Positions 1 through 64,000 of a stretch of 64,000 nucleotides of DNA are shown one piece after another. A program made the translations under genes and the position numbers. This DNA is from Halobacteria archaeon HArc-gm2 (lineage in GTDB: Archaea; Halobacteriota; Halobacteria; Halobacteriales; Haloarculaceae), in assembly GCA_025517465.1 (NCBI GenBank), contig JAOPKE010000001.1, positions 620,001 to 684,000 on the forward strand, given 5' to 3'. Every line of letters starts with the position of its first letter. Positions within the stretch are counted from its first letter, which is position 1. Under the pieces are notes generated by a model. It worked only from the letters and a program-made list of their open reading frames with translations, was not told the DNA's origin and did no database searches.

Positions 1-151
1 CGACCTGCCGGAGATGTCGAACGAGAGCCTGCTGGAGGTCCGCGAGGTGCTCGTCAGCCTCCAGCAGACCGCGGGGTTCGCCGTCCGGAACTCCGAGATC
101 GCCACGAACCTGGCGCTCAACGAGCAGTCCGAGCACACGACCATCCAGTGA
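1..151 (+). CDS. PhoU-like phosphate uptake regulator, C-terminal end only
   Basis: Only the last 49 codons lie in the window and they end at a TGA. The readable tail is an amphipathic helix with the pattern TAGFAVRNSEIATNLAL, which resembles the final helix of PhoU-domain proteins of archaea, where it belongs to a helical bundle that monitors phosphate transport. The 5' part, including any DNA-binding domain, is outside the window, so the assignment rests on this short helix and is tentative. There is no close downstream partner: the next gene starts about 90 bp further on. Confidence 0.5.
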   Translation, partial: DLPEMSNESLLEVREVLVSLQQTAGFAVRNSEIATNLALNEQSEHTTIQ

Positions 152-244
152 GCGGATAGCTCGCCCGATTTCGATACCCGCTCGCGACCGGGGCAGCCAT
201 CCGCTGACGAATGAACTAAGTGGGCGCTCGGGGAATCCCCGAGT

Positions 245-472
245 ATGGCTACGACGACGCAGTCCGACTTCGGCGTCGGTCTCGGACTCCTCTTTTCGCT
301 GGTCGCCCTCGGCGCGGCCATCGCGACGACCGTACTCGGTTACAACTACGCTATCGCCCACGCCGCTGGCGAAGCGGCGGGAACGACCCAGATAACCGCC
401 GCCGTCGCGTTCGGTGTCGCGTTGCTGGCCGGTGGCCTCGCCGTATCCGCCATACACGTCTACGATAACTGA
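245..472 (+). CDS. Small two-helix membrane protein, haloarchaeal
   Basis: A 75-residue protein with two hydrophobic stretches (roughly residues 11-33 and 49-68), each long enough to cross the membrane, joined by a loop with YNYAIAHAAGEAAG. It begins MATTTQSDFG and has no signal peptidase motif, so it is probably an integral membrane protein with both ends on the same side. No catalytic motif is visible and I do not recognise a characterised family. Small proteins of this type are frequent in haloarchaea. It stands alone between the PhoU-like gene and a winged-helix gene. Confidence 0.65.
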   Translation: MATTTQSDFGVGLGLLFSLVALGAAIATTVLGYNYAIAHAAGEAAGTTQITAAVAFGVALLAGGLAVSAIHVYDN

Positions 473-497
473 TATCCTATCGTGAACGAAAGGAACC

Positions 498-504
498 GTT
501 AAGG
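498..504 (+). promoter_or_regulatory. TATA box for the 74-aa winged-helix gene
   Basis: The motif GTTAAGG is centred 27 bp before the ATG at 528, the spacing expected for a leaderless haloarchaeal transcript. It supports that start codon. Confidence 0.5.
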
Positions 505-527
505 GTCTCAACCCCCTCTGCAGAGGT

Positions 528-752
528 ATGGGTCAGTTCAGCGAGGAAGACCGCCGCATTCTCGATTACCTCCGGGATAGCGTCGCGCGTGGGGAGAGTT
601 ACTTCCGCGCGAAGAACATCGCTGAGCAGCTCGGCCTCTCGTCCAAGCAAGTCGGCGCTCGCCTCCCCCGCCTGGCGGAGGAGGCAGAGGAGGTCGACAT
701 CGAGAAGTGGGGTCGTGCGCGCTCGACGACGTGGCGAGTCACGCCCAGTTAG
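528..752 (+). CDS. Small winged-helix DNA-binding protein (DUF7123-like)
   Basis: A 74-residue protein that is almost entirely one helix-turn-helix fold. It runs from FSEEDRRILDYLRDS, through a recognition region around AKNIAEQLGLSSKQVGARLPRL, to a wing ending GRARSTTWRV. This layout is typical of small haloarchaeal winged-helix proteins and suggests a transcription factor or DNA-binding accessory protein. The target is unknown. A TATA-like box 27 bp upstream supports the start. The gene is followed after 39 bp by a SRPBCC-fold gene on the same strand, so co-transcription is possible but not shown. Confidence 0.65.
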   Translation: MGQFSEEDRRILDYLRDSVARGESYFRAKNIAEQLGLSSKQVGARLPRLAEEAEEVDIEKWGRARSTTWRVTPS

Positions 753-791
753 TTCGGCGGTTTTTTCGGGGAGCGCCCCCACCGTTGACGT

Positions 792-1220
792 ATGACGATC
801 CGGGTCCAGCGCGAGCTCGTCGTGGACGCCTCCCCGGAGCGAGTGTGGGAGTTCATCGCGGATCCGGACAGGCGCGCCGCACCGCTCAGCGTCGTCGAGG
901 ACTGGACAGTCCACGACGACGGCTCGGCGACCTGGCAGGTCGCGTTGCCGATTCCCATCGTCGACAGGACCATCACCGTCGAGACGAAAGACGTCGAGCG
1001 CCGCCAGAACGAGTACGTGAAGTTCACCGGCAAGTCGAGCGTCATGCGCGTCAACGGCGAACACCGACTCGAGGCGGTCGACGGCGGGACGCGACTCACG
1101 AATACGTTCGTCGTCGACGGCCGGTTGCCGGGCGTCGAGCGGTTCTTCGAGCGGAACCTCGACAGGGAACTGTCCAACCTGGAGGACGCCCTCCGTACCG
1201 ACCTGGAGGACGGGCCGTGA
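792..1220 (+). CDS. SRPBCC-fold (polyketide cyclase/CoxG-like) protein
   Basis: A 142-residue protein with the start and spacing of a SRPBCC domain: an opening beta strand (RVQRELVVDASPERVWEFIADPDR), then alternating strands, and a long C-terminal helix (GVERFFERNLDRELSNLEDALRT). Such proteins form a deep cavity that binds hydrophobic ligands such as lipids or polyketides, and the ligand cannot be predicted here. The stop codon overlaps the GTG of the nitrilase-family gene (GTGA), so the two are probably translated together and may act in one pathway. Confidence 0.75.
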   Translation: MTIRVQRELVVDASPERVWEFIADPDRRAAPLSVVEDWTVHDDGSATWQVALPIPIVDRTITVETKDVERRQNEYVKFTGKSSVMRVNGEHRLEAVDGGTRLTNTFVVDGRLPGVERFFERNLDRELSNLEDALRTDLEDGP

Positions 1221-2023
1221 AACTCGCGCTCGCACAGTTTCGTATCGAGAGCGCCGCCGTCGAAGCGAACACCGAGCGCGCGCTGTCGGCCATCGCGGAC
1301 GCGGCCGAGCAGGGGGCGGACCTGGTCGCCCTCCCGGAAATCTTCAACGTGGGCTACTTCGCCTTCGACGCGTACGCGCGCCGCGCCGAACCCCTCGACG
1401 GCGAGACGCTCTCGCGGATACGCCAGACCGCCGTCGAACACGACGTCGCCGTCCTCGCGGGAAGTATCGTCGAGGACCTGGCCGCGAGTGCGGCGGCGGG
1501 ATTCGAGACGCCGGCCGACGAGGGGTACGCCAACACCGCCGTCCTCTTCGACGGTGACGGGACGCGCCGGACAACGTATCGAAAACGTCACCTGTTCGGG
1601 TACGGCTCCGCCGAACAGGACCTGCTGGTCCCCGGCGAATCCATCGAGACTGCCGACCTCGGCGGGTTCACTGTCGGCGTCACGACGTGTTACGACCTGC
1701 GATTCCCCGAACTGTACCGGGATCTGGTCGACGCCGGTGTGACCCTCGCGCTCGTCCCGAGCGCCTGGCCGTACCCGCGCGTGGAACACTGGGAGCTGTT
1801 CACCCGGACGCGCGCCGTCGAGAATCAGCTCTACCTCGGTGCCGTCAACGGCGTCGGGAGCTTCGACGAGGCGACGTTGCTCGGTCGGTCGGCCGTCTAC
1901 GATCCGTGGGGAACGACGCTGGCGAGCGCGAACGACGAAGAGACCCTCGTCGTCGCCGACCTCGACCCGGACCGCGTCGAAGAGATTCGGGACGAGTTCC
2001 CGGCGCTCGCCGACCGGCGGTAA
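1217..2023 (+). CDS. Carbon-nitrogen hydrolase (nitrilase superfamily)
   Basis: The 268-residue product carries the nitrilase-superfamily triad in order: Glu in LVALPEIFNVGYF, Lys in YRKRHLF and Cys in GVTTCYDLRFPELYR. These proteins hydrolyse non-peptide C-N bonds such as amides or carbamoyl groups, and the CYDLRFPELYR signature is closest to omega-amidase or carbamoylputrescine-amidase-like members. I chose the GTG at 1217 because it overlaps the upstream TGA by 4 bp and is followed at once by the first strand (MKLALAQFRI). The longer upstream reading in this frame is low-complexity and Arg-rich. The substrate is unknown. Confidence 0.85.
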   Translation: MKLALAQFRIESAAVEANTERALSAIADAAEQGADLVALPEIFNVGYFAFDAYARRAEPLDGETLSRIRQTAVEHDVAVLAGSIVEDLAASAAAGFETPADEGYANTAVLFDGDGTRRTTYRKRHLFGYGSAEQDLLVPGESIETADLGGFTVGVTTCYDLRFPELYRDLVDAGVTLALVPSAWPYPRVEHWELFTRTRAVENQLYLGAVNGVGSFDEATLLGRSAVYDPWGTTLASANDEETLVVADLDPDRVEEIRDEFPALADRR

Positions 2024-2284
2024 CCCGGAGCTTTATCACGGAAGACGTATCATACTCCAATGCCGGCACGGCGCTTTTCACGTTGCTGCCGGCGCAATCC
2101 CGTCTCGCTGCTCGGCCACGGCGACGCGCGTCCGAAAGGCTGTCCGGACAGCCTCCCTCGCAACTCGCTGGGCCTGAACGCTCCGGGACCGGTCCGCACC
2201 TGGGCAGTGTGGACCTCCCGCGCGTCCGGGTCCAGTTCCGCGCTATCGCCTTCACGTCGCACCGTACCCGCTTTCGAGTCGCTA
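2024..2284. other. Gene-free interval between convergent genes
   Basis: This interval separates the ends of the nitrilase-family gene and the aldehyde dehydrogenase. A TATA-like CTTTATC at about 2031 sits 26 bp before an ATG at 2060, but the reading frame from there is Arg/Ser-rich and runs into the opposite gene. It looks like chance or the promoter of a short RNA rather than a protein gene. Confidence 0.4.
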
Positions 2285-3817
2285 CTACTCCGATTCCGTC
2301 TTGATGTCCGCTGACAGCCCCTGGGCCATCTGTATATCCGTCGAGTTGTTGAGCGTCCACGCCGTCCGCTCGGTGACCGCCTCGATGACCTCGCGCGCGC
2401 TGGGGTAGCCGTTCCCCGACTTCTTGACGCCGCCGAAGGGAAGCTGGACCTCGGCGCCGATACAGGGGAGGTTCCCGTACGCGAGTCCGAGTTCCGCGCG
2501 GTCGCGGTACCTGTTGATCTGGCGGTAGTCTTCGGAGATGATCGCCCCCGCGAGTCCGTACGGCGTGTCGTTCTGGATTTCGATGGCGCGGTCGACGTCG
2601 CCCTCGTACTCGACGAGCGCGACGTGGGGGCCGAACACCTCTTCCTTCAGACAGCGCAGGTCAGTGTCGTACTCGATCTCGTAGACGAACGGGCCGGCCC
2701 AGTGGCCGTCCTCGTGACCGTCGGGAATCTCTTCTGGGTCGAGGTCTGCCCGGTCCACGAGCACCTCGCCGCCCTCCGTCCGGGCCAGGTCGTTGTACTT
2801 GCCGAACTTCTCGACCATACTCTCCTCGATGACCGGGCCCATAAACGTGTCCGCGTCGAGCGGGTCGCCGACCGCGACGTCTGCCGCGAGGTCGACGAAG
2901 CGCTCCTTGAACTCGTCGTACACGTCGGTGTGGACGATGAGTCGCTCCGAGGAGACGCAACGCTGGCCCGTCGTCTTGAAACTCGACAGTATCGCCGAGT
3001 GGACGGCGACGTCGAGGTCGGCCTCCCCCGTGACGACGATGGCGTTCTTCCCGCCCATCTCGCAGGCCGCCAGCTTGCCGGGTTCGCCGCCGACTTTGCT
3101 CGCTATCTGCTGGCCGACCTCCGCGGAGCCCGTAAAGAGGACAGTGTCCACGTCGTCGGCCTCGACGATGGCGTTGCCCGCGTCGCCGAATCCCTGGACT
3201 ACGTTGAAGACGCCGTCTGGGATGCCCGCGTCGGCGAACATCTCGGCGACGACCTGCCCGCACCAGGGCGTCTGTTCGGCGGGCTTCCAGACGACGGTGT
3301 TGCCTTCCACGAGCGAGACGGCCATGTGCCAGAACGGGATGGCGACGGGGAAGTTCCACGGCGTGATGCAGCCGACGACGCCGCGGGGCTTGCGCCGCAT
3401 GTAGGCGTCTTTGCTCGCGATTTCGGACGGGACGACGTCACCGTGGGGGTGACGGGCGTTACCGGCGGCCCACTCCACCATGTGCCAGGCCTCGGTGACG
3501 TCGGCCTTCCCCTCGCTGATCTCCTTGCCGCACTCCTTCGTCACGATTTCACCAAGTTCCTGGTGGCGGTCCCGCAGTTCGTGGTAGATGTCCCAGAGGT
3601 ACTCCGCGCGGTCGACGTACGACAGCTCGCGCCACTCCTCGAAGGCGTCGGCCGCGGCGTCGACCGCTCGCTCGACGTCGGATTCGGTCCCGCGCCGGAA
3701 GGATCGCAGCGGCTCCCCCGTGGCTGGATTGACGCTCTCGAACGTCTCGTCGCCGTCGCCGTCGATCCACTCGCCGTCGACGTAGTGCCCTGAGGCGTCG
3801 TCTTGCTGTCCGCTCAT
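2285..3817 (-). CDS. NAD(P)-dependent aldehyde dehydrogenase
   Basis: The 510-residue protein is a full-length ALDH: cofactor-site motif ITPWNFPVAIP, coenzyme loop FTGSAEVGQ, general-base Glu in CEMGGKN, nucleophilic Cys in TTGQRCVSSE and the late EEVFGPH motif. It oxidises an aldehyde to the carboxylate with NAD or NADP. The extended C-terminus and the EMGGKN signature are closer to the aminoadipate-semialdehyde and related groups than to glyceraldehyde-3-phosphate enzymes, but the substrate cannot be set from sequence. It is a single gene with its own upstream region and is convergent with the nitrilase gene. Confidence 0.9.
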   Translation of the reverse strand: MSGQQDDASGHYVDGEWIDGDGDETFESVNPATGEPLRSFRRGTESDVERAVDAAADAFEEWRELSYVDRAEYLWDIYHELRDRHQELGEIVTKECGKEISEGKADVTEAWHMVEWAAGNARHPHGDVVPSEIASKDAYMRRKPRGVVGCITPWNFPVAIPFWHMAVSLVEGNTVVWKPAEQTPWCGQVVAEMFADAGIPDGVFNVVQGFGDAGNAIVEADDVDTVLFTGSAEVGQQIASKVGGEPGKLAACEMGGKNAIVVTGEADLDVAVHSAILSSFKTTGQRCVSSERLIVHTDVYDEFKERFVDLAADVAVGDPLDADTFMGPVIEESMVEKFGKYNDLARTEGGEVLVDRADLDPEEIPDGHEDGHWAGPFVYEIEYDTDLRCLKEEVFGPHVALVEYEGDVDRAIEIQNDTPYGLAGAIISEDYRQINRYRDRAELGLAYGNLPCIGAEVQLPFGGVKKSGNGYPSAREVIEAVTERTAWTLNNSTDIQMAQGLSADIKTESE

Positions 3818-3895
3818 GTCCCGGAAGTTGGTCGCGGACGGACAAAAAGGTGGGTCGAGATTCGTAGACGGCGTCTGTTCGGCTAATCGGCCGGA

Positions 3896-6016
3896 TTACC
3901 CAGCCCAGTCGAGTCCGTCCATCGCGTCGTCGAAGTGGCTCCCCTCGATGACGACGTCCTCGGCTCGCTCGTTCGCCTCGTCTGGGCTGGCGCTGTCTGC
4001 GACCTCGCGGATGGCGCGCATCGACGCGGCGCGGACCAGCGCCTCGAGGTCGGCGCCGGATCTACCCTCCGTGACCGCAGCCAGTCGGTCGAGGTCGACG
4101 TCGTCGCCCAGTGGCTTCCCCTCGGTGTGGACCTCCAGAATCTTGCGGCGAGCGACCTCGTCGGGGTTCGGGACTTCGACGTGCTGTTCTAGCCGTCCGG
4201 GCCGGAGGAGCGCGTCGTCGAGGCCGTCCCGGCGGTTCGTCGCGGCGAGGACGACGAGGTTCGGGTTGTCGGTGACGCCGTCGAGTTCGGTCAGCAACTG
4301 GGAGACGACGCGCTCGGTCACCTCGTGGGTCTCGCCGCGCTGGCCGGCGACGGCGTCGATTTCGTCGAGGAAGACGATGCTCGGGGCCGTCTGGCGCGCA
4401 CGGTCGAACACCTCGCGGACGGCCTTCTCCGATTCCCCGACGTAACGGTCCAGCAGTTCGGGGCCGTTGACGTGAACGAAGTTGACGCCGCTCTCGCCGG
4501 CGACGGCGCGGGCCAGCAGCGTCTTCCCGGTGCCCGGCGGGCCGTACAGCAGGACGCCGGTGGGTGGATCGGTCTTCGCGGCGTCGAACAGCGGGCCGTA
4601 GACGAGCGGCCACTGAACGGCCTCGGTGAGGGTGTCCTTCGCTTCCTCCAGGCCGCCGACGTCGTCGAAGGTGACGGTGGGCGACTCGGCGACGTACTCG
4701 CGCATCGCCGAGGGGTCGACGGCCGCGAGCGCCGCGTCGTAGTCCTTGCGCGAGACGTCCGGGTCCTCCTTCTCGCGACGGAGGGCGTTCATCGCGGCCT
4801 CCGTCGTCAGCGACTGGAGGTCCGCGCCGACGAAGCCGTGGGTCCGGCCGGCGACGCGGTCCAGGTCGACGTCCTCGGTCATGGGCATCTCGCGCGTGTG
4901 GACGTCGAGAATCTCGCGGCGGCCGCCCTCGTCGGGGACGCCGATCTCGATCTCGCGGTCGAAGCGACCGCCCCGGCGTAGCGCCTCGTCGATGGTGTCG
5001 ACGCGGTTCGTCGCGCCGATGACGACGACGCGGCCCCGGTCTTCGAGCCCGTCCATCAGCGTCAGCAGCTGGGCGACGACGCGGTTCTCCATGTCGGCGT
5101 CCTCGTCGCGCGCGCCCGCGATGGAGTCAATCTCGTCGATGAAGAGGATCGCCGGTGCGTTCGCCTCGGCCTGCTCGAACGCCTCGCGCAGTCGCTCCTC
5201 GGACTCGCCCTTGTACTTCGAGACGATTTCGGGCCCGGAGATGGTGTCGAAGTAGGCGTCCACTTCGTTGGCGACGGCGCGGGCGATGAGTGTCTTGCCG
5301 GTACCTGGCGGGCCGTGCAACAGGACGCCCGACGGCGGGTCGATGCCGAGGCGGCGGAAGCGTTCTGGCTCGGAGAGGGGCACCTCTATCATCTCGCGGA
5401 TGAGGTCCAGTTCCTCGTCGAGGCCGCCGATGTCTTCGTAGGAGACGTCGATGTCGGCGTCCTCGGGCGAGGGGCTCTCGCCGGTCGGCTCGCTCGGTTC
5501 GGCGGTGCGCGAGGCGCTCTCGTCGCCGCCGTAGGGGAGCACAGTGAGTCGGGTGTCGTCGGCGACCCGAACCGAGCCGTCCGGCGTCGTCGTGCGGACG
5601 AGGAACGTGCCCAGTCCCTCGACGTGGACCCGCTCGTCGGCCTGGACCATCCGGTCGACCAGCCGATCCCTCACGGTGTGTTCGTAGGCTTCGTTTCCGG
5701 GGAGTGGCTGGGCCGGCTGGACCGTGACGCTCGTCGCGTCGTCGACCGTGGCGTTGTGGACGGTGACGACGTCGCCGATGTTGACGCCGGCGTTGGCCCG
5801 CGTGTCCGCGTCGACGCGAACGAACTGGCCGTCCTCGTCGGCCGGCCACACCTTGACGACGGTCCGCCGGTCGCCCTCGACGATGACGGGGTCGCCGCTG
5901 AGGACGCCGAGTCGACTCCGGGCGGATTCCGGGAGGCGCGCGATGCCCCGTCCGGCGTCGCGCTTGTTGGCCCCCTCGACGGAGAGTTCGAGTCCGGCCG
6001 CGTTCTGACCGCTCAT
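3896..6016 (-). CDS. CDC48/VCP-type AAA+ ATPase
   Basis: A 706-residue protein with the CDC48 layout: an N-terminal double-psi barrel and CDC48_2 region (about residues 1-180), then two AAA+ modules. Each has Walker A GPPGTGKT (D1 in [18 protein letters not shown]2 in [17 protein letters not shown]), Walker B ([11 protein letters not shown] and [11 protein letters not shown]) and the arginine-finger region. As a hexamer it unfolds or extracts proteins using ATP, often feeding the archaeal proteasome. Length is normal. Haloarchaea usually carry more than one CDC48 paralogue, and I cannot say which this is. It is monocistronic and divergent from the zinc-finger gene. Confidence 0.93.
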
Positions 6017-6128
6017 GTCGTCGCGTTGGGATCCGAGCGCCTTGAGCGTTCGCGTTGCGATTCTCCGGATCCGAGCGAATGCCCGCGCCGACGAAAGGCC
6101 GCCGAACTCGCCCGTTACCGGAGTAATA

Positions 6129-6137
6129 CCTTTACTG
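6129..6137 (+). promoter_or_regulatory. TATA box for the 44-aa zinc-finger gene
   Basis: CCTTTACTG is centred 26 bp before the ATG at 6159. This favours that start over the inner ATG at 6186. Confidence 0.45.
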
Positions 6138-6158
6138 TTGGCCAGCCATGAGATTCAC

Positions 6159-6293
6159 ATGGTCGTCCAAACGGAGCGGGACGATATGACGTGGTTCAAG
6201 TGCGAGTACTGCGGCCTGATGTTCGACGATCAGGACGACGCGCGACAACACGAGGAGAACTGCGATTCGGAGGACCCATCTTACATCCAGTAG
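6159..6293 (+). CDS. Small C2H2-like zinc-finger protein
   Basis: A 44-residue protein holding one zinc finger: CEYCGLMFDDQDDARQHEENC, with a CxxC pair followed by His and Cys at the far end, and an acidic tail ending EDPSYIQ. Tiny single-finger proteins are common in haloarchaea and some of them affect growth, stress response or motility. The role of this one is unknown. The upstream ATG at 6159 is preferred because a TATA box lies 26 bp before it. If the ATG at 6186 were used the protein would have 35 residues and still keep the finger. Confidence 0.7.
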   Translation: MVVQTERDDMTWFKCEYCGLMFDDQDDARQHEENCDSEDPSYIQ

Positions 6294-6305
6294 ACCGGCG
6301 TCACC

Positions 6306-6540
6306 CGCTCGCTCGTGTCACTCGCTCGCGTTCTGATCGGATTCGGACGGAACGATTTCGTAACTCCGCTCACCCATCTCGTCCTCCCGCGACCACCTTT
6401 TTCCCCTTCGGGTTCGCTCGCGGTGCTCGCGAACCACTCGGGCAAAAATCTGGACCAAAAACCGCTCGCTCGCGTTACTCGCTCGCGTTCTGATCGGACT
6501 CGGACGGGACGATTTCGTAACTCCGCTCTCCCATCTCGTC
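6306..6540. repeat. Direct repeat: duplicated 3' end of the DUF5796-like gene
   Basis: Two 78-bp copies, 6306-6383 and 6463-6540, are offset by 157 bp and differ at about five positions. The second copy is the last 22 codons of the gene ending at 6475, plus 12 bp beyond the stop. The first is an orphan copy downstream of that gene. The spacer contains CTTTTTCCCC-type pyrimidine runs. The orphan has no start codon and looks like a scar of a partial tandem duplication. Confidence 0.8.
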
Positions 6541-6921
6541 TTCTTCGAACACGAACACGCGTCCGTCCACCTGGTCCAGGTCCGCCTCGACTTCGACGCG
6601 CATCTGGTGGTCGCGCACGACGACGCCGGGGAACAGTTCGTCCTCCTCGTCGTCGAGCATGATCCGCCCGACGCCGGTGTCGTCGAGGATGTCGTCGTGG
6701 GTGTTCAGGTCGTTCACGTAGACGAGGATGCCCTGGGTCTCAGAGGCGTCGGTGACGAGCACGTGAGCGTCCTTGGCTGGCGCCGTCCTGACCGTCTCTT
6801 CGGCTTTCCTCGGGACGCCGTGGTAGAAGACGGTCCGGCCATCGTTGTACTCGACGGCGATGCCGTCCTCGGTGAGTTCGACGCCGAGCGTGTCCGGGGC
6901 GACGTCGTTGCGAGCGCTCAT
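6475..6921 (-). CDS. DUF5796-like haloarchaeal protein
   Basis: A 148-residue acidic protein starting MSARNDVAPDTLGVEL, with mostly beta structure (EDGIAVEYNDGRTVFYHG, then VLVYVNDL and DDELFPGVVVRDH). I recognise it as a haloarchaea-restricted family of unknown function (DUF5796), with no visible catalytic residues. The inner ATG at 6921 is preferred to one nine codons upstream because the family normally begins with this MSxxNDV segment. The 3' end is repeated downstream. It is divergent from the transposon region. Confidence 0.75.
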   Translation of the reverse strand: MSARNDVAPDTLGVELTEDGIAVEYNDGRTVFYHGVPRKAEETVRTAPAKDAHVLVTDASETQGILVYVNDLNTHDDILDDTGVGRIMLDDEEDELFPGVVVRDHQMRVEVEADLDQVDGRVFVFEEDEMGERSYEIVPSESDQNASE

Positions 6922-7040
6922 GGCTTCCGGTTGCGCGTGGACCGTCAAAAGCGCCGCGTTCGTGCGACCAACTGCTCGCTATTTCAACGGCCCGCTCGTG
7001 TTCACTCGTGCGCCGTTCTACCTTTCAACAACGAGAGAGT

Positions 7041-7058
7041 CCCGTCGTTTACGACGGG
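7041..7058. repeat. Left-side subterminal hairpin of the TnpB element
   Basis: Perfect 7-bp stem CCCGTCG / CGACGGG closed by a TTTA loop. It has the same loop as the right-end hairpin, and its flanks (GAGAG before, GAATCCTGTC after) resemble those of the right end. It may be the left end or the relic of an earlier right end. Confidence 0.6.
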
Positions 7059-7094
7059 CGTGAATCCTGTCTATTCGGTTACAGTACCGCCACG

Positions 7095-7238
7095 TTACTG
7101 CTGGTCCTGAGTCTCCAACGCTTCCAGCCCTGCTTCTAACACGTCTGCATAGGCTTCCGAGAGGTCCAGATCGTTCGCTTCTGCGTAGTCTTTGACTCGG
7201 CCACCGAGTGTGTGTGAAATGTCGATGTTCGGGCGCAT
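7095..7238 (-). CDS. 47-aa regulator-like protein divergent from tnpB
   Basis: A very short gene whose product starts MRPNIDISHTLGGRV, followed by a long helix (KDYAEANDLDLSEAYADVLEAGL). A short strand followed by helices is the plan of ribbon-helix-helix proteins, so it could bind DNA as a dimer. I believe similar small genes accompany other haloarchaeal IS1341-type elements. The ATG at 7238 is fixed by a minus-strand TATA box (GTTTATAC) 28 bp upstream. The gene shares its promoter region with tnpB and a perfect 7-bp inverted repeat lies between them, so autoregulation and control of tnpB are a reasonable inference. Confidence 0.6.
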   Translation of the reverse strand: MRPNIDISHTLGGRVKDYAEANDLDLSEAYADVLEAGLEALETQDQQ

Positions 7239-7247
7239 GACGAAAAG

Positions 7248-7270
7248 ACTTTTAGACTAAAAGTATAAAC
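7248..7270. promoter_or_regulatory. Interlocked divergent promoters with palindromic operator
   Basis: A perfect inverted repeat, ACTTTTA-GAC-TAAAAGT (7248-7264), lies between the two start codons. CTTTTAG (centre about 7253) is 28 bp before the tnpB GTG at 7281. GTTTATAC read on the minus strand (7263-7270) is 28 bp before the regulator ATG at 7238. A protein bound to the palindrome would cover both TATA regions. Confidence 0.6.
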
Positions 7271-7280
7271 ATCTGTTGTC

Positions 7281-8676
7281 GTGAAGCGCACCAACACGTT
7301 CGCCGTGCGACCGCTTTCCGATACCAGAGAGCAACTGCTACGGGGTCTGTTGGATGCCTCTGCCGCTCTCTGGAACGAAGTCAACTACGAACGCCTCATG
7401 CGGTACTGAACGGAGCAAAGCTCCGCGATGTACGCAAATCTTCGATTTGCTTGACAACGACGAGGATGGCTTTGAGGGTAACGTTTGGGACGCCAATACA
7501 GGCCGGCTCGAAGGTCGGTACAAAGGCGTGCTTGGTGCATCAACCGCTCAACAGGTTGTTCGCAAGAACAGCGAAGCGTGGCGCGGGTTCTTCCGTCTGA
7601 AAGACCAGTATCACGACGAGTCGAACACGTCGGTCACGGAACACCCGGAACCGCCGGGCTTCCGCGGCAACGAGGACGATGGACGGCAACTCAAAGGCGT
7701 CATTCGCAACACGTCGTACACCGTCGAATGGGGCGACCGCTCCCGGCTCGAGAAACTGGTTGGGAGTGAGTTGAAAGACCGACACGACCACATCGGGCGT
7801 CTCCGGCTGGAAATCGCTGGCGACCCGACGTGGCCCGACTACGAGAAACAGGGTCGGTTAGACCTGTGGTACGACGAGACTGATTGCACCTTCCGAGCTT
7901 CGCAACCCGTGACTGTTTCTGACGACGTCCGGGACACTCCACTGGCCGACGAGACGGCCGCTCTGGATATCGGTGCGAACAATCTCGTCGCCTGTACCAC
8001 CACGACCGGCCAGCAGTACCTCTACGAAGGCCGGGACCTGTTCGACCGCTTCCGCGAGACGACACGAGCGATTGCCCGGTTGCAGTCCAAGCTACGGGAA
8101 GGCAGGTACAGTAGCGAGCGAATCCAGCGACTGTATCGCAAACGAACCCGCCGTCGTGACCACGCCCAGGAAGCGTTGTGCCGTGACCTGCTGGAACGGC
8201 TTTACGAGGACGGCGTCGATACGGTGTATATCGGTGGCCTGACCAACGTACTCGAAACGCACTGGTCGGTCGACACCAACGCCAAGACGCACAACTTCTG
8301 GGCGTTCAAGAAATTCACCGAGCGACTGGCCTGTACCGCCGAGGAATACGGTATCTCGGTGGAAGTACGGTCGGAAGCGTGGACCAGCCAGGAGTGCCCG
8401 CAGTGTGGTTCGACAGACAGGACGACACGGCACCAAGACACGCTCACCTGCCCGTGTGGATTCGAGGGACACGCCGACCTTACAGCATCAGAAACGTTCC
8501 TGAAGCGGCATACCGCGAAAGCAGTCAGGCCGATGGCACGGCCCGTGCGGTTCGAGTGGGACGACCACACCTGGTCGGAGTCACCACGCTCTCCCGAGAG
8601 GGCACGTCCCAAAGAACAGCGCACAGACCCGAGTACCGTCCACCGTGACGGGAATGTTGCGGCCGGGGAATCTTAG
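7281..8676 (+). pseudogene. tnpB: tnpB-like RNA-guided nuclease gene, frameshifted near the N-terminus
   Basis: The first 42 codons from GTG 7281 ([20 protein letters not shown]...NYERLMRY) match the usual start of haloarchaeal TnpB and then meet a TGA. The rest of the protein continues in another frame from about 7456 ([14 protein letters not shown]) to the stop at 8676. Between them sit two back-to-back hairpins that look inserted. The body has RuvC-I Asp in ALDIGANN, a zinc ribbon (CPQCG...CPCGF) and RuvC-III Asp in HADLTASE. The RuvC-II segment reads [10 protein letters not shown], with no acidic residue at the usual place. TnpB proteins cut DNA guided by RNA from the element's right end. 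This copy is probably inactive, though a shortened product from an inner start cannot be excluded. Confidence 0.8.
7411..7450. repeat. Twin hairpin insert inside tnpB
   Basis: Two perfect hairpins lie 8 bp apart: CGGAGC-AAA-GCTCCG (7411-7425) and GCAAATC-TTC-GATTTGC (7434-7450). They fall exactly where the tnpB frame breaks. The net insertion is one more than a multiple of three. Small palindromic units like these occur elsewhere in the window (27217-27338). Confidence 0.65.
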
Positions 8677-8702
8677 ACTCGCTGAGACTCCCACGGAGGA
8701 AA

Positions 8703-8722
8703 CCGCGCCGTTTACGGCGCGG
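8703..8722 (+). repeat. Right-end hairpin of the TnpB element (guide-RNA scaffold end)
   Basis: Perfect 8-bp stem CCGCGCCG / CGGCGCGG with a TTTA loop, 27 bp after the tnpB stop and followed by AGGATGTCA. In TnpB systems the transcript covering the 3' end of tnpB and this right end forms the guide-RNA scaffold, with the guide read from flanking DNA. That role is inferred from position. Confidence 0.55.
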
Positions 8723-8741
8723 AGGATGTCATCGCCACAGG

Positions 8742-8748
8742 TAAATAT
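8742..8748 (+). promoter_or_regulatory. TATA box for shikimate kinase
   Basis: TAAATAT is centred 26 bp before the ATG at 8771, giving a leaderless transcript. It supports the inner ATG as the start over the long upstream extension, which would run back into the transposon end. Confidence 0.6.
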
Positions 8749-8770
8749 CGGCGCGCGGGAGACTCACCTA

Positions 8771-9628
8771 ATGCAGGGGAAGGCATCGGCCCCGGCCGCG
8801 GGCACGGTCCTCAACGCGCTCTCGACCGGCGTCGGGTCGGCGTTCGCCATCGACGAGTACACCACGGCGACTGTCGAGCTCTCCGAGGACGCCGAGGGCT
8901 TCGAGGGAGACGTCGAGGACGAACCGGACGCCGACACGCGACTGATCGAGACGTGCGTCGAGTACGTCGTCGACGCGCACGGGCCCGACGACGTTGGCGG
9001 GACGGTCAGGACCGAGAGCGACGTCCAGATGGCCTCGGGCCTGAAGAGTTCCAGCGCCGCCGCGAACGCGACGGTTCTCGCGACACTCGACGCGCTCGGC
9101 AAGTCGGACCGGATGACCCGTGAGGACGCCGCTCGTCTGGGTGTGATGGCTGCCCGCGACGTCGGCGTCACCGCCACTGGCGCGTTCGACGACGCGTCGG
9201 CGTCCATGCTCGGCGGCGTCACCATCACCGACAACGACGACGACGACCTCCTCATGAGGGAGGAAGTCGACTGGGACGTACTGGTGTGGACGCCGCCGGA
9301 GCAGTCCTTCAGCGCGGACGCCGACGTCCGCCGCTGCCAGCAGATCGCGCCGATGGCCCGACTCGTCGAGGACCTGGCGCTATCGAGCGAGTACCAGCGC
9401 GCGATGACCGTCAACGGCTTCGCCTTTTGCGCGGCGCTCGGCTTCGACCCCGAACCCCTCGTCGAGGGGCTTCGACAGGTCGAGGGCGTCTCGCTCTCGG
9501 GCACCGGGCCGTCGTTCACCGCCGTCGGTGAGCGACCCGCGCTCGAACAGGTCCGCGAGTACTGGAGCGAGCGCCCCGGCCGGACCTGGCTGACGACCAC
9601 GCAGACGGAGGGTACCCAGATACTATGA
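8771..9628 (+). CDS. aroK: Archaeal shikimate kinase (GHMP family)
   Basis: The 285-residue enzyme is the archaeal, GHMP-superfamily shikimate kinase, unrelated to bacterial AroK. It phosphorylates shikimate in the pathway to chorismate. Seen are the opening GKASAPAAGTVLNAL, the ATP-binding motif MASGLKSSSAAANA, and a late GHMP motif around VSLSGTGPSFTAV. Its stop overlaps the chorismate mutase start by 4 bp (ATGA), so the operon links two steps of aromatic amino acid synthesis. Prephenate dehydrogenase and a HisC-family aminotransferase sit elsewhere in the window (22.1 and 24.4 kb). Confidence 0.93.
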   Translation: MQGKASAPAAGTVLNALSTGVGSAFAIDEYTTATVELSEDAEGFEGDVEDEPDADTRLIETCVEYVVDAHGPDDVGGTVRTESDVQMASGLKSSSAAANATVLATLDALGKSDRMTREDAARLGVMAARDVGVTATGAFDDASASMLGGVTITDNDDDDLLMREEVDWDVLVWTPPEQSFSADADVRRCQQIAPMARLVEDLALSSEYQRAMTVNGFAFCAALGFDPEPLVEGLRQVEGVSLSGTGPSFTAVGERPALEQVREYWSERPGRTWLTTTQTEGTQIL

Positions 9629-9912
9629 GCACGAATCCCGACGACATGGACCTGGACGAACTGCGCGAAGAGATACAGAACATCGACCGCGAGATCGTCG
9701 AACTCATCGCCCAGCGCACCTACGTCGCCGACACCATCGCACAGGTGAAAGACGAGCAGGGGCTCCCGACGACGGACGAGGCACAGGAACAGGCCGTGAT
9801 GGACCGCGCCGGCGACAACGCCCAGCGCTTCGACGTCGACGACAACCTCGTGAAAGCGATTTTCCGACTGCTTATCGAGCTGAACAAGGTCGAGCAACGC
9901 GAGTCTCGATAG
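9625..9912 (+). CDS. Chorismate mutase (AroQ class)
   Basis: A 95-residue all-helical protein that converts chorismate to prephenate. The first helix has the usual pattern LDELREEIQNIDREIVELIAQRTYVADTIAQVK, with the Arg and Lys that bind the substrate carboxylates. The C-terminal helix is LVKAIFRLLIELNKVEQ. Length is normal for a free-standing AroQ mutase. It is coupled to shikimate kinase by a 4-bp overlap, so both are made from one leaderless message. Prephenate from this step is the substrate of the dehydrogenase at 22.1-22.8 kb. Confidence 0.9.
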   Translation: MSTNPDDMDLDELREEIQNIDREIVELIAQRTYVADTIAQVKDEQGLPTTDEAQEQAVMDRAGDNAQRFDVDDNLVKAIFRLLIELNKVEQRESR

Positions 9913-9992
9913 CCGGCTCACTGCCCTATCCGAGAGTCCAGATCTGGGAATTCTTGCTCGCCGGCCACGCCGCGCTCCCCAGGCCCAAGGTC

Positions 9993-9999
9993 CTTATAC
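9993..9999 (+). promoter_or_regulatory. TATA box for the Lrp/AsnC regulator
   Basis: CTTATAC is centred 25 bp before the ATG at 10021 and supports a leaderless start there. Confidence 0.55.
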
Positions 10000-10020
10000 T
10001 CTCCGTGGGGAACCACGGCC

Positions 10021-10485
10021 ATGACGGAGTACGAACTCGACGACGTCGACAGAGAGATCCTGTTCGCGCTACAGGACGACGCTCGCAACCTCTCGTCGGG
10101 TGAGATCGCCGAGCGGACGGACGCCTCGTCGAGCACGGTCCGCAAGCGCATCCAGCGGCTCGAATCAGACGGGATCATCAAGGGCTACAGCGCCGACGTC
10201 GACTACCAGCAGTCCGGCTATCCACTCCGGATGCTCCTCTTCTGTACGGCTCCGATCCCGGAACGCGGCGAGCTCATCGACGACATCCTGGAGATATCCG
10301 GCGTCGTCTCGGCCCAGGAACTGGTCACCGGCGAGAAGAACCTTCTCGTGACGGCCGTCGGCGAGACGGACGACGACATCACCCCCGTCGCACAGGAATT
10401 GCTCGACATGGGGCTGACCGTCGCCGACGAGGTACTCGTTCGCAGTCACGAGGCGACGCCGTTCGACGGCTTTTCCTCGCGCTGA
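10021..10485 (+). CDS. Lrp/AsnC family transcriptional regulator
   Basis: A 154-residue protein with an N-terminal helix-turn-helix (LDDVDREILFALQDDARNLSSGEIAERTDASSSTVRKRIQRLE) and a C-terminal ligand-binding alpha-beta sandwich (IPERGELIDDILEISGVVSAQEL then LLVTAVGETDDD). Lrp-type proteins form dimers to octamers and sense amino acids or other small molecules. The gene lies between the aromatic operon and the inorganic-carbon transporter pair, so it could regulate either, but no binding site was identified. It ends 456 bp before dabB, too far to assume one operon. Confidence 0.9.
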   Translation: MTEYELDDVDREILFALQDDARNLSSGEIAERTDASSSTVRKRIQRLESDGIIKGYSADVDYQQSGYPLRMLLFCTAPIPERGELIDDILEISGVVSAQELVTGEKNLLVTAVGETDDDITPVAQELLDMGLTVADEVLVRSHEATPFDGFSSR

Positions 10486-10941
10486 ATCTCCGTTAGTCGA
10501 TCTGCGTTCGTGACATGGAACCCCACCGAGTCGCTCCCTCTGAACGAACCGTTCGGTTTACGGGGATTCACTACCGGATCGTTCTTTCAGTGGTGTTTTA
10601 TCAGCCCGCTTCGAGCCTTCGCTCGATCCGAATCGCGACGCACACGGGCGCGCTCACGTCCGACAGTGGTGCCTGAACGGAGTACGTCGTCGTCGATGCA
10701 ACGACGGTTGGGGGGATCCGGCCGCCGTCAGTGACTCGTCGTGTCCACCCGCCGTCGTCGACTCCGCCGACCATAACGTTCTTTCATTTTAGTCCAGCGA
10801 ACATATTGGTAATTTCGATGGATATAATAACCAGTCTGTTCCAATCGATAGTAACGACGACCAGTCGCGCGAGTGACGCCAGACGTCTCGGAGTGCGTGT
10901 GGTGACGGAGCGCTGTGCTGGTCGCGCCGAGGAAACGAACA
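10486..10941. other. 456-bp leader/intergenic region before dabB
   Basis: No convincing protein gene lies here. From about 10770 the base composition becomes AT-rich, with several TATA-like runs (CATATTGG, GATATAATAACC at 10821-10832). Promoters for the DAB pair are therefore probably within 10770-10850, which leaves a leader of up to about 90 nt. Confidence 0.5.
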
Positions 10942-12429
10942 ATGGCAGGTCAAACGCGTTCGAACGAGGCAGTGACGCTCTCCGAAACAGCGACGGTGTC
11001 TGACTCACTCGTTCCGCGGGCCGCGACCGCGGCGGTCTGGGCGCTGTTTCTCCTCAGCCTGGGCGTGCTCGCGCTGACAGCCTGGGAAAGAGGTGGGTGG
11101 TCCGTACTGGACCTGTTCGTCGTCGACGGGCTGACTGCGGTCGTGTGGACAGTCGTCACGTTCTTCAGCGGCATCGTCCACAGCTACTCCCGTCGCTACA
11201 TGGCCGGCGACCGCTACCTCGAGGGGTACTTCGGTCGCATCTTCGCGTTCACCGTCGTCGTCATGACGATGACGGCGGCCGACCACGTCGTGCTGTTCGT
11301 GGCGGCGTGGCTGGCAATGGGCCTCCTCATGGCGTCGCTCATCGGCCACGAACGCGAGTGGGCACAGGCCCAGGCCGCTGCGGGGACCGCTCGCCGGTAC
11401 TTCCTCGCGAGTAGCGCCCTGCTCGCTGCCGGCGTGGCCATCCTGGGCTGGACGACTGGCGCGACCGCCATCACCAGAATTCTCCAACAGGCCCAGCAGA
11501 TACCGCGGCTGGCACTCCTCGCCGCCGTCTGCTGTCTCTTCCTCGCGGCGACGATCCAGTCGGCGCTGTTCCCGTTTCACACGTGGCTGCTGTCGTCGAT
11601 GACCGCGCCCACGCCGGCATCCGCCCTGATGCACGCCGGCTTCGTCAACGCGGGCGGGATCCTGCTGACTCGCTTCGCACCGCTGCTCTCGGGCGAGACG
11701 CTTCTCATGTCGGCCATCGTCGTCGTGGGCGCTTTCAGCGCGCTGCTCGGTCAGGCCATGCTCCTCGTCCAGACGGACGTCAAGCGAAAGCTCGGGGCCT
11801 CGACCATGGCACAGATGGGCTTCATGATCCTCCAGTGCGGTCTCGGGTTCTTCGCCGCCGCCGTCACCCACCTGGTGCTCCACGGGTTCTACAAGGCGTA
11901 CCTGTTCCTCTCTTCGGGTGAGGCAGTCGAACGGACGACCCCGGGGGTCGGGAAACACACCGAATCCTCGCTCGCCCGCGTCGGTGTCAGCCTCCTCACG
12001 GCCATTGGCGGCGGCGTCCTGTTCGCCGTGCTCACCGGGAAGGGAACGGAACTGAATAGCGGGCTCTTCCTGACGTTCGTCGTCGTCCTGACGACGATGC
12101 ACGCGACGCGGGACATCCTGCGGCGAGCGGTCCTGTTGCCGTGGCTCAGGCTCGTCAGCGTGCCAGTGATCGTCCTGACGGCCATCGGCGCCTACGCCGC
12201 GCTGTTCAACGCCATCTCGACGATAATCTCGGGCGCTCCGATGTCGGAGGCACCGACCGAACTGACCGTCGTCCACGTCGCCCTCGCTGGGCTGTTCACC
12301 GGGGCGTACCTGGCGACGGAACTGGGCTGGCACCGCTCGAGTGAGCGCCTGTACGTGGCACTGCTCAACATCTCGCAGCCGGACCCGGACACGATTCTCA
12401 CGCGCAAGGAGGAGTACGATGACGCTTGA
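10942..12429 (+). CDS. dabB: DabB-type membrane subunit (NuoL-like) of a dissolved inorganic carbon pump
   Basis: The 495-residue product is a hydrophobic NuoL/MrpA-like antiporter protein with about 13 membrane helices. It has the family hallmarks FSGIVHSYSRRYMAGD, LFPFHTWLLSSMTAPTPASALMHAG and a Lys-containing helix near DVKRKLGASTMAQMGFM. On its own this could be a complex I or Mrp subunit, but the gene overlaps a DabA gene by 11 bp. That fits DabB of the DAB system, thought to use a cation gradient to drive one-way CO2 hydration at DabA. The ATG at 10942 follows an upstream extension that is not hydrophobic. Confidence 0.88.
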   Translation: MAGQTRSNEAVTLSETATVSDSLVPRAATAAVWALFLLSLGVLALTAWERGGWSVLDLFVVDGLTAVVWTVVTFFSGIVHSYSRRYMAGDRYLEGYFGRIFAFTVVVMTMTAADHVVLFVAAWLAMGLLMASLIGHEREWAQAQAAAGTARRYFLASSALLAAGVAILGWTTGATAITRILQQAQQIPRLALLAAVCCLFLAATIQSALFPFHTWLLSSMTAPTPASALMHAGFVNAGGILLTRFAPLLSGETLLMSAIVVVGAFSALLGQAMLLVQTDVKRKLGASTMAQMGFMILQCGLGFFAAAVTHLVLHGFYKAYLFLSSGEAVERTTPGVGKHTESSLARVGVSLLTAIGGGVLFAVLTGKGTELNSGLFLTFVVVLTTMHATRDILRRAVLLPWLRLVSVPVIVLTAIGAYAALFNAISTIISGAPMSEAPTELTVVHVALAGLFTGAYLATELGWHRSSERLYVALLNISQPDPDTILTRKEEYDDA

Positions 12430-14827
12430 ACCAGACGCTCTCACCGACAGTATCGACCGCGCCGCCGAGACCGTCGGCACGGTCTGGCCGCTCCACTCCT
12501 TCGTCACGGCCAACCCCCTGGCCGGGTTCGAGGACGATCCGTTCCACCGCGCTGTCGCAGAGGCCGAACAGCTGTTCGGTGGTCGGGGCTATCCGCACCC
12601 GTCGGTATTCCGCCAGGCGTGGGAGAACGGCCAGATCGACCCCGACGTGCTGGCGGCGGAACTGGACGCACACGACGTCTCCGGGGAGCCGGAGACGCTG
12701 CTCGAGGAGATGACAGCGGCCGAGTCCGGGCGGCAGGCCGAGACGGACGCCGCCGCGGAGACGCTCGACCGAGTCCTCTCGAAGTGGCTCGCCGCGTTCC
12801 TCGACCAGGGGCAGGCCCAGTGGTCGATGCCGGGCCGCGATCAGGGGTTCTACGCCGCCTGGCGGGACCTGGTCCCCCACGACGACGAGGTGCCGACCTG
12901 TGAGGACCCCGCCGACCTCCCCGAGAGCCCGACAACGGCGCTGGAGACGGTCCTCTCGGAGTACCCACAGGGTCGCTGGGAAGCCCTCTTCGAACATCAC
13001 CTCGCCGCACTCCCCGGCTGGACCGGCTTCATCAAACAGCGCGCCGACGGCCACGCCGGCCCGTGGCAGGAAGCGTACCCCGTCTCGCTGCTGGAGTACC
13101 TCGCCGTGCGGCTGACGCTGGCCGACCTGCTGGACGCGCCCGTCGCCCCCGACGAGGGCGAGGGGGAAGCTGACGAGACCGCTGGAACAGGCGACGAGGA
13201 CGTCCCGCTACCCGAGATGTGGCTGACAGCGTGGGAGAAGAGCTACCGCGCCCGGCTCCTCGACCACATCGATCGGGGGGCCACGGCGTCGCAGTCCACC
13301 GACGACCAGCGCCCGACCGCCCAGCTCGTCTTCTGCATCGATACGCGTTCGGAGGTTATCCGGCGCCACGTCGAGGCCGCCGGCCCGTACGAGACCCACG
13401 GCTACGCCGGCTTCTTCGGCGTTCCCATGCGCTACAAGGCCTACGAGTCCGACGTCGAGGTCGACGCCTGTCCGCCGATAGTGGACCCACAGCACCGCGT
13501 CACCGAACGTCGCCGTTCCGACACCGACGCCCGAAAGACGCCCCGCGACTGGTGGTCCCAGCTGACGACGGCCGGCCGAAAGCACCTCAAGTCTCTCAAG
13601 ACGAACGTGGCGGCCGCCTTCACCTTCGTCGAGGGGGGCGGGAGCGCCTATGGAGGCGCGATGGCCGCACGGACGCTCTTCCCGTCGAAGGTCGCTGACG
13701 TCTCCGGGGCCATCGACGACTGGACGCCGGACCCCGCCGAGATCTGCAGGCCGACGGTCGATCGCTGCGCCGACCCAGAGGGCGACGAAGCGCTCCCCCA
13801 GGGGATGACCCTGGCGGAGAAAGTCAGTTACGCCGAGACTGCCTTCGACCTCATGGGATGGGAGGAGTTCGCCAGACTGGTCGTCTTCACCGGCCACGCG
13901 AGCGAGACGACGAACAACCCGTTCGATTCGAGCCTCGACTGCGGCGCCTGCGCCGGGAACCCGGGCGGTCCGAACGCGCGCGTCCTCGCCGCCATCTGTA
14001 ACGACGAGGACGTCAGGGCGGCCCTGCGGACGCGTGGATTCGACGTCCCCGCCGACACCGTGTTCCTCGCCGGCGAGCACAACACGACGACAGACGAGGT
14101 CACCCTGTTCGACGGCCACGTCCCCGAGAGCCACGCGACGGACCTCGAACGCATCCGCGATGACCTCGAACGGGCGCGCGCCGCGGCCGCAGCCGAACGC
14201 ACGGAGTCGATGCCGGGCAGCGACCGGGCGGACGCCGTCCGGGACACGGAACGACGGACGGCCGACTGGGCGGAGACCCGTCCCGAGTGGGGACTGGCCG
14301 GCAACGCTTCCTTCGTGATCGGTCCGCGAGAACTGACAGAGGGACGCGACCTCGACGGTCGGGCCTTCCTGCACTCCTACGACTGGACCACTGACCCGGA
14401 CGGCGAGGCGCTGGAGGCCATCGTGACCGGTCCGCTCGTCGTGACCCAGTGGATCAACAACCAGTACTACTTCGCGACGGTCGACAACGGCGTCTACGGG
14501 AGCGGCTCGAAGGTCACGCAGAACCCGCGCGGCAACGTCGGCGTCGTGCAGGGGAACGGTGGCGACCTGATGACCGGGCTCCCACTGCAGTCGCTCATGG
14601 CGGCCGACGACCAGCCGTACCACCAGCCGCTGCGTCTCACGGCGGTGATCCACGCCCCCGTCGATCGGGTCACCGATATTCTCCGTGACCACGCGGAGGT
14701 CGCCGAACTGTTCGACAACGGCTGGCTGTCGCTCACGGTCGTGAATCCGGAGCAGGACGAAGAGGCGTTCCACTACCAGGGCGACCTCGAGTGGGAGCCG
14801 CAGGTGCGCGAACCGCTCGTTCACTGA
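12419..14827 (+). CDS. dabA: DabA, beta-carbonic-anhydrase-like subunit of the DAB pump (DUF2309)
   Basis: The 802-residue protein belongs to the DUF2309/DabA family. Its predicted zinc site is complete: Cys306 and Asp308 in LVFCIDTRSEV, His493 in VFTGHASET, and Cys508 in SLDCGACAGN. The 15-residue His-to-Cys spacing matches that known in Halothiobacillus DabA (H524, C539). DabA with DabB concentrates bicarbonate inside the cell. An N-terminal signature, WPLHSFVTANPLAGFED, is present. The start codon lies inside the end of dabB. A beta-carbonic anhydrase gene faces it 14 bp beyond the stop, consistent with a shared inorganic-carbon role. Confidence 0.9.
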   Translation: MTLEPDALTDSIDRAAETVGTVWPLHSFVTANPLAGFEDDPFHRAVAEAEQLFGGRGYPHPSVFRQAWENGQIDPDVLAAELDAHDVSGEPETLLEEMTAAESGRQAETDAAAETLDRVLSKWLAAFLDQGQAQWSMPGRDQGFYAAWRDLVPHDDEVPTCEDPADLPESPTTALETVLSEYPQGRWEALFEHHLAALPGWTGFIKQRADGHAGPWQEAYPVSLLEYLAVRLTLADLLDAPVAPDEGEGEADETAGTGDEDVPLPEMWLTAWEKSYRARLLDHIDRGATASQSTDDQRPTAQLVFCIDTRSEVIRRHVEAAGPYETHGYAGFFGVPMRYKAYESDVEVDACPPIVDPQHRVTERRRSDTDARKTPRDWWSQLTTAGRKHLKSLKTNVAAAFTFVEGGGSAYGGAMAARTLFPSKVADVSGAIDDWTPDPAEICRPTVDRCADPEGDEALPQGMTLAEKVSYAETAFDLMGWEEFARLVVFTGHASETTNNPFDSSLDCGACAGNPGGPNARVLAAICNDEDVRAALRTRGFDVPADTVFLAGEHNTTTDEVTLFDGHVPESHATDLERIRDDLERARAAAAAERTESMPGSDRADAVRDTERRTADWAETRPEWGLAGNASFVIGPRELTEGRDLDGRAFLHSYDWTTDPDGEALEAIVTGPLVVTQWINNQYYFATVDNGVYGSGSKVTQNPRGNVGVVQGNGGDLMTGLPLQSLMAADDQPYHQPLRLTAVIHAPVDRVTDILRDHAEVAELFDNGWLSLTVVNPEQDEEAFHYQGDLEWEPQVREPLVH

Positions 14828-14841
14828 CCCGACGTCGGTTC

Positions 14842-15522
14842 TCAGTACGTCCAGAGGCGGTCGATGCGCGAGTCGATCTCGGGGTACTCCTCCCGTAACC
14901 GCTCGGCGGAGCGCTCGCCGTCGACGTTGATCACGTGCACCTCCCCGCGACGACCGCCGTAGACGCCCTGGAAGTCGTAGACGACCCCGATGACGTCGAC
15001 GGTGTCACTGATCTCGTCGCTGTCCCGGAGCACCGACACCTGCCGGTCGACGTTGTACTCCACGAGGTGGTTGACGGCGGCCGACCGGTCGAGGCCGTCG
15101 GGGAGCGCCTCGACGCCGGGTTCGACGTGGGGCTTCAGCAGTTCGAGGCAGTGCTCGATACCGGGCAGGTCCGACAGCCCGTGGCTGAGCGCGTCGTAGG
15201 TCGCCGTGACGGCTCCACAGCCGGTGTGGCCCATCACGACGACTGTCTCTGTGCCGGTGTGTTCGACGGGGTAGAGGACGTCGCCCGAGACGACGTCGCC
15301 CGAGGCCCCGCGCTGGGTGACGCGGTTGCCGATGTTGCTACAGGTGAAGATGTGGCCGGGTTCGTCGTTGCCCCACACGTGGTCGTGGAGGACGCGCGAG
15401 TCCGAACAACAGACACTGACGACGTCGGGGTGCTGGTCGTCCTGGAGGTCGTCGAAGCTGAACTGGAACGCCTCGGCGTGGTCGGCGTTCCGTTCCAGGA
15501 TCTCGACGAAGGATCGCCGCAT
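14842..15522 (-). CDS. Beta-carbonic anhydrase
   Basis: The 226-residue enzyme interconverts CO2 and bicarbonate. Zinc ligands are visible as Cys39 and Asp41-Arg43 in CCSDSR and His99 with Cys102 in GHTGCGAV, the standard beta-class arrangement. I start at the ATG at 15522 (MRRSFVEILERNADHAEAF). The 107 codons open upstream are Arg-rich and not family-like. The gene converges on dabA with a 14-bp gap, so it is not in the same operon, but adjacency suggests joint use in inorganic-carbon balance. Confidence 0.9.
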   Translation of the reverse strand: MRRSFVEILERNADHAEAFQFSFDDLQDDQHPDVVSVCCSDSRVLHDHVWGNDEPGHIFTCSNIGNRVTQRGASGDVVSGDVLYPVEHTGTETVVVMGHTGCGAVTATYDALSHGLSDLPGIEHCLELLKPHVEPGVEALPDGLDRSAAVNHLVEYNVDRQVSVLRDSDEISDTVDVIGVVYDFQGVYGGRRGEVHVINVDGERSAERLREEYPEIDSRIDRLWTY

Positions 15523-15823
15523 AGCTAGGCGGACGTGCGCCAGCCCGTATAGTACTTCGCCCGGGGGTCGGTTCGGCGGCGGGTCGGAGATCCGCCGTCG
15601 GGGATCCGCTGGTGAGGCCTGTCCGCAGCCCCTCGGCCCGACGACGGACCAACGACCGCCTCGTCCGTGGCAACCTAGGCGGTCAGTGCCTGACTGTCGT
15701 TCACCAGCTGGTACGGGCACCCCGTTCGCTCGACGCTCGCGCCGGGATGCGTGACGCCGGTATCTGAGACGGTCCGTGCGGCTCGTCGCCCCAGGTTCGG
15801 GACCTGAGAGACGGCGCCGACGG
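15523..15823. other. Gene-free interval between carbonic anhydrase and AAC(3)-like gene
   Basis: About 300 bp upstream of the carbonic anhydrase start. I see no protein-like reading frame, tRNA or long inverted repeat. It presumably holds the carbonic anhydrase promoter and the end of the acetyltransferase transcript. Confidence 0.4.
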
Positions 15824-16645
15824 TCACTCCGGCGCGTCGACACGGTTCGTCTCGAACCACTCGACGGCGAAGTCGACGAGCGCCCGCTGGCTGGCGAGTC
15901 TGGCCGTCGCCGCGCCGACCGCCCCCGAGACGAGTCCGACCTCTCGTTCGAACGCTGTCCCCAGCGCGTCGAAGTCCCCCGTGCTCGTCTCGAGGGCGGA
16001 TATCTCGACGTCCACTCGATGGCCGTCTTCGAGAATCGGCGCCGTGCTCACTGTCCGCTCTTTCTGAAAGTCGGCCCGGTGCTCCGCGAGGTGGAACGAC
16101 GTGTTGCTGTCGTGACCGACGCCCAGCAGGAGGACGTCACCGTCGCGGTCGTAGACCCGGGCCAGCGGGGAGTTCTCCCCGAGAGGGTCGTCCAGGCCGT
16201 GATCGGTCACGACGGCGTCGGCCGCCCCACCCCACGCGGCGAAGGAGAACTGTGGGTGGCGGCTGCGAACGGTCCCGGGATAGGTCCGGAAGCACTCCGG
16301 TATCGCGCCCATCCCTCTCGTCGGGGTAACGTCCGGCCGGTACGGCGGTCTGGATTCGCGGATCTGACCGACCCAGTCGTCGGGGACCGGTGGCGCCTGC
16401 CAGTCTGCCGGGTCGGTGTACTGGCTGGTGTGGGTCGGCATTACCAGCGTTCCCGCGTCGGTCAGTACCTCCTGGAGGGCGTCGATAACGGCCGGCGGTC
16501 CCCCCGAAACCCAGCCGAGTGCGCTCGTCGACGAGTGAACCAGGAGCGTGTCGCCCGCTTCGACGCCGAGTTCGCGCAGGTCGGCGACCAGTGAGGAGAC
16601 GGTGACTGGTTCGTCGGCTCGGTCGATGGCGTCCGCTTCGCTCAT
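15824..16645 (-). CDS. Aminoglycoside N(3)-acetyltransferase-like protein
   Basis: A 273-residue member of the AAC(3) family (antibiotic_NAT fold). Motifs include DTLLVHSSTSALGWVSGG near the start, VMPTHTSQYTDP, TRGMGAIPECFRTYPGTVRSRHPQFSFAAWG in the middle and LLGVGHDSNTSFHLAEHRA. The last carries the conserved His and Asn region of the acetyl-CoA-dependent site. Haloarchaea are insensitive to most aminoglycosides, so the natural substrate is probably another amine. Relatives act in siderophore or polyketide-like pathways. It is a single gene with no operon partner visible. Confidence 0.88.
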   Translation of the reverse strand: MSEADAIDRADEPVTVSSLVADLRELGVEAGDTLLVHSSTSALGWVSGGPPAVIDALQEVLTDAGTLVMPTHTSQYTDPADWQAPPVPDDWVGQIRESRPPYRPDVTPTRGMGAIPECFRTYPGTVRSRHPQFSFAAWGGAADAVVTDHGLDDPLGENSPLARVYDRDGDVLLLGVGHDSNTSFHLAEHRADFQKERTVSTAPILEDGHRVDVEISALETSTGDFDALGTAFEREVGLVSGAVGAATARLASQRALVDFAVEWFETNRVDAPE

Positions 16646-16717
16646 GCGGTTCCAGAGTACGAGCGCGCGCTTCAGTGTTCTCCCGGATTGTGGGACGGTA
16701 CCGTCTGCCGTGTGGGT

Positions 16718-17641
16718 TTAGTCCCGCGTTCCGATCGAGCGCCGGATCGAAAGCACCTCGTCACGGAGGGCGTCGCGTTTCAATAGCGCGAACCCGGTGA
16801 CGATCAACGTGAACCCGGCGACGGTGAAGACGGACGGCGTCTCCTGGAGGACGAGGAATCCGGTGACGGCGGCGACGACGGGGGCCGCGTAGGAGACGAA
16901 GTTGATCTCTATCGGGCCGAGGCGTTCCAGCAGGTCGAAGTAGACGAGGAACCCCAGTGCGCTCGCGACGACGACCAGATAGCTGAGCGCGAGGACGGCG
17001 TCCGCGGTCCAGTTCACGTCGGCCACGGATTCGCCGAGCAAGAGGCTCACGACGTGCATCAGCAGCGCGCCAAGCAGCATCGACCAGGCCTCCATCGTCT
17101 CGATGGGGAGGTCGGCGTCGATACGACGAGTGAGGACGCTGCCGAGCGCGAACGACGCGGCGGCCAGGAAGACGAGCAGTTGCGAGACGGTACTCGTCGT
17201 GACGAGGTTGCCCGGGTCGGGGTTGCTCAGGACGACGACGCCGGCGAAGCCGAGGAGGAGCCCGGCGATTCCCAGCGACGTGAGGCGCTCGTCCGGGAGC
17301 AGGCCGCGCGCGAAGCCGGTGGTCAGGACCGGCGAGAGGCTGACGATGATGGCCGCCGCGGCGCTCGTGGTCCCCTGTTCACCGACGAACAGGAAGGCGT
17401 GATAGGCGGCGATCAGCAGAAGGCCACCGACGCCGACCAGCCACCACTCCTGACGGGACTTCGGACGCCACTGATCCGTGGCGTACGCCGCGTACGCGAG
17501 CATCAGGACGCCCGCGGCGTCGTACCTGAAGGCCGCGAACAGCACCGGCGGGAAGAACTCCAGGCCTGCCTTGATAGCGGTGAAGGCCGAGCCCCAGGCG
17601 ACGGCCAGCGCGAGGAACAGGACGAGATTGCGGTACCTCAC
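16718..17641 (-). CDS. EamA/DMT family transporter
   Basis: The 307-residue protein has ten predicted membrane helices in two five-helix repeats, the EamA (drug/metabolite transporter) plan. The opening segment LVLFLALAVAWGSAFTAIKAGLEFFPPVLFAAFRY is the classic first repeat with its GxxF and R motifs. DMT members usually export amino acids or other metabolites, and substrate cannot be inferred. It stands alone, in the same direction as the acetyltransferase gene but with a separate upstream region. Confidence 0.88.
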   Translation of the reverse strand: MRYRNLVLFLALAVAWGSAFTAIKAGLEFFPPVLFAAFRYDAAGVLMLAYAAYATDQWRPKSRQEWWLVGVGGLLLIAAYHAFLFVGEQGTTSAAAAIIVSLSPVLTTGFARGLLPDERLTSLGIAGLLLGFAGVVVLSNPDPGNLVTTSTVSQLLVFLAAASFALGSVLTRRIDADLPIETMEAWSMLLGALLMHVVSLLLGESVADVNWTADAVLALSYLVVVASALGFLVYFDLLERLGPIEINFVSYAAPVVAAVTGFLVLQETPSVFTVAGFTLIVTGFALLKRDALRDEVLSIRRSIGTRD

Positions 17642-17793
17642 GCCGGCCCACCTGCCCGACGGTCCGTTTCGACGACTGTTCCGAGCGTCACGGTCTTACT
17701 CGACCGCTGACGGCTAAACAGTGTATCGACTGACGCGCGCGTCTGCTGACGAACGAGGTTAGACCGGTCGTCGCACGCCGCAGTCGGTGACCC

Positions 17794-18354
17794 CTACTCC
17801 ACCTTCGACCCGTCGGGCCGGAGGAGCCACCAGACGTCGCTGGCGCCGTGCCCTCTGGTGTGGGCTGGTTCCTCGTCCGAGGCGAAGTAGTACAGCGGCC
17901 ATCCGGCGGCGGCAACCTGCGTCGCGCCGTCCTCCCGCTCGAACGTCGTCAGTTCCGCGGCGACGCCGTCCCCCTTCGACGGCTCCCCGTCGACAGTCAG
18001 CGGCGGCCAGCCGTCCGCGCAGTCGGCGCCGCAGGCACTCTCCCCCTCGCCCTGCGAGTCCCTGTCGTACATGTAGAGAGCCATGTCGTCGTTCCCGACG
18101 AGGATCTCCCCGTGTTCCTCGTGCGAGCGGACGGTGACAGCCGGTACCGAGTCTGTTCCCGACCCCGCCCCGGAATTCGACCCGGAACCTGTGTCCGAGC
18201 CGGAGCCTGAGCCGGATCCAGAGTCAGATCCCGACCCCGACCCAGATCCGCTGTCTGCGTCCGACCCTGACCCGCCCTCTCCGATTCCCAGACACCCGGC
18301 GAGCGCGACTGTACTCCCCGCAATCCCCACGAACTTTCGCCGTGTAGTTGGCAC
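17794..18354 (-). CDS. Tat-exported lipoprotein with COG4315-type repeats
   Basis: The 186-residue protein begins with a Tat signal and lipobox (TTRRKFVGIAG, then ALAGC), followed by a long Gly/Ser/Asp linker (about residues 40-85) and two copies of the Yx(F/W/Y)xxD-type motif, LYMYDRD and LYYFASD. It also has paired Cys residues in ACGADCADGWPP. It is therefore a membrane-anchored surface protein of a widespread family of unknown function. I start at the GTG at 18354 (MPTTRRKF). An upstream ATG would add 21 residues before the twin-Arg signal. Confidence 0.82.
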   Translation of the reverse strand: MPTTRRKFVGIAGSTVALAGCLGIGEGGSGSDADSGSGSGSGSDSGSGSGSGSDTGSGSNSGAGSGTDSVPAVTVRSHEEHGEILVGNDDMALYMYDRDSQGEGESACGADCADGWPPLTVDGEPSKGDGVAAELTTFEREDGATQVAAAGWPLYYFASDEEPAHTRGHGASDVWWLLRPDGSKVE

Positions 18355-18506
18355 GGCCTGACAGTCGGCCGAATTCCCTTTCAGGATTTTCCCAATTCCG
18401 TCCCAACTCCGTCCCAACTCGTCGCCTCACTGCGGGCCAATCCGGCTCATGACGGTCTTGCGGTACTACGTCTTCGTTGAATCCGCTGTCCGAATGTGGT
18501 CCCAGA

Positions 18507-18794
18507 TCAGGCTTCCTCTTCCGGGACCGTCCCGAGTATCTCCTCGACCACGTCCCAGTGGGCGTCGGCCTGGTCCGTGAACACGTACACTGCCCCGTAG
18601 CCGTCCCCGGTCGGTTCGAGCACGTCGTGCTCCATCAGGACGTCGAGGTGGTGTCTGACGGTGGTGTAGTCGACGCCGAGCGACTCGGCGAGCTCGTTGG
18701 CGTTCTTCGGTCTCTCCTCGAGTTCCCGGACCAGTCGCGAACGCGTCGCTGCTCCGCGGGAACTGGCGAGCAACTGCCAGAGGACGCCGTCCAT
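18507..18794 (-). CDS. Small winged-helix (ArsR-like) transcriptional regulator
   Basis: A 95-residue helix-turn-helix protein. It begins MDGVLWQLLASSRGAATRSRLVRELEERPKNANELAESLGVDYTTVRHHLDVLMEHDVLE, an HTH_20/ArsR-type fold, then a wing (GDGYGAVYVFTD) and a helix. I prefer the start at MDGVLW because relatives begin there and the 12 codons upstream are unlike them. An AT-rich block with TATATAAC lies about 60 bp upstream, implying a short leader. The partner genes it controls are not evident. SurE lies upstream on the same strand, separated by 105 bp. Confidence 0.8.
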   Translation of the reverse strand: MDGVLWQLLASSRGAATRSRLVRELEERPKNANELAESLGVDYTTVRHHLDVLMEHDVLEPTGDGYGAVYVFTDQADAHWDVVEEILGTVPEEEA

Positions 18795-18899
18795 CGCCGG
18801 GCAGTTTCCCTGGGAGGTACGTAAACGCACTGGAGCTCTGGCGTTTTTATGCAGTATATAACGTCTAAAATATAGGTCCAGAGCCGACTTCGCGGCGGT

Positions 18900-19694
18900 T
18901 CAGGTCGGGTCGTATGCTTCGGCGAGCGCGTCGAGCGAGTCGTGGTGTTCACACGTGTGGGGCGCTGTCAACGGCGAGACGCTCACCTTGCCGTCGACGA
19001 CCGCGCGACGGTCCGTTCCATCGGGGTCCGGGATGTCGCCCTCGGCCATCCGTTCCCAGATACGGTCGTGGAGCGTGATCAGGTCGCCGTCCTTCTCGGC
19101 GCCCATCTCGTAGACGGTCGAGGGCTCGGTGACTGCCATCGGCGCGGGCCCCCATTCGGCGACGGGTGCGTTGACGTTGAGGTAGTCACAGCGCTCGAAG
19201 ACGCCCGACTGGAGGGCGTTGTCCGCCAGGTAGCGAGTGATCCGCTGGGCCTCGGCGTAGCTCTCGGGGTCGGTCTCGACGTCGGAGAACGCGGTGTCCT
19301 CGCGGACGGGGATGTACATCGAGACGGCGATGGCCGGCACGTCGAAGTACGTCGCCTCGACGGCGGCGCTGACCGTCCCCGACCGGCCGAGGACGTACGA
19401 TCCGAGGTTGGCGCCCTCGTTACAGCCGGCCACGACCAGATCAGCATCCGGGACGAGCGACTCGATGCCGGCGACCACGCAGTCTGCCGGGGTGCCCTCG
19501 ATGGCGTAGCCCAGGTCGTACTCGTGGACGGTCACCTCGTGGGAGATGGCCCGACCGACGGCGCTCTGGTCCGCTATCGGAGCGACGGCGGTCACGTCGC
19601 CAACCTCGGACAGCGCGTCGTAGAGGGCGCGAAAGCCGACGCTCTCGATGCCGTCGTCGTTCGTCAGGAGGATCGACGGCTCCGTTCCTACCAT
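18900..19694 (-). CDS. surE: 5'/3'-nucleotidase SurE
   Basis: The 264-residue protein opens with ILLTNDDGIES, the metal-binding Asp-Asp pair of SurE, and has the family motifs VAPIADQSAVGRAIS and VAGCNEGANLGSYVLGRSGTVSAA, which build the divalent-metal active site. SurE removes phosphate from nucleoside monophosphates and short polyphosphate. A TATA-like box (GCTTTTCG on the minus strand) 26 bp upstream of the ATG at 19694 supports that start. The 119 codons open upstream are not family-like. Length is normal. Confidence 0.92.
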   Translation of the reverse strand: MVGTEPSILLTNDDGIESVGFRALYDALSEVGDVTAVAPIADQSAVGRAISHEVTVHEYDLGYAIEGTPADCVVAGIESLVPDADLVVAGCNEGANLGSYVLGRSGTVSAAVEATYFDVPAIAVSMYIPVREDTAFSDVETDPESYAEAQRITRYLADNALQSGVFERCDYLNVNAPVAEWGPAPMAVTEPSTVYEMGAEKDGDLITLHDRIWERMAEGDIPDPDGTDRRAVVDGKVSVSPLTAPHTCEHHDSLDALAEAYDPT

Positions 19695-19826
19695 GGTCCG
19701 GTCTGTGGGCGTGCCGACGAAAAGCCTGCCGGGTAGTGGAGGCGTGGCGACGGCCGCCGCTGGCTTCCGTCCGTCGCGAGATCTGTCAGTCAAAAATTGA
19801 CTCGCAAGTGCATCTGAAAACCGAAT

Positions 19827-19836
19827 ATCATATAAT
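19827..19836 (+). promoter_or_regulatory. TATA box for the clamp-like 268-aa gene
   Basis: ATCATATAAT is one of the clearest TATA boxes in the window, centred 28 bp before the ATG at 19861. It indicates leaderless transcription. Confidence 0.6.
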
Positions 19837-19860
19837 GGGAGAGGGAGTACCAAGACCGGA

Positions 19861-20667
19861 ATGGTCGAACGACTCGCGAGCATCACCGGTGGGCTACCGG
19901 ATCTCGTCTTCGCCGTCCGCCAGACCGCTCTGTGGCCCGAGGACGTCCCGTCTCCGTACTTCAGGCGGATGCTCTTTCGCGTCGGTGATGGGTGGGTAGA
20001 CACGCCGGCGGGGTCACTGGCGACGGCCCCTGCCGGGTTCGTCAGCTTCACCGAGCAGTACTTCGACGACGTCCGGGTCTACGGCGACGCTCCCGTCAAG
20101 GCCGTGCTCGACGCCAAGGGAATCACACAGATGGCCGCCTGTATCGACCGGGACGAGCAGACCCGCATCGACCTGTTCGGCGACCCGGAGTGCAGGTATG
20201 CGACTGAGTTACGCGTCAGCGCCGGAGAGACGATCATCCGTTTCGACGAGTTACCGGACGAGTCGTTCCTCTCGGACGTCCCCGAACAGATGCCCGAGAC
20301 GTTCGACGGCGGCCGCTTCCGCCTCGCTGATGGGGAGCCGGCCCCGACGGTGGTCGAGACGACGGCCGCGTCCCTCACACGCATCGTCGACGCCGTGGAG
20401 GCCGTCGACGGTGCGACGTACCCGCTCTCGGTCACCGAGGAGGGACCGGCGCTCGACGTGTCCAGGCGCGGCGTCTCCGCGTGCGCCCGCCTCCCGGGAC
20501 GACGAGTCGAGGGTCCGTCCGTGCAGAACCGCTACGGCGACGCGTTCGCCCACGCCGTCCGGACGCTCGACGGCGATCTCGGGCTCGAGACGGCGCCCGA
20601 CGGCCCGCTCGCCATCGTCAGCGAGAACGACGAGTACACCGCCCGTGTCGTCGTCCCGGTGCGCTAG
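19861..20667 (+). CDS. Uncharacterised protein, possible PCNA-like fold
   Basis: A 268-residue protein that I do not recognise by family. By eye its layout resembles a sliding clamp. There is a first all-beta half, then APVKAVLDAKGITQMAACIDRDEQTRIDLFG in the place of the PCNA inter-domain region. A TTAASLTRIVDAVEAV helix follows, like the second-domain opening helix. The C-terminal segment, NRYGDAFAHAVRTL ... GPLAIVSENDEYTARVVVPVR, parallels the clamp ending that finishes in an APR-like strand. This is inference from pattern, not alignment. It has a strong own promoter, and its stop overlaps that of the convergent methyltransferase gene. Confidence 0.6.
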   Translation: MVERLASITGGLPDLVFAVRQTALWPEDVPSPYFRRMLFRVGDGWVDTPAGSLATAPAGFVSFTEQYFDDVRVYGDAPVKAVLDAKGITQMAACIDRDEQTRIDLFGDPECRYATELRVSAGETIIRFDELPDESFLSDVPEQMPETFDGGRFRLADGEPAPTVVETTAASLTRIVDAVEAVDGATYPLSVTEEGPALDVSRRGVSACARLPGRRVEGPSVQNRYGDAFAHAVRTLDGDLGLETAPDGPLAIVSENDEYTARVVVPVR

Positions 20668-22100
20668 GCCGCGTCCACGACCGTCTCGCCGTCGACGACC
20701 ACGTTGTAGGCTGCTTCGTCGTCGTTCCACAGCACCAGCGCGTTCTCGAAGAAGAGCAAGTCACCGTAGTCGGCCCGCCGCAGGTCGGCGTTGAGCGCCG
20801 ACTCGTCCGTGAGCACGGCGAAGTGGTCGGTCTCTTGGCTCCCGTCGCCGATCAGGAAGAGCGGGTTACCGCCGTCCGAGAGGTCGTTGCTGAGTTTGAC
20901 GGCGACGAGGTTGACGCGCTCGGTGACGTGGGCCTCCGCGTCGACCATCTTCGCCGCGAACTCCCTGCTCCCCTGGGCCTCGATGGCCCGCTCGCCGTCT
21001 CGCCGGAGCACGGCGTAGGCGTACTGCACGTCGACGTTGACGAACTCGCCGGGTTCGTGGTCCGGGTCGGTCGCGGCCTCGTCGAGTCGTCTCTGGAACT
21101 CGGGAACGGTGATGTCTGGCTTCACGTCGAAGGACCAGGACTCGCTCTCGGGAGATTCACCGTGCCAGAGCCTGACCGTCGGCGCGTACACCGTCGCTGG
21201 CCCGCGGTCCGCGACGGCTCGCTCGATCTCCCGCAGTTCGATAGCTGTATTCCGATCCGCCGGGGCGAGCGCGACCAGCGAGCCGTCTGCTGCGAGCGCG
21301 TCGAGGTATCGCCTGACTACGGCCTCGGGGTCGTCAAGTTCGCTGAGGACGTTGCCGAACAGGATCAGGTCGAACGCCGTCCGGTCCTCCCTTCCGCGCT
21401 CATCTGCAGAGCCGGGCTCGAACGCTTCCGCCGTTTCCCGGTGTATCGTCGTGCGAACGTTCGGGCCGTAGTCGTCGAGCATCCGTTCGAGAATGTCCGC
21501 GGCGGCGCTCGGTTCGACGGCGTGGTAGTCGACGAGCGCGTCCTCGGGCAACAGGTCGAGGAGGCCGAGCGCAGGGCCGCCGACGCCGGCGCCGACGTCG
21601 AGGACGCGGAGCGGCCGTTCGATCAACCCCTCGTTCGCCAGGTCCGCCAGAACGTACTGTGTCGTCGCGTAGTAGTCGGGGAGGTGGTAAATCGCGTAGC
21701 CCAGCGCCGTCAGATCGTCGTAGGTCACGTCGACCTGCCGGAGATACCGGTCCTTGATCTGGCGGATCCGGTCCCGGAGGCGCTCGCCGCTCTCGCCCTC
21801 GGGCCAGTCCACACCGTACTCCTCGACGAGTAATTCTTCGAGCGTCGCGGCGTGTCGCTCCGGGAACTCCTCGACGCCGTGGAAAGCGACCGAGATCGGT
21901 TCCTCGGGTGCCGGCTCGAAAGTCCCGTCGTCGCGCTCGACGACGCCCAGATCCATCGCCTCCTCGCGGATGACCTGCCGGACGACGGCCGGGTGGGGCT
22001 GGCCCTCGACGTACTCCGATATCTCGTCGGGGTCGAGCGGGCGGACGTTGCGCAGGTACTTGGCGTTCGAGACGACCTGCTCGCGCTGGTCTGGATTCAT
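20664..22100 (-). CDS. Rsm22-like SAM-dependent methyltransferase
   Basis: The 478-residue protein combines an N-terminal helical region (DRYLRQVDVTYDDLTALGYAIYHLPDYYATTQYVLADLA) with a Rossmann methyltransferase core: motif I RVLDVGAGVGGPALGLL, acidic strand end HAVEPS and motif IV-like FGNVLSELDD. The Rsm22 group is linked to small-subunit ribosomal RNA or mitoribosome maturation in eukaryotes. The archaeal substrate is unknown. It overlaps the prephenate dehydrogenase gene upstream by 4 bp (ATGA) and is translated after it. Confidence 0.8.
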   Translation of the reverse strand: MNPDQREQVVSNAKYLRNVRPLDPDEISEYVEGQPHPAVVRQVIREEAMDLGVVERDDGTFEPAPEEPISVAFHGVEEFPERHAATLEELLVEEYGVDWPEGESGERLRDRIRQIKDRYLRQVDVTYDDLTALGYAIYHLPDYYATTQYVLADLANEGLIERPLRVLDVGAGVGGPALGLLDLLPEDALVDYHAVEPSAAADILERMLDDYGPNVRTTIHRETAEAFEPGSADERGREDRTAFDLILFGNVLSELDDPEAVVRRYLDALAADGSLVALAPADRNTAIELREIERAVADRGPATVYAPTVRLWHGESPESESWSFDVKPDITVPEFQRRLDEAATDPDHEPGEFVNVDVQYAYAVLRRDGERAIEAQGSREFAAKMVDAEAHVTERVNLVAVKLSNDLSDGGNPLFLIGDGSQETDHFAVLTDESALNADLRRADYGDLLFFENALVLWNDDEAAYNVVVDGETVVDAA

Positions 22101-22828
22101 GAGAGGCGGTCGTAGAAGTCGACGAATCGGTCGGCGTCGGCGTCGGCGATCTCTGCGGCCGCGGCGGCGACGTCGTCGGCACCGTCGAAGGCCGCCTGGA
22201 TGTCGGCGTAGACCCGTCCTTCGCCGCCGGTCGTCTGCTCGACGAGGTCGAACAGGCCCGCGGAGATTGGGGTCTGGAAGTGGTCGGGGACGTCCTCGGC
22301 GGCAGCGGCGAACGCGAGGACGGCCGTGTGCGCCCTCGCCTGGACGGTCTCCATCGCCTCGTCGTGTTCCTCGGGCGTCGTCTCGACGACGTCGTTCCCG
22401 CCGGCCGTCAGCCGCTCGCGGACGGTCTCGCTCACCTCGCCGCCGTTGTCCGTGACGACGGCGACGTTGCCTGGTGCTCGTTCCGGGGCAAAGAGCGGGT
22501 GGAGGCTCAGACGCTCGCAGTCGGGCGCGTACTCCCGCATCGCCGCCATCGGGTCGCGCATGCTCCCCGTCACGTCACAGATTGCACGCTCTGCGCGGGG
22601 AGCGTACGCCTCGATGGCGTCCCGCGCGGCCGGCATCGGGACGGCGACGCAGACGACGCCGAACGGCTCCTCGGCAGCAGGGTCGACGACGCGGCCACCG
22701 ACGGCGTCCACGGCCGCCCGAGCGGCGTCCGGATCGGTGTCGGCGAACCCGACCTGGTCGTCCGCGGTGGCGACGCGCTCGGCGAACCACCGACCCATCG
22801 CGCCGGCACCCACCACGAGCAGTTTCAT
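22097..22828 (-). CDS. tyrA: Prephenate dehydrogenase
   Basis: The 243-residue enzyme oxidises prephenate to 4-hydroxyphenylpyruvate for tyrosine synthesis. It has an N-terminal Rossmann fold (LLVVGAGAMGRWFAERVA, then FADTDPDAARAAVDAVGG), the substrate-region motif ICDVTGSMRDPMAA, and SLHPLFAPERAPG with the conserved His-Pro. The C-terminal half is helical. A GCTTTTGC box 28 bp upstream fits the start. It belongs functionally with the shikimate kinase/chorismate mutase operon but is coupled here with the Rsm22-like gene. Confidence 0.9.
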   Translation of the reverse strand: MKLLVVGAGAMGRWFAERVATADDQVGFADTDPDAARAAVDAVGGRVVDPAAEEPFGVVCVAVPMPAARDAIEAYAPRAERAICDVTGSMRDPMAAMREYAPDCERLSLHPLFAPERAPGNVAVVTDNGGEVSETVRERLTAGGNDVVETTPEEHDEAMETVQARAHTAVLAFAAAAEDVPDHFQTPISAGLFDLVEQTTGGEGRVYADIQAAFDGADDVAAAAAEIADADADRFVDFYDRLS

Positions 22829-23005
22829 CGACCGCGGATAGCCCGTGCCCGTGCAAAAGCGGTTCGGTCCGGTCTATCGCGGCCCCGAATCGGTGTTTCC
22901 GTGACCGGTGACGACTCCACCGACCCGAACGACTATTCACGGCTGACGATGGTTCCGTAGACGCGCGTCGAACCGACCGAGGGGGCCGGAACTCCCCTTG
23001 TAAAC

Positions 23006-23012
23006 GCTTATC
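23006..23012 (+). promoter_or_regulatory. TATA box for the FAH-family gene
   Basis: GCTTATC is centred 28 bp before the ATG at 23037 and supports a leaderless start. Confidence 0.5.
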
Positions 23013-23036
23013 AGGTCAGGTCGTGATCCCCGAGGC

Positions 23037-23810
23037 ATGAAACGCGTCCGATTCCGCGACTCCGCCGGGAACGTCCGGGGCGGCCGGTGGACCGTCGAGG
23101 ACGGCGAACCCGTCGTCACCGCGGCCGCGGGCCCCTACGGCCGCATCGCCTTCGGCGACGAGTCGTACTCGCCGGAGGAGGTCGAGGTGTTGCCGCCCTG
23201 TGAGCCCACGAAGATCGTCTGCGTCGGTCTGAACTACGCCGACCACGCCGAGGAGACGGGCAAGGACATCCCGGACCGGCCCATGCTCTTCCTGAAGCCG
23301 CCCAACACCGTCGCCAGTCACAACTCGACGGTGACGCTGCTGCCGGACAAGGAGCGCATCGACTTCGAGGCGGAACTCGGCGTCGTCATCGGCGAGCAGT
23401 GCAAGAACGTCACCGCGAAGGGCGCCGAGGACGTCATCGCCGGCTACACCTGCGTCAACGACCTCTCGAACCGGGACGACCAGCGCCAGGAGCAGAACTG
23501 GGTCCGCGGCAAGGCCTTCGACAACGCCTGTCCTATCGGCCCGCTCGTCGCGACGCCGGAGCACGTTCCCGAGGACGCGACTATCGAGTCCCGCGTCAAC
23601 GGCGAGACCCGCCAGTCCTCCTCCCGTGACGAGTTCATCTTCTCCATCCCGGAACTCATCGAGGAGATAACGAGCTACATGACGCTCGAACCGGGCGACG
23701 TCATCTCGACGGGGACGCCATCGGGCGTCGGCCCGCTGGAGAACGGCGACCGCGTCGAGGTCGAAGTCGAGGGCGTCGGCACGCTCTCGCACACCGTTCG
23801 CATCCCCTGA
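23037..23810 (+). CDS. Fumarylacetoacetate hydrolase family protein
   Basis: A 257-residue FAH-fold protein. Typical motifs are CVGLNYADHAEETGKDIPDRPMLFLKP, the metal-binding Glu residues in IDFEAELGVVIG, and the C-terminal GDVISTGTPSGVGPLENGD. Members hydrolyse or decarboxylate 2-oxo acids and acylpyruvates (for example fumarylpyruvate or oxaloacetate), using Mg or Mn. The short single-domain form and the DRPMLFLKP motif suggest an acylpyruvase-like enzyme, but substrate is uncertain. It has its own TATA box and no operon partner. Confidence 0.88.
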   Translation: MKRVRFRDSAGNVRGGRWTVEDGEPVVTAAAGPYGRIAFGDESYSPEEVEVLPPCEPTKIVCVGLNYADHAEETGKDIPDRPMLFLKPPNTVASHNSTVTLLPDKERIDFEAELGVVIGEQCKNVTAKGAEDVIAGYTCVNDLSNRDDQRQEQNWVRGKAFDNACPIGPLVATPEHVPEDATIESRVNGETRQSSSRDEFIFSIPELIEEITSYMTLEPGDVISTGTPSGVGPLENGDRVEVEVEGVGTLSHTVRIP

Positions 23811-23857
23811 CTGCAACCGGGCAGTTCTTCTCTCCAAAAATTCCGTCGCGACCGCCG

Positions 23858-24307
23858 TTACAGTCCGAGCAGCGCGCCGGCGTCGAGCAGCAGGAGCACC
23901 GAGACGAGCGACGCCGCGAGGAGGAACGGGCGGGCGTTCCGCGCCGGTTCTCTGATCTTCTGCTGTGCGAGTCCGTCCGAGAGCTTACTCGCGGCGATCT
24001 CGGTGAACGCCGCCAGCAGGAACCACAGCGCGACCATGGCCAGGACGAGGTTGCCCCGCGTCGTGTTCAGTAGCGACGACCCGGTATAGAACGTCCCGGC
24101 GAGGTGTCCACCGGTCAGCAGGAGCAGGAGCGCGCTCGCCCGCGATATCTGTTTGAGCCGGCTCGTTACGAATTCCAGCGGAGCTACGTTTACGTCTCCG
24201 TCCATCGCCGTCGGTAAGACGGCGAGTGTGACGAACAGGACGGTGCCAGACCACAGTCCCGCGAAGAGCATGTGCACCCCGAACACCGCGGCTTCGACGA
24301 ATCCCAT
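23858..24307 (-). CDS. CopD-like four-helix membrane protein
   Basis: The 149-residue protein is largely hydrophobic with four predicted helices: residues about 4-27 (FVEAAVFGVHMLFAGLWSGTVLFVTLAVLP), 55-72, 87-108 and 127-147. A His-containing first helix followed by a glycine-rich turn resembles CopD/DUF2269-type integral membrane proteins, some of which handle copper or haem. No extramembrane domain is present. The ATG at 24307 is used because the first helix follows directly. It is divergent from the HisC operon, and the intergenic space is about 130 bp. Confidence 0.7.
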   Translation of the reverse strand: MGFVEAAVFGVHMLFAGLWSGTVLFVTLAVLPTAMDGDVNVAPLEFVTSRLKQISRASALLLLLTGGHLAGTFYTGSSLLNTTRGNLVLAMVALWFLLAAFTEIAASKLSDGLAQQKIREPARNARPFLLAASLVSVLLLLDAGALLGL

Positions 24308-24405
24308 GCCAGTTGGTGGGGAGCAGGTCTCTTCAAGCCCGGTGAAACCGGCCGCCATTCCCGGTCGTGTCGACTCCCGTGCGAACCGATCACGCCAGTT
24401 GGGCA

Positions 24406-24414
24406 CGTTTAAGC
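24406..24414 (+). promoter_or_regulatory. TATA box for the hisC operon
   Basis: CGTTTAAGC is centred 28 bp before the ATG at 24438, consistent with a leaderless operon start. Confidence 0.6.
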
Positions 24415-24437
24415 CGCGCCGTCTGCTTGCCTCACCC

Positions 24438-25511
24438 ATGCAACCACGCGACCTCTCCGCCCACACCGTGTACCGGGCGGGTCGCGGCGTCGACGAAGTC
24501 GCCCGCGAACTGGGTCTGGACCCCGACGACCTCGTGAAACTCGCGTCGAACGAGAACATGTACGGCCCGAGCCCGGCCGCCGTCGAGGCCATCCGGGAAG
24601 GCGCCGACCGGATGCACTCCTACCCGAAGGCGTCCCACGCAGACCTTGTCGACGCCCTCGCTGAGAAATGGTCCGTCGAGTCCGACCAGGTGTGGCTCGG
24701 CAACGGCGGCGACGGCGTGCTGGACTACCTCGCCCGCGCGATGCTCGAACCCGGCGACGGCGTGCTTGTCCCCGAACCGGGCTTCGCGTACTACCCGATG
24801 AGCGCTCGGTTCCACCACGGCACCGTCGGGACCTACGAAATCTCCAGGGCCGACGACTTCGCCCAGACGCCCGACGTCGTCCTCAACGCCTACGACGGCG
24901 AGCGCATCGTCTACGTCACGAGTCCGCACAACCCGACGGGCTCGGAGATGACCAGCGACGACGTCGTCGAACTGGCCGAGCGCACCGACGAGGAGACGCT
25001 GATCCTCGTCGACGAGGCCTACGGCGAGTTCACCGAGAACCCGAGCGCCGCCACACTCCTCGGCGAACGCGACGACGTGGCCGTCTTGCGGACCTTCTCG
25101 AAGGTGTACGGCCTCGCTGGCGTCCGCCTGGGCTACGGCCTGGTTCCCGCGGAATGGGCCGACGCCTACGCGCGCATCAACACCCCCTTCGCCGCGAGCG
25201 AGCTGGCGTGTCGCGCCGGCCTCGCTGCGCTGGACGACGACGACCACGTCGAACAGACCGTCGAGACGGCCCACTGGGCCCGGGAGTACTACCACGAGAA
25301 CCTCGACGCCCCGACGTGGGACAGCGGCGGGAACTTCGTCCTCTGCGAAGTCGGCGACGCGACGGCCGTCGCCGACGCGGCAGAGCGGAAGGGTGTCATC
25401 GTCCGCGACTGCACCAGTTTCGGCCTTCCCGAGTGCATCCGGATCACCTGCGGGACGCGCGAGGACGCCGAGACTGCCGTCGAGATGATAAACGGGGTGC
25501 TGGCGGAGTGA
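24438..25511 (+). CDS. hisC: Histidinol-phosphate aminotransferase
   Basis: The 357-residue PLP enzyme starts MQPRDLSAHTVYRAGRGVDEVARELGLDPDDLVKLASNENMYGPSP, the HisC signature. It has YVTSPHNPTGSEM, LILVDEAYGEF with the PLP-binding Asp, and the Schiff-base Lys in FSKVYGLAGVRLGYG. It makes histidinol phosphate in histidine synthesis. Some archaeal HisC also act on aromatic substrates, and the window does contain aromatic pathway genes. It is the first gene of a three-gene coupled run with the adenylate-kinase-like gene (GTGA overlap). Confidence 0.9.
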   Translation: MQPRDLSAHTVYRAGRGVDEVARELGLDPDDLVKLASNENMYGPSPAAVEAIREGADRMHSYPKASHADLVDALAEKWSVESDQVWLGNGGDGVLDYLARAMLEPGDGVLVPEPGFAYYPMSARFHHGTVGTYEISRADDFAQTPDVVLNAYDGERIVYVTSPHNPTGSEMTSDDVVELAERTDEETLILVDEAYGEFTENPSAATLLGERDDVAVLRTFSKVYGLAGVRLGYGLVPAEWADAYARINTPFAASELACRAGLAALDDDDHVEQTVETAHWAREYYHENLDAPTWDSGGNFVLCEVGDATAVADAAERKGVIVRDCTSFGLPECIRITCGTREDAETAVEMINGVLAE

Positions 25512-26026
25512 GAGTCGCCGTCACGGGGACGCCTGGAACCGGAAAGACGACGGCGACCGAGTTACTCGCGCAGGACCCCGACTTCGACCTCGACGTCGTC
25601 CACCTCAACGACGTGATCAAGTCGGAGGGGTTCGACGAGGGCACCGACGAGGACCGCGGAAGCGTCATCGCCGACCTCGACGCCGTCGCCGAGTGGCTGG
25701 ATGGTCGCGACGACGTGCTCTTCGAGTCGCACCTCGCGCACAACTTCGACGCCGACCGCGTGGTCGTCCTCCGTGCACACCCCGACACCGTCGTCGAGCG
25801 CCTCCGTGAGCGCGGCGACAGCGACGCGAAGGCGTACGAGAACGCCGAGTCCGAGGCACTGGACGTGGTCCTCTCGGAAGCTGTCGAGAACCACGGACTC
25901 GAAAGCGTCTACGAGATAGACACGACCGACCGGTCGCCCGAAGACGTCGCTGGGGAGATATCCGCCGTCGTCGCTGACGACCGCGAACCGAGCGCCGGCG
26001 ACGTCACGTACATCGACTGGCTATGA
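25508..26026 (+). CDS. AK6/Fap7-type adenylate kinase
   Basis: The 172-residue protein begins with a P-loop, VTGTPGTGKTTATELLA, the form found in archaeal AK6/Fap7 proteins. It has FESHLAHNFDADRVVVLRAHPDTVVERLRERG in the lid region. These enzymes transfer phosphate between adenine nucleotides and, in eukaryotes and some archaea, assist small ribosomal subunit maturation. The GTG at 25508 is fixed by its 4-bp overlap with the hisC stop and the immediate P-loop. Its own stop overlaps the following lipid gene by ATGA. Confidence 0.88.
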   Translation: MRVAVTGTPGTGKTTATELLAQDPDFDLDVVHLNDVIKSEGFDEGTDEDRGSVIADLDAVAEWLDGRDDVLFESHLAHNFDADRVVVLRAHPDTVVERLRERGDSDAKAYENAESEALDVVLSEAVENHGLESVYEIDTTDRSPEDVAGEISAVVADDREPSAGDVTYIDWL

Positions 26027-26631
26027 CGCTGGACAAGTACCGCGGACTGGCCGACAAGATGCTCGGGCCGTTCGTCGGCGGCGCCAAACGCCTCGGTATC
26101 TCGCCGGACGGCGTGAGCGTCGTCGCCTTCGTCGCCGCGGCGGCCGCCGCCGTCGTCTTCTACCTGGCGGGCTCCGACCCGGTCCTCTATCTCGTCGGTG
26201 CGGTGCTCGTCTTCGTCAACGGCTGGCTCGACCTGGTCGACGGCGCCCTCGCGCGCGAACTGGACGTCAGCTCCGACGCCGGGGACCTGCTCGACCACGT
26301 CCTCGACCGCTACGCCGACATCGTCCTCCTCGTCGGCCTCGCAGCCGGCATCGGCCGGTACGACATCGGCCTCGCAGCGGTCACGGGCGTGCTGATGACC
26401 TCCTACCTCGGAACCCAGGCCCAGGCAGTCGGTCTGGACCGCGTCTACGGCGGGCTTGTGGGCCGCGCCGACCGCCTCGCACTCATCGGCATCACGGGCG
26501 GCGTCGCGGCGTTCTACACCGACCCCCTCGCCGGACTCACCATCGTCGGCTGGCTGCTTGTCGCACTCGCCCTCGTCGGCCACCTGACGGCCCTGCAGCG
26601 GTTCTACTACTCGATGCGCGCGCTCTCCTGA
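26023..26631 (+). CDS. CDP-alcohol phosphatidyltransferase (archaetidylinositol-phosphate synthase-like)
   Basis: The 202-residue membrane protein contains the full CDP-alcohol motif D-x2-D-G-x2-A-R-x8-G-x3-D-x3-D, seen as DLVDGALARELDVSSDAGDLLDHVLD, and about six membrane helices. Family enzymes join a CDP-archaeol or CDP-diacylglycerol to a hydroxyl acceptor in phospholipid synthesis. The C-terminal portion (QRFYYSMRALS) is like the archaeal inositol-phosphate group, but the acceptor is an inference. It overlaps the adenylate kinase gene by 4 bp. A second family member, for serine, lies at 44.6 kb. Confidence 0.85.
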   Translation: MTLDKYRGLADKMLGPFVGGAKRLGISPDGVSVVAFVAAAAAAVVFYLAGSDPVLYLVGAVLVFVNGWLDLVDGALARELDVSSDAGDLLDHVLDRYADIVLLVGLAAGIGRYDIGLAAVTGVLMTSYLGTQAQAVGLDRVYGGLVGRADRLALIGITGGVAAFYTDPLAGLTIVGWLLVALALVGHLTALQRFYYSMRALS

Positions 26632-26641
26632 CGGTGCGTAC

Positions 26642-26650
26642 GATTTATGC
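26642..26650 (+). promoter_or_regulatory. TATA box for aMBF1
   Basis: GATTTATGC is centred 28 bp before the ATG at 26674. It argues for that start rather than the ATG nine codons upstream, which overlaps the box. Confidence 0.6.
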
Positions 26651-26673
26651 CGCGTGGTGTCGAAGCGACGGAT

Positions 26674-27216
26674 ATGGTTCAGTGTGAGATGTGCGGGAAA
26701 GACGTCGGGAGTCCGAACCGCGTGAAGATCGAGGGCGCGGAACTCGACGTGTGCGACGACTGCACGGAGTTCGGCACCGAGATTCGGACCGAGGACTCCT
26801 CGTCGAGCACGTCCACCAAGTATTCGACCAGTAGCTCGTCGGGGTCATCCGGGTCCTCCTCGAGCACCGGGAGTGGGTCCAGTGGGTCCTCGGGGAGCTC
26901 CGGTGGGGGACGCCGCCGCGACATGTTCGACCAGATGGACGAACTCGCCCAGGACTACGACGAGCGCATCCGTAACGCCCGCGAGAGCACCGACATGAGT
27001 CAGGAGGACCTGGCAAACGAGCTCAACGAGAAGGCGAGCCTCATCCGGAAACTCGAACGCGGCGACACGCTGCCGAGCGACGACGTCCAGAAGAAACTCG
27101 AAAGCGCGCTGGGTATCACGCTCACCGCCGGGTCGAGCGACGCAGACGAGGAGTGGGAAGGCGGCTCCAGCAGCGGGAGTTACACGCTCGGTGACGTGGT
27201 CAAGCGGAAGGATTAG
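26674..27216 (+). CDS. Archaeal multiprotein bridging factor aMBF1
   Basis: The 180-residue protein has the aMBF1 plan: an N-terminal zinc ribbon (CEMCG ... CDDC), a long Ser/Gly linker (about residues 45-85), and a C-terminal HTH_3 domain (RIRNARESTDMSQEDLANELNEKASLIRKLERGDTLPSDDVQKKLE). Homologues bridge regulators and TBP in eukaryotes. In archaea the protein has been linked to the ribosome and growth adaptation. The Ser-rich linker is unusually long. A run of hairpins follows immediately after the stop. Confidence 0.9.
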   Translation: MVQCEMCGKDVGSPNRVKIEGAELDVCDDCTEFGTEIRTEDSSSSTSTKYSTSSSSGSSGSSSSTGSGSSGSSGSSGGGRRRDMFDQMDELAQDYDERIRNARESTDMSQEDLANELNEKASLIRKLERGDTLPSDDVQKKLESALGITLTAGSSDADEEWEGGSSSGSYTLGDVVKRKD

Positions 27217-27338
27217 GCAGGTCGAGCGGAGCGAGACCTGCGGAAAAGACGAACGGGGAACGGAGTGACCCGTGAGAACTGAACGGTCCGAACGAAGTGA
27301 GGACCGTGGTTGACCGAACGGGGAACGGAGTTTCCCGT
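27217..27338. repeat. Cluster of four short hairpins
   Basis: Four consecutive inverted repeats lie between aMBF1 and the response regulator gene. Arms are GCAGGTC/GACCTGC (27217-27241), ACGGG/CCCGT (27253-27273), ACGGTCC/GGACCGT (27283-27307) and ACGGGGAA/TTTCCCGT with one mismatch (27318-27338). The loops share GAACGGAGT-like or GAGCGGAGCGA motifs. The first could act as the aMBF1 terminator. The series looks like a small dispersed palindromic repeat that has multiplied. Confidence 0.7.
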
Positions 27339-27366
27339 GAGGACTGACAGGACGGGTCCGAGCCGG

Positions 27367-27927
27367 TTACAGCACGAGTTCGCGTTCTTCGAGATCGAGT
27401 TCAGCGGCGAGTTCGTCGACCGTCTCCTGCAGGTCGCTGATTTCCCGGTGGAGTTCCCGGTAGCGCTCGCTCTGGCTCAGCTCCGCTCGTGAGCGCTCGA
27501 CGCGGAGGACGTTCCGAGTGAGTTTCTTCCGCGTGAGTCGCTGGAGCGCATCGGTGTACTCGGTGACCGCCAGCAGGCGGTCGACGACGTCGAAGACCTC
27601 CTCGCGCGTGACGGGCTTGACGAGGTAGTCGTCGACGCCGAGGCCGATGACGTCGAAGTCCGGCGGGGCGTCCGTCACCATCGCCACGCGGCAGTCGACG
27701 TCGCTGTCCTCGATGGCAGGGAGCACCTCGTGGCCCGAGAATCCCGCCAACCGGCGGTCGACGAGGACGACGTCGACGTCGTTCGTGAGACGTTCGATCC
27801 CCTCCTCGCCGGTGTATGCGGTGACGACGGCGTACTCGTCACCGAGGTAGTCGGCGTAGAGGTCGGCCAGGTGTCGCTCGTCCTCGATGACGAGGACTGT
27901 CGCGTCAGACGTCGCGTCCCCTGTCAC
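27367..27927 (-). CDS. Response regulator with HalX-type C-terminal domain
   Basis: The 186-residue protein has a receiver domain (residues about 10-120) with the acidic pair Glu15-Asp16, phospho-acceptor Asp57 in VVLVDRRLAG and the conserved Lys in DYLVKPV. The C-terminal part is a helical HalX-like domain (TEYTDALQRLTRKKLTRNVLRVERSRAELSQSERYRELHREI) ending in a coiled coil. Such regulators receive phosphate from haloarchaeal histidine kinases. The output mechanism of HalX is not established. No kinase gene is adjacent, so it is an orphan regulator here. Confidence 0.88.
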   Translation of the reverse strand: MTGDATSDATVLVIEDERHLADLYADYLGDEYAVVTAYTGEEGIERLTNDVDVVLVDRRLAGFSGHEVLPAIEDSDVDCRVAMVTDAPPDFDVIGLGVDDYLVKPVTREEVFDVVDRLLAVTEYTDALQRLTRKKLTRNVLRVERSRAELSQSERYRELHREISDLQETVDELAAELDLEERELVL

Positions 27928-28029
27928 GTGTATTCGTCTGGATATCTCCTGCTATACACCTTAACCGTCACTGTCCACTCACTGTTCGAAAACGCCGCGC
28001 ACCAGGGAAGTCGTTCACTGACTGCGCAA

Positions 28030-28037
28030 CATATATG
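28030..28037 (+). promoter_or_regulatory. TATA box for tpiA
   Basis: CATATATG is centred 27 bp before the ATG at 28061, a strong leaderless promoter match. Confidence 0.6.
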
Positions 28038-28060
28038 CGCCACCCGGGTCGTGTTCCGAT

Positions 28061-28708
28061 ATGTTCGTACTCGTCAACCTGAAAGCGTATCCCTGCGACC
28101 CGGTGGCCGTCGCCGAGGCCGCGCAGGACGTGAGCGAGGAAACCGGCGTCCGCGTCGCGATCGCACCCCAGGCGGCTCATCTCTCTGCCGTGGCCGACAC
28201 GGGCGTCGAGACGTGGGCCCAGCACGTCAGTCCGGTCGAACACGGCAGTCACACCGGGAGCACGCTCGCAGAGGCCGCCGCGGACGCGGGCGCGACCGGC
28301 ACGCTGATCAACCACTCCGAGAACCGGCTCAAGCTCGCCGACATCGACGGCTCCATCGACGCGGCCGACCGCGCGGATCTGGAGACCATCGTCTGCGCCA
28401 ACAACCCCGACCAGATCGGTGCCGCGGCCGCGCTCGGCCCGGACTCGGTCGCCGTCGAACCGCCGGAACTCATCGGCACCGGCACGCCCGTCAGCAAGGC
28501 CGATCCCGACATCGTGACGGACGCCGTCGAGGCCGCCGCGGCCGTCGACGAGTCCGTCGACGTGCTCTGTGGGGCCGGTATCTCGACCGGCGACGACGTC
28601 GTCTCGGCGCAGGATCTGGGCGCGACGGGCGTCCTGCTCGCCAGCGGCGTCGCGAAGGCCGACGACCCGCGCGCCGCGCTCGAAGACCTGGTCGAACCGC
28701 TCGACTGA
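28061..28708 (+). CDS. tpiA: Triosephosphate isomerase (archaeal short form)
   Basis: The 215-residue enzyme interconverts dihydroxyacetone phosphate and glyceraldehyde 3-phosphate. It has the archaeal short length. Motifs are VLVNLKAYP (catalytic Lys region), [10 protein letters not shown] with the catalytic His, [12 protein letters not shown] with the catalytic Glu in place of the longer bacterial loop, and the phosphate-binding VLCGAGIST and [10 protein letters not shown]. It starts at the ATG placed 27 bp after a TATA box. The stop codon touches the outer arm of an 82-bp palindrome. Confidence 0.95.
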
Positions 28709-28789
28709 TAGTGGTGGTTGTAACTTTTAACCGGCGTTCGACGGTACCAGTCACGACGAACGCCGGTAAGTGCTTACAACCACCACTAT
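28708..28789. repeat. 82-bp interrupted palindrome (MITE-like or terminator)
   Basis: Outer arms 28708-28723 and 28774-28789 are perfect 16-bp inverted repeats (ATAGTGGTGGTTGTAA). Inner arms 28730-28740 and 28757-28767 are a perfect 11-bp pair (ACCGGCGTTCG). They are separated by 6-bp unpaired spacers and a 16-nt loop. The unit sits between the ends of tpiA and the HerA-like gene. Terminal repeats of this length suggest a miniature element; a two-sided terminator is the alternative. No clear target duplication is visible. Confidence 0.75.
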
Positions 28790-28849
28790 GTAGCGCCGCT
28801 CGAATCTGACCGTTCCGAATTTTCGGAGAAGGACCCGCGAGAGACAGTG

Positions 28850-30754
28850 CTACGCCGACGCGTCGACGATTTCTCGCAGATCGGCGACGGCGTCGGCGAT
28901 GTCGGGCGCAGAGAGGTCGGCCGGCGCCTCGTCGGTCACCAGTTCACGCAACACGGATTCGTATCGCCCGCAGCTGGCGTGCTCGATAAAGCCGCCCAGT
29001 CGAAGCTGACGGTTGTAGGCGTACGCTCTCGTCCGGTCGCCCGACCCGCCCGCGGAGAAGTGGGCGTTGAGCGGCGTGTCCGGCCCCTGTTCGACGTAGT
29101 ACTGGAGCATCCGTTGGGCCTTCTCGTCCAGCTCTCGCAGGTCGGACTCGACGTCGTGGAGGAACGCCGGGGTCTCGTAGTCGGGCTCGCTGGATTCCCG
29201 TTCGACGAGGAGCGCACCACCCGACTCTTTCGACTGGCTCGACGACGCCGAGCCGTTCGACGCAGTCGACTGTCTCGACTCCGTACCGTTGGCTGACGCC
29301 GTCGATTGGCCGCCGTCACTCGCGTCGTCGGTGAAGTCCTGCGGTTCGAAGTCGAAGTCGACCGCAGCGGTCGCTCCGTCTCCGTTCTCGCCCTCTCCGT
29401 TTGACGCACTCGCCGCGTCCCCAGTGGCCGACGCCGCTGCCGCGGAGGCCGCATCGTCGCTGCCGGGCGCTCCACCGTCGTCGCCGCCGGCCATCGCGGC
29501 CCCGTCGTCGGCGAACATCCCGAACGCGTCGCCGAAGCCGCCGCCGGAGGTGTGGTCGGTCGACGGTTCGTCCGGTTCGCTGGCGGCGTCGGCCGTGGCC
29601 GTCGCGTCGTCAGGGGACGATTCGGCCGCCTTCTCGCCGTCGTCTTCCTCCCAGCGGGCCCGTCGCCGGCGTTGCTTCTCCTTCTCCGTCCGGCCCGGGT
29701 TGTAGCCGTCGACGTGCTGGAGGAGCGCGTCGGTGAACTGCTCGGCCATCTTGCGCATGTCGCGGGCGTCCTGCAGTTCGGTCTCCAGTTCGGCGATGCG
29801 GGAGTTCTTCTCGTCGAGTTGCTCCCGGAGTTCCTTCACCCGGTCCTCGGTCTGTTGTTTCTCCTCGCTTATCTCGGAGAGTTCGGAGACCAGGTCGTCA
29901 CTGACGGACTTGAGCTCCGGACGTTCGAAGTCGTCGAGGCCGGGCGTGGCACCGGCGTCGAAGGTCTGCTTGCGGTGGAACTGGACGCGGCGGATGGACT
30001 CGGACCAGTCGGTCATGAGGAACGCCTCGCCGTCGTCGAGGTCCTCGACGGCGTCGGCGTACTGCGAGTCGATGATACGACCGACGACCTTGGTGTCGTT
30101 GTTCCAGGTCAGACGGTGCCAGACCAGCCAGTCGCACTGGGTGATGTAGTCCTTCTTCACGTCGGCCGGGCGCTGGCTGATGCCGACCATGCCGAGGCCG
30201 TGCTTGCGTCCGCGCTTGCCGATCTTGATGAGCATCTTCCCGACCTCGCCGACGGAGCCGTTCTCCGGGATCCACTCGTGGCACTCCTCGACGAGCATGA
30301 GGAAGGGCTGTTTCTGCTTTTTCGCCTTGGCGAAGAGGTGTCGGGCGACCTCCTTCAGGAGTTCCTCGGCCTCGTCGCCGTCGAGGAACGAGGAGATGTC
30401 GAGGATGATGGGCACGTTCTGCTCCAGCGCGAGCGAGGCGATCTTCTCGGCGTGCTCGGCGGTCACCTGGATGTCGCATTCGTCGTCTGCGCCGGCGTGG
30501 AGGATCTCGTACTCCTCCTTGAGCCCGTAGTACTCGCCGTCGATGTCGACGATGAGCATGCCGAACCCGTTATCGAGCAGTTTCTCGGCGATGACCGACG
30601 CGGTGTTGGACTTCCCGGACCCCGACTTCCCGGTGACGAATCCGCGGCCGGTAAGGAGTTCGACGACCGGGAGGTCGACGGATTTGCCGGGTTCCTCCGC
30701 CCCGCCGACACCGGGACTCGTCGTCGCGACTGTGATGTGTTCTGTCTCGGCCAT
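28850..30754 (-). CDS. HerA-like bipolar ATPase with coiled-coil and disordered tail
   Basis: The 634-residue protein has an FtsK/HerA-type ATPase core: Walker A GKSGSGKS at residues 42-49, a Walker B-like FLMLVEECHEW, and GKRGRKHGLGMVGISQRP with the sensor/Arg region. A coiled coil follows (about 290-350), then a long Ala/Asp/Ser-rich acidic stretch (about 370-520) and a C-terminal helical domain (FLHDVESDLRELDEKAQRMLQYYVEQG). HerA works with NurA in DNA end processing, but this type lacks an adjacent nuclease, so its role in DNA handling is inferred. It is near the Y-family polymerase gene. Confidence 0.82.
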   Translation of the reverse strand: MAETEHITVATTSPGVGGAEEPGKSVDLPVVELLTGRGFVTGKSGSGKSNTASVIAEKLLDNGFGMLIVDIDGEYYGLKEEYEILHAGADDECDIQVTAEHAEKIASLALEQNVPIILDISSFLDGDEAEELLKEVARHLFAKAKKQKQPFLMLVEECHEWIPENGSVGEVGKMLIKIGKRGRKHGLGMVGISQRPADVKKDYITQCDWLVWHRLTWNNDTKVVGRIIDSQYADAVEDLDDGEAFLMTDWSESIRRVQFHRKQTFDAGATPGLDDFERPELKSVSDDLVSELSEISEEKQQTEDRVKELREQLDEKNSRIAELETELQDARDMRKMAEQFTDALLQHVDGYNPGRTEKEKQRRRRARWEEDDGEKAAESSPDDATATADAASEPDEPSTDHTSGGGFGDAFGMFADDGAAMAGGDDGGAPGSDDAASAAAASATGDAASASNGEGENGDGATAAVDFDFEPQDFTDDASDGGQSTASANGTESRQSTASNGSASSSQSKESGGALLVERESSEPDYETPAFLHDVESDLRELDEKAQRMLQYYVEQGPDTPLNAHFSAGGSGDRTRAYAYNRQLRLGGFIEHASCGRYESVLRELVTDEAPADLSAPDIADAVADLREIVDASA

Positions 30755-30902
30755 TCGATCTTGCTATAGAGCAGTGTCTAGCGGCCCATAACTGTCCGTC
30801 AGACGCGTGTCACGCGCGACACAGGTTGGTCGCACCACCACCGCTCGCCGCACAAAACGCTAAACCGAATGGCGCTCATACGTCACCTGTGAGTGGGGAG
30901 GC

Positions 30903-31250
30903 ATGACCCGGTACGCGACGTTCGTCGAGGCCGGGACCGTCTACGTGGGGAGCGAGGACGGGCAGGTGGAGGTCGGCGACGTCGACGACATCCTCGACGT
31001 CATCGGCGGTCCGGCCTGGACGATCAGTTACACCGACGCCGCGAAGGAGCGCCACCCGGCGATGGACACCTCCGACGAGGGCCTCGTCGTCGACGTCGTG
31101 GACATGATTCAGGCGATGACCCACGGCGAGAAGTTCGTCCGGACGCTCCAGGCACACCCGGTCGAGACCGCGGCCGACGACGAGATGGCGCCCCGGACGG
31201 GCCTGTTCGTCGGAAAACTGCTGGAGAACCTGGAGAACGGCGTGGCCTGA
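30903..31250 (+). CDS. Conserved-looking 115-aa protein of unknown function
   Basis: A 115-residue protein starting MTRYATFVEAGTVYVGSEDGQVEVGDVDDILDVIGG, predicted as beta strands followed by helices (VDVVDMIQAMTHGEKFVRTLQ) and a final helix LFVGKLLENLENG. It is acidic and has no Cys, signal peptide or membrane segment. I do not recognise the family. It sits divergently between the HerA-like gene and convergently with the polymerase gene (stop codons 9 bp apart), so a link to DNA metabolism is only a positional hint. Confidence 0.6.
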   Translation: MTRYATFVEAGTVYVGSEDGQVEVGDVDDILDVIGGPAWTISYTDAAKERHPAMDTSDEGLVVDVVDMIQAMTHGEKFVRTLQAHPVETAADDEMAPRTGLFVGKLLENLENGVA

Positions 31251-31259
31251 GGGGTTCGT

Positions 31260-32672
31260 CTAGAACTCGCCGAGCGTCGACTGACCGTCTGACGAGCGGC
31301 CGCTTTCAGCCGCTTCGTCGTCGGCATCGTCGCCAGTCGAACCCGTGGGACTGTCGTCGTCAGACCTGTCTGTTCCGTCAGCCATTGCTTCGAACCCGTC
31401 GAGACTCGCCTGCCCTTCAGAAACCGGACCGTCGTCCGTCGTCGCGTTCGTGGGTGATGGCTCGTGACTGCTGCGCTCGAACGAACTGGTCGAATCGGCC
31501 GATTCGGCCGACCCGGTCGCGCTCTCGAAGCCGTCGAGGCTGGACTGGTCGCCGCCGGAGAAACTGAGCTTCGAGACGCGGACGCCGACCTTCCGGACGC
31601 GGTCGCCCCTGAACTCCTCCAGCAGGTCGAGCGCCACGTCCTCGACCAGCGACGGTTCGTCGACCGGGCCCGGGAGCGAGTGCGCGCGCGTGTGAACGTC
31701 GTACGGTGGCGTGACGACCTTGATCCCGATGGTCTGGTAGAGCGCGTCCTTGCTGGTCGCCCGGTCGGCGACCGAGTCGGCGAGCGAGCGGACGCGGTCA
31801 CGTTTCGCGTCCTCGTCGCTCGTCGCGCTGGCGAAGGCGGACTCCCGCGAGAGGCTCTTGGGCAGGCCCCGGGGCGTGACCTCGCGTTCGTCCTCGCCGC
31901 GGGCGTAGCGGTAGATTTCCATCCCGCGTTCGCCGAAGCGGTCCGCGAGCGTGTCGGGGTCGGCCTCGGCGAGGTCGCCCGCCGTCTCGATGCCCATCTC
32001 GCCGAGCTCGGCCGCCGTCACCGGGCCGACGCCGTGGACCTCGTCGACGGGGAGGTCGGCGAAGAAATCACGCACGCCGCCGGGTTCGACGACGACGAGG
32101 CCGTCGGGCTTGTCGTGGTCGCTGGCGACCTTCGCGGCGCTCATCGTCGGGGCGACGCCGACGCTCGCGGCGACGCCGACCGCGTCCTCGATGTCGGATT
32201 TCAGTTGCGCTCCCCACTCCTCGGCTTCGTCCCAGCTAATCTCGTCGCTGACGTCCAGGTACGCCTCGTCGATGCTGACCTCGCGGACGACGTCGGCGCG
32301 CTCGTTGAGTATCTCCTTGACCTCGGCGCTGACGGACTCGTAGTAGGACATGTCCACGGGTCGGTAGAAGCCGGCCTCGTCGACGTCCAGATGGGGGTCG
32401 TCGATGGCGTCGATTTTGCGGGGGAGTCGTTCGAGGGCCTCCGAGATGGCCATCGCGCTGTCGACGCCGTACTCGCGGGCCTCGTAGCTGGCGGTCGCGA
32501 CCGCACCGATGGTTTCCCCGGGTTCGAAGCCCATCCCGACGACGAGAGGTTGGCTTTCGAGGGCTGGCTCGCGCAGGCGCTCGCAGGCCGCGTAGAAACA
32601 GTCCATGTCGACGTGGGTGACGATGCGGGTCCCGTCGTCCGTCGCCGTTCCCGGGAGCCGCTCCCCGTCCAT
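31260..32672 (-). CDS. dinB: DNA polymerase IV (Y family)
   Basis: The 470-residue translesion polymerase has the catalytic core with VTHVDMDCFYAACE (Asp for metal binding), YEAREYGVDSAM, and EVSIDEAYLDVSD with the catalytic Asp-Glu. The helix-hairpin-helix DEVHGVGPVTAAELGEMGIETAGDLA and the little-finger domain follow. The last ~95 residues are a Ser/Asp-rich tail carrying three PCNA-binding-like boxes: QSSLDGF (376-382), QASLDGF (421-427) and the terminal QSTLGEF (464-470). It copies past damaged bases with low fidelity. The tail is longer than the usual single-box ending. Confidence 0.93.
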   Translation of the reverse strand: MDGERLPGTATDDGTRIVTHVDMDCFYAACERLREPALESQPLVVGMGFEPGETIGAVATASYEAREYGVDSAMAISEALERLPRKIDAIDDPHLDVDEAGFYRPVDMSYYESVSAEVKEILNERADVVREVSIDEAYLDVSDEISWDEAEEWGAQLKSDIEDAVGVAASVGVAPTMSAAKVASDHDKPDGLVVVEPGGVRDFFADLPVDEVHGVGPVTAAELGEMGIETAGDLAEADPDTLADRFGERGMEIYRYARGEDEREVTPRGLPKSLSRESAFASATSDEDAKRDRVRSLADSVADRATSKDALYQTIGIKVVTPPYDVHTRAHSLPGPVDEPSLVEDVALDLLEEFRGDRVRKVGVRVSKLSFSGGDQSSLDGFESATGSAESADSTSSFERSSHEPSPTNATTDDGPVSEGQASLDGFEAMADGTDRSDDDSPTGSTGDDADDEAAESGRSSDGQSTLGEF

Positions 32673-32951
32673 AGTCGTGTCCTCTCGGGTGGACGCCTAT
32701 CAAGGTTCGCGTACCGCGGTGAAGGTAGTCACTGGGACGGAGTGAAAAATCGAAAAGCCGTGACGGCGGGCGGCCAGGTCCGCCGTCGACGCTGATCGGA
32801 ATCCGGTACGGCTTCCAGAGGCGTCAGCGGTGATTCCCGCCGGGAGCTCTCTGGCTCCAGGTGGACGTTAGCGCCTGGCACACTTGAGTGTTACTCCGGT
32901 TCGTCGGTCGACGACTGCGCAGCTGCGTCCCCTCGCGAACGGGCTGTCTCG

Positions 32952-34244
32952 TCAGTCTCCCGGGACGGAGTCCGCTCGCTTCCGGCGCTGTGCTCTGATC
33001 GTCGTGACGCCGAAGACAGACGTGGCGAACGCGACGAACCCCGCGGCGGCGAGGAACGCCGCTTCCGCGGAGACGAAGTCCTTGACGCCGCCGATGAGCA
33101 CCGGACCGATCACCTGACCGACCTTCCAGGAGATGGACCGCAGCGACATGCTGGAGGCGACGGCGTCGTACTCTGCGCCTTCGTCGACGAACAGCGACAT
33201 GCTCGCGGGCAGGCGGATGCTGTCCGCGACGCCGAGGACGCTGAACGCGGCGAACATGGCGAAGAACGCACCACCTAGCTCCTGTGTGCCGCCGAACGCG
33301 GTGAACCGCACCGGATCGACGGTCCCCTCGAAGTACGCGGCGAGCGGTATCAGGGCTGTGCCGAGCCCGTAGAGCCCCGCACCGACGGTCACGAAGAGGT
33401 GGCGCCGTCCCAGTCTGTCGGTGAGGTCACCGACGTAGCCCTGGGTCAGCGCCTTCGTCAGCTTTCCGCCGGCCATTATCCACCCGATGGCGAACGCGGA
33501 GATGCCGAACTCGGTGCGCGCGTAGATGGGGAGGAAGATGATCACCGCCATCTTGCCGACGCTGAAGGTGAACCGGAAGGTGACGAGCGCCCGCACCATC
33601 GGTCTGGCCAGCAGCGTCCGGAACGTCTCGACGCCACCGGCGTCTTCGGGGTCCTTCCGCCCGCCCGGATTCGTGCGGAGGAACGACCAGACGAGGACGA
33701 ACGTCGCGACAGTGATGCCCGCGAGGACGACGTAAGTGAACGTGAAGCCGTGTGCGAACAGGAGATACCCGCCGACGACGTCGCCGGCGAGCGACGAGAT
33801 CGCGCCGAACTGGTTGTAGGACCCGAGCCACCGCCCCTGCTCGCCGTCGGGGCTTATCTCGCCGATGATGGTCGATCCGGTTATCCAGAGAACGGACGCG
33901 CCGAGCCCCTGGACCATCCGAATGAGAACCACGTGAATGGCGTTGTCGACGAAGACGAACCCGGCGAAGACGCCGAGGTTGAGGACGAACCCGGCGAGCA
34001 GGTACGACTTGGCGTTGCCGGTGTCGATCTTGCGCCCCAGCGGGAGCACGACGAGTAACTGGACGAAGGCGAACCCGGTCCCCCAGAGCCCCTCGACGAC
34101 GCCGGTCGTCCCGAACGCGTCGGCGTACAGCGCCAGGGCTATCAGTATCGTCGAGAACGCCTGGCTCCTGGCGAACGCCGTGCCGGCGAGCGCGGCGAAC
34201 TCGCGGTCTCTCAGGAGCGCGAGCGATCCTCCGACGCGGGACAC
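32952..34244 (-). CDS. Major facilitator superfamily transporter
   Basis: The 430-residue protein shows twelve hydrophobic helices with the MFS loop motif after helix 2 (LPLGRKIDTGNAKSYLLAGFV) and its second-half counterpart (GYVGDLTDRLGRRHLFVTVG). The pattern SDG-like EISPDGEQGRWLGSYNQFGAISSLAGDVVGGYLLF is typical of drug-efflux or sugar-type carriers of the DHA group. Substrate cannot be predicted. It is a single gene, and the 279 bp between it and the polymerase gene hold no other gene that I can support. Confidence 0.88.
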   Translation of the reverse strand: MSRVGGSLALLRDREFAALAGTAFARSQAFSTILIALALYADAFGTTGVVEGLWGTGFAFVQLLVVLPLGRKIDTGNAKSYLLAGFVLNLGVFAGFVFVDNAIHVVLIRMVQGLGASVLWITGSTIIGEISPDGEQGRWLGSYNQFGAISSLAGDVVGGYLLFAHGFTFTYVVLAGITVATFVLVWSFLRTNPGGRKDPEDAGGVETFRTLLARPMVRALVTFRFTFSVGKMAVIIFLPIYARTEFGISAFAIGWIMAGGKLTKALTQGYVGDLTDRLGRRHLFVTVGAGLYGLGTALIPLAAYFEGTVDPVRFTAFGGTQELGGAFFAMFAAFSVLGVADSIRLPASMSLFVDEGAEYDAVASSMSLRSISWKVGQVIGPVLIGGVKDFVSAEAAFLAAAGFVAFATSVFGVTTIRAQRRKRADSVPGD

Positions 34245-34707
34245 CTACCGGATCACCGTCCTGAACGAACAGTCAGTGTGACGTCGTCAAAAAACGCTCG
34301 AACCCGGTAGCATTCGGGGACCGCGTTCGTCCCGTCCCATCGCCCCGTCTCACCATCCCACCGTCCCGTCCTGTGCAGTCCCGTCACTCCGTTCTGTGCA
34401 GTTCCGTCACTCCGTCCTGTGCAGTCTCGTCCCCCCGTCCTCTCCCGCACCGTCACGTACAGTCGGTTGACCATCGCCACAACTGAGAGACGAAGCCCGG
34501 TGTGCGAGTTTGGTCGTCAGCTCCTCTCACCTTCGAGCCAGTTTCACGCCGTGGAGAGCCCCCTACAGGGACCGGTCGTCGCCAGCGGTGGGTACGTACG
34601 TCTCAACCACACTCCCGGAAGCGCCGAATTGACCACCAGCTATCGCCGCCACGTCCCTAATTCATTAGGTCAAACGGTCTTGGCCAAGCGCCGCATAGCG
34701 ACGGGTG
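34245..34707. other. Intergenic region with three 23-bp tandem repeats
   Basis: The only structure is a tandem array at 34372-34440: three copies of a 23-bp unit beginning TGTGCAGTCCCGTCACTCCG. Copies one and two differ at two positions, and the third has diverged more. It is flanked by degenerate CCCGTC-rich sequence that looks like older copies. No protein gene is supported. Confidence 0.75.
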
Positions 34708-34896
34708 ATGTCTGGTCCCCTGACGAAGATACGAAACAAGTTCTCGAATCGCCAGTCGACGGACACCGAGGCGGCGCCCGAGGACGAGCAGCCCAAGACC
34801 GTGCTACACGAGTGTACCGCTTGCGGGTCGGTGTTCATCCAGCACACCGGTGAGCGGTGTTCGGAGTGCGGATCCGATTCGCTCGTCGAGCAGTAA
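34708..34896 (+). CDS. Small zinc-ribbon protein
   Basis: A 62-residue protein with a basic, disordered N-terminal half (SGPLTKIRNKFSNRQ) and a C-terminal zinc ribbon, CTACGSVFIQHTGERCSECGSDSLVEQ, having two CxxC pairs. The ATG at 34708 directly follows an in-frame GTG, so the start could be one codon earlier. Ribbons like this occur in many small haloarchaeal proteins of unknown role, acting in nucleic acid or protein contact. It begins a run of short signalling-type genes. Confidence 0.7.
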   Translation: MSGPLTKIRNKFSNRQSTDTEAAPEDEQPKTVLHECTACGSVFIQHTGERCSECGSDSLVEQ

Positions 34897-35041
34897 CCTG
34901 GCACTTTCTGTCGCACGCCAACGGGTGGATAGCCGAGCGGCTATCCGTGCGTTCTGCCGGCACGTCGAGTCACAGTGGCAGTGTTCGCGGTCCCATCTGT
35001 CGTCTACTGCCACGCGCAGGACCGTCGAAAGGCCGATATTG

Positions 35042-35048
35042 TTTTATC
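35042..35048 (+). promoter_or_regulatory. TATA box for the HalOD1 gene
   Basis: TTTTATC lies 30 bp before the ATG at 35075, which supports that start over an in-frame ATG five codons earlier. Confidence 0.45.
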
Positions 35049-35074
35049 GATAGTCGTTCTTGCGTCGTACACCG

Positions 35075-35323
35075 ATGGAAAACGGACGGGACGGCTTTCG
35101 AACCTTCGACGACGTCTCGCCCAGTGAGACGGTGATACGGGAGGTCGCGGCGAAGACCGACACCGATCCGCTGGCGCTCCCACCGCTCTACGAATCGATC
35201 GATCCGGACGCGCTGGACGCACTGTTCGAATCCGCTGACGGGACCAGCGTCCAGGTCGAATTCGAGTACGCCGATCGCCACGTGGTCGTCGATAGCTCCG
35301 GTCGCGTCGGCGTGAGTTCCTGA
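35075..35323 (+). CDS. Stand-alone HalOD1 output-domain protein
   Basis: The 82-residue protein is essentially one HalOD1 domain: SPSETVIREVAAKTDTDPLALPPLYESIDPDALDALFES, then two strands, VQVEFEYADRHVVVDSSGRVGV. In haloarchaea this domain is found at the end of response regulators or alone and is thought to be a signal output module of unknown mechanism. It lies upstream of a winged-helix gene and a receiver gene with defective phosphorylation site, forming a small signalling cluster, although each gene has its own spacing and promoter. Confidence 0.82.
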   Translation: MENGRDGFRTFDDVSPSETVIREVAAKTDTDPLALPPLYESIDPDALDALFESADGTSVQVEFEYADRHVVVDSSGRVGVSS

Positions 35324-35664
35324 GTAGCGGGCGCGTCTCACTACCTGGCTTTCGCCTCTTATCCGACGGCCGGCAGTACTGTCGAGTGCGTATTCTCTTG
35401 CATAGTGGCTTCGGTGTGAGTGCCCGAATTCATGGTCCTCGATCTGAATTTGACGATGTGGGTGAACGAATGACATACACGTCCGCCGCTCGAGCTAAAA
35501 AGTAACATACTCGGTCAGTCCCCTGTCCGCGCCGGCGCGGTCCACGAGTACTGGACCTGCGATGGGGAACTGCCCGTGGTTTCAGTCCCGTTCGATGGGT
35601 GCAGTAGGCGGCAGGGAACACTCTGCCACGGAGATAATCGATGGAATGCCAGGGATCAGCAACG
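35324..35664. other. 341-bp interval without a recognisable gene
   Basis: The interval is relatively AT-rich around 35395-35510 and holds TATA-like runs (TATTCTC, AAAAAGTAACATAC), but no reading frame with plausible haloarchaeal composition. It separates the HalOD1 gene from the winged-helix gene. Confidence 0.4.
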
Positions 35665-35955
35665 ATGGACGAGAGAGACGAACTGCTCGGCCTGTTCGCG
35701 GACAGGTACCGCCGCGCGACGCTTCGGTACTTTCACGAGTCCACAGCGGACGTGGCGACAGTGAGCGACGTCGCTGCGGCGCTCAGCGAAAGCCACCAGG
35801 AGGACTCCCAACAGATCGCAGCACGACTCCACCATTCGACCCTGCCGAAACTCGCCGAGGCTGACGTTCTCGAATACGACCCCCGGAGTACCAGCGTCCG
35901 CTACTGCGGCCATTCCGGGATCGACGCCATAGTCAACGTCCTCGACGAGTTGTGA
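35665..35955 (+). CDS. Winged-helix protein, DUF7344-like
   Basis: A 96-residue protein with a helix-turn-helix fold, MDERDELLGLFADRYRRATLRYFHES, then SDVAAALSES and LHHSTLPKLAEADVLEYDPRSTSVRYCG. This is the plan of a group of haloarchaeal domains (DUF7344) that often accompany signalling genes. It probably binds DNA, and its targets are unknown. An in-frame ATG eight codons upstream is possible, but the domain begins at MDERDELL. It sits between the HalOD1 gene and a small membrane protein. Confidence 0.75.
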   Translation: MDERDELLGLFADRYRRATLRYFHESTADVATVSDVAAALSESHQEDSQQIAARLHHSTLPKLAEADVLEYDPRSTSVRYCGHSGIDAIVNVLDEL

Positions 35956-36006
35956 TACCGTCCGAATGGCCACGAAATGTATCAATCGCCTGTTCGGAGA
36001 CAGCGT

Positions 36007-36279
36007 ATGGTTCGGCCACTCCCCGCCTGCGCCGACGACGTTCGACCGCCGGCGCTGGTCCTGACGCTGCTCGTGGCGACCGTCGTGGTCGGCAACCGCG
36101 CGCTCTGGAAGTCCCTCGACGGCGTCGGGGGCGGCCAGGGAGCCGTCTTCCCGTTCTGGCTTCCGCAGTTCGGTTCTCTCGGTCGAACGGTAACGTTCTA
36201 CGCGATGGTCTTCGATTTCGCCACCTACGTGGTGATCCCGGGTACGCTCTTCTGGCTCGGATACGCACTCGGGCGGTGA
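36007..36279 (+). CDS. Small two-helix membrane protein
   Basis: A 90-residue protein with two membrane helices (about residues 12-30, PPALVLTLLVATVVVG, and 63-86, FYAMVFDFATYVVIPGTLFWLGYAL) and a polar loop containing GNRALWKSLDGVGGGQG. No signal cleavage site or known domain is visible and I do not recognise the family. The ATG at 36007 is chosen because the first helix follows closely. Its position next to signalling genes does not by itself indicate a role. Confidence 0.6.
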   Translation: MVRPLPACADDVRPPALVLTLLVATVVVGNRALWKSLDGVGGGQGAVFPFWLPQFGSLGRTVTFYAMVFDFATYVVIPGTLFWLGYALGR

Positions 36280-36350
36280 CAGTCCCCGAAGTGACCAGAC
36301 GAGTTATCCGCGAGCAACTGGTAATCGACCGCTAGCCATCCCTGGAGCCT

Positions 36351-36357
36351 CTTTATC
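36351..36357 (+). promoter_or_regulatory. TATA box for the degenerate receiver gene
   Basis: CTTTATC is centred 28 bp before the ATG at 36382, supporting a leaderless transcript. Confidence 0.55.
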
Positions 36358-36381
36358 AACCTCGACGCGATACGTGTAGCA

Positions 36382-36840
36382 ATGCCGGTAGACGACGAAC
36401 AGCCGGGCGATCCGATCGACATCCTGCTGGTCGAGCCGAGCCCGGGCGATACCCGACTCTTCACGGAGTCGTTTCGAGACGGCAAACTGGCCAACTGTCT
36501 CCACACCGTCTCCGACGGCGAATCGGCCATCGACTTCCTTCACCAGCGCGGCGGGTTCGCCGACGCCCCACGCCCTAACCTCGTCCTCCTCGAACCGAAC
36601 CTTCCCGCCACGGGCGGACGGGACGTCCTCTCGGAGTTGCAGAACGAACCCGCCCTTTCGGACATCCCCGTCACCGTCCTGACGAGCTCCGACGTCGGCG
36701 AGGATATCGCCCGGTCCCACGGCATCGAGGCCGACCACTACATTCAGAAACCCATCGAACCCGACGAGTTCATCGCGTTCGTGCAATCCGTCGAGGATTT
36801 CTGGCTCGCGATCATCGAAGAGCCAGTCGCTGATGACTGA
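36382..36840 (+). CDS. Rcp-type response regulator with altered phosphorylation site
   Basis: The 152-residue protein is a single receiver domain of the Rcp/CheY-like type with the usual C-terminal FIAFVQSVEDFWLAI. Relatives have EDNPGD and LLDLNLP. Here these read EPSPGD (Glu18-Pro19) and LLEPNLP, so the phospho-acceptor Asp is Glu71. Thr101 and Lys123 (YIQKP) are kept. Loss of the acceptor and of one metal-binding Asp means normal phosphorylation is unlikely. Glu can mimic the phosphorylated state, so the protein may be locked on or act by binding alone. Confidence 0.85.
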   Translation: MPVDDEQPGDPIDILLVEPSPGDTRLFTESFRDGKLANCLHTVSDGESAIDFLHQRGGFADAPRPNLVLLEPNLPATGGRDVLSELQNEPALSDIPVTVLTSSDVGEDIARSHGIEADHYIQKPIEPDEFIAFVQSVEDFWLAIIEEPVADD

Positions 36841-36881
36841 TTTGCCGCTCCTCGATTAGTTACGGTTGTCTGGGGCTCCCT

Positions 36882-37184
36882 GGAGACGAGCACACGCTAG
36901 ACGGTGCTCGTGGATTTCATTCGCTGAAAAAGTGGGGCCGGAGCGAGTTTGAACTACGCCGAGACATTCCTGCTCGCTCCCTGCGCTCGCTGCGCGGGCT
37001 GTGACTCGTCTACTTCAAATCCCTCCGGGTGCCACTCGCACCGCTCATCGGAGACGAGCACACGCTACGCGGTGCTCGTGGATTTAATTCGCTGAAAGAG
37101 TGGGGCCGGAGCGAGTTTGAACCACGGGAAGACGTTGACCTCACTCCGTTCGGTCCTGCGACTTCCCTGATTCAAATCCCTCCG
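36882..37184. repeat. Tandem repeats containing tRNA-Trp 3'-end fragments
   Basis: A unit of about 76 bp occurs at 36882-36957 and 37050-37125, offset exactly 168 bp with about five differences. Each copy holds a hairpin (ACGAGCAC/GTGCTCGT) and then a 22-bp stretch starting TGGGGCCGGAG, the minus-strand 3' end of tRNA-Trp. Each is followed by an opposite-strand fragment TTCAAATCCCTCCG (37014-37027 and 37171-37184). The complete tRNA gene begins at 37231. The array looks like successive integration scars. Confidence 0.7.
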
Positions 37185-37230
37185 CTAGACATATTTCAGA
37201 CTCCTCACGTCCGTTCGTCGTCAGAAAGTA

Positions 37231-37409
37231 TGGGGCCGGAGGGATTTGAACCCACGATCGGCTGATATCTCCGTACCACGCCTCGGTACTCCAGAGGGTC
37301 GTCAACGCGACCGATGATCAGTCGGACGCTCGGTATATCAGCTCTGGATATCGTCACCTGGCGTGTGACCTCTGGAGTCAGCCGCCTTCCCGGACTAGGC
37401 CACAGCCCC
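37231..37409 (-). tRNA. tRNA-Trp (CCA anticodon) with 105-nt intron
   Basis: Exons are 37372-37409 and 37231-37266, giving a 74-nt tRNA. The acceptor GGGGCTG pairs with CGGCCCC, the D stem is GCCT/AGGC, the anticodon stem is GCTGA/TCAGC with loop CT-CCA-G-A, and the T loop is TTCAAAT. One T-T mismatch is present in the T stem. The intron (37267-37371) follows position 37, the canonical site, and its 105-nt length equals that of the Haloferax tRNA-Trp intron, which is a box C/D guide. Inside it CTCTGGAGT is complementary to the anticodon-loop segment ACTCCAGAG. Confidence 0.92.
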
Positions 37410-37449
37410 GTGAATCGTCATTTGCCGAGTTGCACTAAAGGGGTTACGA

Positions 37450-37677
37450 TTACTCCCGGTCGGTGTCGGCCCAGTCGCAGTCCTGGCACTTGAAGCCCGT
37501 AACGAACTCCGTCACGCTGGGCATGTAGCCGACCCGGATGACGTCGCCGCCGCAGTCGGGGCACTCCCGCTCGGCGTCCTCGATCGCTTCGGCGTCCATG
37601 ACGGACTCGCCCTCGATTATCTCGGCGAGGCTCTCGGGCGTGACCATCCGTCCCTGGACGACGCGGTTGTCAGCCAT
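37450..37677 (-). CDS. Zinc-ribbon protein, DUF5795-like
   Basis: A 75-residue haloarchaeal protein opening MADNRVVQGRMVTPESLAEIIEGES, with a zinc ribbon formed by CPDCGG and CQDCDW. I recognise the opening as that of DUF5795, a family restricted to haloarchaea with unknown function. The ribbon suggests binding to nucleic acid or protein. It follows tRNA-Trp on the opposite side of a short gap, and a membrane-protein gene lies upstream on the same strand 39 bp away, so the two may be co-transcribed. Confidence 0.78.
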   Translation of the reverse strand: MADNRVVQGRMVTPESLAEIIEGESVMDAEAIEDAERECPDCGGDVIRVGYMPSVTEFVTGFKCQDCDWADTDRE

Positions 37678-37716
37678 GCCTGAGTTGGGGAGGGTGAGGC
37701 TCCTAAGCCTTGCTCA

Positions 37717-38646
37717 TCAGAGCCAGGGGAGTCGTTCGTCGCCGTCGTCGTCACTGTCGCCGTCCTCACCGTTTGCGACGTCGTCGCCGAACGGGACTGC
37801 GCGGTGGGGTTCGGTGTCGGCGTCGTCGTGTTCGACGCCCTGCGAGGCGCCGCCGTCGGTGAACGCCGCCGTCACGTCGACGCGGTCGGGGTCGAACTCG
37901 TCGTCGCGCTGGCGGGCGCGGCCGGGGTCGAACGCAAGCAGCGTCGTCACGCCGAGCACCGCGAGCGCGACGGGGGCGTCCCCCGGAATGGCGCCGAAGA
38001 GACTCAGCGGGAGGACCCCCAGCGCGACGGCGCTACCGAAGCGGAATCGGTCGATGTCGACGGCGTTGCGGAGCCACGGGCCGGCGAGGGCCGCGGTCAG
38101 GGCAAATGCGACGCCGACGCCGGCGGCAGCGGCCGCGCGGAGCATGAGTCCGGGGTCGGTCTGGACGACGACGGACAGCCCGTTCAGGTCGACGCTGACG
38201 ACCAGGCCGATGATGAGTATCATCGACGGGCGCGGGAGTATCTCCCCGATGCGAGCGCTGGCGGTGCGGCCCGCGATGGCGAGGATGATGATGGCCGCGA
38301 AGCGGTCGAAGACGCCGGGGACGAGCACGCTCCGGATGGTCGGGGCGAGTGCGGCCACGATAACGGCGCCCGCGACGACCACTGCACCGACCAGCAGTAT
38401 CGACTTCGTCACCTCCCTGACGTCGCCGTCCATCTCGGCGAGGATGACCGCGAGCGTCGCGGACCCGCCGAAGATGAGTAGACCGACCTCGATGATACCG
38501 GTGACACTGGAGAGGGCCCCCGCCAGAACGACGGCCGCGAAGACGCCGTCTAGCAGCGGCAACAGCATCACCGTCGCGAGGAGTCGCGTGGCGCCGCCGA
38601 CGCGCTGCTCGAGTCCGACGGCGACCGGGTGTTGAGAGCTACTCAT
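37717..38646 (-). CDS. Multi-helix membrane protein, DUF5794-like
   Basis: The 309-residue protein has about seven membrane helices between residues 20 and 235, beginning SSSQHPVAVGLEQRVGGATRLLATVMLLPLLDGVFAAVVLAGAL, and an acidic cytoplasmic tail rich in Asp and Glu (last 70 residues). I recognise the opening as the haloarchaeal DUF5794 family. A His in the first segment and Asp/Asn within later helices could line a pathway, but no transport motif is identified. It lies upstream of the zinc-ribbon gene and divergent from guaB. Confidence 0.75.
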   Translation of the reverse strand: MSSSQHPVAVGLEQRVGGATRLLATVMLLPLLDGVFAAVVLAGALSSVTGIIEVGLLIFGGSATLAVILAEMDGDVREVTKSILLVGAVVVAGAVIVAALAPTIRSVLVPGVFDRFAAIIILAIAGRTASARIGEILPRPSMILIIGLVVSVDLNGLSVVVQTDPGLMLRAAAAAGVGVAFALTAALAGPWLRNAVDIDRFRFGSAVALGVLPLSLFGAIPGDAPVALAVLGVTTLLAFDPGRARQRDDEFDPDRVDVTAAFTDGGASQGVEHDDADTEPHRAVPFGDDVANGEDGDSDDDGDERLPWL

Positions 38647-39058
38647 CGGCCGTTATCGGTGGCCCTCACCCGCGGACCCGTGGGTGCGACGACGCCGATA
38701 CGCGAGGAGAGCGTCGGGAACCGGGGACGTCGACCGCCAGTTCGCTGTAAAGCGAGTACCCACCAGGAATGTCTTGCCGACCTCTGCGAGCGAAGAGGTC
38801 GGTCGTCGGCTGCCGTCCGTGCCGGTGGGGCTGACGGATTGCATATCTATCATTTTCTTTGGTCGAAGTATAAACGTTGTGTGAGAATTGGCCGCACACG
38901 GTCGGCATCAGTCAGGTTTCCGACGCGCTTTCTTCCATCTTTTACCGATCCGACGTTCCCGAGTGAGGATCCACATTCTCACCGGATTCGTGTGGGACCG
39001 GAGCCCACGCGTCTGTCCGTCTCGCAACGCTTTTGAGCTACCGTCTGTGACGGTTTAC
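38647..39058. other. 412-bp divergent intergenic region before guaB
   Basis: It contains a perfect 9-bp hairpin, CCGACCTCT/AGAGGTCGG (38777-38802, loop GCGAGCGA), and an AT-rich block at 38840-38880 with TATA-like CATATCT and GTATAAAC. The AT-rich block could promote an unannotated RNA or a long-leader transcript. No protein gene is supported. Confidence 0.5.
39030..39036 (+). promoter_or_regulatory. TATA box for guaB
   Basis: CTTTTGA is centred 26 bp before the ATG at 39059. It supports that start over an open upstream extension of 57 codons. Confidence 0.55.
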
Positions 39059-40543
39059 ATGGCGAACGAGCGCGAGCCCTTCTCGCAAAAACTCCAGGTA
39101 CCGGAAGCGCTGACGTTCGACGACGTACTCTTGCGACCCAAGGAGTCGCGCGTCGAACCGGACGAGGCTGACACCGCGACGCGGGTCTCGAAGAACGTCG
39201 AGATCAACGCGCCCGTCCTCACGGCAGCGATGGACACCGTCACCGAGAGCGACATGGCCATCGCGATGGCCCGACACGGCGGACTGGGCGTCCTCCACCG
39301 CAACATGGACGTCGACCAGATGGTCGCCGAAATCGAGCGCGTCAAGCGCGCCGACGAGTTGATCATCCGCGACGTCGTCACCGCCGCACCGGACCAGACC
39401 GTCCGGGACGTCGACCAGATGATGGACAAACAGGGCGTCTCCGGCGCCCCGGTCGTCGACGACGACGGCCAGGTCCTGGGTATCATCTCGGGCACGGACA
39501 TCCGCCCGTACCTCGAGGTCGGCGAGGACGACGCCGTCGACGAGGCCATGACCGACGAGGTCGTCACCGCCCCCGAGGACGTCACCGCCCGCGAAGCGCT
39601 CGAACTGATGTACGAACACAAGATCGAGCGCGTCCCCATCGTCGACGACGATAACCGCCTCATCGGCCTCGTCACGATGCAGGGCATCCTCCAGCGCCGC
39701 GAGTACGACACCGCGGCTCGAGACGAGAACGACCGACTCGTCGCCGGGGCCGCGGTCGGGCCGTTCGAACTCGACCGCGCGACGGCAGCCGACGAGGCCG
39801 GCGCCGACGTGCTGTTCATCGACTCCGCGCACGCGCACAATCTGAACGTCGTCGACAGCGCCCGCGAGATCAAGGAGACCGTCGACGCCGACGTCGTCGT
39901 CGGTAACATCGGCACCCGCGAGGCCGCCGAGGACGTCGTCGACTTCGCCGACGGGGTCAAGGTCGGCATCGGCCCGGGTTCGATCTGTACCACCCGCGTC
40001 GTCACCGGCGCCGGGATGCCTCAGATCACGGCCGTCTCCCAGGTCGCCGACGTCGCAAGCCAGCACGACGTCCCCGTCATCGCCGACGGCGGCATCCGCT
40101 ACTCCGGCGACGCGATCAAGGCCGTCGCCGCCGGTGCCGACGCCGTCATGCTCGGTTCCTACTTCGCGGGCACGGACGAGGCGCCGGGCCGCGTCATCAC
40201 GATGAACGGCAAGAAGTACAAGCAGTACCGCGGCATGGGCTCCGTCGGCGCGATGAGCGACGGCGGCGGCGACCGCTACCTGAAGGAGGAAGACGAGGAC
40301 GACGAGTTCGTCCCCGAGGGCGTCGAGGCCGCGACGCCGTACAAGGGCTCGGTCCAGTCCGAGCTCCACCAGCTCGTCGGCGGCATGCAGTCCGGCATGG
40401 GCTACGTCGGCGCAGAGACCATCCCGGAGTTCAAGGAGCGCTCCGAGTTCGTCCGCGTCTCCGCCGCCGGCCAGCAGGAGAGTCACCCCCACGACGTGAT
40501 GATCACCGACGAGGCGCCCAACTACAGCCCCGACGGCAACTGA
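39059..40543 (+). CDS. guaB: IMP dehydrogenase
   Basis: The 494-residue enzyme oxidises IMP to XMP, the committed step to guanine nucleotides. It has the barrel start ALTFDDVLLRPKESRV, two CBS domains (about residues 95-215; IIRDVVTAAPDQTVRDVDQMM and VVTAPEDVTAREALELM), the catalytic Cys loop GIGPGSICTTRVVTGAG and the flap YRGMGSVGAM. Length is normal, and CBS domains usually bind adenine or guanine nucleotides for control. The TATA box fixes the start at MANEREPFSQKLQ. The next gene is convergent, so it is monocistronic. Confidence 0.96.
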   Translation: MANEREPFSQKLQVPEALTFDDVLLRPKESRVEPDEADTATRVSKNVEINAPVLTAAMDTVTESDMAIAMARHGGLGVLHRNMDVDQMVAEIERVKRADELIIRDVVTAAPDQTVRDVDQMMDKQGVSGAPVVDDDGQVLGIISGTDIRPYLEVGEDDAVDEAMTDEVVTAPEDVTAREALELMYEHKIERVPIVDDDNRLIGLVTMQGILQRREYDTAARDENDRLVAGAAVGPFELDRATAADEAGADVLFIDSAHAHNLNVVDSAREIKETVDADVVVGNIGTREAAEDVVDFADGVKVGIGPGSICTTRVVTGAGMPQITAVSQVADVASQHDVPVIADGGIRYSGDAIKAVAAGADAVMLGSYFAGTDEAPGRVITMNGKKYKQYRGMGSVGAMSDGGGDRYLKEEDEDDEFVPEGVEAATPYKGSVQSELHQLVGGMQSGMGYVGAETIPEFKERSEFVRVSAAGQQESHPHDVMITDEAPNYSPDGN

Positions 40544-40591
40544 GTGCCCGCCAGCAACTGACTGCGTCCGCTATCTTTCTGTCTCTACCCG

Positions 40592-41179
40592 TCACCCGGA
40601 CTGGAATTCGTCGAACGAGACCGCACCTGCGTCGACGGTCGCCTGTTCGTCCGGGACGGCCCCGTCTGGCGGATTGCCGTCCAGTCCACTGGGTTCGCCG
40701 ACGACGACTCGCCCGACCATCTCGAGGCTCTTGTGGGGAATACAGTAGTAGTCGTACGTCCCCTCGACCTCGAACGTGTGGGAAAACGTCGCCCCCTGCT
40801 CGGTGAGCGTCTCGCCGTTCCACCCTTCGGCGCCCTCGGGGATCCGCGTCACCTCCGCCTGCGGATTCCCTTCCACGCAGCCCGTCGAGGAGTGGCTGCC
40901 AGCCTCGTTGGTTCACGTGACGCTCGCCCCGGGGTCGACCGCGAGTCCGATCGGGTCGAAGTAGTACTGGTCGCCGTCGGTGATCATCGCGACGGTGGTC
41001 GAATCGCCGCCTGCTCCGTCGTCCTCACCGCCAGTAGCGACCGTCCTCGCTGTCTCGTCGCCGTCGACCGCTGGCGATTCCGTCACCGCGGTGTCGTCCG
41101 GGCTGCCACAGCCCGCGAGGCCGGTCAGGCCGACGCACGCGCCGGTTCCGATAGTTCTGATGTAGTGACGCCACATCAT
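40592..41179 (-). pseudogene. Halocyanin (blue copper protein) gene with one in-frame stop
   Basis: The reading frame encodes a lipoprotein signal (LTGLAGC at about residue 23) and an acidic linker. It then reaches YYFDPIGLAVDPGASVT followed by TGA at 40913-40915. The same frame continues TNEAGSHSSTG to VEGTYDYYCIPHKSLEMVG and the stop. Halocyanins have WxN after the VT, so the TGA probably replaces a Trp TGG. All copper ligands (His in GSHSS, Cys, His and Met in the C-terminal loop) are kept downstream. It is either a recent pseudogene or a sequencing error. Halocyanin carries electrons on the outer membrane face. Confidence 0.82.
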
Positions 41180-41333
41180 GACAATTGGATTAATACTTCT
41201 GCTGGCAGCGGATGACCAGCGTGCTGGCACCAGCAAGTAGCTCCCGTCGGCCCCTCTACGACGATCGGCGCGCGTGTCAGTCCGATTCGATCCGCGAAAC
41301 ATTCTTGCGCCTCCGACGGCCTATCACCGGGCA

Positions 41334-41771
41334 GTGACCGATACGTCGATAGAGATCGCCGCCGACGACGAGTCTCGCGACCAGGCCATCGCCGTTCGCG
41401 AGGAGGTGTTCGTCGAGGGACAGGGCGTGCCGCCGGAGCGGGAACGCGACGGGCACGACGAGGAGGCGACACACCTGCTCGGTCGCCAGGACGATACGCC
41501 CATCGGGACGGCCCGCCTCCGCCGAATCGACGACGACACGGCCAAGGTCGAGCGCGTCGCAGTCCGCGAACCGTACCGCGGAGTGGGATGGGGAAGACGT
41601 CTCGTGAACCGCGTCGAAGCCGTCGCCGGCGAGCGCGGCGTCGAGACGCTCGTCCTCCACAGCCAGACTGCAGTCGAGGGATTCTACCAGCGGCTGGGCT
41701 ATCACACGACCAGCGACGTCTTCGAGGACGCGGGCATCCCGCACGTCGAGATGGAGAAGTCACTCGAATGA
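41334..41771 (+). CDS. GNAT acetyltransferase (first of a tandem pair)
   Basis: The 145-residue protein has the GNAT core: motif A AKVERVAVREPYRGVGWGRRLVNRVE (acetyl-CoA pyrophosphate loop RGVGWG) and the later LHSQTAVEGFYQRLGYHTTSD. The N-terminal segment AIAVREEVFVEGQGVPPERERD resembles ElaA-like members. I start at the GTG at 41334 (MTDTSIEI), as upstream codons are unlike the family. The end overlaps the next GNAT gene by ATGA. The two products share motif order (VREEVFVEGQGV versus IRRTVFVEEQGV), so they arose by duplication. Confidence 0.8.
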   Translation: MTDTSIEIAADDESRDQAIAVREEVFVEGQGVPPERERDGHDEEATHLLGRQDDTPIGTARLRRIDDDTAKVERVAVREPYRGVGWGRRLVNRVEAVAGERGVETLVLHSQTAVEGFYQRLGYHTTSDVFEDAGIPHVEMEKSLE

Positions 41772-42202
41772 CCCCAGCGGACGACATCGAGGTAATCGCC
41801 AGCGACCGACCCGGTGAGGCGCATGCCATCCGCCGCACCGTCTTCGTCGAGGAACAGGGCGTCTCGGAACCCGTCGAGTTCGACGACCGAGATGGTGCGG
41901 CCCGTCACTTCGTCGCGCGCATCGGCTCCGACACCGCCGGCACCGCCCGCGTCCGCCTGATAGACGGAGAGACGGCGAAGGTCGAACGCGTCGCCGTCCT
42001 CCCCGAGTTCCGAGGCCGCGGTGTCGGCGAAGCCGTGATGCGAGCGGCCCACGCCTACGCGAGAGACGAAGACAGATCCCGCACGCTCCTCCACGCCCAG
42101 AGACGCGTCGCGGAGTTCTACGAATCGCTCGGCTACGAATCTCTCGGCCCCGTCGAGGACGAGACTGACATTCCCCACGTGGAGATGGTTCTGGAGCTGT
42201 GA
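41768..42202 (+). CDS. GNAT acetyltransferase (second of a tandem pair)
   Basis: The 144-residue paralogue of the preceding gene. Its CoA loop is AKVERVAVLPEFRGRGVGEAVMRAAH and it ends YESLGYESLGPVEDETDIPHVEMVLEL, nearly the same as the PHVEMEKSL of its partner. The ATG at 41768 overlaps the upstream stop by 4 bp. Substrates are unknown: GNAT enzymes acetylate amines, antibiotics or protein N-termini. The pair is not near other acetylation genes, and a tRNA-Lys gene follows on the other strand. Confidence 0.85.
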   Translation: MTPADDIEVIASDRPGEAHAIRRTVFVEEQGVSEPVEFDDRDGAARHFVARIGSDTAGTARVRLIDGETAKVERVAVLPEFRGRGVGEAVMRAAHAYARDEDRSRTLLHAQRRVAEFYESLGYESLGPVEDETDIPHVEMVLEL

Positions 42203-42309
42203 GGCGGGACGAAAACGCAGGCAAACGGGCCGGACGGGACTGAGCGAACGCGGAGTCGTTCGCGAGGGTCGGAGCGGCGTGTTCACTGCTCACTTCGTTC
42301 GCAGGAAAA

Positions 42310-42383
42310 CGGGCCGGAAGGGATTTGAACCCTCGACCGACGGATTAAGAGTCCGTCGCTCTGCCGGACTGAGCTACCGGCCC
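42310..42383 (-). tRNA. tRNA-Lys (CTT anticodon)
   Basis: A 74-nt tRNA on the minus strand without intron. The acceptor GGGCCGG pairs perfectly with CCGGCCC and the discriminator is G. The anticodon stem is CGGAC/GTCCG-like with loop CTCTTAA, giving anticodon CTT, which reads AAG for lysine. The T arm is GAGGG-TTCAAAT-CCCTT. The D loop contains AGTCCGGCAGAGC. No encoded CCA end is present. Confidence 0.93.
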
Positions 42384-42560
42384 AAGACAACTCAGGATTC
42401 CCGGTGGCGGGTAAAATAGGTTTCCTTTCGGTCCCCGGAGTGCGGGACGGCAACGGGCCACTGTGGCGACAGAAAGGTACGGGATAGCTGGTGTGAAATA
42501 AATCCGGGACGGTAAAACCGCAAGCGGGCTACGGGACCCAGTGGAGCCATGGAAGAGGTT

Positions 42561-42568
42561 GATATAAG
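42561..42568 (+). promoter_or_regulatory. TATA box for the TrkA-N/DHH gene
   Basis: GATATAAG lies about 33 bp before the ATG at 42598, implying a transcript start a few bases before that codon. Confidence 0.5.
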
Positions 42569-42597
42569 GGCCTCCACCACCTCGCAAAAGACAACAG

Positions 42598-44067
42598 ATG
42601 AGTACCGCTACCGGTATCGCGATGGCTTCCATGTCGCGGTACGCTATCCTCGGCTGTGGGAGTGTTGGCCACGCCGTCGCCGAAGAACTGGTCGAGGAGG
42701 GGAAAGACGTCCTCATCCTCGACCGGGACGAGGGTCGCGTCGAGGCGCTGCGCGACCAGGACCTGAACGCACAGACCGCGGACATCAGAGAGCAATCCAT
42801 CGTCGAGGACCTGGCGGACCGCGACGTCGTGCTCATCCTCTCGTCGGACGTGGACGCCAACGCCCAGGCGCTGGAGAACATCCGTGCCGCGGACGACGGT
42901 GACCAGTTCGTCGTCGCGCGCGCGGACGACCCGGTCTCCGCCGACGAACTCACCGACCTCGGCGCCGACGTCGTCATCAACCCGTCGGCGGTCATCGCCG
43001 ATTCGGCACTGCGGGCCCTGGAGACGGGCGAACTCGAGTACAAGGCGAGCCAGCTCGCCGACGTCATCGACGGGACGGAACGGCGGATGTCGATCCTCAT
43101 CCATCGCTCGCCCGACCCGGACTCCATCGCCAGCGCCGCGGCGCTCCAGGCGATCGCCCAGGGCCGCGACGTCGAGGCCGACATCGTCTACGAGGGCGAG
43201 ATCGGTCACCAGGAGAACCGCGCGTTCGTCAACCTGCTCGGCATCGAACTCGTCTCGCGGGGCGCCGTCGACATGGACGACTACGACACGTTCGCGCTGG
43301 TCGACACGGCGAAGGGAGTCGAACCGGACCCCGAGAACGTGGACGTCATCATCGACCACTACGAGCACGACCACGACCACGACGCCCGGTTCGTGGACAT
43401 CCGGCCGAACGTCTCGGCGACGTCGACTATCCTCACGAAGTACATCCAGGAGCTCGACCTCACCCTCGAACAGGAGGTCGCGACCGCGCTGCTATACGGC
43501 ATCCGTGCGGAGACGCTGGACTTCAAGCGCGACACGACGCCCGCGGACCTGACCGCGGCGGCGTACCTCTACCCCTTCGCCGACCACGACACGCTCGAAC
43601 AGGTCGAGTCGCCGTCGATGTCGCCCGAGACGCTGGACGTCCTCGCGGAGGCCATCCGCAATCGCGAGGTCAAGGGCTCACACCTCGTCTCCAACGCAGG
43701 GTTCATCCGCGACCGGGACGCGCTGGCCCAGGCTGCCCAGCACCTTCTCAACCTGGAAGGGATCACGACGACGGCGGTGTTCGCGCTCGCCGACGACACT
43801 ATCTACCTCGCCGCCCGCTCGAAAGACATCCGGATGAACATCGGGAAGGTGCTCCACGACGCGTTCGGCGAGATGGGCGACACGGCCGGACACTCCACCG
43901 ACGCCAGCGTCGAGATCCCGCTCGGTATCTTCACCGGAATCGAGACCAGCGAGGACAGCCGCGACACGCTACTGGCGCTCACCGAAGAGGCGGTGCGAAC
44001 GAAACTGTTCGAGGCGATGGGCGTCGACAGTAGTAGTAGCAGTAGCGAGTCGTCGAACGGAAGCTAA
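42598..44067 (+). CDS. TrkA-N plus DHH/DHHA1 phosphoesterase-like fusion
   Basis: The 489-residue protein joins a TrkA-N Rossmann domain (about residues 12-140; YAILGCGSVGHAVAEELVEEGKDVLILDRDEGR) to a DHH phosphoesterase (IHRSPDPDSIASAAALQAIA, then VIIDHYEHDHDHDA in the DHH position) and a DHHA1-like end. The fusion is common in haloarchaea. DHH enzymes cleave cyclic dinucleotides or short oligonucleotides, and the TrkA-N part binds NAD or nucleotide. A combined signalling role is suggested by family, not shown. A PRC-barrel gene converges on it with a zero-length gap. Confidence 0.85.
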   Translation: MSTATGIAMASMSRYAILGCGSVGHAVAEELVEEGKDVLILDRDEGRVEALRDQDLNAQTADIREQSIVEDLADRDVVLILSSDVDANAQALENIRAADDGDQFVVARADDPVSADELTDLGADVVINPSAVIADSALRALETGELEYKASQLADVIDGTERRMSILIHRSPDPDSIASAAALQAIAQGRDVEADIVYEGEIGHQENRAFVNLLGIELVSRGAVDMDDYDTFALVDTAKGVEPDPENVDVIIDHYEHDHDHDARFVDIRPNVSATSTILTKYIQELDLTLEQEVATALLYGIRAETLDFKRDTTPADLTAAAYLYPFADHDTLEQVESPSMSPETLDVLAEAIRNREVKGSHLVSNAGFIRDRDALAQAAQHLLNLEGITTTAVFALADDTIYLAARSKDIRMNIGKVLHDAFGEMGDTAGHSTDASVEIPLGIFTGIETSEDSRDTLLALTEEAVRTKLFEAMGVDSSSSSSESSNGS

Positions 44068-44370
44068 TCAGGCAGCGACTTCTTCTTCATCTTCGTCCGC
44101 GGGGCCGGTCAGGCGCTCGACGATACTGTTGACGATGACGACGTCGCCGACGGCCTGCACCCAGCGATACGGGATGATCACGCCGCGCGAGGCGTCGACT
44201 TCGCCCGAGAAGAGTTCCCTGTTCAGCTGGTGCAGTGCGAGGCCAGTGACGTCCTGTCTGTCGAGGTCGAGGCGGAGGTCCTCGACTTCGCCGACGAAGA
44301 CGCCGTTGTTGGAGTACACCTCACGGCCCACGAGCGTCGTAATCTCCTGCGGAACGCTGTCCGGATCCAT
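44068..44370 (-). CDS. PRC-barrel domain protein
   Basis: The 100-residue protein is one PRC-barrel, opening ITTLVGREVYSNNGVFVGEVEDLRLDLDRQDVTGLALHQLN and ending VQAVGDVVIVNSIVERLTGPADEDEEEVAA. PRC-barrels act as small scaffolds. In haloarchaea a PRC-barrel protein (CdpB1) works in cell division with SepF and FtsZ, and this gene is similar in size. That identity is a possibility, not an assignment. The ATG at 44370 is supported by TATATGC just upstream. Its stop directly abuts the stop of the DHH gene. Confidence 0.82.
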   Translation of the reverse strand: MDPDSVPQEITTLVGREVYSNNGVFVGEVEDLRLDLDRQDVTGLALHQLNRELFSGEVDASRGVIIPYRWVQAVGDVVIVNSIVERLTGPADEDEEEVAA

Positions 44371-44533
44371 ATATGCTGGCTTGGTTCCGGGGACCTTAAC
44401 TCTTGGTAGGTGTCTGACGGAGCGCGGACGACGGCGCACCCGATCAGTCGTGCGGTTTCCGGCCACGGCGCCGACGCGCGGACGGGCAACGACGTCCTGA
44501 CTCGCACCGGCGTCGTGTCACGTGAATCCGGAC

Positions 44534-44541
44534 GCTTAATG
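44534..44541 (+). promoter_or_regulatory. TATA box for archaetidylserine synthase
   Basis: GCTTAATG is centred 27 bp before the ATG at 44565, a leaderless spacing. Confidence 0.55.
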
Positions 44542-44564
44542 TACGCAGTCGCTGACGTGCCCGT

Positions 44565-45278
44565 ATGAGCTTGCAGGTGAGCCGTCGGCTGGGGCCGGCC
44601 GACGGGGTGACGCTGATCAACGCCGTCGTCGGGTTCGTCGCCGGCGTCGTCGCCTTCACCGACCCGCGACTCGCGGCCCGGCTCATGCTTCTGGCCGCCA
44701 TCGTCGACGCCCTCGACGGGATCATCGCCCGCAGCGCCGGCAACTCTGACGTCGGGCCGCTGCTCGACTCTATCACCGACATCGTGTCGTTCGGCACGAC
44801 TCCGGGCCTGTTCGTCTACGGGGTCGTCCGACTGGAGTACGGCGGTCTCGACGACCTCTCTCCGCTCGTGCTCGCTATCGCGCTCCTCGTTCCCGCGGGG
44901 TTCGCCGCCTTCTCCATCCTGCGGACGGCGTTCTACGAGGTGTACGTCGGTGAGGGCGAGGACCGCCCCGGTATCCCGAACGCGCTGGCCGCGGTCATCC
45001 TCGCGGCGGCGTACCTCTCGGGCCTCGTTCCGGTTCCCGTGCTCCTGGGGGCGACCGTCGTCCTCTCTGTCCTCATGGTCGCTCCGGTCCGCTATCCCAA
45101 ACTCGCAGTCCGGGACGCGTTCGCCCTCGGTGCGATACAGGCCCTGGCCATCCTCGTCCCGTCGGCGTTCCACGGCGTCTTTCCCATCGCGCTGCTCGTC
45201 GCCGCGATGGCCTACCTGACGCTCGGCCCCTTCTTCTACTGGGGGCCCTCGAACGGGTCGGTCGACAACACCGCGTAG
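44565..45278 (+). CDS. Archaetidylserine synthase (PssA family)
   Basis: The 237-residue membrane enzyme has the CDP-alcohol signature AIVDALDGIIARSAGNSDVGPLLDSITDIVSFG and about eight helices. The motif with DSITDIVSFG is that of phosphatidylserine or archaetidylserine synthases, which add L-serine to CDP-archaeol. The first segment LGPADGVTLINAVVGF is characteristic. It is a stand-alone gene with its own TATA box. In haloarchaea it feeds phosphatidylserine and downstream lipids. Confidence 0.87.
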   Translation: MSLQVSRRLGPADGVTLINAVVGFVAGVVAFTDPRLAARLMLLAAIVDALDGIIARSAGNSDVGPLLDSITDIVSFGTTPGLFVYGVVRLEYGGLDDLSPLVLAIALLVPAGFAAFSILRTAFYEVYVGEGEDRPGIPNALAAVILAAAYLSGLVPVPVLLGATVVLSVLMVAPVRYPKLAVRDAFALGAIQALAILVPSAFHGVFPIALLVAAMAYLTLGPFFYWGPSNGSVDNTA

Positions 45279-45298
45279 CGACCCACCGGTTCCCGAAT

Positions 45299-45305
45299 CT
45301 TTTTG
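45299..45305 (+). promoter_or_regulatory. TATA box for bioB
   Basis: TCTTTTT is centred 28 bp before the GTG at 45330, supporting a leaderless GTG start. Confidence 0.5.
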
Positions 45306-45329
45306 CGGCCGTCAACTGATAGATCGACT

Positions 45330-46457
45330 GTGGTTTACGAGTCAGGCAACCGGACGATAGACGTCGCCGTCGGTCGCGTCCTCGACGGAGAGCAACTCGA
45401 CCGGCGCGACGGCCTCGCCCTGCTGGCCCAGCCAGTCGACGAACTGGCGGCCGCGGCCGACGCGGTCCGCGCCCACTTCGGCGACGGCACCGTCGACGCC
45501 TGTTCCATCGTCAACGCCAAGGCCGGCAACTGTGCGGAGGACTGCGGATTCTGTGCACAGTCGGTCCACTTCGACACCGGCATCGATACCTACGACTTTC
45601 TGGACCCGGCGGAGATACTCGCGGCGGCGAAACGGGCCGAACGGGACGGCGCCCAGCGATTCGGCATCGTCGTCGCCGAGAAGGGCGTCTCGAAGGAGAA
45701 ACGTCCCCAGGAGTGGGCCGACGTCCTCCGTGCCATACGCCTCGTCCGCGACGAGACCGACGTCGAAGTCGACGCCAGCCTCGGTATCCTCACCGAGGAG
45801 GAGGCCCGAATTCTCGCCGACGAGGGCATCAACCATTACAATCACAACATCGAGACGTCGCCGCGGTACTTCCCCGAGATCGTGGATACCCACTCCTTCG
45901 CGGACCGGGTCGAGACCCTGGAAGTGGCGAAGGACGCGGGGATGGACCTGTGTGCCGGTGTCATCCTCGGCATGGGCGAGGCGCCCACTGACCGCGTCGA
46001 CGCCGCCGTCGCTCTCCAGGATATCGGCGTCTCCTCGCTTCCGGTGAACATTCTCAACCCGGTGGCGGGAACGCCCCTGGCGGAACGTGGGTTGCCGGAC
46101 GTCACGACCGAAGAGATCATCCGTACCATCGCCGTCTACCGCTTCCTCCACCCGCACGCCCGCGTTCGCCTCACCGGCGGCCGCGAGGCCAATCTCGACG
46201 CGGACGAACAGCACCTGCCGTTCGAGGCCGGTGCCGACGGTGTCCTGACCGGCGATTACCTCACGACCGAGGGTCAGTCCGCTGGCGACGACATCGAGAT
46301 AATCGAGCGCGCCGGCCTCGAACCCAACGTTGACCGCAACGAGTTCGATCCGGCCGCTGTGAAAGCCCGTTCCGCCGAAGACGTCGACAACGACGAGACC
46401 GTCGACACCGCTGCCGGAACGGCGACCAGCGAAGCCGACGTCGAGTCTTCGGGGTGA
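45330..46457 (+). CDS. bioB: Biotin synthase
   Basis: The 375-residue radical SAM enzyme inserts sulfur into dethiobiotin. The cluster motif is CAEDCGFCAQSVHF (CxxxCxxC for the 4Fe-4S cluster), with NILNPVAGTPLAE and the distal cluster region TGGREANLDADEQHLPFEAGADGVLTGDYLTT. The GTG at 45330 (MVYESGNRT) is fixed by a TATA box 28 bp upstream. The C-terminal tail of about 45 residues beyond the barrel is longer than in bacterial enzymes and is acidic. No other bio genes are in view. Confidence 0.93.
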   Translation: MVYESGNRTIDVAVGRVLDGEQLDRRDGLALLAQPVDELAAAADAVRAHFGDGTVDACSIVNAKAGNCAEDCGFCAQSVHFDTGIDTYDFLDPAEILAAAKRAERDGAQRFGIVVAEKGVSKEKRPQEWADVLRAIRLVRDETDVEVDASLGILTEEEARILADEGINHYNHNIETSPRYFPEIVDTHSFADRVETLEVAKDAGMDLCAGVILGMGEAPTDRVDAAVALQDIGVSSLPVNILNPVAGTPLAERGLPDVTTEEIIRTIAVYRFLHPHARVRLTGGREANLDADEQHLPFEAGADGVLTGDYLTTEGQSAGDDIEIIERAGLEPNVDRNEFDPAAVKARSAEDVDNDETVDTAAGTATSEADVESSG

Positions 46458-46751
46458 TCTCACTGGCGCCGTTGTCGAGTTCGCACACGGCAGACGGCGA
46501 CTGGGCAGGCAAAAATGAGGAAGGTTCGTTCTCCACGTGGCGTACGGCGCCGTCGAGCGAGCGACTGCTGACCCAGGTTACGGACGCTCCGAGTCGGACG
46601 GGCACAGGACTGCACGAACGGAAAGGGGGTGGTACCCCCAGCGTGTGACACTACGGAGCCTGGTGGCCCCACGTTAACATTTGCCATCCGTTCCCATAAG
46701 TAGTGAATACCGTTCAGGGCCGTAGGAGGTCCCTACGCCCGTTATCTGGTT
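46458..46751. other. Convergent intergenic region with two hairpins
   Basis: Between bioB and the DRTGG gene are a perfect hairpin GGGGGT-GGT-ACCCCC (46625-46639) and a second stem CGTAGG/CCTACG (46721-46737) close to the stop of the opposite gene. They may act as bidirectional terminators. No protein gene is supported in this stretch. Confidence 0.5.
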
Positions 46752-47819
46752 TTATTCTCCGGCGTCCAGGATCGATTCGACGTCGACGCCGCCGTCGAGG
46801 AGTTCCCGCATCCGTTCGACGGTCGCCTCGCTTCGCGTGCGGCCCGAGCGTAGCACTTCCTCGACGCGGTCGATGGTCGTCCTGGTGTCGGACTGGACGA
46901 GGAGGATCGGAACGCCGGCGTCCGCTGCCTTCCCGAGGACGGCGTTCGGCGGGCGGAATCCACCGGTCAACAGCATCGCTTCGATTCCCGACGCTTCGAG
47001 CGCGGCGGCCTGAACCTCCGACCGGTCGCCGCCGGTGATCATCACGGCGTCGCGGGTCCGACGGAACTGCGTGAGTGCGCTGTTGCCGCCCATGGCGCCC
47101 ACGGTGAAGCGCTCGACGTGCGTGTCGAGCCCTGCCTCGGACGTGAGCACGTCGCAGCCGAGGCTGTCAGCGAGTTCGCGTATCGTGACGCCCGAGAGCT
47201 CCTTGACGTTCGGGAGCGCGCCGAACACCGGGACGCCCCGTCCCTCCAGGAACGGGAGGACGTCGTCGGTCAGCACGTCCATCTGCGCGTCGGCGACGCC
47301 GTTGAACAGGACGCCACCGAGGTTGTCACCGATGCGCTCCGCGCTGGCGAGGACGTCGTCCGTGTCGCCCACGGCGTCGAACTCGGAGACGAGCAATACG
47401 CTGGCGTCGATCGCCTCGGCGATGTCGACGTCCGTCAGGTCCACCATGCTCCCCGTCGAGAGGTCGTCACTCCCCTCGACGATCATGAGGTCGGTGTCCG
47501 CCGAGAGGTCCTGGAAGCTGTCGACGACGCGCTCCCGGAGTTCGTCGGGGTCCTCGCGGCCGCGGACGACCTCCTGGACGAACGTCGGCGAGTAGACGAT
47601 GGGCTCCAACTCGTGCATCTCGGCGTCGATACCGAGCAGCTCGCGGGCCAGCATCGGGTCCTCGTCGCGGGTCTTGCCCACCGCGCTCTGCAGGCGGGTC
47701 CCTTTGGGCTTCATATACCCCACTGTCTTGCCCTGGTCCTGGGCCGTTCGCGCGAGTGCGAGCGCGATGGCCGTCTTGCCGATGCCGTCGTCCGTCGAAG
47801 TGACGAGTACTGTGTTCAT
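46752..47819 (-). CDS. P-loop ATPase with DRTGG domain (Pta N-terminal-like)
   Basis: The 355-residue protein starts with a P-loop domain (VLVTSTDDGIGKTAIALALARTAQ) like the dethiobiotin synthetase fold found in the N-terminal half of long phosphotransacetylases. A DRTGG-type domain follows (about residues 205-315; GALPNVKELSGVTIRELADSLG and GGDRSEVQAAALEASGIEAMLLTGG). It lacks the transacetylase domain. It overlaps the acetate-CoA ligase gene by 4 bp, so a role in sensing or controlling acetyl-CoA/acetate exchange is likely but not proven. Confidence 0.85.
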   Translation of the reverse strand: MNTVLVTSTDDGIGKTAIALALARTAQDQGKTVGYMKPKGTRLQSAVGKTRDEDPMLARELLGIDAEMHELEPIVYSPTFVQEVVRGREDPDELRERVVDSFQDLSADTDLMIVEGSDDLSTGSMVDLTDVDIAEAIDASVLLVSEFDAVGDTDDVLASAERIGDNLGGVLFNGVADAQMDVLTDDVLPFLEGRGVPVFGALPNVKELSGVTIRELADSLGCDVLTSEAGLDTHVERFTVGAMGGNSALTQFRRTRDAVMITGGDRSEVQAAALEASGIEAMLLTGGFRPPNAVLGKAADAGVPILLVQSDTRTTIDRVEEVLRSGRTRSEATVERMRELLDGGVDVESILDAGE

Positions 47820-49918
47820 AGTTCCTCCTGGTCGATCGTGAGTCGCAGGTCCACCGCCGTCGCACCGTCCGGCGTCGCGACGAGGGGATTGATGTCCAGT
47901 TCGAGTATCGCCGGGAAGTCGGTCACCAGCTGGGAGAGCCGCTGGACGGTCTCGACGATGGCCGACTCGTCGACGCGGTCCCGGCCGCGCGCGCCGCGCA
48001 ACAGCGGCGCCGAATCTATCTCGTCGAGCATCGCCGTCGCTTCCGGTTCGGAGACCGGCGCGACGCGGACCGTCGTGTCCTCCAGCACCTCGACGAAGAT
48101 GCCGCCGAGGCCGAAGAGCACGAGCGGGCCGAACTGCGGGTCGCGGTTGACGCCGAGGATCGTCTCGGTGCCCGATTCGAGGTCGACCATCTCCTGGACC
48201 TGAACGCCGAGGATGGTCGCGTCCCGCTGGTAGTTTCGGGCGCGAACGACCAGATCCTCGTAGGTGTCGCGGACGTCCTCGGGGGCGACGCCGACCTCCA
48301 CGCCGCCGATGTCGGACTTGTGGAGGATGTCGGGGCTGACGATCTTCATCACGACGTCGTCGCCGATATCGCGGGCGATCTGCTGGGCGTCGCTCGGGGA
48401 GTTGACGACGTCGCCCTGCGGCGTCGGGATGCCGTAGGCGTCGAGCAGGTCCATCGCCTCCACGCCGAGGCGGTTTCGCCCGCGCTCGGCCGCGTCTTCC
48501 AGGATGCCACGCGCCCGCTCCCGGTCGACGTCGAAGGTCTCGGGGTCGACGTACTCGCGCGCCTGGATATCGCCGTAGCGCCGGAGCGCGTCGAGGCTGT
48601 CGACGGCCCGGGCGGGGTCGAAGTAGGTCGGGACGCCCGCGTCGTTGAGCATCGGGGCGGCGTCGCCGACGGACTTCCCGCCCATCAGCGTCGCCGCGAT
48701 GGGCTGGTCGAACGCCGACTGCTGTTCGACGATCACCTCCGCCAGGTTCTCGTAGGAGAGAACCGCCGTCGGGCAGGCGACCACGACTGCCATCGAGACG
48801 TTCTCGTCGGCGAGCACCGTCTCGAGTGCCGCCTCGAACCTGGCCGCGGGCGCGTCGCCGATGATGTCGACCGGGTTGTAGATGTTCGCCTCCGCGGGCA
48901 TCGTCTCTGTCAGCTTCTCTATCGTGCGGTCCGAGAACTCCGCGAGGGCCATCCCCGAATCGCCCACGGCGTCGGTCGTCATCACGCCCGGGCCGCCCGC
49001 GTTGGTCACGATGGCGATCTCATCGCCGTCGGGCAGGGGCTGGTCGGAGAGTATCTGCGCGTAGTCGAACAGTTCCTGGACCGTCTCGACGCGGATGGTG
49101 CCGGCCTGTTCGAGTCCGGCCTCGTAGGCCCGTTCGGACCCAGCGATAGCACCAGTGTGGGATGCGGCGGCACTCGCGCCCGCGTCGGTCCGACCGGACT
49201 TGACGAGCACGATCGGCGTCTCCTGGGTGACCTCTCGGGCCGTCTCGATGAACGCGGCGCCGTCGCTCACGTCTTCGAGGTAGCCGAGGATCACGTCGGT
49301 GTCGGGGTCGTCGCCCCACTGGTCGACGAAGTCGCTCTCGTCGAGGACGGCCTTGTTGCCCAGCGAGACGATGTCTTTGAACCCGACGTCGCGCTCGGCG
49401 GCCCAGTCGAGGACCGCGGTGACGAACGCGCCCGACTGGCTCATGAACGAGACGTCGCCCTCCTGGGCCATCTCGTTGCCGAACGTCGCGTTGAGACCGA
49501 CGGGAGTGCTCATGATACCCAGCGAGTTCGGGCCGACGAGGTTGAGGTCGTACTCGGCGGCGACCGCACGCAGCGCTCGCTCGCGCGCGGCCCCCTCGCT
49601 TCCCGTCTCGCCGAACCCCGCCGTGATCACCACGACGTTCCGGATACCGGCTTCTCCGGCCTCGCGAATGCTGTCGACCGCCACGTCCGGCGGGACCACG
49701 ACCACGCCGACGTCGATAGCGACGTCGTCGACGTCGGCGACCGAATCGTGGCACTCGAGCCCGAACACGTCGTCCTGGTAGGGATTGACCGCGACGACGT
49801 CACCCTGGAACGACTCGAGGAGGTTCTCGGTGATGGCGCGACCGACCGCCCCCTCGCTGTCCGTGGCCCCGATCACCGCGACACGTTCCGGCGCAAACAG
49901 GGTAGATAACTGTCCCAT
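47816..49918 (-). CDS. Acetate-CoA ligase (ADP-forming), fused alpha and beta subunits
   Basis: The 700-residue enzyme makes acetate and ATP from acetyl-CoA, ADP and phosphate. It fuses a CoA-binding and ligase half (FAPERVAVIGATDSEGAVG, and SHTGAIAGSER with the phosphorylated His) to an ATP-grasp half (VMKIVSPDILHKSDIGGVEVG, then VQVQEMVD). This fused order is normal in haloarchaea. I prefer MGQLSTLF at 49918 to an ATG three codons earlier, on the basis of a GTTATTTGC promoter element upstream. It is translationally coupled to the DRTGG-type gene. Confidence 0.92.
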   Translation of the reverse strand: MGQLSTLFAPERVAVIGATDSEGAVGRAITENLLESFQGDVVAVNPYQDDVFGLECHDSVADVDDVAIDVGVVVVPPDVAVDSIREAGEAGIRNVVVITAGFGETGSEGAARERALRAVAAEYDLNLVGPNSLGIMSTPVGLNATFGNEMAQEGDVSFMSQSGAFVTAVLDWAAERDVGFKDIVSLGNKAVLDESDFVDQWGDDPDTDVILGYLEDVSDGAAFIETAREVTQETPIVLVKSGRTDAGASAAASHTGAIAGSERAYEAGLEQAGTIRVETVQELFDYAQILSDQPLPDGDEIAIVTNAGGPGVMTTDAVGDSGMALAEFSDRTIEKLTETMPAEANIYNPVDIIGDAPAARFEAALETVLADENVSMAVVVACPTAVLSYENLAEVIVEQQSAFDQPIAATLMGGKSVGDAAPMLNDAGVPTYFDPARAVDSLDALRRYGDIQAREYVDPETFDVDRERARGILEDAAERGRNRLGVEAMDLLDAYGIPTPQGDVVNSPSDAQQIARDIGDDVVMKIVSPDILHKSDIGGVEVGVAPEDVRDTYEDLVVRARNYQRDATILGVQVQEMVDLESGTETILGVNRDPQFGPLVLFGLGGIFVEVLEDTTVRVAPVSEPEATAMLDEIDSAPLLRGARGRDRVDESAIVETVQRLSQLVTDFPAILELDINPLVATPDGATAVDLRLTIDQEEL

Positions 49919-50095
49919 TCCTCGCACGCACGTTCGTTCGTCGCCCGCAAATAACTGCTGCTACTGGCAGGACACCTGCGGATTATACTGGGGGTGTTTT
50001 TACCGACTTCGTCGACGTCGGTCTGGATTCGGTTCCATCGGGGGACCAGTGCGTTCGCCGTACCGTTTTTCCACGCTGGTTTCGAAGCCCCGGCT

Positions 50096-50503
50096 GTGAC
50101 GACCACTGGTGAGGACTCCGACCCGTTCGACGCCGACGTACTCGCGGTAGCGGCCCGAACCCACGACGTGAGTGAAGCAGATCTGTCGGGTGCCGTGGCG
50201 CGCCACCAGGAGAGCGTCGAGGCGCTCCCGGGCGTCGAGAACCTGGCCTACGAGTGGCGAAGACAGTACGAGTCGCCGCTCCTCGAGCGAACTTCAGACG
50301 CCTACTACCTCGTGGTTCCCGACCGCGTCTGGGCCGAGTTCGGCGACGCCCTCGGCCTCTCGGACGCGATGCTTGACGCCGTCCGGGACGTTCACCGGCG
50401 AACCATCGAAGAGCGAACGGACGCTCCGCCGGATCCCCCTGATCGTCAGGCGTACGTAGTCCTCGACAGATCCGTCGGCGACGGAGCGGCGGGCGAGGGG
50501 TGA
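50096..50503 (+). CDS. Uncharacterised 135-aa protein
   Basis: The protein from the GTG at 50096 begins VTTTGEDSDPFDADVLAVAARTHDVSEADLSGAVARHQESVEALPG, with a helical N-terminal segment. It continues VENLAYEWRRQYESPLLERTSDAYYLVVPDRVWAEFGDALGLSDAMLDAVRDVHRRTIEE, which is alpha-beta. It is acidic and has no Cys, signal or membrane helix. I do not recognise the family. The GTG is favoured over an upstream ATG because the preceding 34 codons are atypical, and TACCGTTTTTCC about 35 bp upstream may be its TATA region. Confidence 0.55.
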   Translation: MTTTGEDSDPFDADVLAVAARTHDVSEADLSGAVARHQESVEALPGVENLAYEWRRQYESPLLERTSDAYYLVVPDRVWAEFGDALGLSDAMLDAVRDVHRRTIEERTDAPPDPPDRQAYVVLDRSVGDGAAGEG

Positions 50504-50596
50504 CGTCCCACGCGGACCCACAGAACGCCGGGAGTTTATTCGGTAGACCAAAACATTTGTTATCGAATCGGGAACGAAGTTTTCTGATAGAGGTGT

Positions 50597-50603
50597 CTTT
50601 AAG
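50597..50603 (+). promoter_or_regulatory. TATA box for dpsA
   Basis: CTTTAAG lies about 31 bp before the ATG at 50632. It supports a near-leaderless transcript and excludes the long upstream extension of the frame. Confidence 0.5.
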
Positions 50604-50631
50604 TGACTGGCGTCCCAATCTATTGATAGCT

Positions 50632-51177
50632 ATGAGCCAGCAAGAGGAGTCCGTCCACCGCAAGTTCGGTAGCGTCGAAGAGAACGCCCTTCGGATCCCC
50701 GTCGACAAGGCAGAACAGATCATCGACGCCCTGAACGCTGACCTCGCGGACACGTACGTCCTGTACCACCAGCTCAAGAAGCACCACTGGAACGTCGCCG
50801 GGGCGGAGTTCCTCGAACTCCACGAGTTCCTCGGAGACGCGGCCTACCACGCCGAGGAGGGCGCCGACGAACTCGCCGAACGCCTCCAGGCGCTGGGCGG
50901 GACGCCCGCCGCCGGCTTCGACCAGATTCAGGACGCCGCGACGGTGTCGCCCGAAGGCGAGGACGTGTACACGATCCGCGCCTCACTGGAGAACGACCTG
51001 GAGATCTACGGGGACATCATCGAGTCGCTGCGCGACCACGTCGAACTCGCCCAGAACCTCGGCGACCACGCGACCGCAGAGATCCTGCGCGAGATTCTCG
51101 TCGAGGTCGAGGACGACGCCCACCACGTCGAACACTACCTCGAGAACGACACGCTGGTCGCCGAGACGGCGCAGTAG
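50632..51177 (+). CDS. dpsA: DNA-protecting ferritin-like protein DpsA
   Basis: The 181-residue protein is the haloarchaeal Dps: MSQQEESVHRKFGSVEENALRIPVDKAEQIIDALNADLADTYVLYHQLKKHHWNVAG, with the ferroxidase His/Asp pair in KKHHWNV and AAYHAEEGADELAERLQALGG. Twelve subunits form a shell that oxidises and stores iron with hydrogen peroxide, shielding DNA. Length is normal. A gene on the opposite strand downstream has a DtxR-like box, hinting at iron-linked control in this neighbourhood, though no such box was found before dpsA itself. Confidence 0.95.
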   Translation: MSQQEESVHRKFGSVEENALRIPVDKAEQIIDALNADLADTYVLYHQLKKHHWNVAGAEFLELHEFLGDAAYHAEEGADELAERLQALGGTPAAGFDQIQDAATVSPEGEDVYTIRASLENDLEIYGDIIESLRDHVELAQNLGDHATAEILREILVEVEDDAHHVEHYLENDTLVAETAQ

Positions 51178-51220
51178 AACGTTCGAGCCGGGGAACCGCT
51201 CGGAGAATCGGCCTTCGACT

Positions 51221-51376
51221 TTATCGGTCGAGTTCGACCGTGAGATCCGTCGCTATCCAGCCATCGGAGTTGCCTTCTTCGGTGAAGACGGTCCGGTCCG
51301 GATTGCAACAGTGGGCAGTCACCGTCGTCTCCTCGTCGACGTCTGGCAGTTCGACCGCGTCCGGGGACTCGCTCAT
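51221..51376 (-). CDS. 51-aa acidic protein with adjacent cysteines
   Basis: A short gene not recognised by family. Its product reads MSESPDAVELPDVDEETTVTAHCCNPDRTVF and ends SDGWIATDLTVELDR. The vicinal CC pair and the His just before it could hold metal or a redox centre. The ATG at 51376 is supported by a CCTTTTAGC box 29 bp upstream, so the transcript is leaderless. A perfect TTAGG/CCTAA palindrome lies between the box and the start, where a bound repressor would block transcription. Its stop lies 43 bp beyond the convergent dpsA stop. Confidence 0.6.
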   Translation of the reverse strand: MSESPDAVELPDVDEETTVTAHCCNPDRTVFTEEGNSDGWIATDLTVELDR

Positions 51377-51385
51377 CGAGTACGA

Positions 51386-51409
51386 TTAGGCACCCCTAAA
51401 GCTAAAAGG
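51386..51409 (-). promoter_or_regulatory. DtxR/SirR-type operator and TATA box of the 51-aa gene
   Basis: TTAGG-CACC-CCTAA (51386-51399) is a perfect 5-bp inverted repeat with a 4-bp spacer, resembling boxes of DtxR-family metal-dependent repressors. The minus-strand TATA box CCTTTTAGC (51401-51409) is directly upstream. The operator covers the expected transcription start. Confidence 0.55.
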
Positions 51410-51437
51410 ATTTTGGTCCGCCTAAACGTCGCGGCGG

Positions 51438-51446
51438 CTTTTTATG
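51438..51446 (+). promoter_or_regulatory. TATA box for the 214-aa gene
   Basis: CTTTTTATG is centred 27 bp before the ATG at 51469. It is divergent from the operator-controlled gene with about 90 bp between the two starts. Confidence 0.6.
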
Positions 51447-51468
51447 ACGTTGCCTCCAACCTATCGAC

Positions 51469-52113
51469 ATGAGTTCTTCGCCCGACGACACCGACGTCGG
51501 TCCACTGGTCGCCGACCTGGTCCGAACGTTACAGGAACTGGAAGAAGAGTTCGAACCGCGGACGGAGCGCGGCCTGCCGCGCCCGCCGTCGCCGCGCGAA
51601 CTGATGCGCTTCACGAGCGACGTCGGCATCCCCGGCGTCATCCTCCTCCTGCGGACGAACATCGAGGCGCTGAAGCTACTCCAGCGTGCCCTGCGGCTCG
51701 CAGACGGCCGCGCGCCGACGACGGGAACGGGTAGCACCGAGGTCCGACAGCGCGCGGAACGCCTGAGCCGGACGACGCTCTCGCGACTCGACGGAGCGCT
51801 GGCAGACCTGCAGGACGCCGTCGAGGGCCGGCCCGAGGACGACGACGCACGCGAACTGCTCGACGAGGCTCGCGGCCTGCAAAACCAGGTCGAAGCGAAG
51901 CTACGAGAAAGAGCTGACGACGACCCGGCCCCCGATTCGACCGACTCCGGGGGCTCGGCAGAACCGGTTCCCGACGAGTCCGTCCCCGTCGACGTCGACG
52001 CGGAACTCGAGTCGATCAAGGAGGAGTTCGGCGACGAAAACGGCGACTCCGGGGCCGACGGTGACGAGAGCGACGGTGATGGGTCGGGCAACGATGGGGA
52101 GACGGACAACTAG
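51469..52113 (+). CDS. Uncharacterised haloarchaeal protein with helical core and acidic tail
   Basis: The 214-residue protein has a helical N-terminal core (LVADLVRTLQELEEEFEPRTERGLPRPPSPRELMRFTSDVGIPGVILLLRTNIEALKLLQRALRL), a central coiled coil (RAERLSRTTLSRLDGALADLQDAVEG) and a disordered Asp/Ser/Gly-rich tail of about 55 residues. The opening mildly recalls the helical style of gas-vesicle accessory proteins, but I make no such assignment. No domain with known function is recognised. The TATA box fixes the start. It shares its divergent intergenic region with the 51-aa gene. Confidence 0.6.
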   Translation: MSSSPDDTDVGPLVADLVRTLQELEEEFEPRTERGLPRPPSPRELMRFTSDVGIPGVILLLRTNIEALKLLQRALRLADGRAPTTGTGSTEVRQRAERLSRTTLSRLDGALADLQDAVEGRPEDDDARELLDEARGLQNQVEAKLRERADDDPAPDSTDSGGSAEPVPDESVPVDVDAELESIKEEFGDENGDSGADGDESDGDGSGNDGETDN

Positions 52114-52226
52114 GGCGACGAATCCGCCGACAGCGCTGGGAATTGACGAACGAACCGCGAGGAATCGGCATCGCTAGAATTGGCTGCAACCTTCAGCTTG
52201 AGCCCGTGGTTCGCGGCTAAACCCGC

Positions 52227-52613
52227 TCACTGGACGGGACGGAACCGGTACCCGTCCCACCCCTGACTCGCTGGTTCCTTGATCCCGGCTTCGGGGTCCC
52301 GCAGTTCTTCGGCGTACACCGGTTCGACCGCGTCGCCGGTCTCGACGTCGTCGTCTTCGGTCACCTGCCCGATGGCGCGGACCGAGTCGTCGCCGCCGTC
52401 GGTGGCGTCGCTCACGTCGAACTCGACGATGGCGATGGTGTTGGGCGCGCGGACGCCGGGGGGCGTCGCCGTCGACGTCGTCCACGTGACCACTTCGCCG
52501 GTGCGGTCGGCCAGGTCGACCGTGTCGGTCTGGGGTTCGTGGCACTCAGGACACAGCGTGTGCCCGGGATACGTGACGTGACCGTTCTGACAGATGTGCG
52601 CGTCGAACGTCAT
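52227..52613 (-). CDS. OB-fold/zinc-ribbon DUF35 protein, thiolase partner
   Basis: The 128-residue protein has a short zinc-binding start (CQNGHVTYPGHTLCPECHEP) and an OB-fold (GEVVTWTTSTATPPGVRAPNTIAIVEFD, then RAIGQVTEDDDVETGDAV). DUF35 proteins bind acyl-CoA and channel it between thiolase and downstream enzymes, as in the archaeal thiolase/HMG-CoA synthase complex. It overlaps the thiolase gene by 4 bp and is translated after it, so they probably form one complex. No HMG-CoA synthase gene is in view. Confidence 0.88.
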   Translation of the reverse strand: MTFDAHICQNGHVTYPGHTLCPECHEPQTDTVDLADRTGEVVTWTTSTATPPGVRAPNTIAIVEFDVSDATDGGDDSVRAIGQVTEDDDVETGDAVEPVYAEELRDPEAGIKEPASQGWDGYRFRPVQ

Positions 52614-53761
52614 TGGCTTGCCTCCATGATGGTGGTGATGACACAGTTCCCGAAGCCGCCGACGTTGCAGGCCAGGGCCGTGTCGGCCTCGACCTGTCGC
52701 GGACCGGCGTCGGCGATGACCTGCTTGTATATCTCGTAGCCCTGCGCGACGCCGCTGGCGCCGAGCGGGTGGCCCTTGGACTTCAGGCCGCCCGAGGTGT
52801 TGATGGGGAGTTCGCCGTCCCGTTCGGTCCGGCCCGCCTCGACGTCTTTCCAGGCCTCGCCGTGGTCGGCGAAGTCGAGTCCTTCCATCTGGAGGAACTC
52901 GAGGATGGTGAACATGTCGTGAAGTTCGGCGACGTCGACGTCGTCGGGTCCGATGCCGGCCATCTCGTAGGCCTGCTTCCCAGATTCGACGACGCCGCCC
53001 ATGACGGTGGGATCGTCGCGCTCGTGGACGACGTGGGTGTCCGTCGCGCCGCCGATACCGCTGACGACGGCGTAGTCGTCGGTGTACTCCTCGGCGACGT
53101 CGACCGGACAGAACATGAGCGCTGCGCTCCCGTCCGTGATGGGACAGAAGTCGTAGAGACGCAGCGGGTCGGCGACGATGGGCGAGTCCAGAATCGTCTC
53201 CACGTCGACCTCCTTCTGGAACTGGGCGTGGGGATTGTCCACGCCGTTGGCGTGGTTCTTCGCGGCGACCTTCGCGAGCGAGTCCCGGGGCGCGTCGAAG
53301 CGTTCGAGGTAGTGACGCGCCGTCATCCCCGCGAAGGAGGGCAGCGTCACGCCGTGTTTGTACTCCACGGGGTGCGTGATGGAGGCGATGACGTCCGTGG
53401 CCTCAGCGGTGGTCCTGTGGGTCATCTTCTCGCCGCCGACGAGCAGCGTCATCTCGCTGGCGCCCGAGGCGATGGACTGCCAGGCCTCGTAGATACCGGC
53501 GCCGCCCGAGGAGGAGGTCTGGTCGACCCGCTCGCTGTAGGCCGGCATCAGCCCCAGGTCGTGGGCGAGCGCGTTCATGATGCCGCCCTGCCCCTCGAAC
53601 TCGCCGCTGGCCATGTTCGAGACGTAGAGGTGGTCCACTTCGTCCGGAGCGACGGCCGCGTCGGCCAGGCAGGCCTCGCCCGCCTCCGCGATCAGTTCGC
53701 GGATCCAGGCGTCGCGTTGCCCGAACTGCGTCATCGACGCGCCGATTACTGCGACGTCCAT
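52610..53761 (-). CDS. SCP2-type thiolase-like protein with atypical nucleophile
   Basis: The 383-residue protein has the SCP2-thiolase fold: MDVAVIGASMTQFGQRD, the distal catalytic motif GGLKSKGHPLGASGVAQ with His, and CNVGGFGNC near the C-terminus. The usual active-site Cys is in an ACASGG-like segment. Here the aligned segment is TSSSGG, placing Ser83 where the nucleophile should be. Such proteins normally make or cleave acetoacetyl-CoA or longer 3-ketoacyl-CoA. With Ser, the chemistry may differ. The start is 4 bp inside no other gene; DUF35 follows with a 4-bp overlap. Confidence 0.85.
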   Translation of the reverse strand: MDVAVIGASMTQFGQRDAWIRELIAEAGEACLADAAVAPDEVDHLYVSNMASGEFEGQGGIMNALAHDLGLMPAYSERVDQTSSSGGAGIYEAWQSIASGASEMTLLVGGEKMTHRTTAEATDVIASITHPVEYKHGVTLPSFAGMTARHYLERFDAPRDSLAKVAAKNHANGVDNPHAQFQKEVDVETILDSPIVADPLRLYDFCPITDGSAALMFCPVDVAEEYTDDYAVVSGIGGATDTHVVHERDDPTVMGGVVESGKQAYEMAGIGPDDVDVAELHDMFTILEFLQMEGLDFADHGEAWKDVEAGRTERDGELPINTSGGLKSKGHPLGASGVAQGYEIYKQVIADAGPRQVEADTALACNVGGFGNCVITTIMEASQ

Positions 53762-53871
53762 GTCCGGTGTCTCTCACGGAGGGGTTGTGTTCGTTGCGGT
53801 TCTCGCAGTCTCCGCTGGAACCACACCGGCGGAGTGGGTCCGCTGGCAGCAGGATCCGTCAGTCTGGCCAA

Positions 53872-53879
53872 CATATTTT
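53872..53879 (+). promoter_or_regulatory. TATA box for the 59-aa zinc-ribbon gene
   Basis: CATATTTT is centred 28 bp before the ATG at 53904, giving a leaderless transcript. Confidence 0.6.
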
Positions 53880-53903
53880 CGTCCGCAGCCCAGACGTCGT
53901 GGT

Positions 53904-54083
53904 ATGCCTCGATCCTGGATCGACCTGGAGTGCCCCAGCTGCGGCGAAGACTGGGAAGCGGACCCCTCGGACCTCCCGTCGCCCGACGCGACGTTCGAAT
54001 GCCGAAACTGCGGCGAGGAACGATCGATGGCCGAGTTCACGAAGACCCAGCGGAGCCTGGAGATACTCAAGGAGTTCCAGTGA
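53904..54083 (+). CDS. Small zinc-ribbon protein
   Basis: A 59-residue protein, MPRSWIDLECPSCGEDWEADPSDLPSPDATFECRNCGEERSMAEFTKTQRSLEILKEFQ by sections, with two CxxC pairs forming a zinc ribbon and a helical C-terminus. I believe it matches a haloarchaeal family of putative zinc-binding proteins but cannot name a function. It is divergent from the thiolase gene and convergent with the aldehyde dehydrogenase gene, whose stop is 12 bp away. The TATA box settles the start. Confidence 0.72.
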   Translation: MPRSWIDLECPSCGEDWEADPSDLPSPDATFECRNCGEERSMAEFTKTQRSLEILKEFQ

Positions 54084-54095
54084 GCTGAACGGGGA

Positions 54096-55586
54096 TCAGA
54101 AGGGGTACTCCCGACGTTCGTGCTGAAGGGAAATCCACTTCTCCTCGGTGACTTCGTCGAGAATCGCGGTGGTGTTGAACGCGCCGACGCCGGAGGCCTT
54201 CGTTCCGCTGAATGGGACGTGGGCCTCGTCGTTGATCGGCTGGTCGCCGACGTGGACCATCCCGGTGTCCAGTCGCTCGGCTATCTGCATCCCCGTCCCG
54301 ACGTCGCCGGCGTGGACCGACCCCGACAGGCCGTACTGGGTATCGTTGTGGATCTCGACGGCCTCGTCGACGTCCGAGAACGGGATGACCGGTGCGATGG
54401 GGCCGAAGTGCTCGTGGCACGCGGCAGACATCTCGTTGGTCATCCCAGACAGGACCGTCGGCGCGACGAGGAGCGAGTCGTCGACGCCGTCCATCGGGAC
54501 TGTCTCACCGCCCGTCTCGACAGTCGCTCCCTCCTCGACCGATTCGTCGACGTACTCCAGCATCTGATCGCGTTGAGATTCGTCGATGATCGGTGCGACG
54601 ACCGTCTCCTCGTCGTGTGCGCTGCCGACCGGGAGCGACTCGGCGCGCTCGGTGAGCCGTTCGACGTACTCGTCGTAGATGTCCTCGTGGACGATGTGGC
54701 GGTTGATCGAGATGCAGACCTGGCCCTGGTGGACAAACGAGCCGAAGACGGCCGAGTCGATTGCCGCCTCGAGGTCGGCGTCTGCCGTGACGATGTGGCC
54801 GTTGTTTCCGCCGAGTTCCAGCGACACCGTCGAGAGGTTCTCGCCGGCCGTCGCGCCGACGCCACGCCCGACGGGGGTCGACCCGGTGAACGTCACCACG
54901 TCGCTCTCGGGGTGACCGGCCACCGCGTCGCCGATATCGGACCCGTGCCCGGTCACGACGTTGACGACGCCGTCGGGGACGCCCGCTTCCTCGTACAGTT
55001 TCGCGAAGAGCAACCCACCCGATATGGGCGTGTTCGTCGCGGGTTTGACGACGACGGTGTTCCCCGTCGCGATGGCCGGGCCGATCGCCCGTCCGGAGAG
55101 GTTCACCGGGAAGTTCCACGGCGAGATGACGGTGACGACCCCCTGCGGGACGCGCCTGACCAGGTTTTCCTTGCCGGGAACGTTCGAGTCCGCTTGTTCA
55201 CCCTTCATTCGCCGCGGGAAGGTGGCCGCCTCTGCGGCCTGGTCCGAGGCTATCTGGACGGAGGTCGCGCCCATTATCTGCGACCCGCCGGCCTCGTGTG
55301 CCAGCAGTTCGATTATCTCCGCCTCGTACTCGTGGAGTAACTGGGCGAACTCCTGGGCCACGCGCTCGCGCTCGGCTGGCGGCGTCTGCTCCCACTCGGG
55401 CTGTGCGGCGGCGGCCGCCTCGTACGCCGCGTCGACGTCGGCCTCCACGCCGGCCGGGACGCGCGTTATCTCTTCTCGTGTCGACGGGTCTTCGACGGCT
55501 ATCTCGTCGTCGCCCTCGGAGGGCACCCACTCGCCGTCGATGTACTGTGCGTTCCAGTCGGCGTCGATGGAAAGGTCTGGAGACAT
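54096..55586 (-). CDS. NAD(P)-dependent aldehyde dehydrogenase (second)
   Basis: The 496-residue ALDH has cofactor motif ISPWNFPVNLSGRAIGPAIATGNTVVVKPA, FTGSTPVGRG, catalytic Glu in ELGGNNG and nucleophilic Cys in HQGQVCISINR. The HQGQVC form and GGNNG motif are close to benzaldehyde/vanillin and related aldehyde dehydrogenases. It is not closely similar in these motifs to the first ALDH (CEMGGKN, GQRC). Substrate is unknown. I start at MSPDLSID (55586), as the preceding 14 codons are atypical. It is downstream of the carboxylase-related genes on the same strand, but a 125-bp gap separates them. Confidence 0.9.
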   Translation of the reverse strand: MSPDLSIDADWNAQYIDGEWVPSEGDDEIAVEDPSTREEITRVPAGVEADVDAAYEAAAAAQPEWEQTPPAERERVAQEFAQLLHEYEAEIIELLAHEAGGSQIMGATSVQIASDQAAEAATFPRRMKGEQADSNVPGKENLVRRVPQGVVTVISPWNFPVNLSGRAIGPAIATGNTVVVKPATNTPISGGLLFAKLYEEAGVPDGVVNVVTGHGSDIGDAVAGHPESDVVTFTGSTPVGRGVGATAGENLSTVSLELGGNNGHIVTADADLEAAIDSAVFGSFVHQGQVCISINRHIVHEDIYDEYVERLTERAESLPVGSAHDEETVVAPIIDESQRDQMLEYVDESVEEGATVETGGETVPMDGVDDSLLVAPTVLSGMTNEMSAACHEHFGPIAPVIPFSDVDEAVEIHNDTQYGLSGSVHAGDVGTGMQIAERLDTGMVHVGDQPINDEAHVPFSGTKASGVGAFNTTAILDEVTEEKWISLQHERREYPF

Positions 55587-55711
55587 CAGTCCCACTTGTA
55601 GTGGCTCACTGATAAGTCGCGCGCGCAATCAGTTCCGACTGTCGGGTGAATAGGGCGCAGTCCCACTGATGTCGGGGCACGAAAACCGACGCCGCCGACG
55701 AACTCGATCCG

Positions 55712-56068
55712 TTACCGGGGGAACGCTCGCCCGGCGGCTTTCCACTCTTCGCCCTTCCGCACGTTTCGGGGGAGGCGGCGTTTCCCGAACGACCGGAGCC
55801 TGTCGGCGAAGCACCACTCGTCGACGTACTCGACGGTCTCGGCGTCCCGGGCCGCCGCCGCGGCTCGCTGCTGGTCCGTCAGGTGCGTGCCGACGGTGGC
55901 GACTATCGCGGCCGCCTCGGCCGCCGTCGCGTCGTCCGGGACGTCGACGGCGACGTCGGTGTCGCCGAGCGTGAGCGACACCAGTTCGGACGCTGCCGCG
56001 TGGTCTCCCTCTGCCGACTGACCGTCTGTCGATTCGGACCGGCCGTCCGTAGATTCGAGCGACGACAT
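55712..56068 (-). CDS. Small companion of acyl-CoA carboxylase (acc operon protein)
   Basis: The 118-residue protein is acidic, with a conserved-looking middle ([50 protein letters not shown]) and a C-terminal [31 protein letters not shown]. Proteins of this size and position are present after the carboxyltransferase gene in haloarchaeal acyl-CoA carboxylase loci and may be like the epsilon subunit of actinobacterial enzymes. A GTG at 56074 overlapping the upstream stop (GTGA) is an alternative start. No biotin-binding motif is present. Confidence 0.72.
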
Positions 56069-56070
56069 GG

Positions 56071-57666
56071 TCACAGGGGGATGTTCCCGTGGTCCTTCGG
56101 TGGCGTATCCTCGCGCTTGCGCGTGAGCAGGTCCAGGTCGTCGACGAGCCGTTTCCGCGTCTCCTTCGGTTCGATGACGTCGTCGAGGTAGCCCCGTCGT
56201 GCCGGACCGTAGGGGTGGGCGAACTCCTCGCGGAACTCGTCCATCAGTTCCTCACGGCGGGCGTCGGGGTCGTCCGCGTCGGCGATCTCCTGGCGGTGGA
56301 GGATGTTGACTGCACCTCTGGGACCGAGCACCGCCATCTCGGAGCCGGGCCAGGCGTAGTTGACGTCCGAGCCGAGGAACTTCGAGGACATGACGATGTA
56401 GGCGCCGCCGTAGGCCTTGCGGACGACGACGGAGAGCAGTGGGACCGTCGCCTCCGCGTACGCGTAGATGAGCTTCGCGCCCCGGCGGATGATCCCGTTG
56501 TGTTCCTGCTCGGTGCCGGGCATGAACCCGGGGACGTCCACGAACGAGAGGACGGGGACGTTGAACGAGTCGCAGGTACGGATGAAGCGCGCCGCCTTCT
56601 CGGAGGCGTCGATGTCGAGCGTGCCCGCGCTCACGCGAGGCTGATTGGCGACGATTCCGACCGACCGGCCGTCCATTCGGCCGAAGCCGACGACCACGTT
56701 GCGCGCCCAGTTCTCCTGGACCTCGAAGAAGGACTCCTCGTCGACGACCCGGTCGATGACCTCCGTCATGTCGTAGGGCTTGCGCGGCGCGTTCGGGACG
56801 ATGTCGGCCAGTTCCGGCACCTCCCTGTCCGGTTCGTCCCAGGGCTTGACCCGCGGCGGGTCCTCCATGTTGTTCTGTGGGAGATAGGAGAGGAGCCGCC
56901 GGATGTTCTCCAGGGCCTCTTCTTCAGAATCGTACGCGAAGTGGGCGACGCCTGACTTCGAGGAGTGCGAGCCGGCACCGCCGAGTTCCTCCTTCGACAC
57001 CTGCTCGCCGGTGACCGTCTCGATGACGTTCGGGCCGGTGATGAACATGTGGCTGGTGTCCTCGACCATGAAGGTGAAGTCCGTCAGCGCGGGGGAGTAG
57101 GTCGCACCGCCGGCACACGGCCCCATGACCGCCGATATCTGGGGGATCAGGCCGGAGGCCTCCGTGTTGCGATTGAATATCTTGGCGAAACCGACCAGTG
57201 AGTCGACCCCCTCCTGGATGCGTGCGCCGCCGGAGTCGTTGAGCCCGATGACCGGGACGCCGTTCTCGATGGCCCGGTCCATCACCTTGCAGATCTTCTC
57301 GGCGACGACCTCGCCGACAGAGCCGCCGAGGACGGTGAAGTCGTGAGCGAAGAGGAACACCTTCCGGCCGTCGACCTCGCCGTAGCCCGTGACGACGGCG
57401 TCGCCGGGGAACGTCTTCTCGCCCATCCCGAAGTTGGTCGAGCGGTGTTCGACGAACGCGTCGACCTCCGTGAACGTCCCGTCGTCGACGAGGAAGTCGA
57501 CGCGCTCGCGGGCGGTCATCTTCCCCTTCTCGTGCTGGGCCTCGATTCGCGCCTCGCCGCCACCGCGTTCGGCCTCGCGTCGTCGTTCCCGGAGTTCCTC
57601 GACCGGGTCCGACGGCTCGGTCGCCTCGGCCGCGTCGTCACCGTCCGGCTCTTCTTGCTTGCTCAC
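56071..57666 (-). CDS. Acyl-CoA carboxylase carboxyltransferase subunit
   Basis: The 531-residue subunit transfers CO2 from carboxybiotin to acetyl- or propionyl-CoA. It has the two crotonase-like halves of the PccB/MmdA type, with [17 protein letters not shown] (first oxyanion region), [16 protein letters not shown], and [45 protein letters not shown] in the second half. The biotin carboxylase and biotin-carrier genes are not adjacent in this window. The small companion gene follows with overlap. In haloarchaea the complex supports propionate use and bioplastic precursor supply. Confidence 0.92.
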
Positions 57667-57898
57667 CGTCGCTCACCTCGGCGACGCGTCAGCGAGCGCC
57701 CCACCGCAGGCCCGCTCTCGGGGTCGAATTCGGGCTCGACGGCGTCGGGTTCCGGATTCGAAATAGTGCCCACGTGGGCGACAGGGCGTCGGGCCGGACT
57801 CGACCCGTCGCGTCTCGCGTTCATGTACACAATCGGCGCTCCGAGCCAAATAATAGTTTACCCTGTCCGTCGAAACGGGGCGACTGAATACCGGTGGA

Positions 57899-58960
57899 CT
57901 AGTCGGCGACGGTCCCCGGCGGTTCCTCGCGGCCGACGCGGATCTCGAAGGCCTCGATGTCCTCGTAGGAGGCGACCTGGTCACCGACGTCGACGGGCCC
58001 GTCGTCGGTGTCGACGGTGAGCGTCGCAACCTCCCGGTTCTGGCCGAACGTCGCCTCCGAGATGCGTCCCTCGACGACCCAGTGGTCGCCGGTTTCGACG
58101 TCCCGGCCCTCGATGGTCGCGTAGAACTCGCCTTCGAGCACCTGCAGGTCGGAGATGCACCGGCGAATCGTCCCGTATCGCCGCGGGAACGGGAGGTTCT
58201 CGCCGTCGGAGTATATCTCCTCGGCGGTCGTCCACAGCACCATGTTGAAGAAGCCGGAGACGAGGAAGCCCAGTTCCGAGCGGTTGAAGATGACGCCGTA
58301 GCGGTCGTTGTCTCCGCGAATACTTTCCCGCGTCGCGTACATCGAGTAGTTCCCGTCCGCGACGGCGACGACGGGTGTCGTGATTCCGCGGCGGGCCCGG
58401 ACCGTCGACGCGATCGAGGGGTAGTCGACGTCGTCGGTCGAGGGGGCTTCCGTGGCCGGGGAGACCAGTATCTCGATGGCGATGCCGCCCTCGGCCCGCT
58501 CTTGCAGTTTCCCCGCGAACCGTTCGAGGAGGCCGGGGGTCAGCGACAGCATCAGTTCGTACTCCGCCGACGCGATGATGTCGTCCAGGTAGCGGAGGAT
58601 ACTCGGTCGCGACTTGACGAGTGAGACCGCCTCCGGTTTCCGCGTCGGCGCAGTGTAGCGCTGGGACAGGTCCTCGACCAGTTCGTCAAGGGACTCCTGG
58701 ACCTCGTCGAAGGCCTCGCGCGGGTCGATAGCGAGTACCTTCATCGGGCGGGTGTCCTTCAGTTCGACCAGTCCGACGTCACTCAGGCTGCGCACCGTGT
58801 CGTAGACGCGCGGCTGTGGGATGTCGGTCGTCTCGGACAGTTCCGACGCCGTCACCTCACCGTGTTCGAGAATAGCGAGATAGGCGGAGACCTCGTACTC
58901 GCCGAGGTCGAAGTGCGTGATGACCCGTTCCAGTGCGTCCCTCAGATCGGGGGCAGCCAT
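57899..58960 (-). CDS. TrmB-family transcriptional regulator
   Basis: The 353-residue protein starts with the TrmB winged helix (DLRDALERVITHFDLGEYEVSAYLAILEHGEVTASELSETTDIPQPRVYDTVRSLSDVGLVELKDTRP) and continues with a coiled-coil linker and a C-terminal sugar-binding domain (PLTPG-like LMLSLTPGLLERFAGKLQ). TrmB proteins sense sugars and control transporter and glycolysis genes. The gene is next to a Gfo/Idh oxidoreductase and an ABC sugar-uptake locus, which are the likely targets. Start choice is between GTG 58984 and ATG 58960. I use the ATG. Confidence 0.88.
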   Translation of the reverse strand: MAAPDLRDALERVITHFDLGEYEVSAYLAILEHGEVTASELSETTDIPQPRVYDTVRSLSDVGLVELKDTRPMKVLAIDPREAFDEVQESLDELVEDLSQRYTAPTRKPEAVSLVKSRPSILRYLDDIIASAEYELMLSLTPGLLERFAGKLQERAEGGIAIEILVSPATEAPSTDDVDYPSIASTVRARRGITTPVVAVADGNYSMYATRESIRGDNDRYGVIFNRSELGFLVSGFFNMVLWTTAEEIYSDGENLPFPRRYGTIRRCISDLQVLEGEFYATIEGRDVETGDHWVVEGRISEATFGQNREVATLTVDTDDGPVDVGDQVASYEDIEAFEIRVGREEPPGTVAD

Positions 58961-59122
58961 GGGCGAGCGTTCGGTGACGTTCACAATCAGTCTTCCGACA
59001 GGAGGCCACGGGAACCCTCGTCGGTTCCGTCGACGTGGTGGTCTGGCCGGTGTCTGGAGAGGGGCCCTGGGCCGCCGTCTCGGACAGGGACCCTGGACAG
59101 GCGGGCGGCCGGTAGGTCGGGA

Positions 59123-60187
59123 TTACTCGATAGCGACGGCTCGTCCTTCCTCGCTCGACCGGTAGATACCGTCCATTATCTTCTGGACCTCCAGGCCCTG
59201 TTCGACGGTGTTCATGGCCGGGTGTCTCCCTTCGGCGACGGCCCGCAGGAAGTGCTGCTGTTCGATGCCGTGGGCCTCCCGGTCCGTCGTCTCGACGTCG
59301 ATGTCGCGGTGGTGGTTGACGCCGTCGTCGGCGGTCTCGTGGACGGTCATCCCCTCTTCGGAGATGTCGAACTGCGCGCCGGCGTCCGTGCCGCGGACGA
59401 AAAAGTCCTGGCTGGGTTCACGGTTCGCCGCCCAGGCGACTTCCAGCGAGATGGTGGCGCCGTTGGCACAGCGGATGAACGCGGTGGCGGAGTCCTCGAC
59501 GTCGAAGTTCCCGACGCCGCGGTCCTCGCCCCACATGTAGAGGTAGCTGTACTCCTCCTCTGAACCGAACTGTGACCGGGTCGTCGCCGACACTTCCTCC
59601 ACGTCCGGGTAGCCCATGAGGTAGAGTGCGAGGTCGATCGCGTGCGTTCCGATGTCGATGACGGCGCCGCCGCCGGAGACGTCCTTGCGGGTGAACCAGC
59701 TTCCCCGGCCGGGGACACCGCGTCGCCGGATGTAGTTGGCCTCGACGTGGGTAACGTCGCCGAGTTTTCCCTGTTCACGGTAGCTGTTGAGCACCTGGAC
59801 CGGGCCCCAGAACCGGTTGTGGAAGCCGACCATACAGAACCCCTGGGCGTCGCGGGCGGCGTCGGCGATGCGCTGGGCGCTCTCGAGCGTGTGCGCGAGG
59901 GGCTTCTCGACGAGGACGTCGAGGCCGGCTTCCAGCGCGGCGACGACGTACTCCTCGTGGAAGCGGTTGGGCGTCGAGACGACGACGGCGTCGACCAGTT
60001 CGTACATCTCGGCGTGGTCCTCGAACACCTCGGCGCCGTAGTCCTCCGCGAACATTGCGCGCGCCTCCGGGGAGACGTCGGTGCCGGCGACGACCTGGCC
60101 GCCGTAGCCGATTATCTCGTCCGCGTGGAGCTGAGCGATGTTCCCGAGGCCGACGAATCCAACGCGAACGTCCGAGACAGCCGTCAT
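59123..60187 (-). CDS. Gfo/Idh/MocA-family oxidoreductase
   Basis: The 354-residue protein has an N-terminal Rossmann motif RVGFVGLGNIAQLHADEIIGYGGQVVAGTD and the EKPLAHTLESAQRI motif with the catalytic Lys. The C-terminal substrate half has GGGAVIDIGTHAIDLALYLMG, where the Asp and His of DIGTHAID are active-site residues. The family oxidises sugars, inositols or related polyols with NAD(P). The upstream region holds two palindromes, and the neighbouring TrmB gene suggests control by sugar. The substrate is not predictable. Confidence 0.88.
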   Translation of the reverse strand: MTAVSDVRVGFVGLGNIAQLHADEIIGYGGQVVAGTDVSPEARAMFAEDYGAEVFEDHAEMYELVDAVVVSTPNRFHEEYVVAALEAGLDVLVEKPLAHTLESAQRIADAARDAQGFCMVGFHNRFWGPVQVLNSYREQGKLGDVTHVEANYIRRRGVPGRGSWFTRKDVSGGGAVIDIGTHAIDLALYLMGYPDVEEVSATTRSQFGSEEEYSYLYMWGEDRGVGNFDVEDSATAFIRCANGATISLEVAWAANREPSQDFFVRGTDAGAQFDISEEGMTVHETADDGVNHHRDIDVETTDREAHGIEQQHFLRAVAEGRHPAMNTVEQGLEVQKIMDGIYRSSEEGRAVAIE

Positions 60188-60260
60188 CTCGCTCCTCCAC
60201 CGGGCCGGTGAGGAGTGGTCGGGAATCGAACGACGGGGGAGGGGTGTTCTGGTATGGCCA

Positions 60261-60285
60261 TCATAATACTCGTTAATTGGTAGTA
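60261..60285 (-). promoter_or_regulatory. Candidate TATA box with overlapping TACT-N11-AGTA palindrome
   Basis: On the minus strand GTATTATGA (60261-60269) could be the TATA box of the Gfo/Idh gene, leaving a leader of roughly 50 nt. It overlaps TACT (60267-60270) and AGTA (60282-60285). TrmB of Halobacterium is known to recognise TACT-spacer-GAGTA sites, so regulation by the adjacent TrmB is plausible, though this spacer is longer. Confidence 0.4.
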
Positions 60286-60401
60286 ATGGCTACACTCGCA
60301 TAAACGGTGAGGTTTCATTTAGTACACCTGTTGTTCCTGGCTGCTATCACTCGATAATCTGGACTATCCCGTCTCGTAACATCGCGGATGCCGCCTTCGA
60401 C

Positions 60402-60424
60402 GTAGTAATCAGCTGATTAACTAC
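60402..60424. promoter_or_regulatory. Near-perfect 23-bp palindrome, operator-like
   Basis: The arms are GTAGTAATCAG and CTGATTAACTAC, identical as inverted repeats apart from one extra T. It lies about 215 bp upstream of the Gfo/Idh start, in AT-rich sequence. A dimeric regulator site is the simplest reading. Confidence 0.45.
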
Positions 60425-60679
60425 ACTTGCTGTCCAAACTGAAACGAACAGGACCCACAAATTGGGGACGGGTTGTGGTGCCGCCGCGGTGACGCGGTAG
60501 TCGTTGCAGAACGGCCCCAGGAGTCTGTACGCGGCCGGTAATCTCCCATTTCTCCCGGCAGCAGTGGTACGCCGGCAGTACTGTGTGGAGAGAATCGGGA
60601 GGACGATCCGAGGGCAGATGACCGTCTATACCGCGGTAAGCAGAGCCTACGGCGGCAGAACGCTCTCGAAGACCCTCAC

Positions 60680-62218
60680 TCAGGCCGACCGTTCGATAGG
60701 CTCGAGGTTAGATGCGAGGTCCGCCATCGCCTTGCTCGAAGACACCTCCTGACCGACGGCGCGGTTCGCCTGCTGGGCGACGAGGCTCGCCTGGTCGTTC
60801 CACACCCGCGTCACCGGCGCCGGCATCGCGTTCGCGCCGACGACGCCGAAGGTCGGCGCGTACTCGCCGACTCTCTCGGTGTTCCACACGTCACCCGACT
60901 CGTACAGCGCGGGCCGTGGCGGCAACCACCCCAGGATAGTGACCAGGTCCGTCTGGAAGCCCGGGTCGGTCACCACCTCGAGGACCTGCGCGACCGCGTC
61001 CCGGTCCTGGCTGTCGGAATCCACCGTCACGTACCGACCGCGCACGGCCGACGTCGTCCCGCCAGTACCGTCTGCGCGGGCCTCGTTCTCGGTGACGGCG
61101 TACGGGAGAGGGATGGCACCGATCCGTTCGGCGCGCTCCGACGCGCCCCCGTCTTCGAGGTCGCTGACGATCGCCGTCAACGTGCTCGCCCAGTTACGGT
61201 GGAACACCGCGTCGCCGTTCGTGAACGGAACCCGTGACCCCTCCTCGATCCAGCCGAGTATCTCGGTCGGTGCGAACCCGCCGGCGTACGCTTCCAGCCC
61301 CGACACGCCTTCGTCGTGGACGAACTTGCGCATCATGTTCAGCGACCGGACGACCGGGTCGGCGCCGACGGTAATCGGGCGCTCGCCGACCGGGCCGAAG
61401 AGATTGTCCCGGCCGCCGAAGTACGCGCCGCCCCACGAACTCATCACCTCGTTGAACGTACAGCAGGCCGTCCCCTCGTAGATGTCCCACTGGGTCGTAA
61501 AGCCGTAGTCGACGCCCGCGTGGTCGGTCACGTCCGCCGCGACGTTGGACCACTCCTCCCACGTCATCGGCTCGGTCGCCCAGTCGTTCTCGACGGGGTC
61601 GTACCCCGCCGCCTCGACGAGGTCCTTCCGGTAGAGCATCGTCCCGAAATCCGCGGCCACCGGCACGCCATACTGTGTTTCCCCGTCGGGACTGCGACCC
61701 AGCGCGGCGAGGGCCTCGAAGTACTCCCCGTCGGATTCCGCCAGGCGCTCCTCGGAGACGAGCGCAGAGAGTTCGGCCAGCTGGTCGCGAGCGGCGAACG
61801 GGATCACCCAGTCGGATTCCACGAGGAACACGTCAGGACCGTCTTCGTCCGACGCGAGGGCCTGGTCGAACTCGGCGAGACGCTGGGCCGGGTCCGGGTC
61901 TCCGGGCTCGAACCGCACGTCGACGTCGGTGGAGAGGCCGTGGTCGTGGAGCGCGCGCGCTATCGCGTCCCCCTCCGCTTCAGTGAGAGGTTCGAACGCC
62001 CACCTGACGGTCGAGTCGTCGGTCGGCTCCCGGGTCGTCCCGACCGTCTCACTCTCGGACCGTTCCGTCACTGTCGCTCCGTGTGGGGTTCTGCGGCCGC
62101 CGATCGGACAGCCCGCCAGTGCCGCGGCGAGACCGGTCCCAGCGGTGCTCGCGAGGAACCGACGCCGCGAGACGGGACGCCTTCCGTCGCCGGGGCCGCA
62201 CTCGTCAGTCATCGACAT
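60680..62218 (-). CDS. Tat-exported sugar ABC transporter substrate-binding lipoprotein
   Basis: The 512-residue protein begins with a twin-arginine signal and lipobox (VSRRRFLASTAGTG, then ALAGC), so it is membrane-anchored outside the cell. The mature part is a large SBP_bac_1 sugar-binding fold: TVRWAFEPLTEAEGDAIARAL, DVFLVESDWVIPFAA, GVPVAADFGTMLYRKDLVEAAGYD, and MTWEEWSNVA. The start at 62218 is supported by GCTTTAAC 27 bp upstream on the minus strand. The two codons between ATG 62218 and ATG 62212 leave a small uncertainty. It should serve the ABC ATPase at the window end. Confidence 0.92.
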   Translation of the reverse strand: MSMTDECGPGDGRRPVSRRRFLASTAGTGLAAALAGCPIGGRRTPHGATVTERSESETVGTTREPTDDSTVRWAFEPLTEAEGDAIARALHDHGLSTDVDVRFEPGDPDPAQRLAEFDQALASDEDGPDVFLVESDWVIPFAARDQLAELSALVSEERLAESDGEYFEALAALGRSPDGETQYGVPVAADFGTMLYRKDLVEAAGYDPVENDWATEPMTWEEWSNVAADVTDHAGVDYGFTTQWDIYEGTACCTFNEVMSSWGGAYFGGRDNLFGPVGERPITVGADPVVRSLNMMRKFVHDEGVSGLEAYAGGFAPTEILGWIEEGSRVPFTNGDAVFHRNWASTLTAIVSDLEDGGASERAERIGAIPLPYAVTENEARADGTGGTTSAVRGRYVTVDSDSQDRDAVAQVLEVVTDPGFQTDLVTILGWLPPRPALYESGDVWNTERVGEYAPTFGVVGANAMPAPVTRVWNDQASLVAQQANRAVGQEVSSSKAMADLASNLEPIERSA

Positions 62219-62240
62219 CCGACATATCGCAGCACGGACG

Positions 62241-62248
62241 GTTAAAGC
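62241..62248 (-). promoter_or_regulatory. TATA box for the binding-protein gene
   Basis: GCTTTAAC on the minus strand is centred 27 bp before the ATG at 62218, the leaderless spacing. Confidence 0.55.
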
Positions 62249-62366
62249 GTGAGGGATCGCACGAGCAGACCACCGGCATCGGGGCGGACTGAACCGCGAG
62301 AGGCGGGCCCGACCACCACGATTCGCGCACCAACGTTGAAACGGCATCGGCACCTCTACAGCAGAT

Positions 62367-63164
62367 ATGCGCGGTCTCTCTCGGCTGCAGGACCCCGCCC
62401 ACACTGGACCGAACCGGTGCCTGCCGTGTACGGCGGTCAACGGTGCCTTCCTCGTCGTCGTCACTGCGCTGGTCGCCGCAGCGTCCGGCCCCTGGCTCGC
62501 CGTCGCCGTGCTCGTCACCGGGGCGGTCCTCGTCTGGCGACGCGGCTACCTGGTCCCGTACACGCCGCGCTTTGCCCCCCAGTTAGTCGAGGCGCTCCCG
62601 GTCCCCGACGACTGGTTCCGGAACCCGCCACAGCAGGGGTCCCTCTCGGACGATGAATCGGTCGACGGTGGAGACGTCCTCGCGGCGCTGGGCTCGGCCG
62701 GCGTCGTCCGACTGGAGGGTGAGGACGTGGTACTCGAGGATGCGTTCGAACGACGCTGGCACGAGGAGATGGCGACGCTCGCGGCTCGCTCTCCCACGGC
62801 GCTCGCGGAAGCGGTTGCAGCGGTTCCCTCGGTCGAGTCCGTCGAACCCGTCCGGTCGGACGGGGACCACTGGTTCGTCGTCGACGGCCGCCACGACCTG
62901 GTTCCACGTCCCATCCTGGTGGCCGAACTGGCCGCCGTCAGGACGCTGCCCGACGCAGTCGAGCCGGAAGCGGTACGTATGGCGGCGTCGCGGGTGCTCC
63001 GGCAGTTCCTCGACGCCTGTCCGGTGTGCGGGACCGAACTCGTCCCGTCGTCGACGACCGGCTGTTGCGGGTCACCTCGATACGCACAGGAGACGCGCGT
63101 CTGTCCCGAGTGTGAACAGCGAGTACTGACGATTCCCGAACCCGAGCCAGAGAGCGATGGGTGA
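62367..63164 (+). CDS. Membrane protein with C-terminal zinc ribbon
   Basis: The 265-residue protein has two membrane helices near the start (about residues 26-56, VNGAFLVVVTALVAAASGPWLAVAVLVTGAVLVW), then a soluble alpha-beta region and a C-terminal zinc ribbon with CPVCG, CC and CPECEQR. I do not recognise the family. The ribbon points to a role in binding other molecules at the membrane. It is divergent from the sugar-binding-protein gene and convergent with the 68-aa gene. Confidence 0.65.
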   Translation: MRGLSRLQDPAHTGPNRCLPCTAVNGAFLVVVTALVAAASGPWLAVAVLVTGAVLVWRRGYLVPYTPRFAPQLVEALPVPDDWFRNPPQQGSLSDDESVDGGDVLAALGSAGVVRLEGEDVVLEDAFERRWHEEMATLAARSPTALAEAVAAVPSVESVEPVRSDGDHWFVVDGRHDLVPRPILVAELAAVRTLPDAVEPEAVRMAASRVLRQFLDACPVCGTELVPSSTTGCCGSPRYAQETRVCPECEQRVLTIPEPEPESDG

Positions 63165-63177
63165 CCCGGTCGGGCCG

Positions 63178-63384
63178 CTAGTAGAGCTGTCGTTCCCGTT
63201 CCTCCCGCTCTGCCTCCTCCTCGCGCTCGGCTTTCAGCTTCCGGCGACCGCGCCTGTACTGGACGATCCCCGGGACGATCTTGTTCTTCAGGTCGAACAG
63301 GAACGAGACGATACCGTACACCCAGAAGAAAAAGAGGACGACCATCCCGCCCCAGTAGACGAGCGCGACTGTCTCACCCGCCAT
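63178..63384 (-). CDS. 68-aa membrane protein with charged tail, next to ABC ATPase
   Basis: A small protein with one membrane helix (about residues 7-30, ALVYWGGMVVLFFFWVYGIVSFLF) and a highly charged Arg/Glu tail (YRRGRRKLKAEREEEAEREERERQLY). It begins two bases after the stop of the ABC ATPase gene, so it is part of that operon. No function is recognised. A role as an accessory to the transporter is possible from position only. Confidence 0.65.
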   Translation of the reverse strand: MAGETVALVYWGGMVVLFFFWVYGIVSFLFDLKNKIVPGIVQYRRGRRKLKAEREEEAEREERERQLY

Positions 63385-63386
63385 GG

Positions 63387-64000
63387 TCAGTCGTCGGTCT
63401 CCGCCGGGGACCCGGCCGCGCCGTCGGCGTCCGGCGGCGAGACGATGCCGTGCGTCAGCGCCTGGCCGCTCGCCGCGTCGAAGAGGTGAACGTTGCGCCG
63501 GTCGAGGACCACGTCCATCTCCTGGTCCTCCGTGATGTCGGTGTTGGGATCGATGCTCATGAGCAACTGGTCGCTCGTGGCCGCCTCCTGGGCCATCGAC
63601 GTCTCGCCCTCCCCCATCAGCAGGTAGGTGAATATCTCGTCGCCCATCGGTTCGAGGACGTCGGTGATCACCTCGATGGGTCTGGAACCGCTGGAGAGCG
63701 ACGCCGCCTCCGACGCCGGGTAGACGTCCTCCGGCCTGACGCCGATGGTCACGGCGTCGCCGACTCCCACTCCCTGGAACGCCGCGTGGTCGAACTCCAG
63801 GTCGAAGTACTCGGATTCGAGCCCGGACTCGGTGACGGTCCCCTCGACGAAGTTCATCGACGGCGAGCCGATGAAGCCGGCGACGAAGAGGTTGGCTGGC
63901 TCGTTGTAACAGACGAGCGGCGGGTCGATCTGCTGGAGTTTGCCCGCGTCGAGGACGGCGATGCGGTCAGCCATCGTCATCGCCTCGGCCTGGTCGTGGG
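63387..64000 (-). CDS. ABC transporter ATP-binding protein (sugar type), C-terminal part
   Basis: The gene is cut by the window edge. The visible part holds the H-loop region (HDQAEAMTMADRIAVLDAGKLQQIDPPLVCYNEPANLFVAGFIGSPSMNF in sections) and a TOBE-like domain (GVRPEDVYPAS, then DVVLDRRNVHLFD). The FVAGFIGSPSMNF motif is typical of MalK/UgpC-type ATPases that energise sugar uptake. The N-terminal Walker motifs lie outside. It probably works with the Tat binding protein at 60.7-62.2 kb. The permease genes are not in view. Confidence 0.9.
   Translation of the reverse strand, partial: HDQAEAMTMADRIAVLDAGKLQQIDPPLVCYNEPANLFVAGFIGSPSMNFVEGTVTESGLESEYFDLEFDHAAFQGVGVGDAVTIGVRPEDVYPASEAASLSSGSRPIEVITDVLEPMGDEIFTYLLMGEGETSMAQEAATSDQLLMSIDPNTDITEDQEMDVVLDRRNVHLFDAASGQALTHGIVSPPDADGAAGSPAETDD

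Follow-up and report, generated by a model that had tools for sequence, protein, structure and literature searches.

The 64-kb stretch of haloarchaeal DNA analysed here (64,000 nucleotides; hereafter the window) carries a tnpA-less, IS1341-type element of the IS200/IS605 family, and this element probably encodes its own autorepressor, a predicted ribbon-helix-helix (RHH) protein of 47 residues that would limit the TnpB of the same element. The subject bears on how transposons keep the amount of a DNA-cutting enzyme, TnpB, within tolerable limits. Haloarchaea harbor tnpB elements by the dozen, diverse and low in copy number, and stringent control of copy number has been suggested, without an explanation, for those of the IS1341 type (PMC3119063). 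The original prediction, which had proposed a self-regulating partner of tnpB acting through a perfect palindrome, was right in kind; the operator found here is a different one, and the scope of the arrangement is wider.

The 47-residue protein and its linkage to tnpB

The gene of the 47-residue protein occupies positions 7095–7238 of the reverse strand with its ATG at 7238, and tnpB opens on the forward strand with a GTG at 7281, 42 bp away; the divergent arrangement described earlier was confirmed. The gene is supported by its open reading frame, by homologues beside tnpB, by its pN/pS ratio, and by a structural model. The pN/pS ratios of 0.13 and 0.17 in the two spacer groups A and B (described below) indicate a real protein under purifying selection.

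The AlphaFold2 monomer (pLDDT 86) has 2 helices (residues 9–21 and 26–45) following an extended N-terminus, which is not assigned as a strand in the monomer, and the modeled chain agrees with the strand-helix-helix unit of ~45 residues that defines the RHH superfamily. The top Foldseek matches were mostly RHH proteins, including CopG, MatP, SvtR, Arc, and antitoxins, with TM scores of 0.6–0.8 and E values of 0.2–1, which are weak for a 47-residue chain. Neither the protein nor its family members matched a curated Pfam or NCBIfam model above cut-off; the profile matches below cut-off were to TraM (0.0032), MatP_C (0.06), and FitA (0.14) for family members and to ArtA (0.03) in the PDB. In the presumed strand RPNIDIS, the hydrophobic residues I5 and I7 alternate with the polar residues N4, D6, and S8 across 21 members, a pattern that suggests one buried side and one DNA-facing side. 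For the DNA-binding protein of the original prediction, an RHH fold is backed by the AlphaFold2 model and the Foldseek matches. In plasmid records the gene is called "hypothetical protein" or is unannotated, and annotators would gain a name for it; named homologues are RR_RS22180 of Haloarcula marismortui pNG300, which lies next to RR_RS00485, and NATPE_RS22845 of Natrinema pellirubrum, next to NATPE_RS18615.

Homologues occur in 110 of the 391 genomes of the class and in 42 of its 86 genera. None was seen outside the window's order in a phylum-wide sample of 247 genomes, and phage records contained no match. Nearly all of the listed loci were retrieved, and of the 150 homologues that we placed, about 133 are divergent from a tnpB gene (132 by script, to which reading of L060 added the second copy of that locus). 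The great majority of homologues thus adjoin tnpB; a distribution mainly away from it would have spoken against such a regulator. The gap between the RHH gene and tnpB is mostly 34–68 bp, and in 8 loci it is 266–270 bp. The non-divergent exceptions are mainly 9 long proteins with an RHH-like N-terminus, contig ends, and truncated copies. These long proteins (~350–490 residues; L061–L066 and L146–L148), which lie away from tnpB, begin with an RHH domain 39–55% identical to the 47-residue protein, and the remainder of the 2 tested gave no confident Pfam match.

The reverse search, which covered 36 genomes partly chosen for already having matches, returned 68 tnpB matches; the RHH gene accompanied 33 of them, a second small gene (described below) accompanied 10, and neither was present at the other 25. 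These 25 related tnpBs count against a dedicated repressor. Some tnpB loci with neither small gene have tnpA upstream instead, and tblastn located tnpA only at loci that lack the RHH gene (L152 and L160).

The operator array between the two genes

Haloarchaeal transcripts are mostly leaderless, and their promoters carry a CGAAA BRE and a TTWT-type TATA box (PMC4983044). In agreement with this consensus, the probable tnpB promoter (7241–7255, forward strand) is composed of a BRE-like CGAAA (7241–7245) and a TATA-like TTTTAG (7250–7255; −31 to −26 of the GTG), and the probable TATA box of the 47-residue protein gene is TTTATA (7264–7269, reverse strand; −31 to −26 of the ATG). As noted earlier, each TATA box lies at the same distance, about 28 bp, from the start of its gene, a spacing that suggests leaderless promoters for both.

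Three direct octads, GACGAAAA, GACTTTTA, and GACTAAAA (7239–7262), which begin right at the start codon of the small gene and were overlooked in the original prediction, place GAC or GTC at 8–9-bp steps and form the predicted operator. The octads enclose the CGAAA and TTTTAG of tnpB and adjoin the TTTATA of the regulator gene. Of the spacer, this array is the part that sister elements conserve. Sixteen divergent spacers contained 37 GAC/GTC pairs at 8–9-bp steps, compared with a mean of 1.9 and a maximum of 8 in 3000 shuffles. Because the triplet was picked after the data had been seen, an independent control matters here: the GAC array occurs in none of 19 promoters of related tnpBs without an RHH regulator. 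The operator columns hardly vary, against differences of 45–53% at synonymous sites. About eight groups of spacers can be distinguished, in line with the N-terminal type of the regulator, and in all of them GAC or GTC at 8–9-bp steps straddles a TATA-like sequence located approximately −36 to −26 relative to tnpB. The array thus lies over the tnpB box in every group, and its overlap with the RHH gene's own TATA box is clear in group A and unclear in group B.

The perfect 7-3-7 inverted repeat reported earlier between the 2 start codons, ACTTTTA-GAC-TAAAAGT (17 bp, 7248–7264), is present and overlaps octads 2 and 3. It had been placed between the 2 TATA boxes; in fact, the tnpB box lies inside the left arm and the small-gene box extends outward from the terminal base of the right arm. 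By itself, the palindrome is weak evidence: the window holds 17 dyads with perfect 7-nt arms 3 bp apart, and some perfect 7-nt dyad (spacer 0–6) arises in 3.5% of the sequences obtained by dinucleotide shuffling of the 42-bp spacer. It is perfect in only 1 of the 27 distinct group-A spacers, 14 of which fall within a relaxed pattern, and most other groups lack it; the dyad of group B is another one (AGACATTT...AAATGTCT). These counts rule out the palindrome as the conserved operator; the feature that every group of sister elements retains at this position is the GAC/GTC octad array. The palindrome looks like a by-product of the more regular octads, and its perfection as such may be due to chance. 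To extend chance to the whole arrangement, that is, a fortuitous palindrome beside a spurious open reading frame, is scarcely credible: the shuffles allow for the dyad, but the more than 130 conserved gene pairs and the pN/pS of 0.13–0.17 refute a chance origin of gene and operator.

The operator varies together with the regulator. Similarity between operators correlated with similarity between the RHH proteins over residues 1–14 (0.71), compared with 0.39 for the RHH C-terminal half and 0.39 for the TnpB N-terminus; after correction for the TnpB N-terminus, the partial correlation with the RHH N-terminus was 0.66, a value reached in 0 of 300 permutations. The array therefore appears, at the level of sequence, to track the predicted DNA-contacting end of the regulator. 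The physical adjacency of operator and RHH gene start may contribute to this co-inheritance; the TnpB start is as near to the operator as the RHH start. In 2 natural swaps, L033 (type-B TnpB with type-A regulator and operator) and L076 (type-A TnpB with type-B regulator and operator), regulator and operator stay together, and the operator accordingly follows the regulator better than it follows TnpB. About eight natural regulator–operator pairs are available for studying how RHH proteins shift in DNA specificity. The source genome contains a single such operator, so control by the 47-residue protein is probably local.

The swaps also bear on the type II RHH antitoxins (FitA, MazE, and CopASO type), which share the modeled RHH fold and an expected autoregulation with the present protein. 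By analogy, the small protein might bind the TnpB protein and restrain the nuclease, with operator binding secondary. The fold matches include RHH antitoxins, and a DNA-cutting protein is encoded next door, but we consider this improbable: the partner is a divergent nuclease gene and not a toxin gene in a co-directional operon, the protein of ~45 residues has no additional toxin-binding tail, and type-A regulators occur with type-B TnpBs and the reverse, the operator tracking the regulator better than TnpB.

Five of the 8 loci with a gap of ~267 bp were read in detail (L019, L022, L025, L032, and L044; gap 266–270 bp). Each has a two-zinc-finger gene between the RHH gene and tnpB, encoding a two-CxxC protein of ~75 residues, and the stop codon of this gene overlaps the RHH start codon. 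The zinc-finger protein is probably a second regulator or a partner. With this gene inserted, the GAC array remains beside tnpB. Its position there, together with its location at the promoter, some 200 bp inward from the left end and away from the element ends, argues against the reading that the array serves element movement or a host factor, with the small protein as a transposition accessory instead of a transcription regulator. That these elements have no tnpA, and that no mover has been assigned to elements of the tnpA-less kind (PMC3119063), speaks for such a role, which we nevertheless regard as very improbable.

The second small-protein family (44–48 residues; consensus IRIEFDDDEQYERLKELKKxHGLTWKGLLLEG) was found at L170–L199 and at L150, L151, L154, L155, and L158. 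Scripted placement put it divergently beside tnpB in 28 of 30 loci, mostly with a gap of 41–60 bp, and the adjoining tnpBs, which are of other lineages, are about 46–79% identical to the query. The family has no Pfam match, and its model is RHH-like at low confidence only. The GAC array is absent from its operators, and strong dyads were only slightly above shuffles there.

A model for the control of tnpB

We propose that the 47-residue protein forms an RHH dimer whose N-terminal strands would read the GAC/GTC triplets, and that several dimers would line up on the 8-bp-step array over the BRE and TATA box of tnpB, up to the regulator's own TATA box. The bound dimers would exclude TBP/TFB from tnpB and, at the edge of the array, from the regulator's own promoter. 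Because the array covers the tnpB BRE/TATA and reaches the regulator TATA, both promoters would be shut when the protein is present. TnpB would thus be kept low, the level of the repressor would adjust itself, and TnpB would be released when the repressor is absent, for example just after entry into a new cell. The earlier idea of a regulator that controls both itself and the tnpB of its own element is strongly supported; the linkage and a conserved array stand, the exact palindrome does not, and repression is what we infer from the position of the array. In archaea, a site over the BRE/TATA usually blocks TBP/TFB, and activators normally bind upstream of the BRE. One array common to 2 divergent promoters, whose position alone gives no sign, might also serve a protein that activates tnpB or toggles the 2 promoters instead of repressing both; with the array covering the tnpB BRE/TATA, this appears unlikely.

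Under autorepression, the protein would belong to a known kind. It resembles the small autoregulating RHH repressors (CopG, Arc, omega, ArtA, and SvtR) in its length of ~45 residues, its modeled strand-helix-helix arrangement, and its short repeated operators at a promoter, and the 8-bp operator steps recall the MetJ and omega arrays. It differs from the CopG-type repressors in that (i) its partner is the tnpB of the same mobile element; (ii) at least eight operator types co-vary with its N-terminus; and (iii) no curated family covers it. The open-access full-text literature that we searched contained no description of such a dedicated, TnpB-linked regulator. With a dedicated repressor and a readable operator, TnpB control becomes directly testable in culturable haloarchaea.

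The original prediction had also suggested a self-limiting switch. Understood as one element type excluding a second copy, this was unsupported: of 48 pairs within genomes, 12 were of the same type where 9.4 would be expected. We therefore rejected an exclusion of same-type copies through the operator, and copy-number control by the regulator stays speculation. Tentatively, haloarchaeal TnpB elements might carry dedicated repressors from at least 2 small-protein families with insulated operators, and stay quiet until they enter a repressor-less cell. If so, many unrelated elements could coexist in one genome, entry would bring a burst of TnpB, and an RNA-guided nuclease would be under a switch like that of a phage repressor.

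The element copy in the window and its interrupted tnpB

Comparison with sister copies elsewhere set the ends of the element at about 7030 and 8731 of the window (~1.7 kb). The left-end hairpin CCCGTCGTTTACGACGGG (7041–7058), common to sister copies at different sites, is preceded by a CTTTCAAC-like flank. The right end (8703–8731, forward strand), also common to sister copies, comprises a hairpin and a GGAGGATGTCA end, and the flank varies after GTCA(T). This right end is expected to be the 3′ scaffold of the omega RNA. None of the Rfam omega RNA families matched it at gathering score; a sub-threshold match to HgcC (E = 0.0036) covered 8560–8744, the right end of tnpB including the terminal hairpin, and HgcC might be an omega-RNA-like family. 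TnpB, the end hairpins, and the absence of tnpA place the element in the IS1341 group of the IS200/IS605 family; one Y1 transposase is encoded elsewhere in the source genome. The element shares these features, and the omega-RNA-like right end, with the haloarchaeal IS1341 elements, and differs from them in its divergent regulator gene and predicted operator, which are unmentioned in the literature searched.

The regulator gene, the operator, and both element ends are still intact in this copy, and tnpB is broken. Codons 1–42 (7281–7406, forward strand) align with the start of intact sister TnpBs, and the frame ends at a stop at 7407–7409. A 49-bp twin-hairpin insert, CGGAGCAAAGCTCCG plus GCAAATCTTCGATTTGC (7407–7455, forward strand), which is absent at the same codon of the intact sister L002 and is a single copy in the source genome, accounts for the break. 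The remaining tnpB (7456–8676, forward strand) is in a different frame from the start and retains the RuvC D, alternative E, and D. The gene is recognised by NCBIfam NF040570 (E = 1.8e-41) and Pfam OrfB_IS605.

In 160 of 160 TnpB relatives, the 2 RuvC aspartates are invariant. Glycine occupies the canonical glutamate position, but all of these relatives have a glutamate six residues ahead of the first CxxC, an arrangement reported for Fanzors and for certain TnpBs (PMC10711439). This conserved alternative-E triad makes the TnpB family look catalytically competent, as judged from the residues, and contradicts the notion that TnpB itself is a dead repressor (TldR). The TldRs, which are nuclease-dead TnpB repressors, also control transcription in connection with tnpB; in their case the repressor is TnpB itself, whereas here a separate protein is proposed and the catalytic residues are kept.

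The insert that breaks tnpB in the window is one of a recurrent type. Inserts of 2 adjacent hairpins (~45–50 nt) also lie within the loops of end hairpins, in 10 of 62 right ends (L002, L006, L034, L043, L078, L154, L184, L185, L193, and L198) and in the left ends of L002, L013, L016, L022, L030, L127, L130, and L155. Their stem sequences vary between copies and the two-hairpin layout is kept. The window also contains an 82-bp direct repeat (6305–6386 and 6462–6543; 93% identity, 157 bp apart), which enters the 3′ end of a DUF5796 gene.
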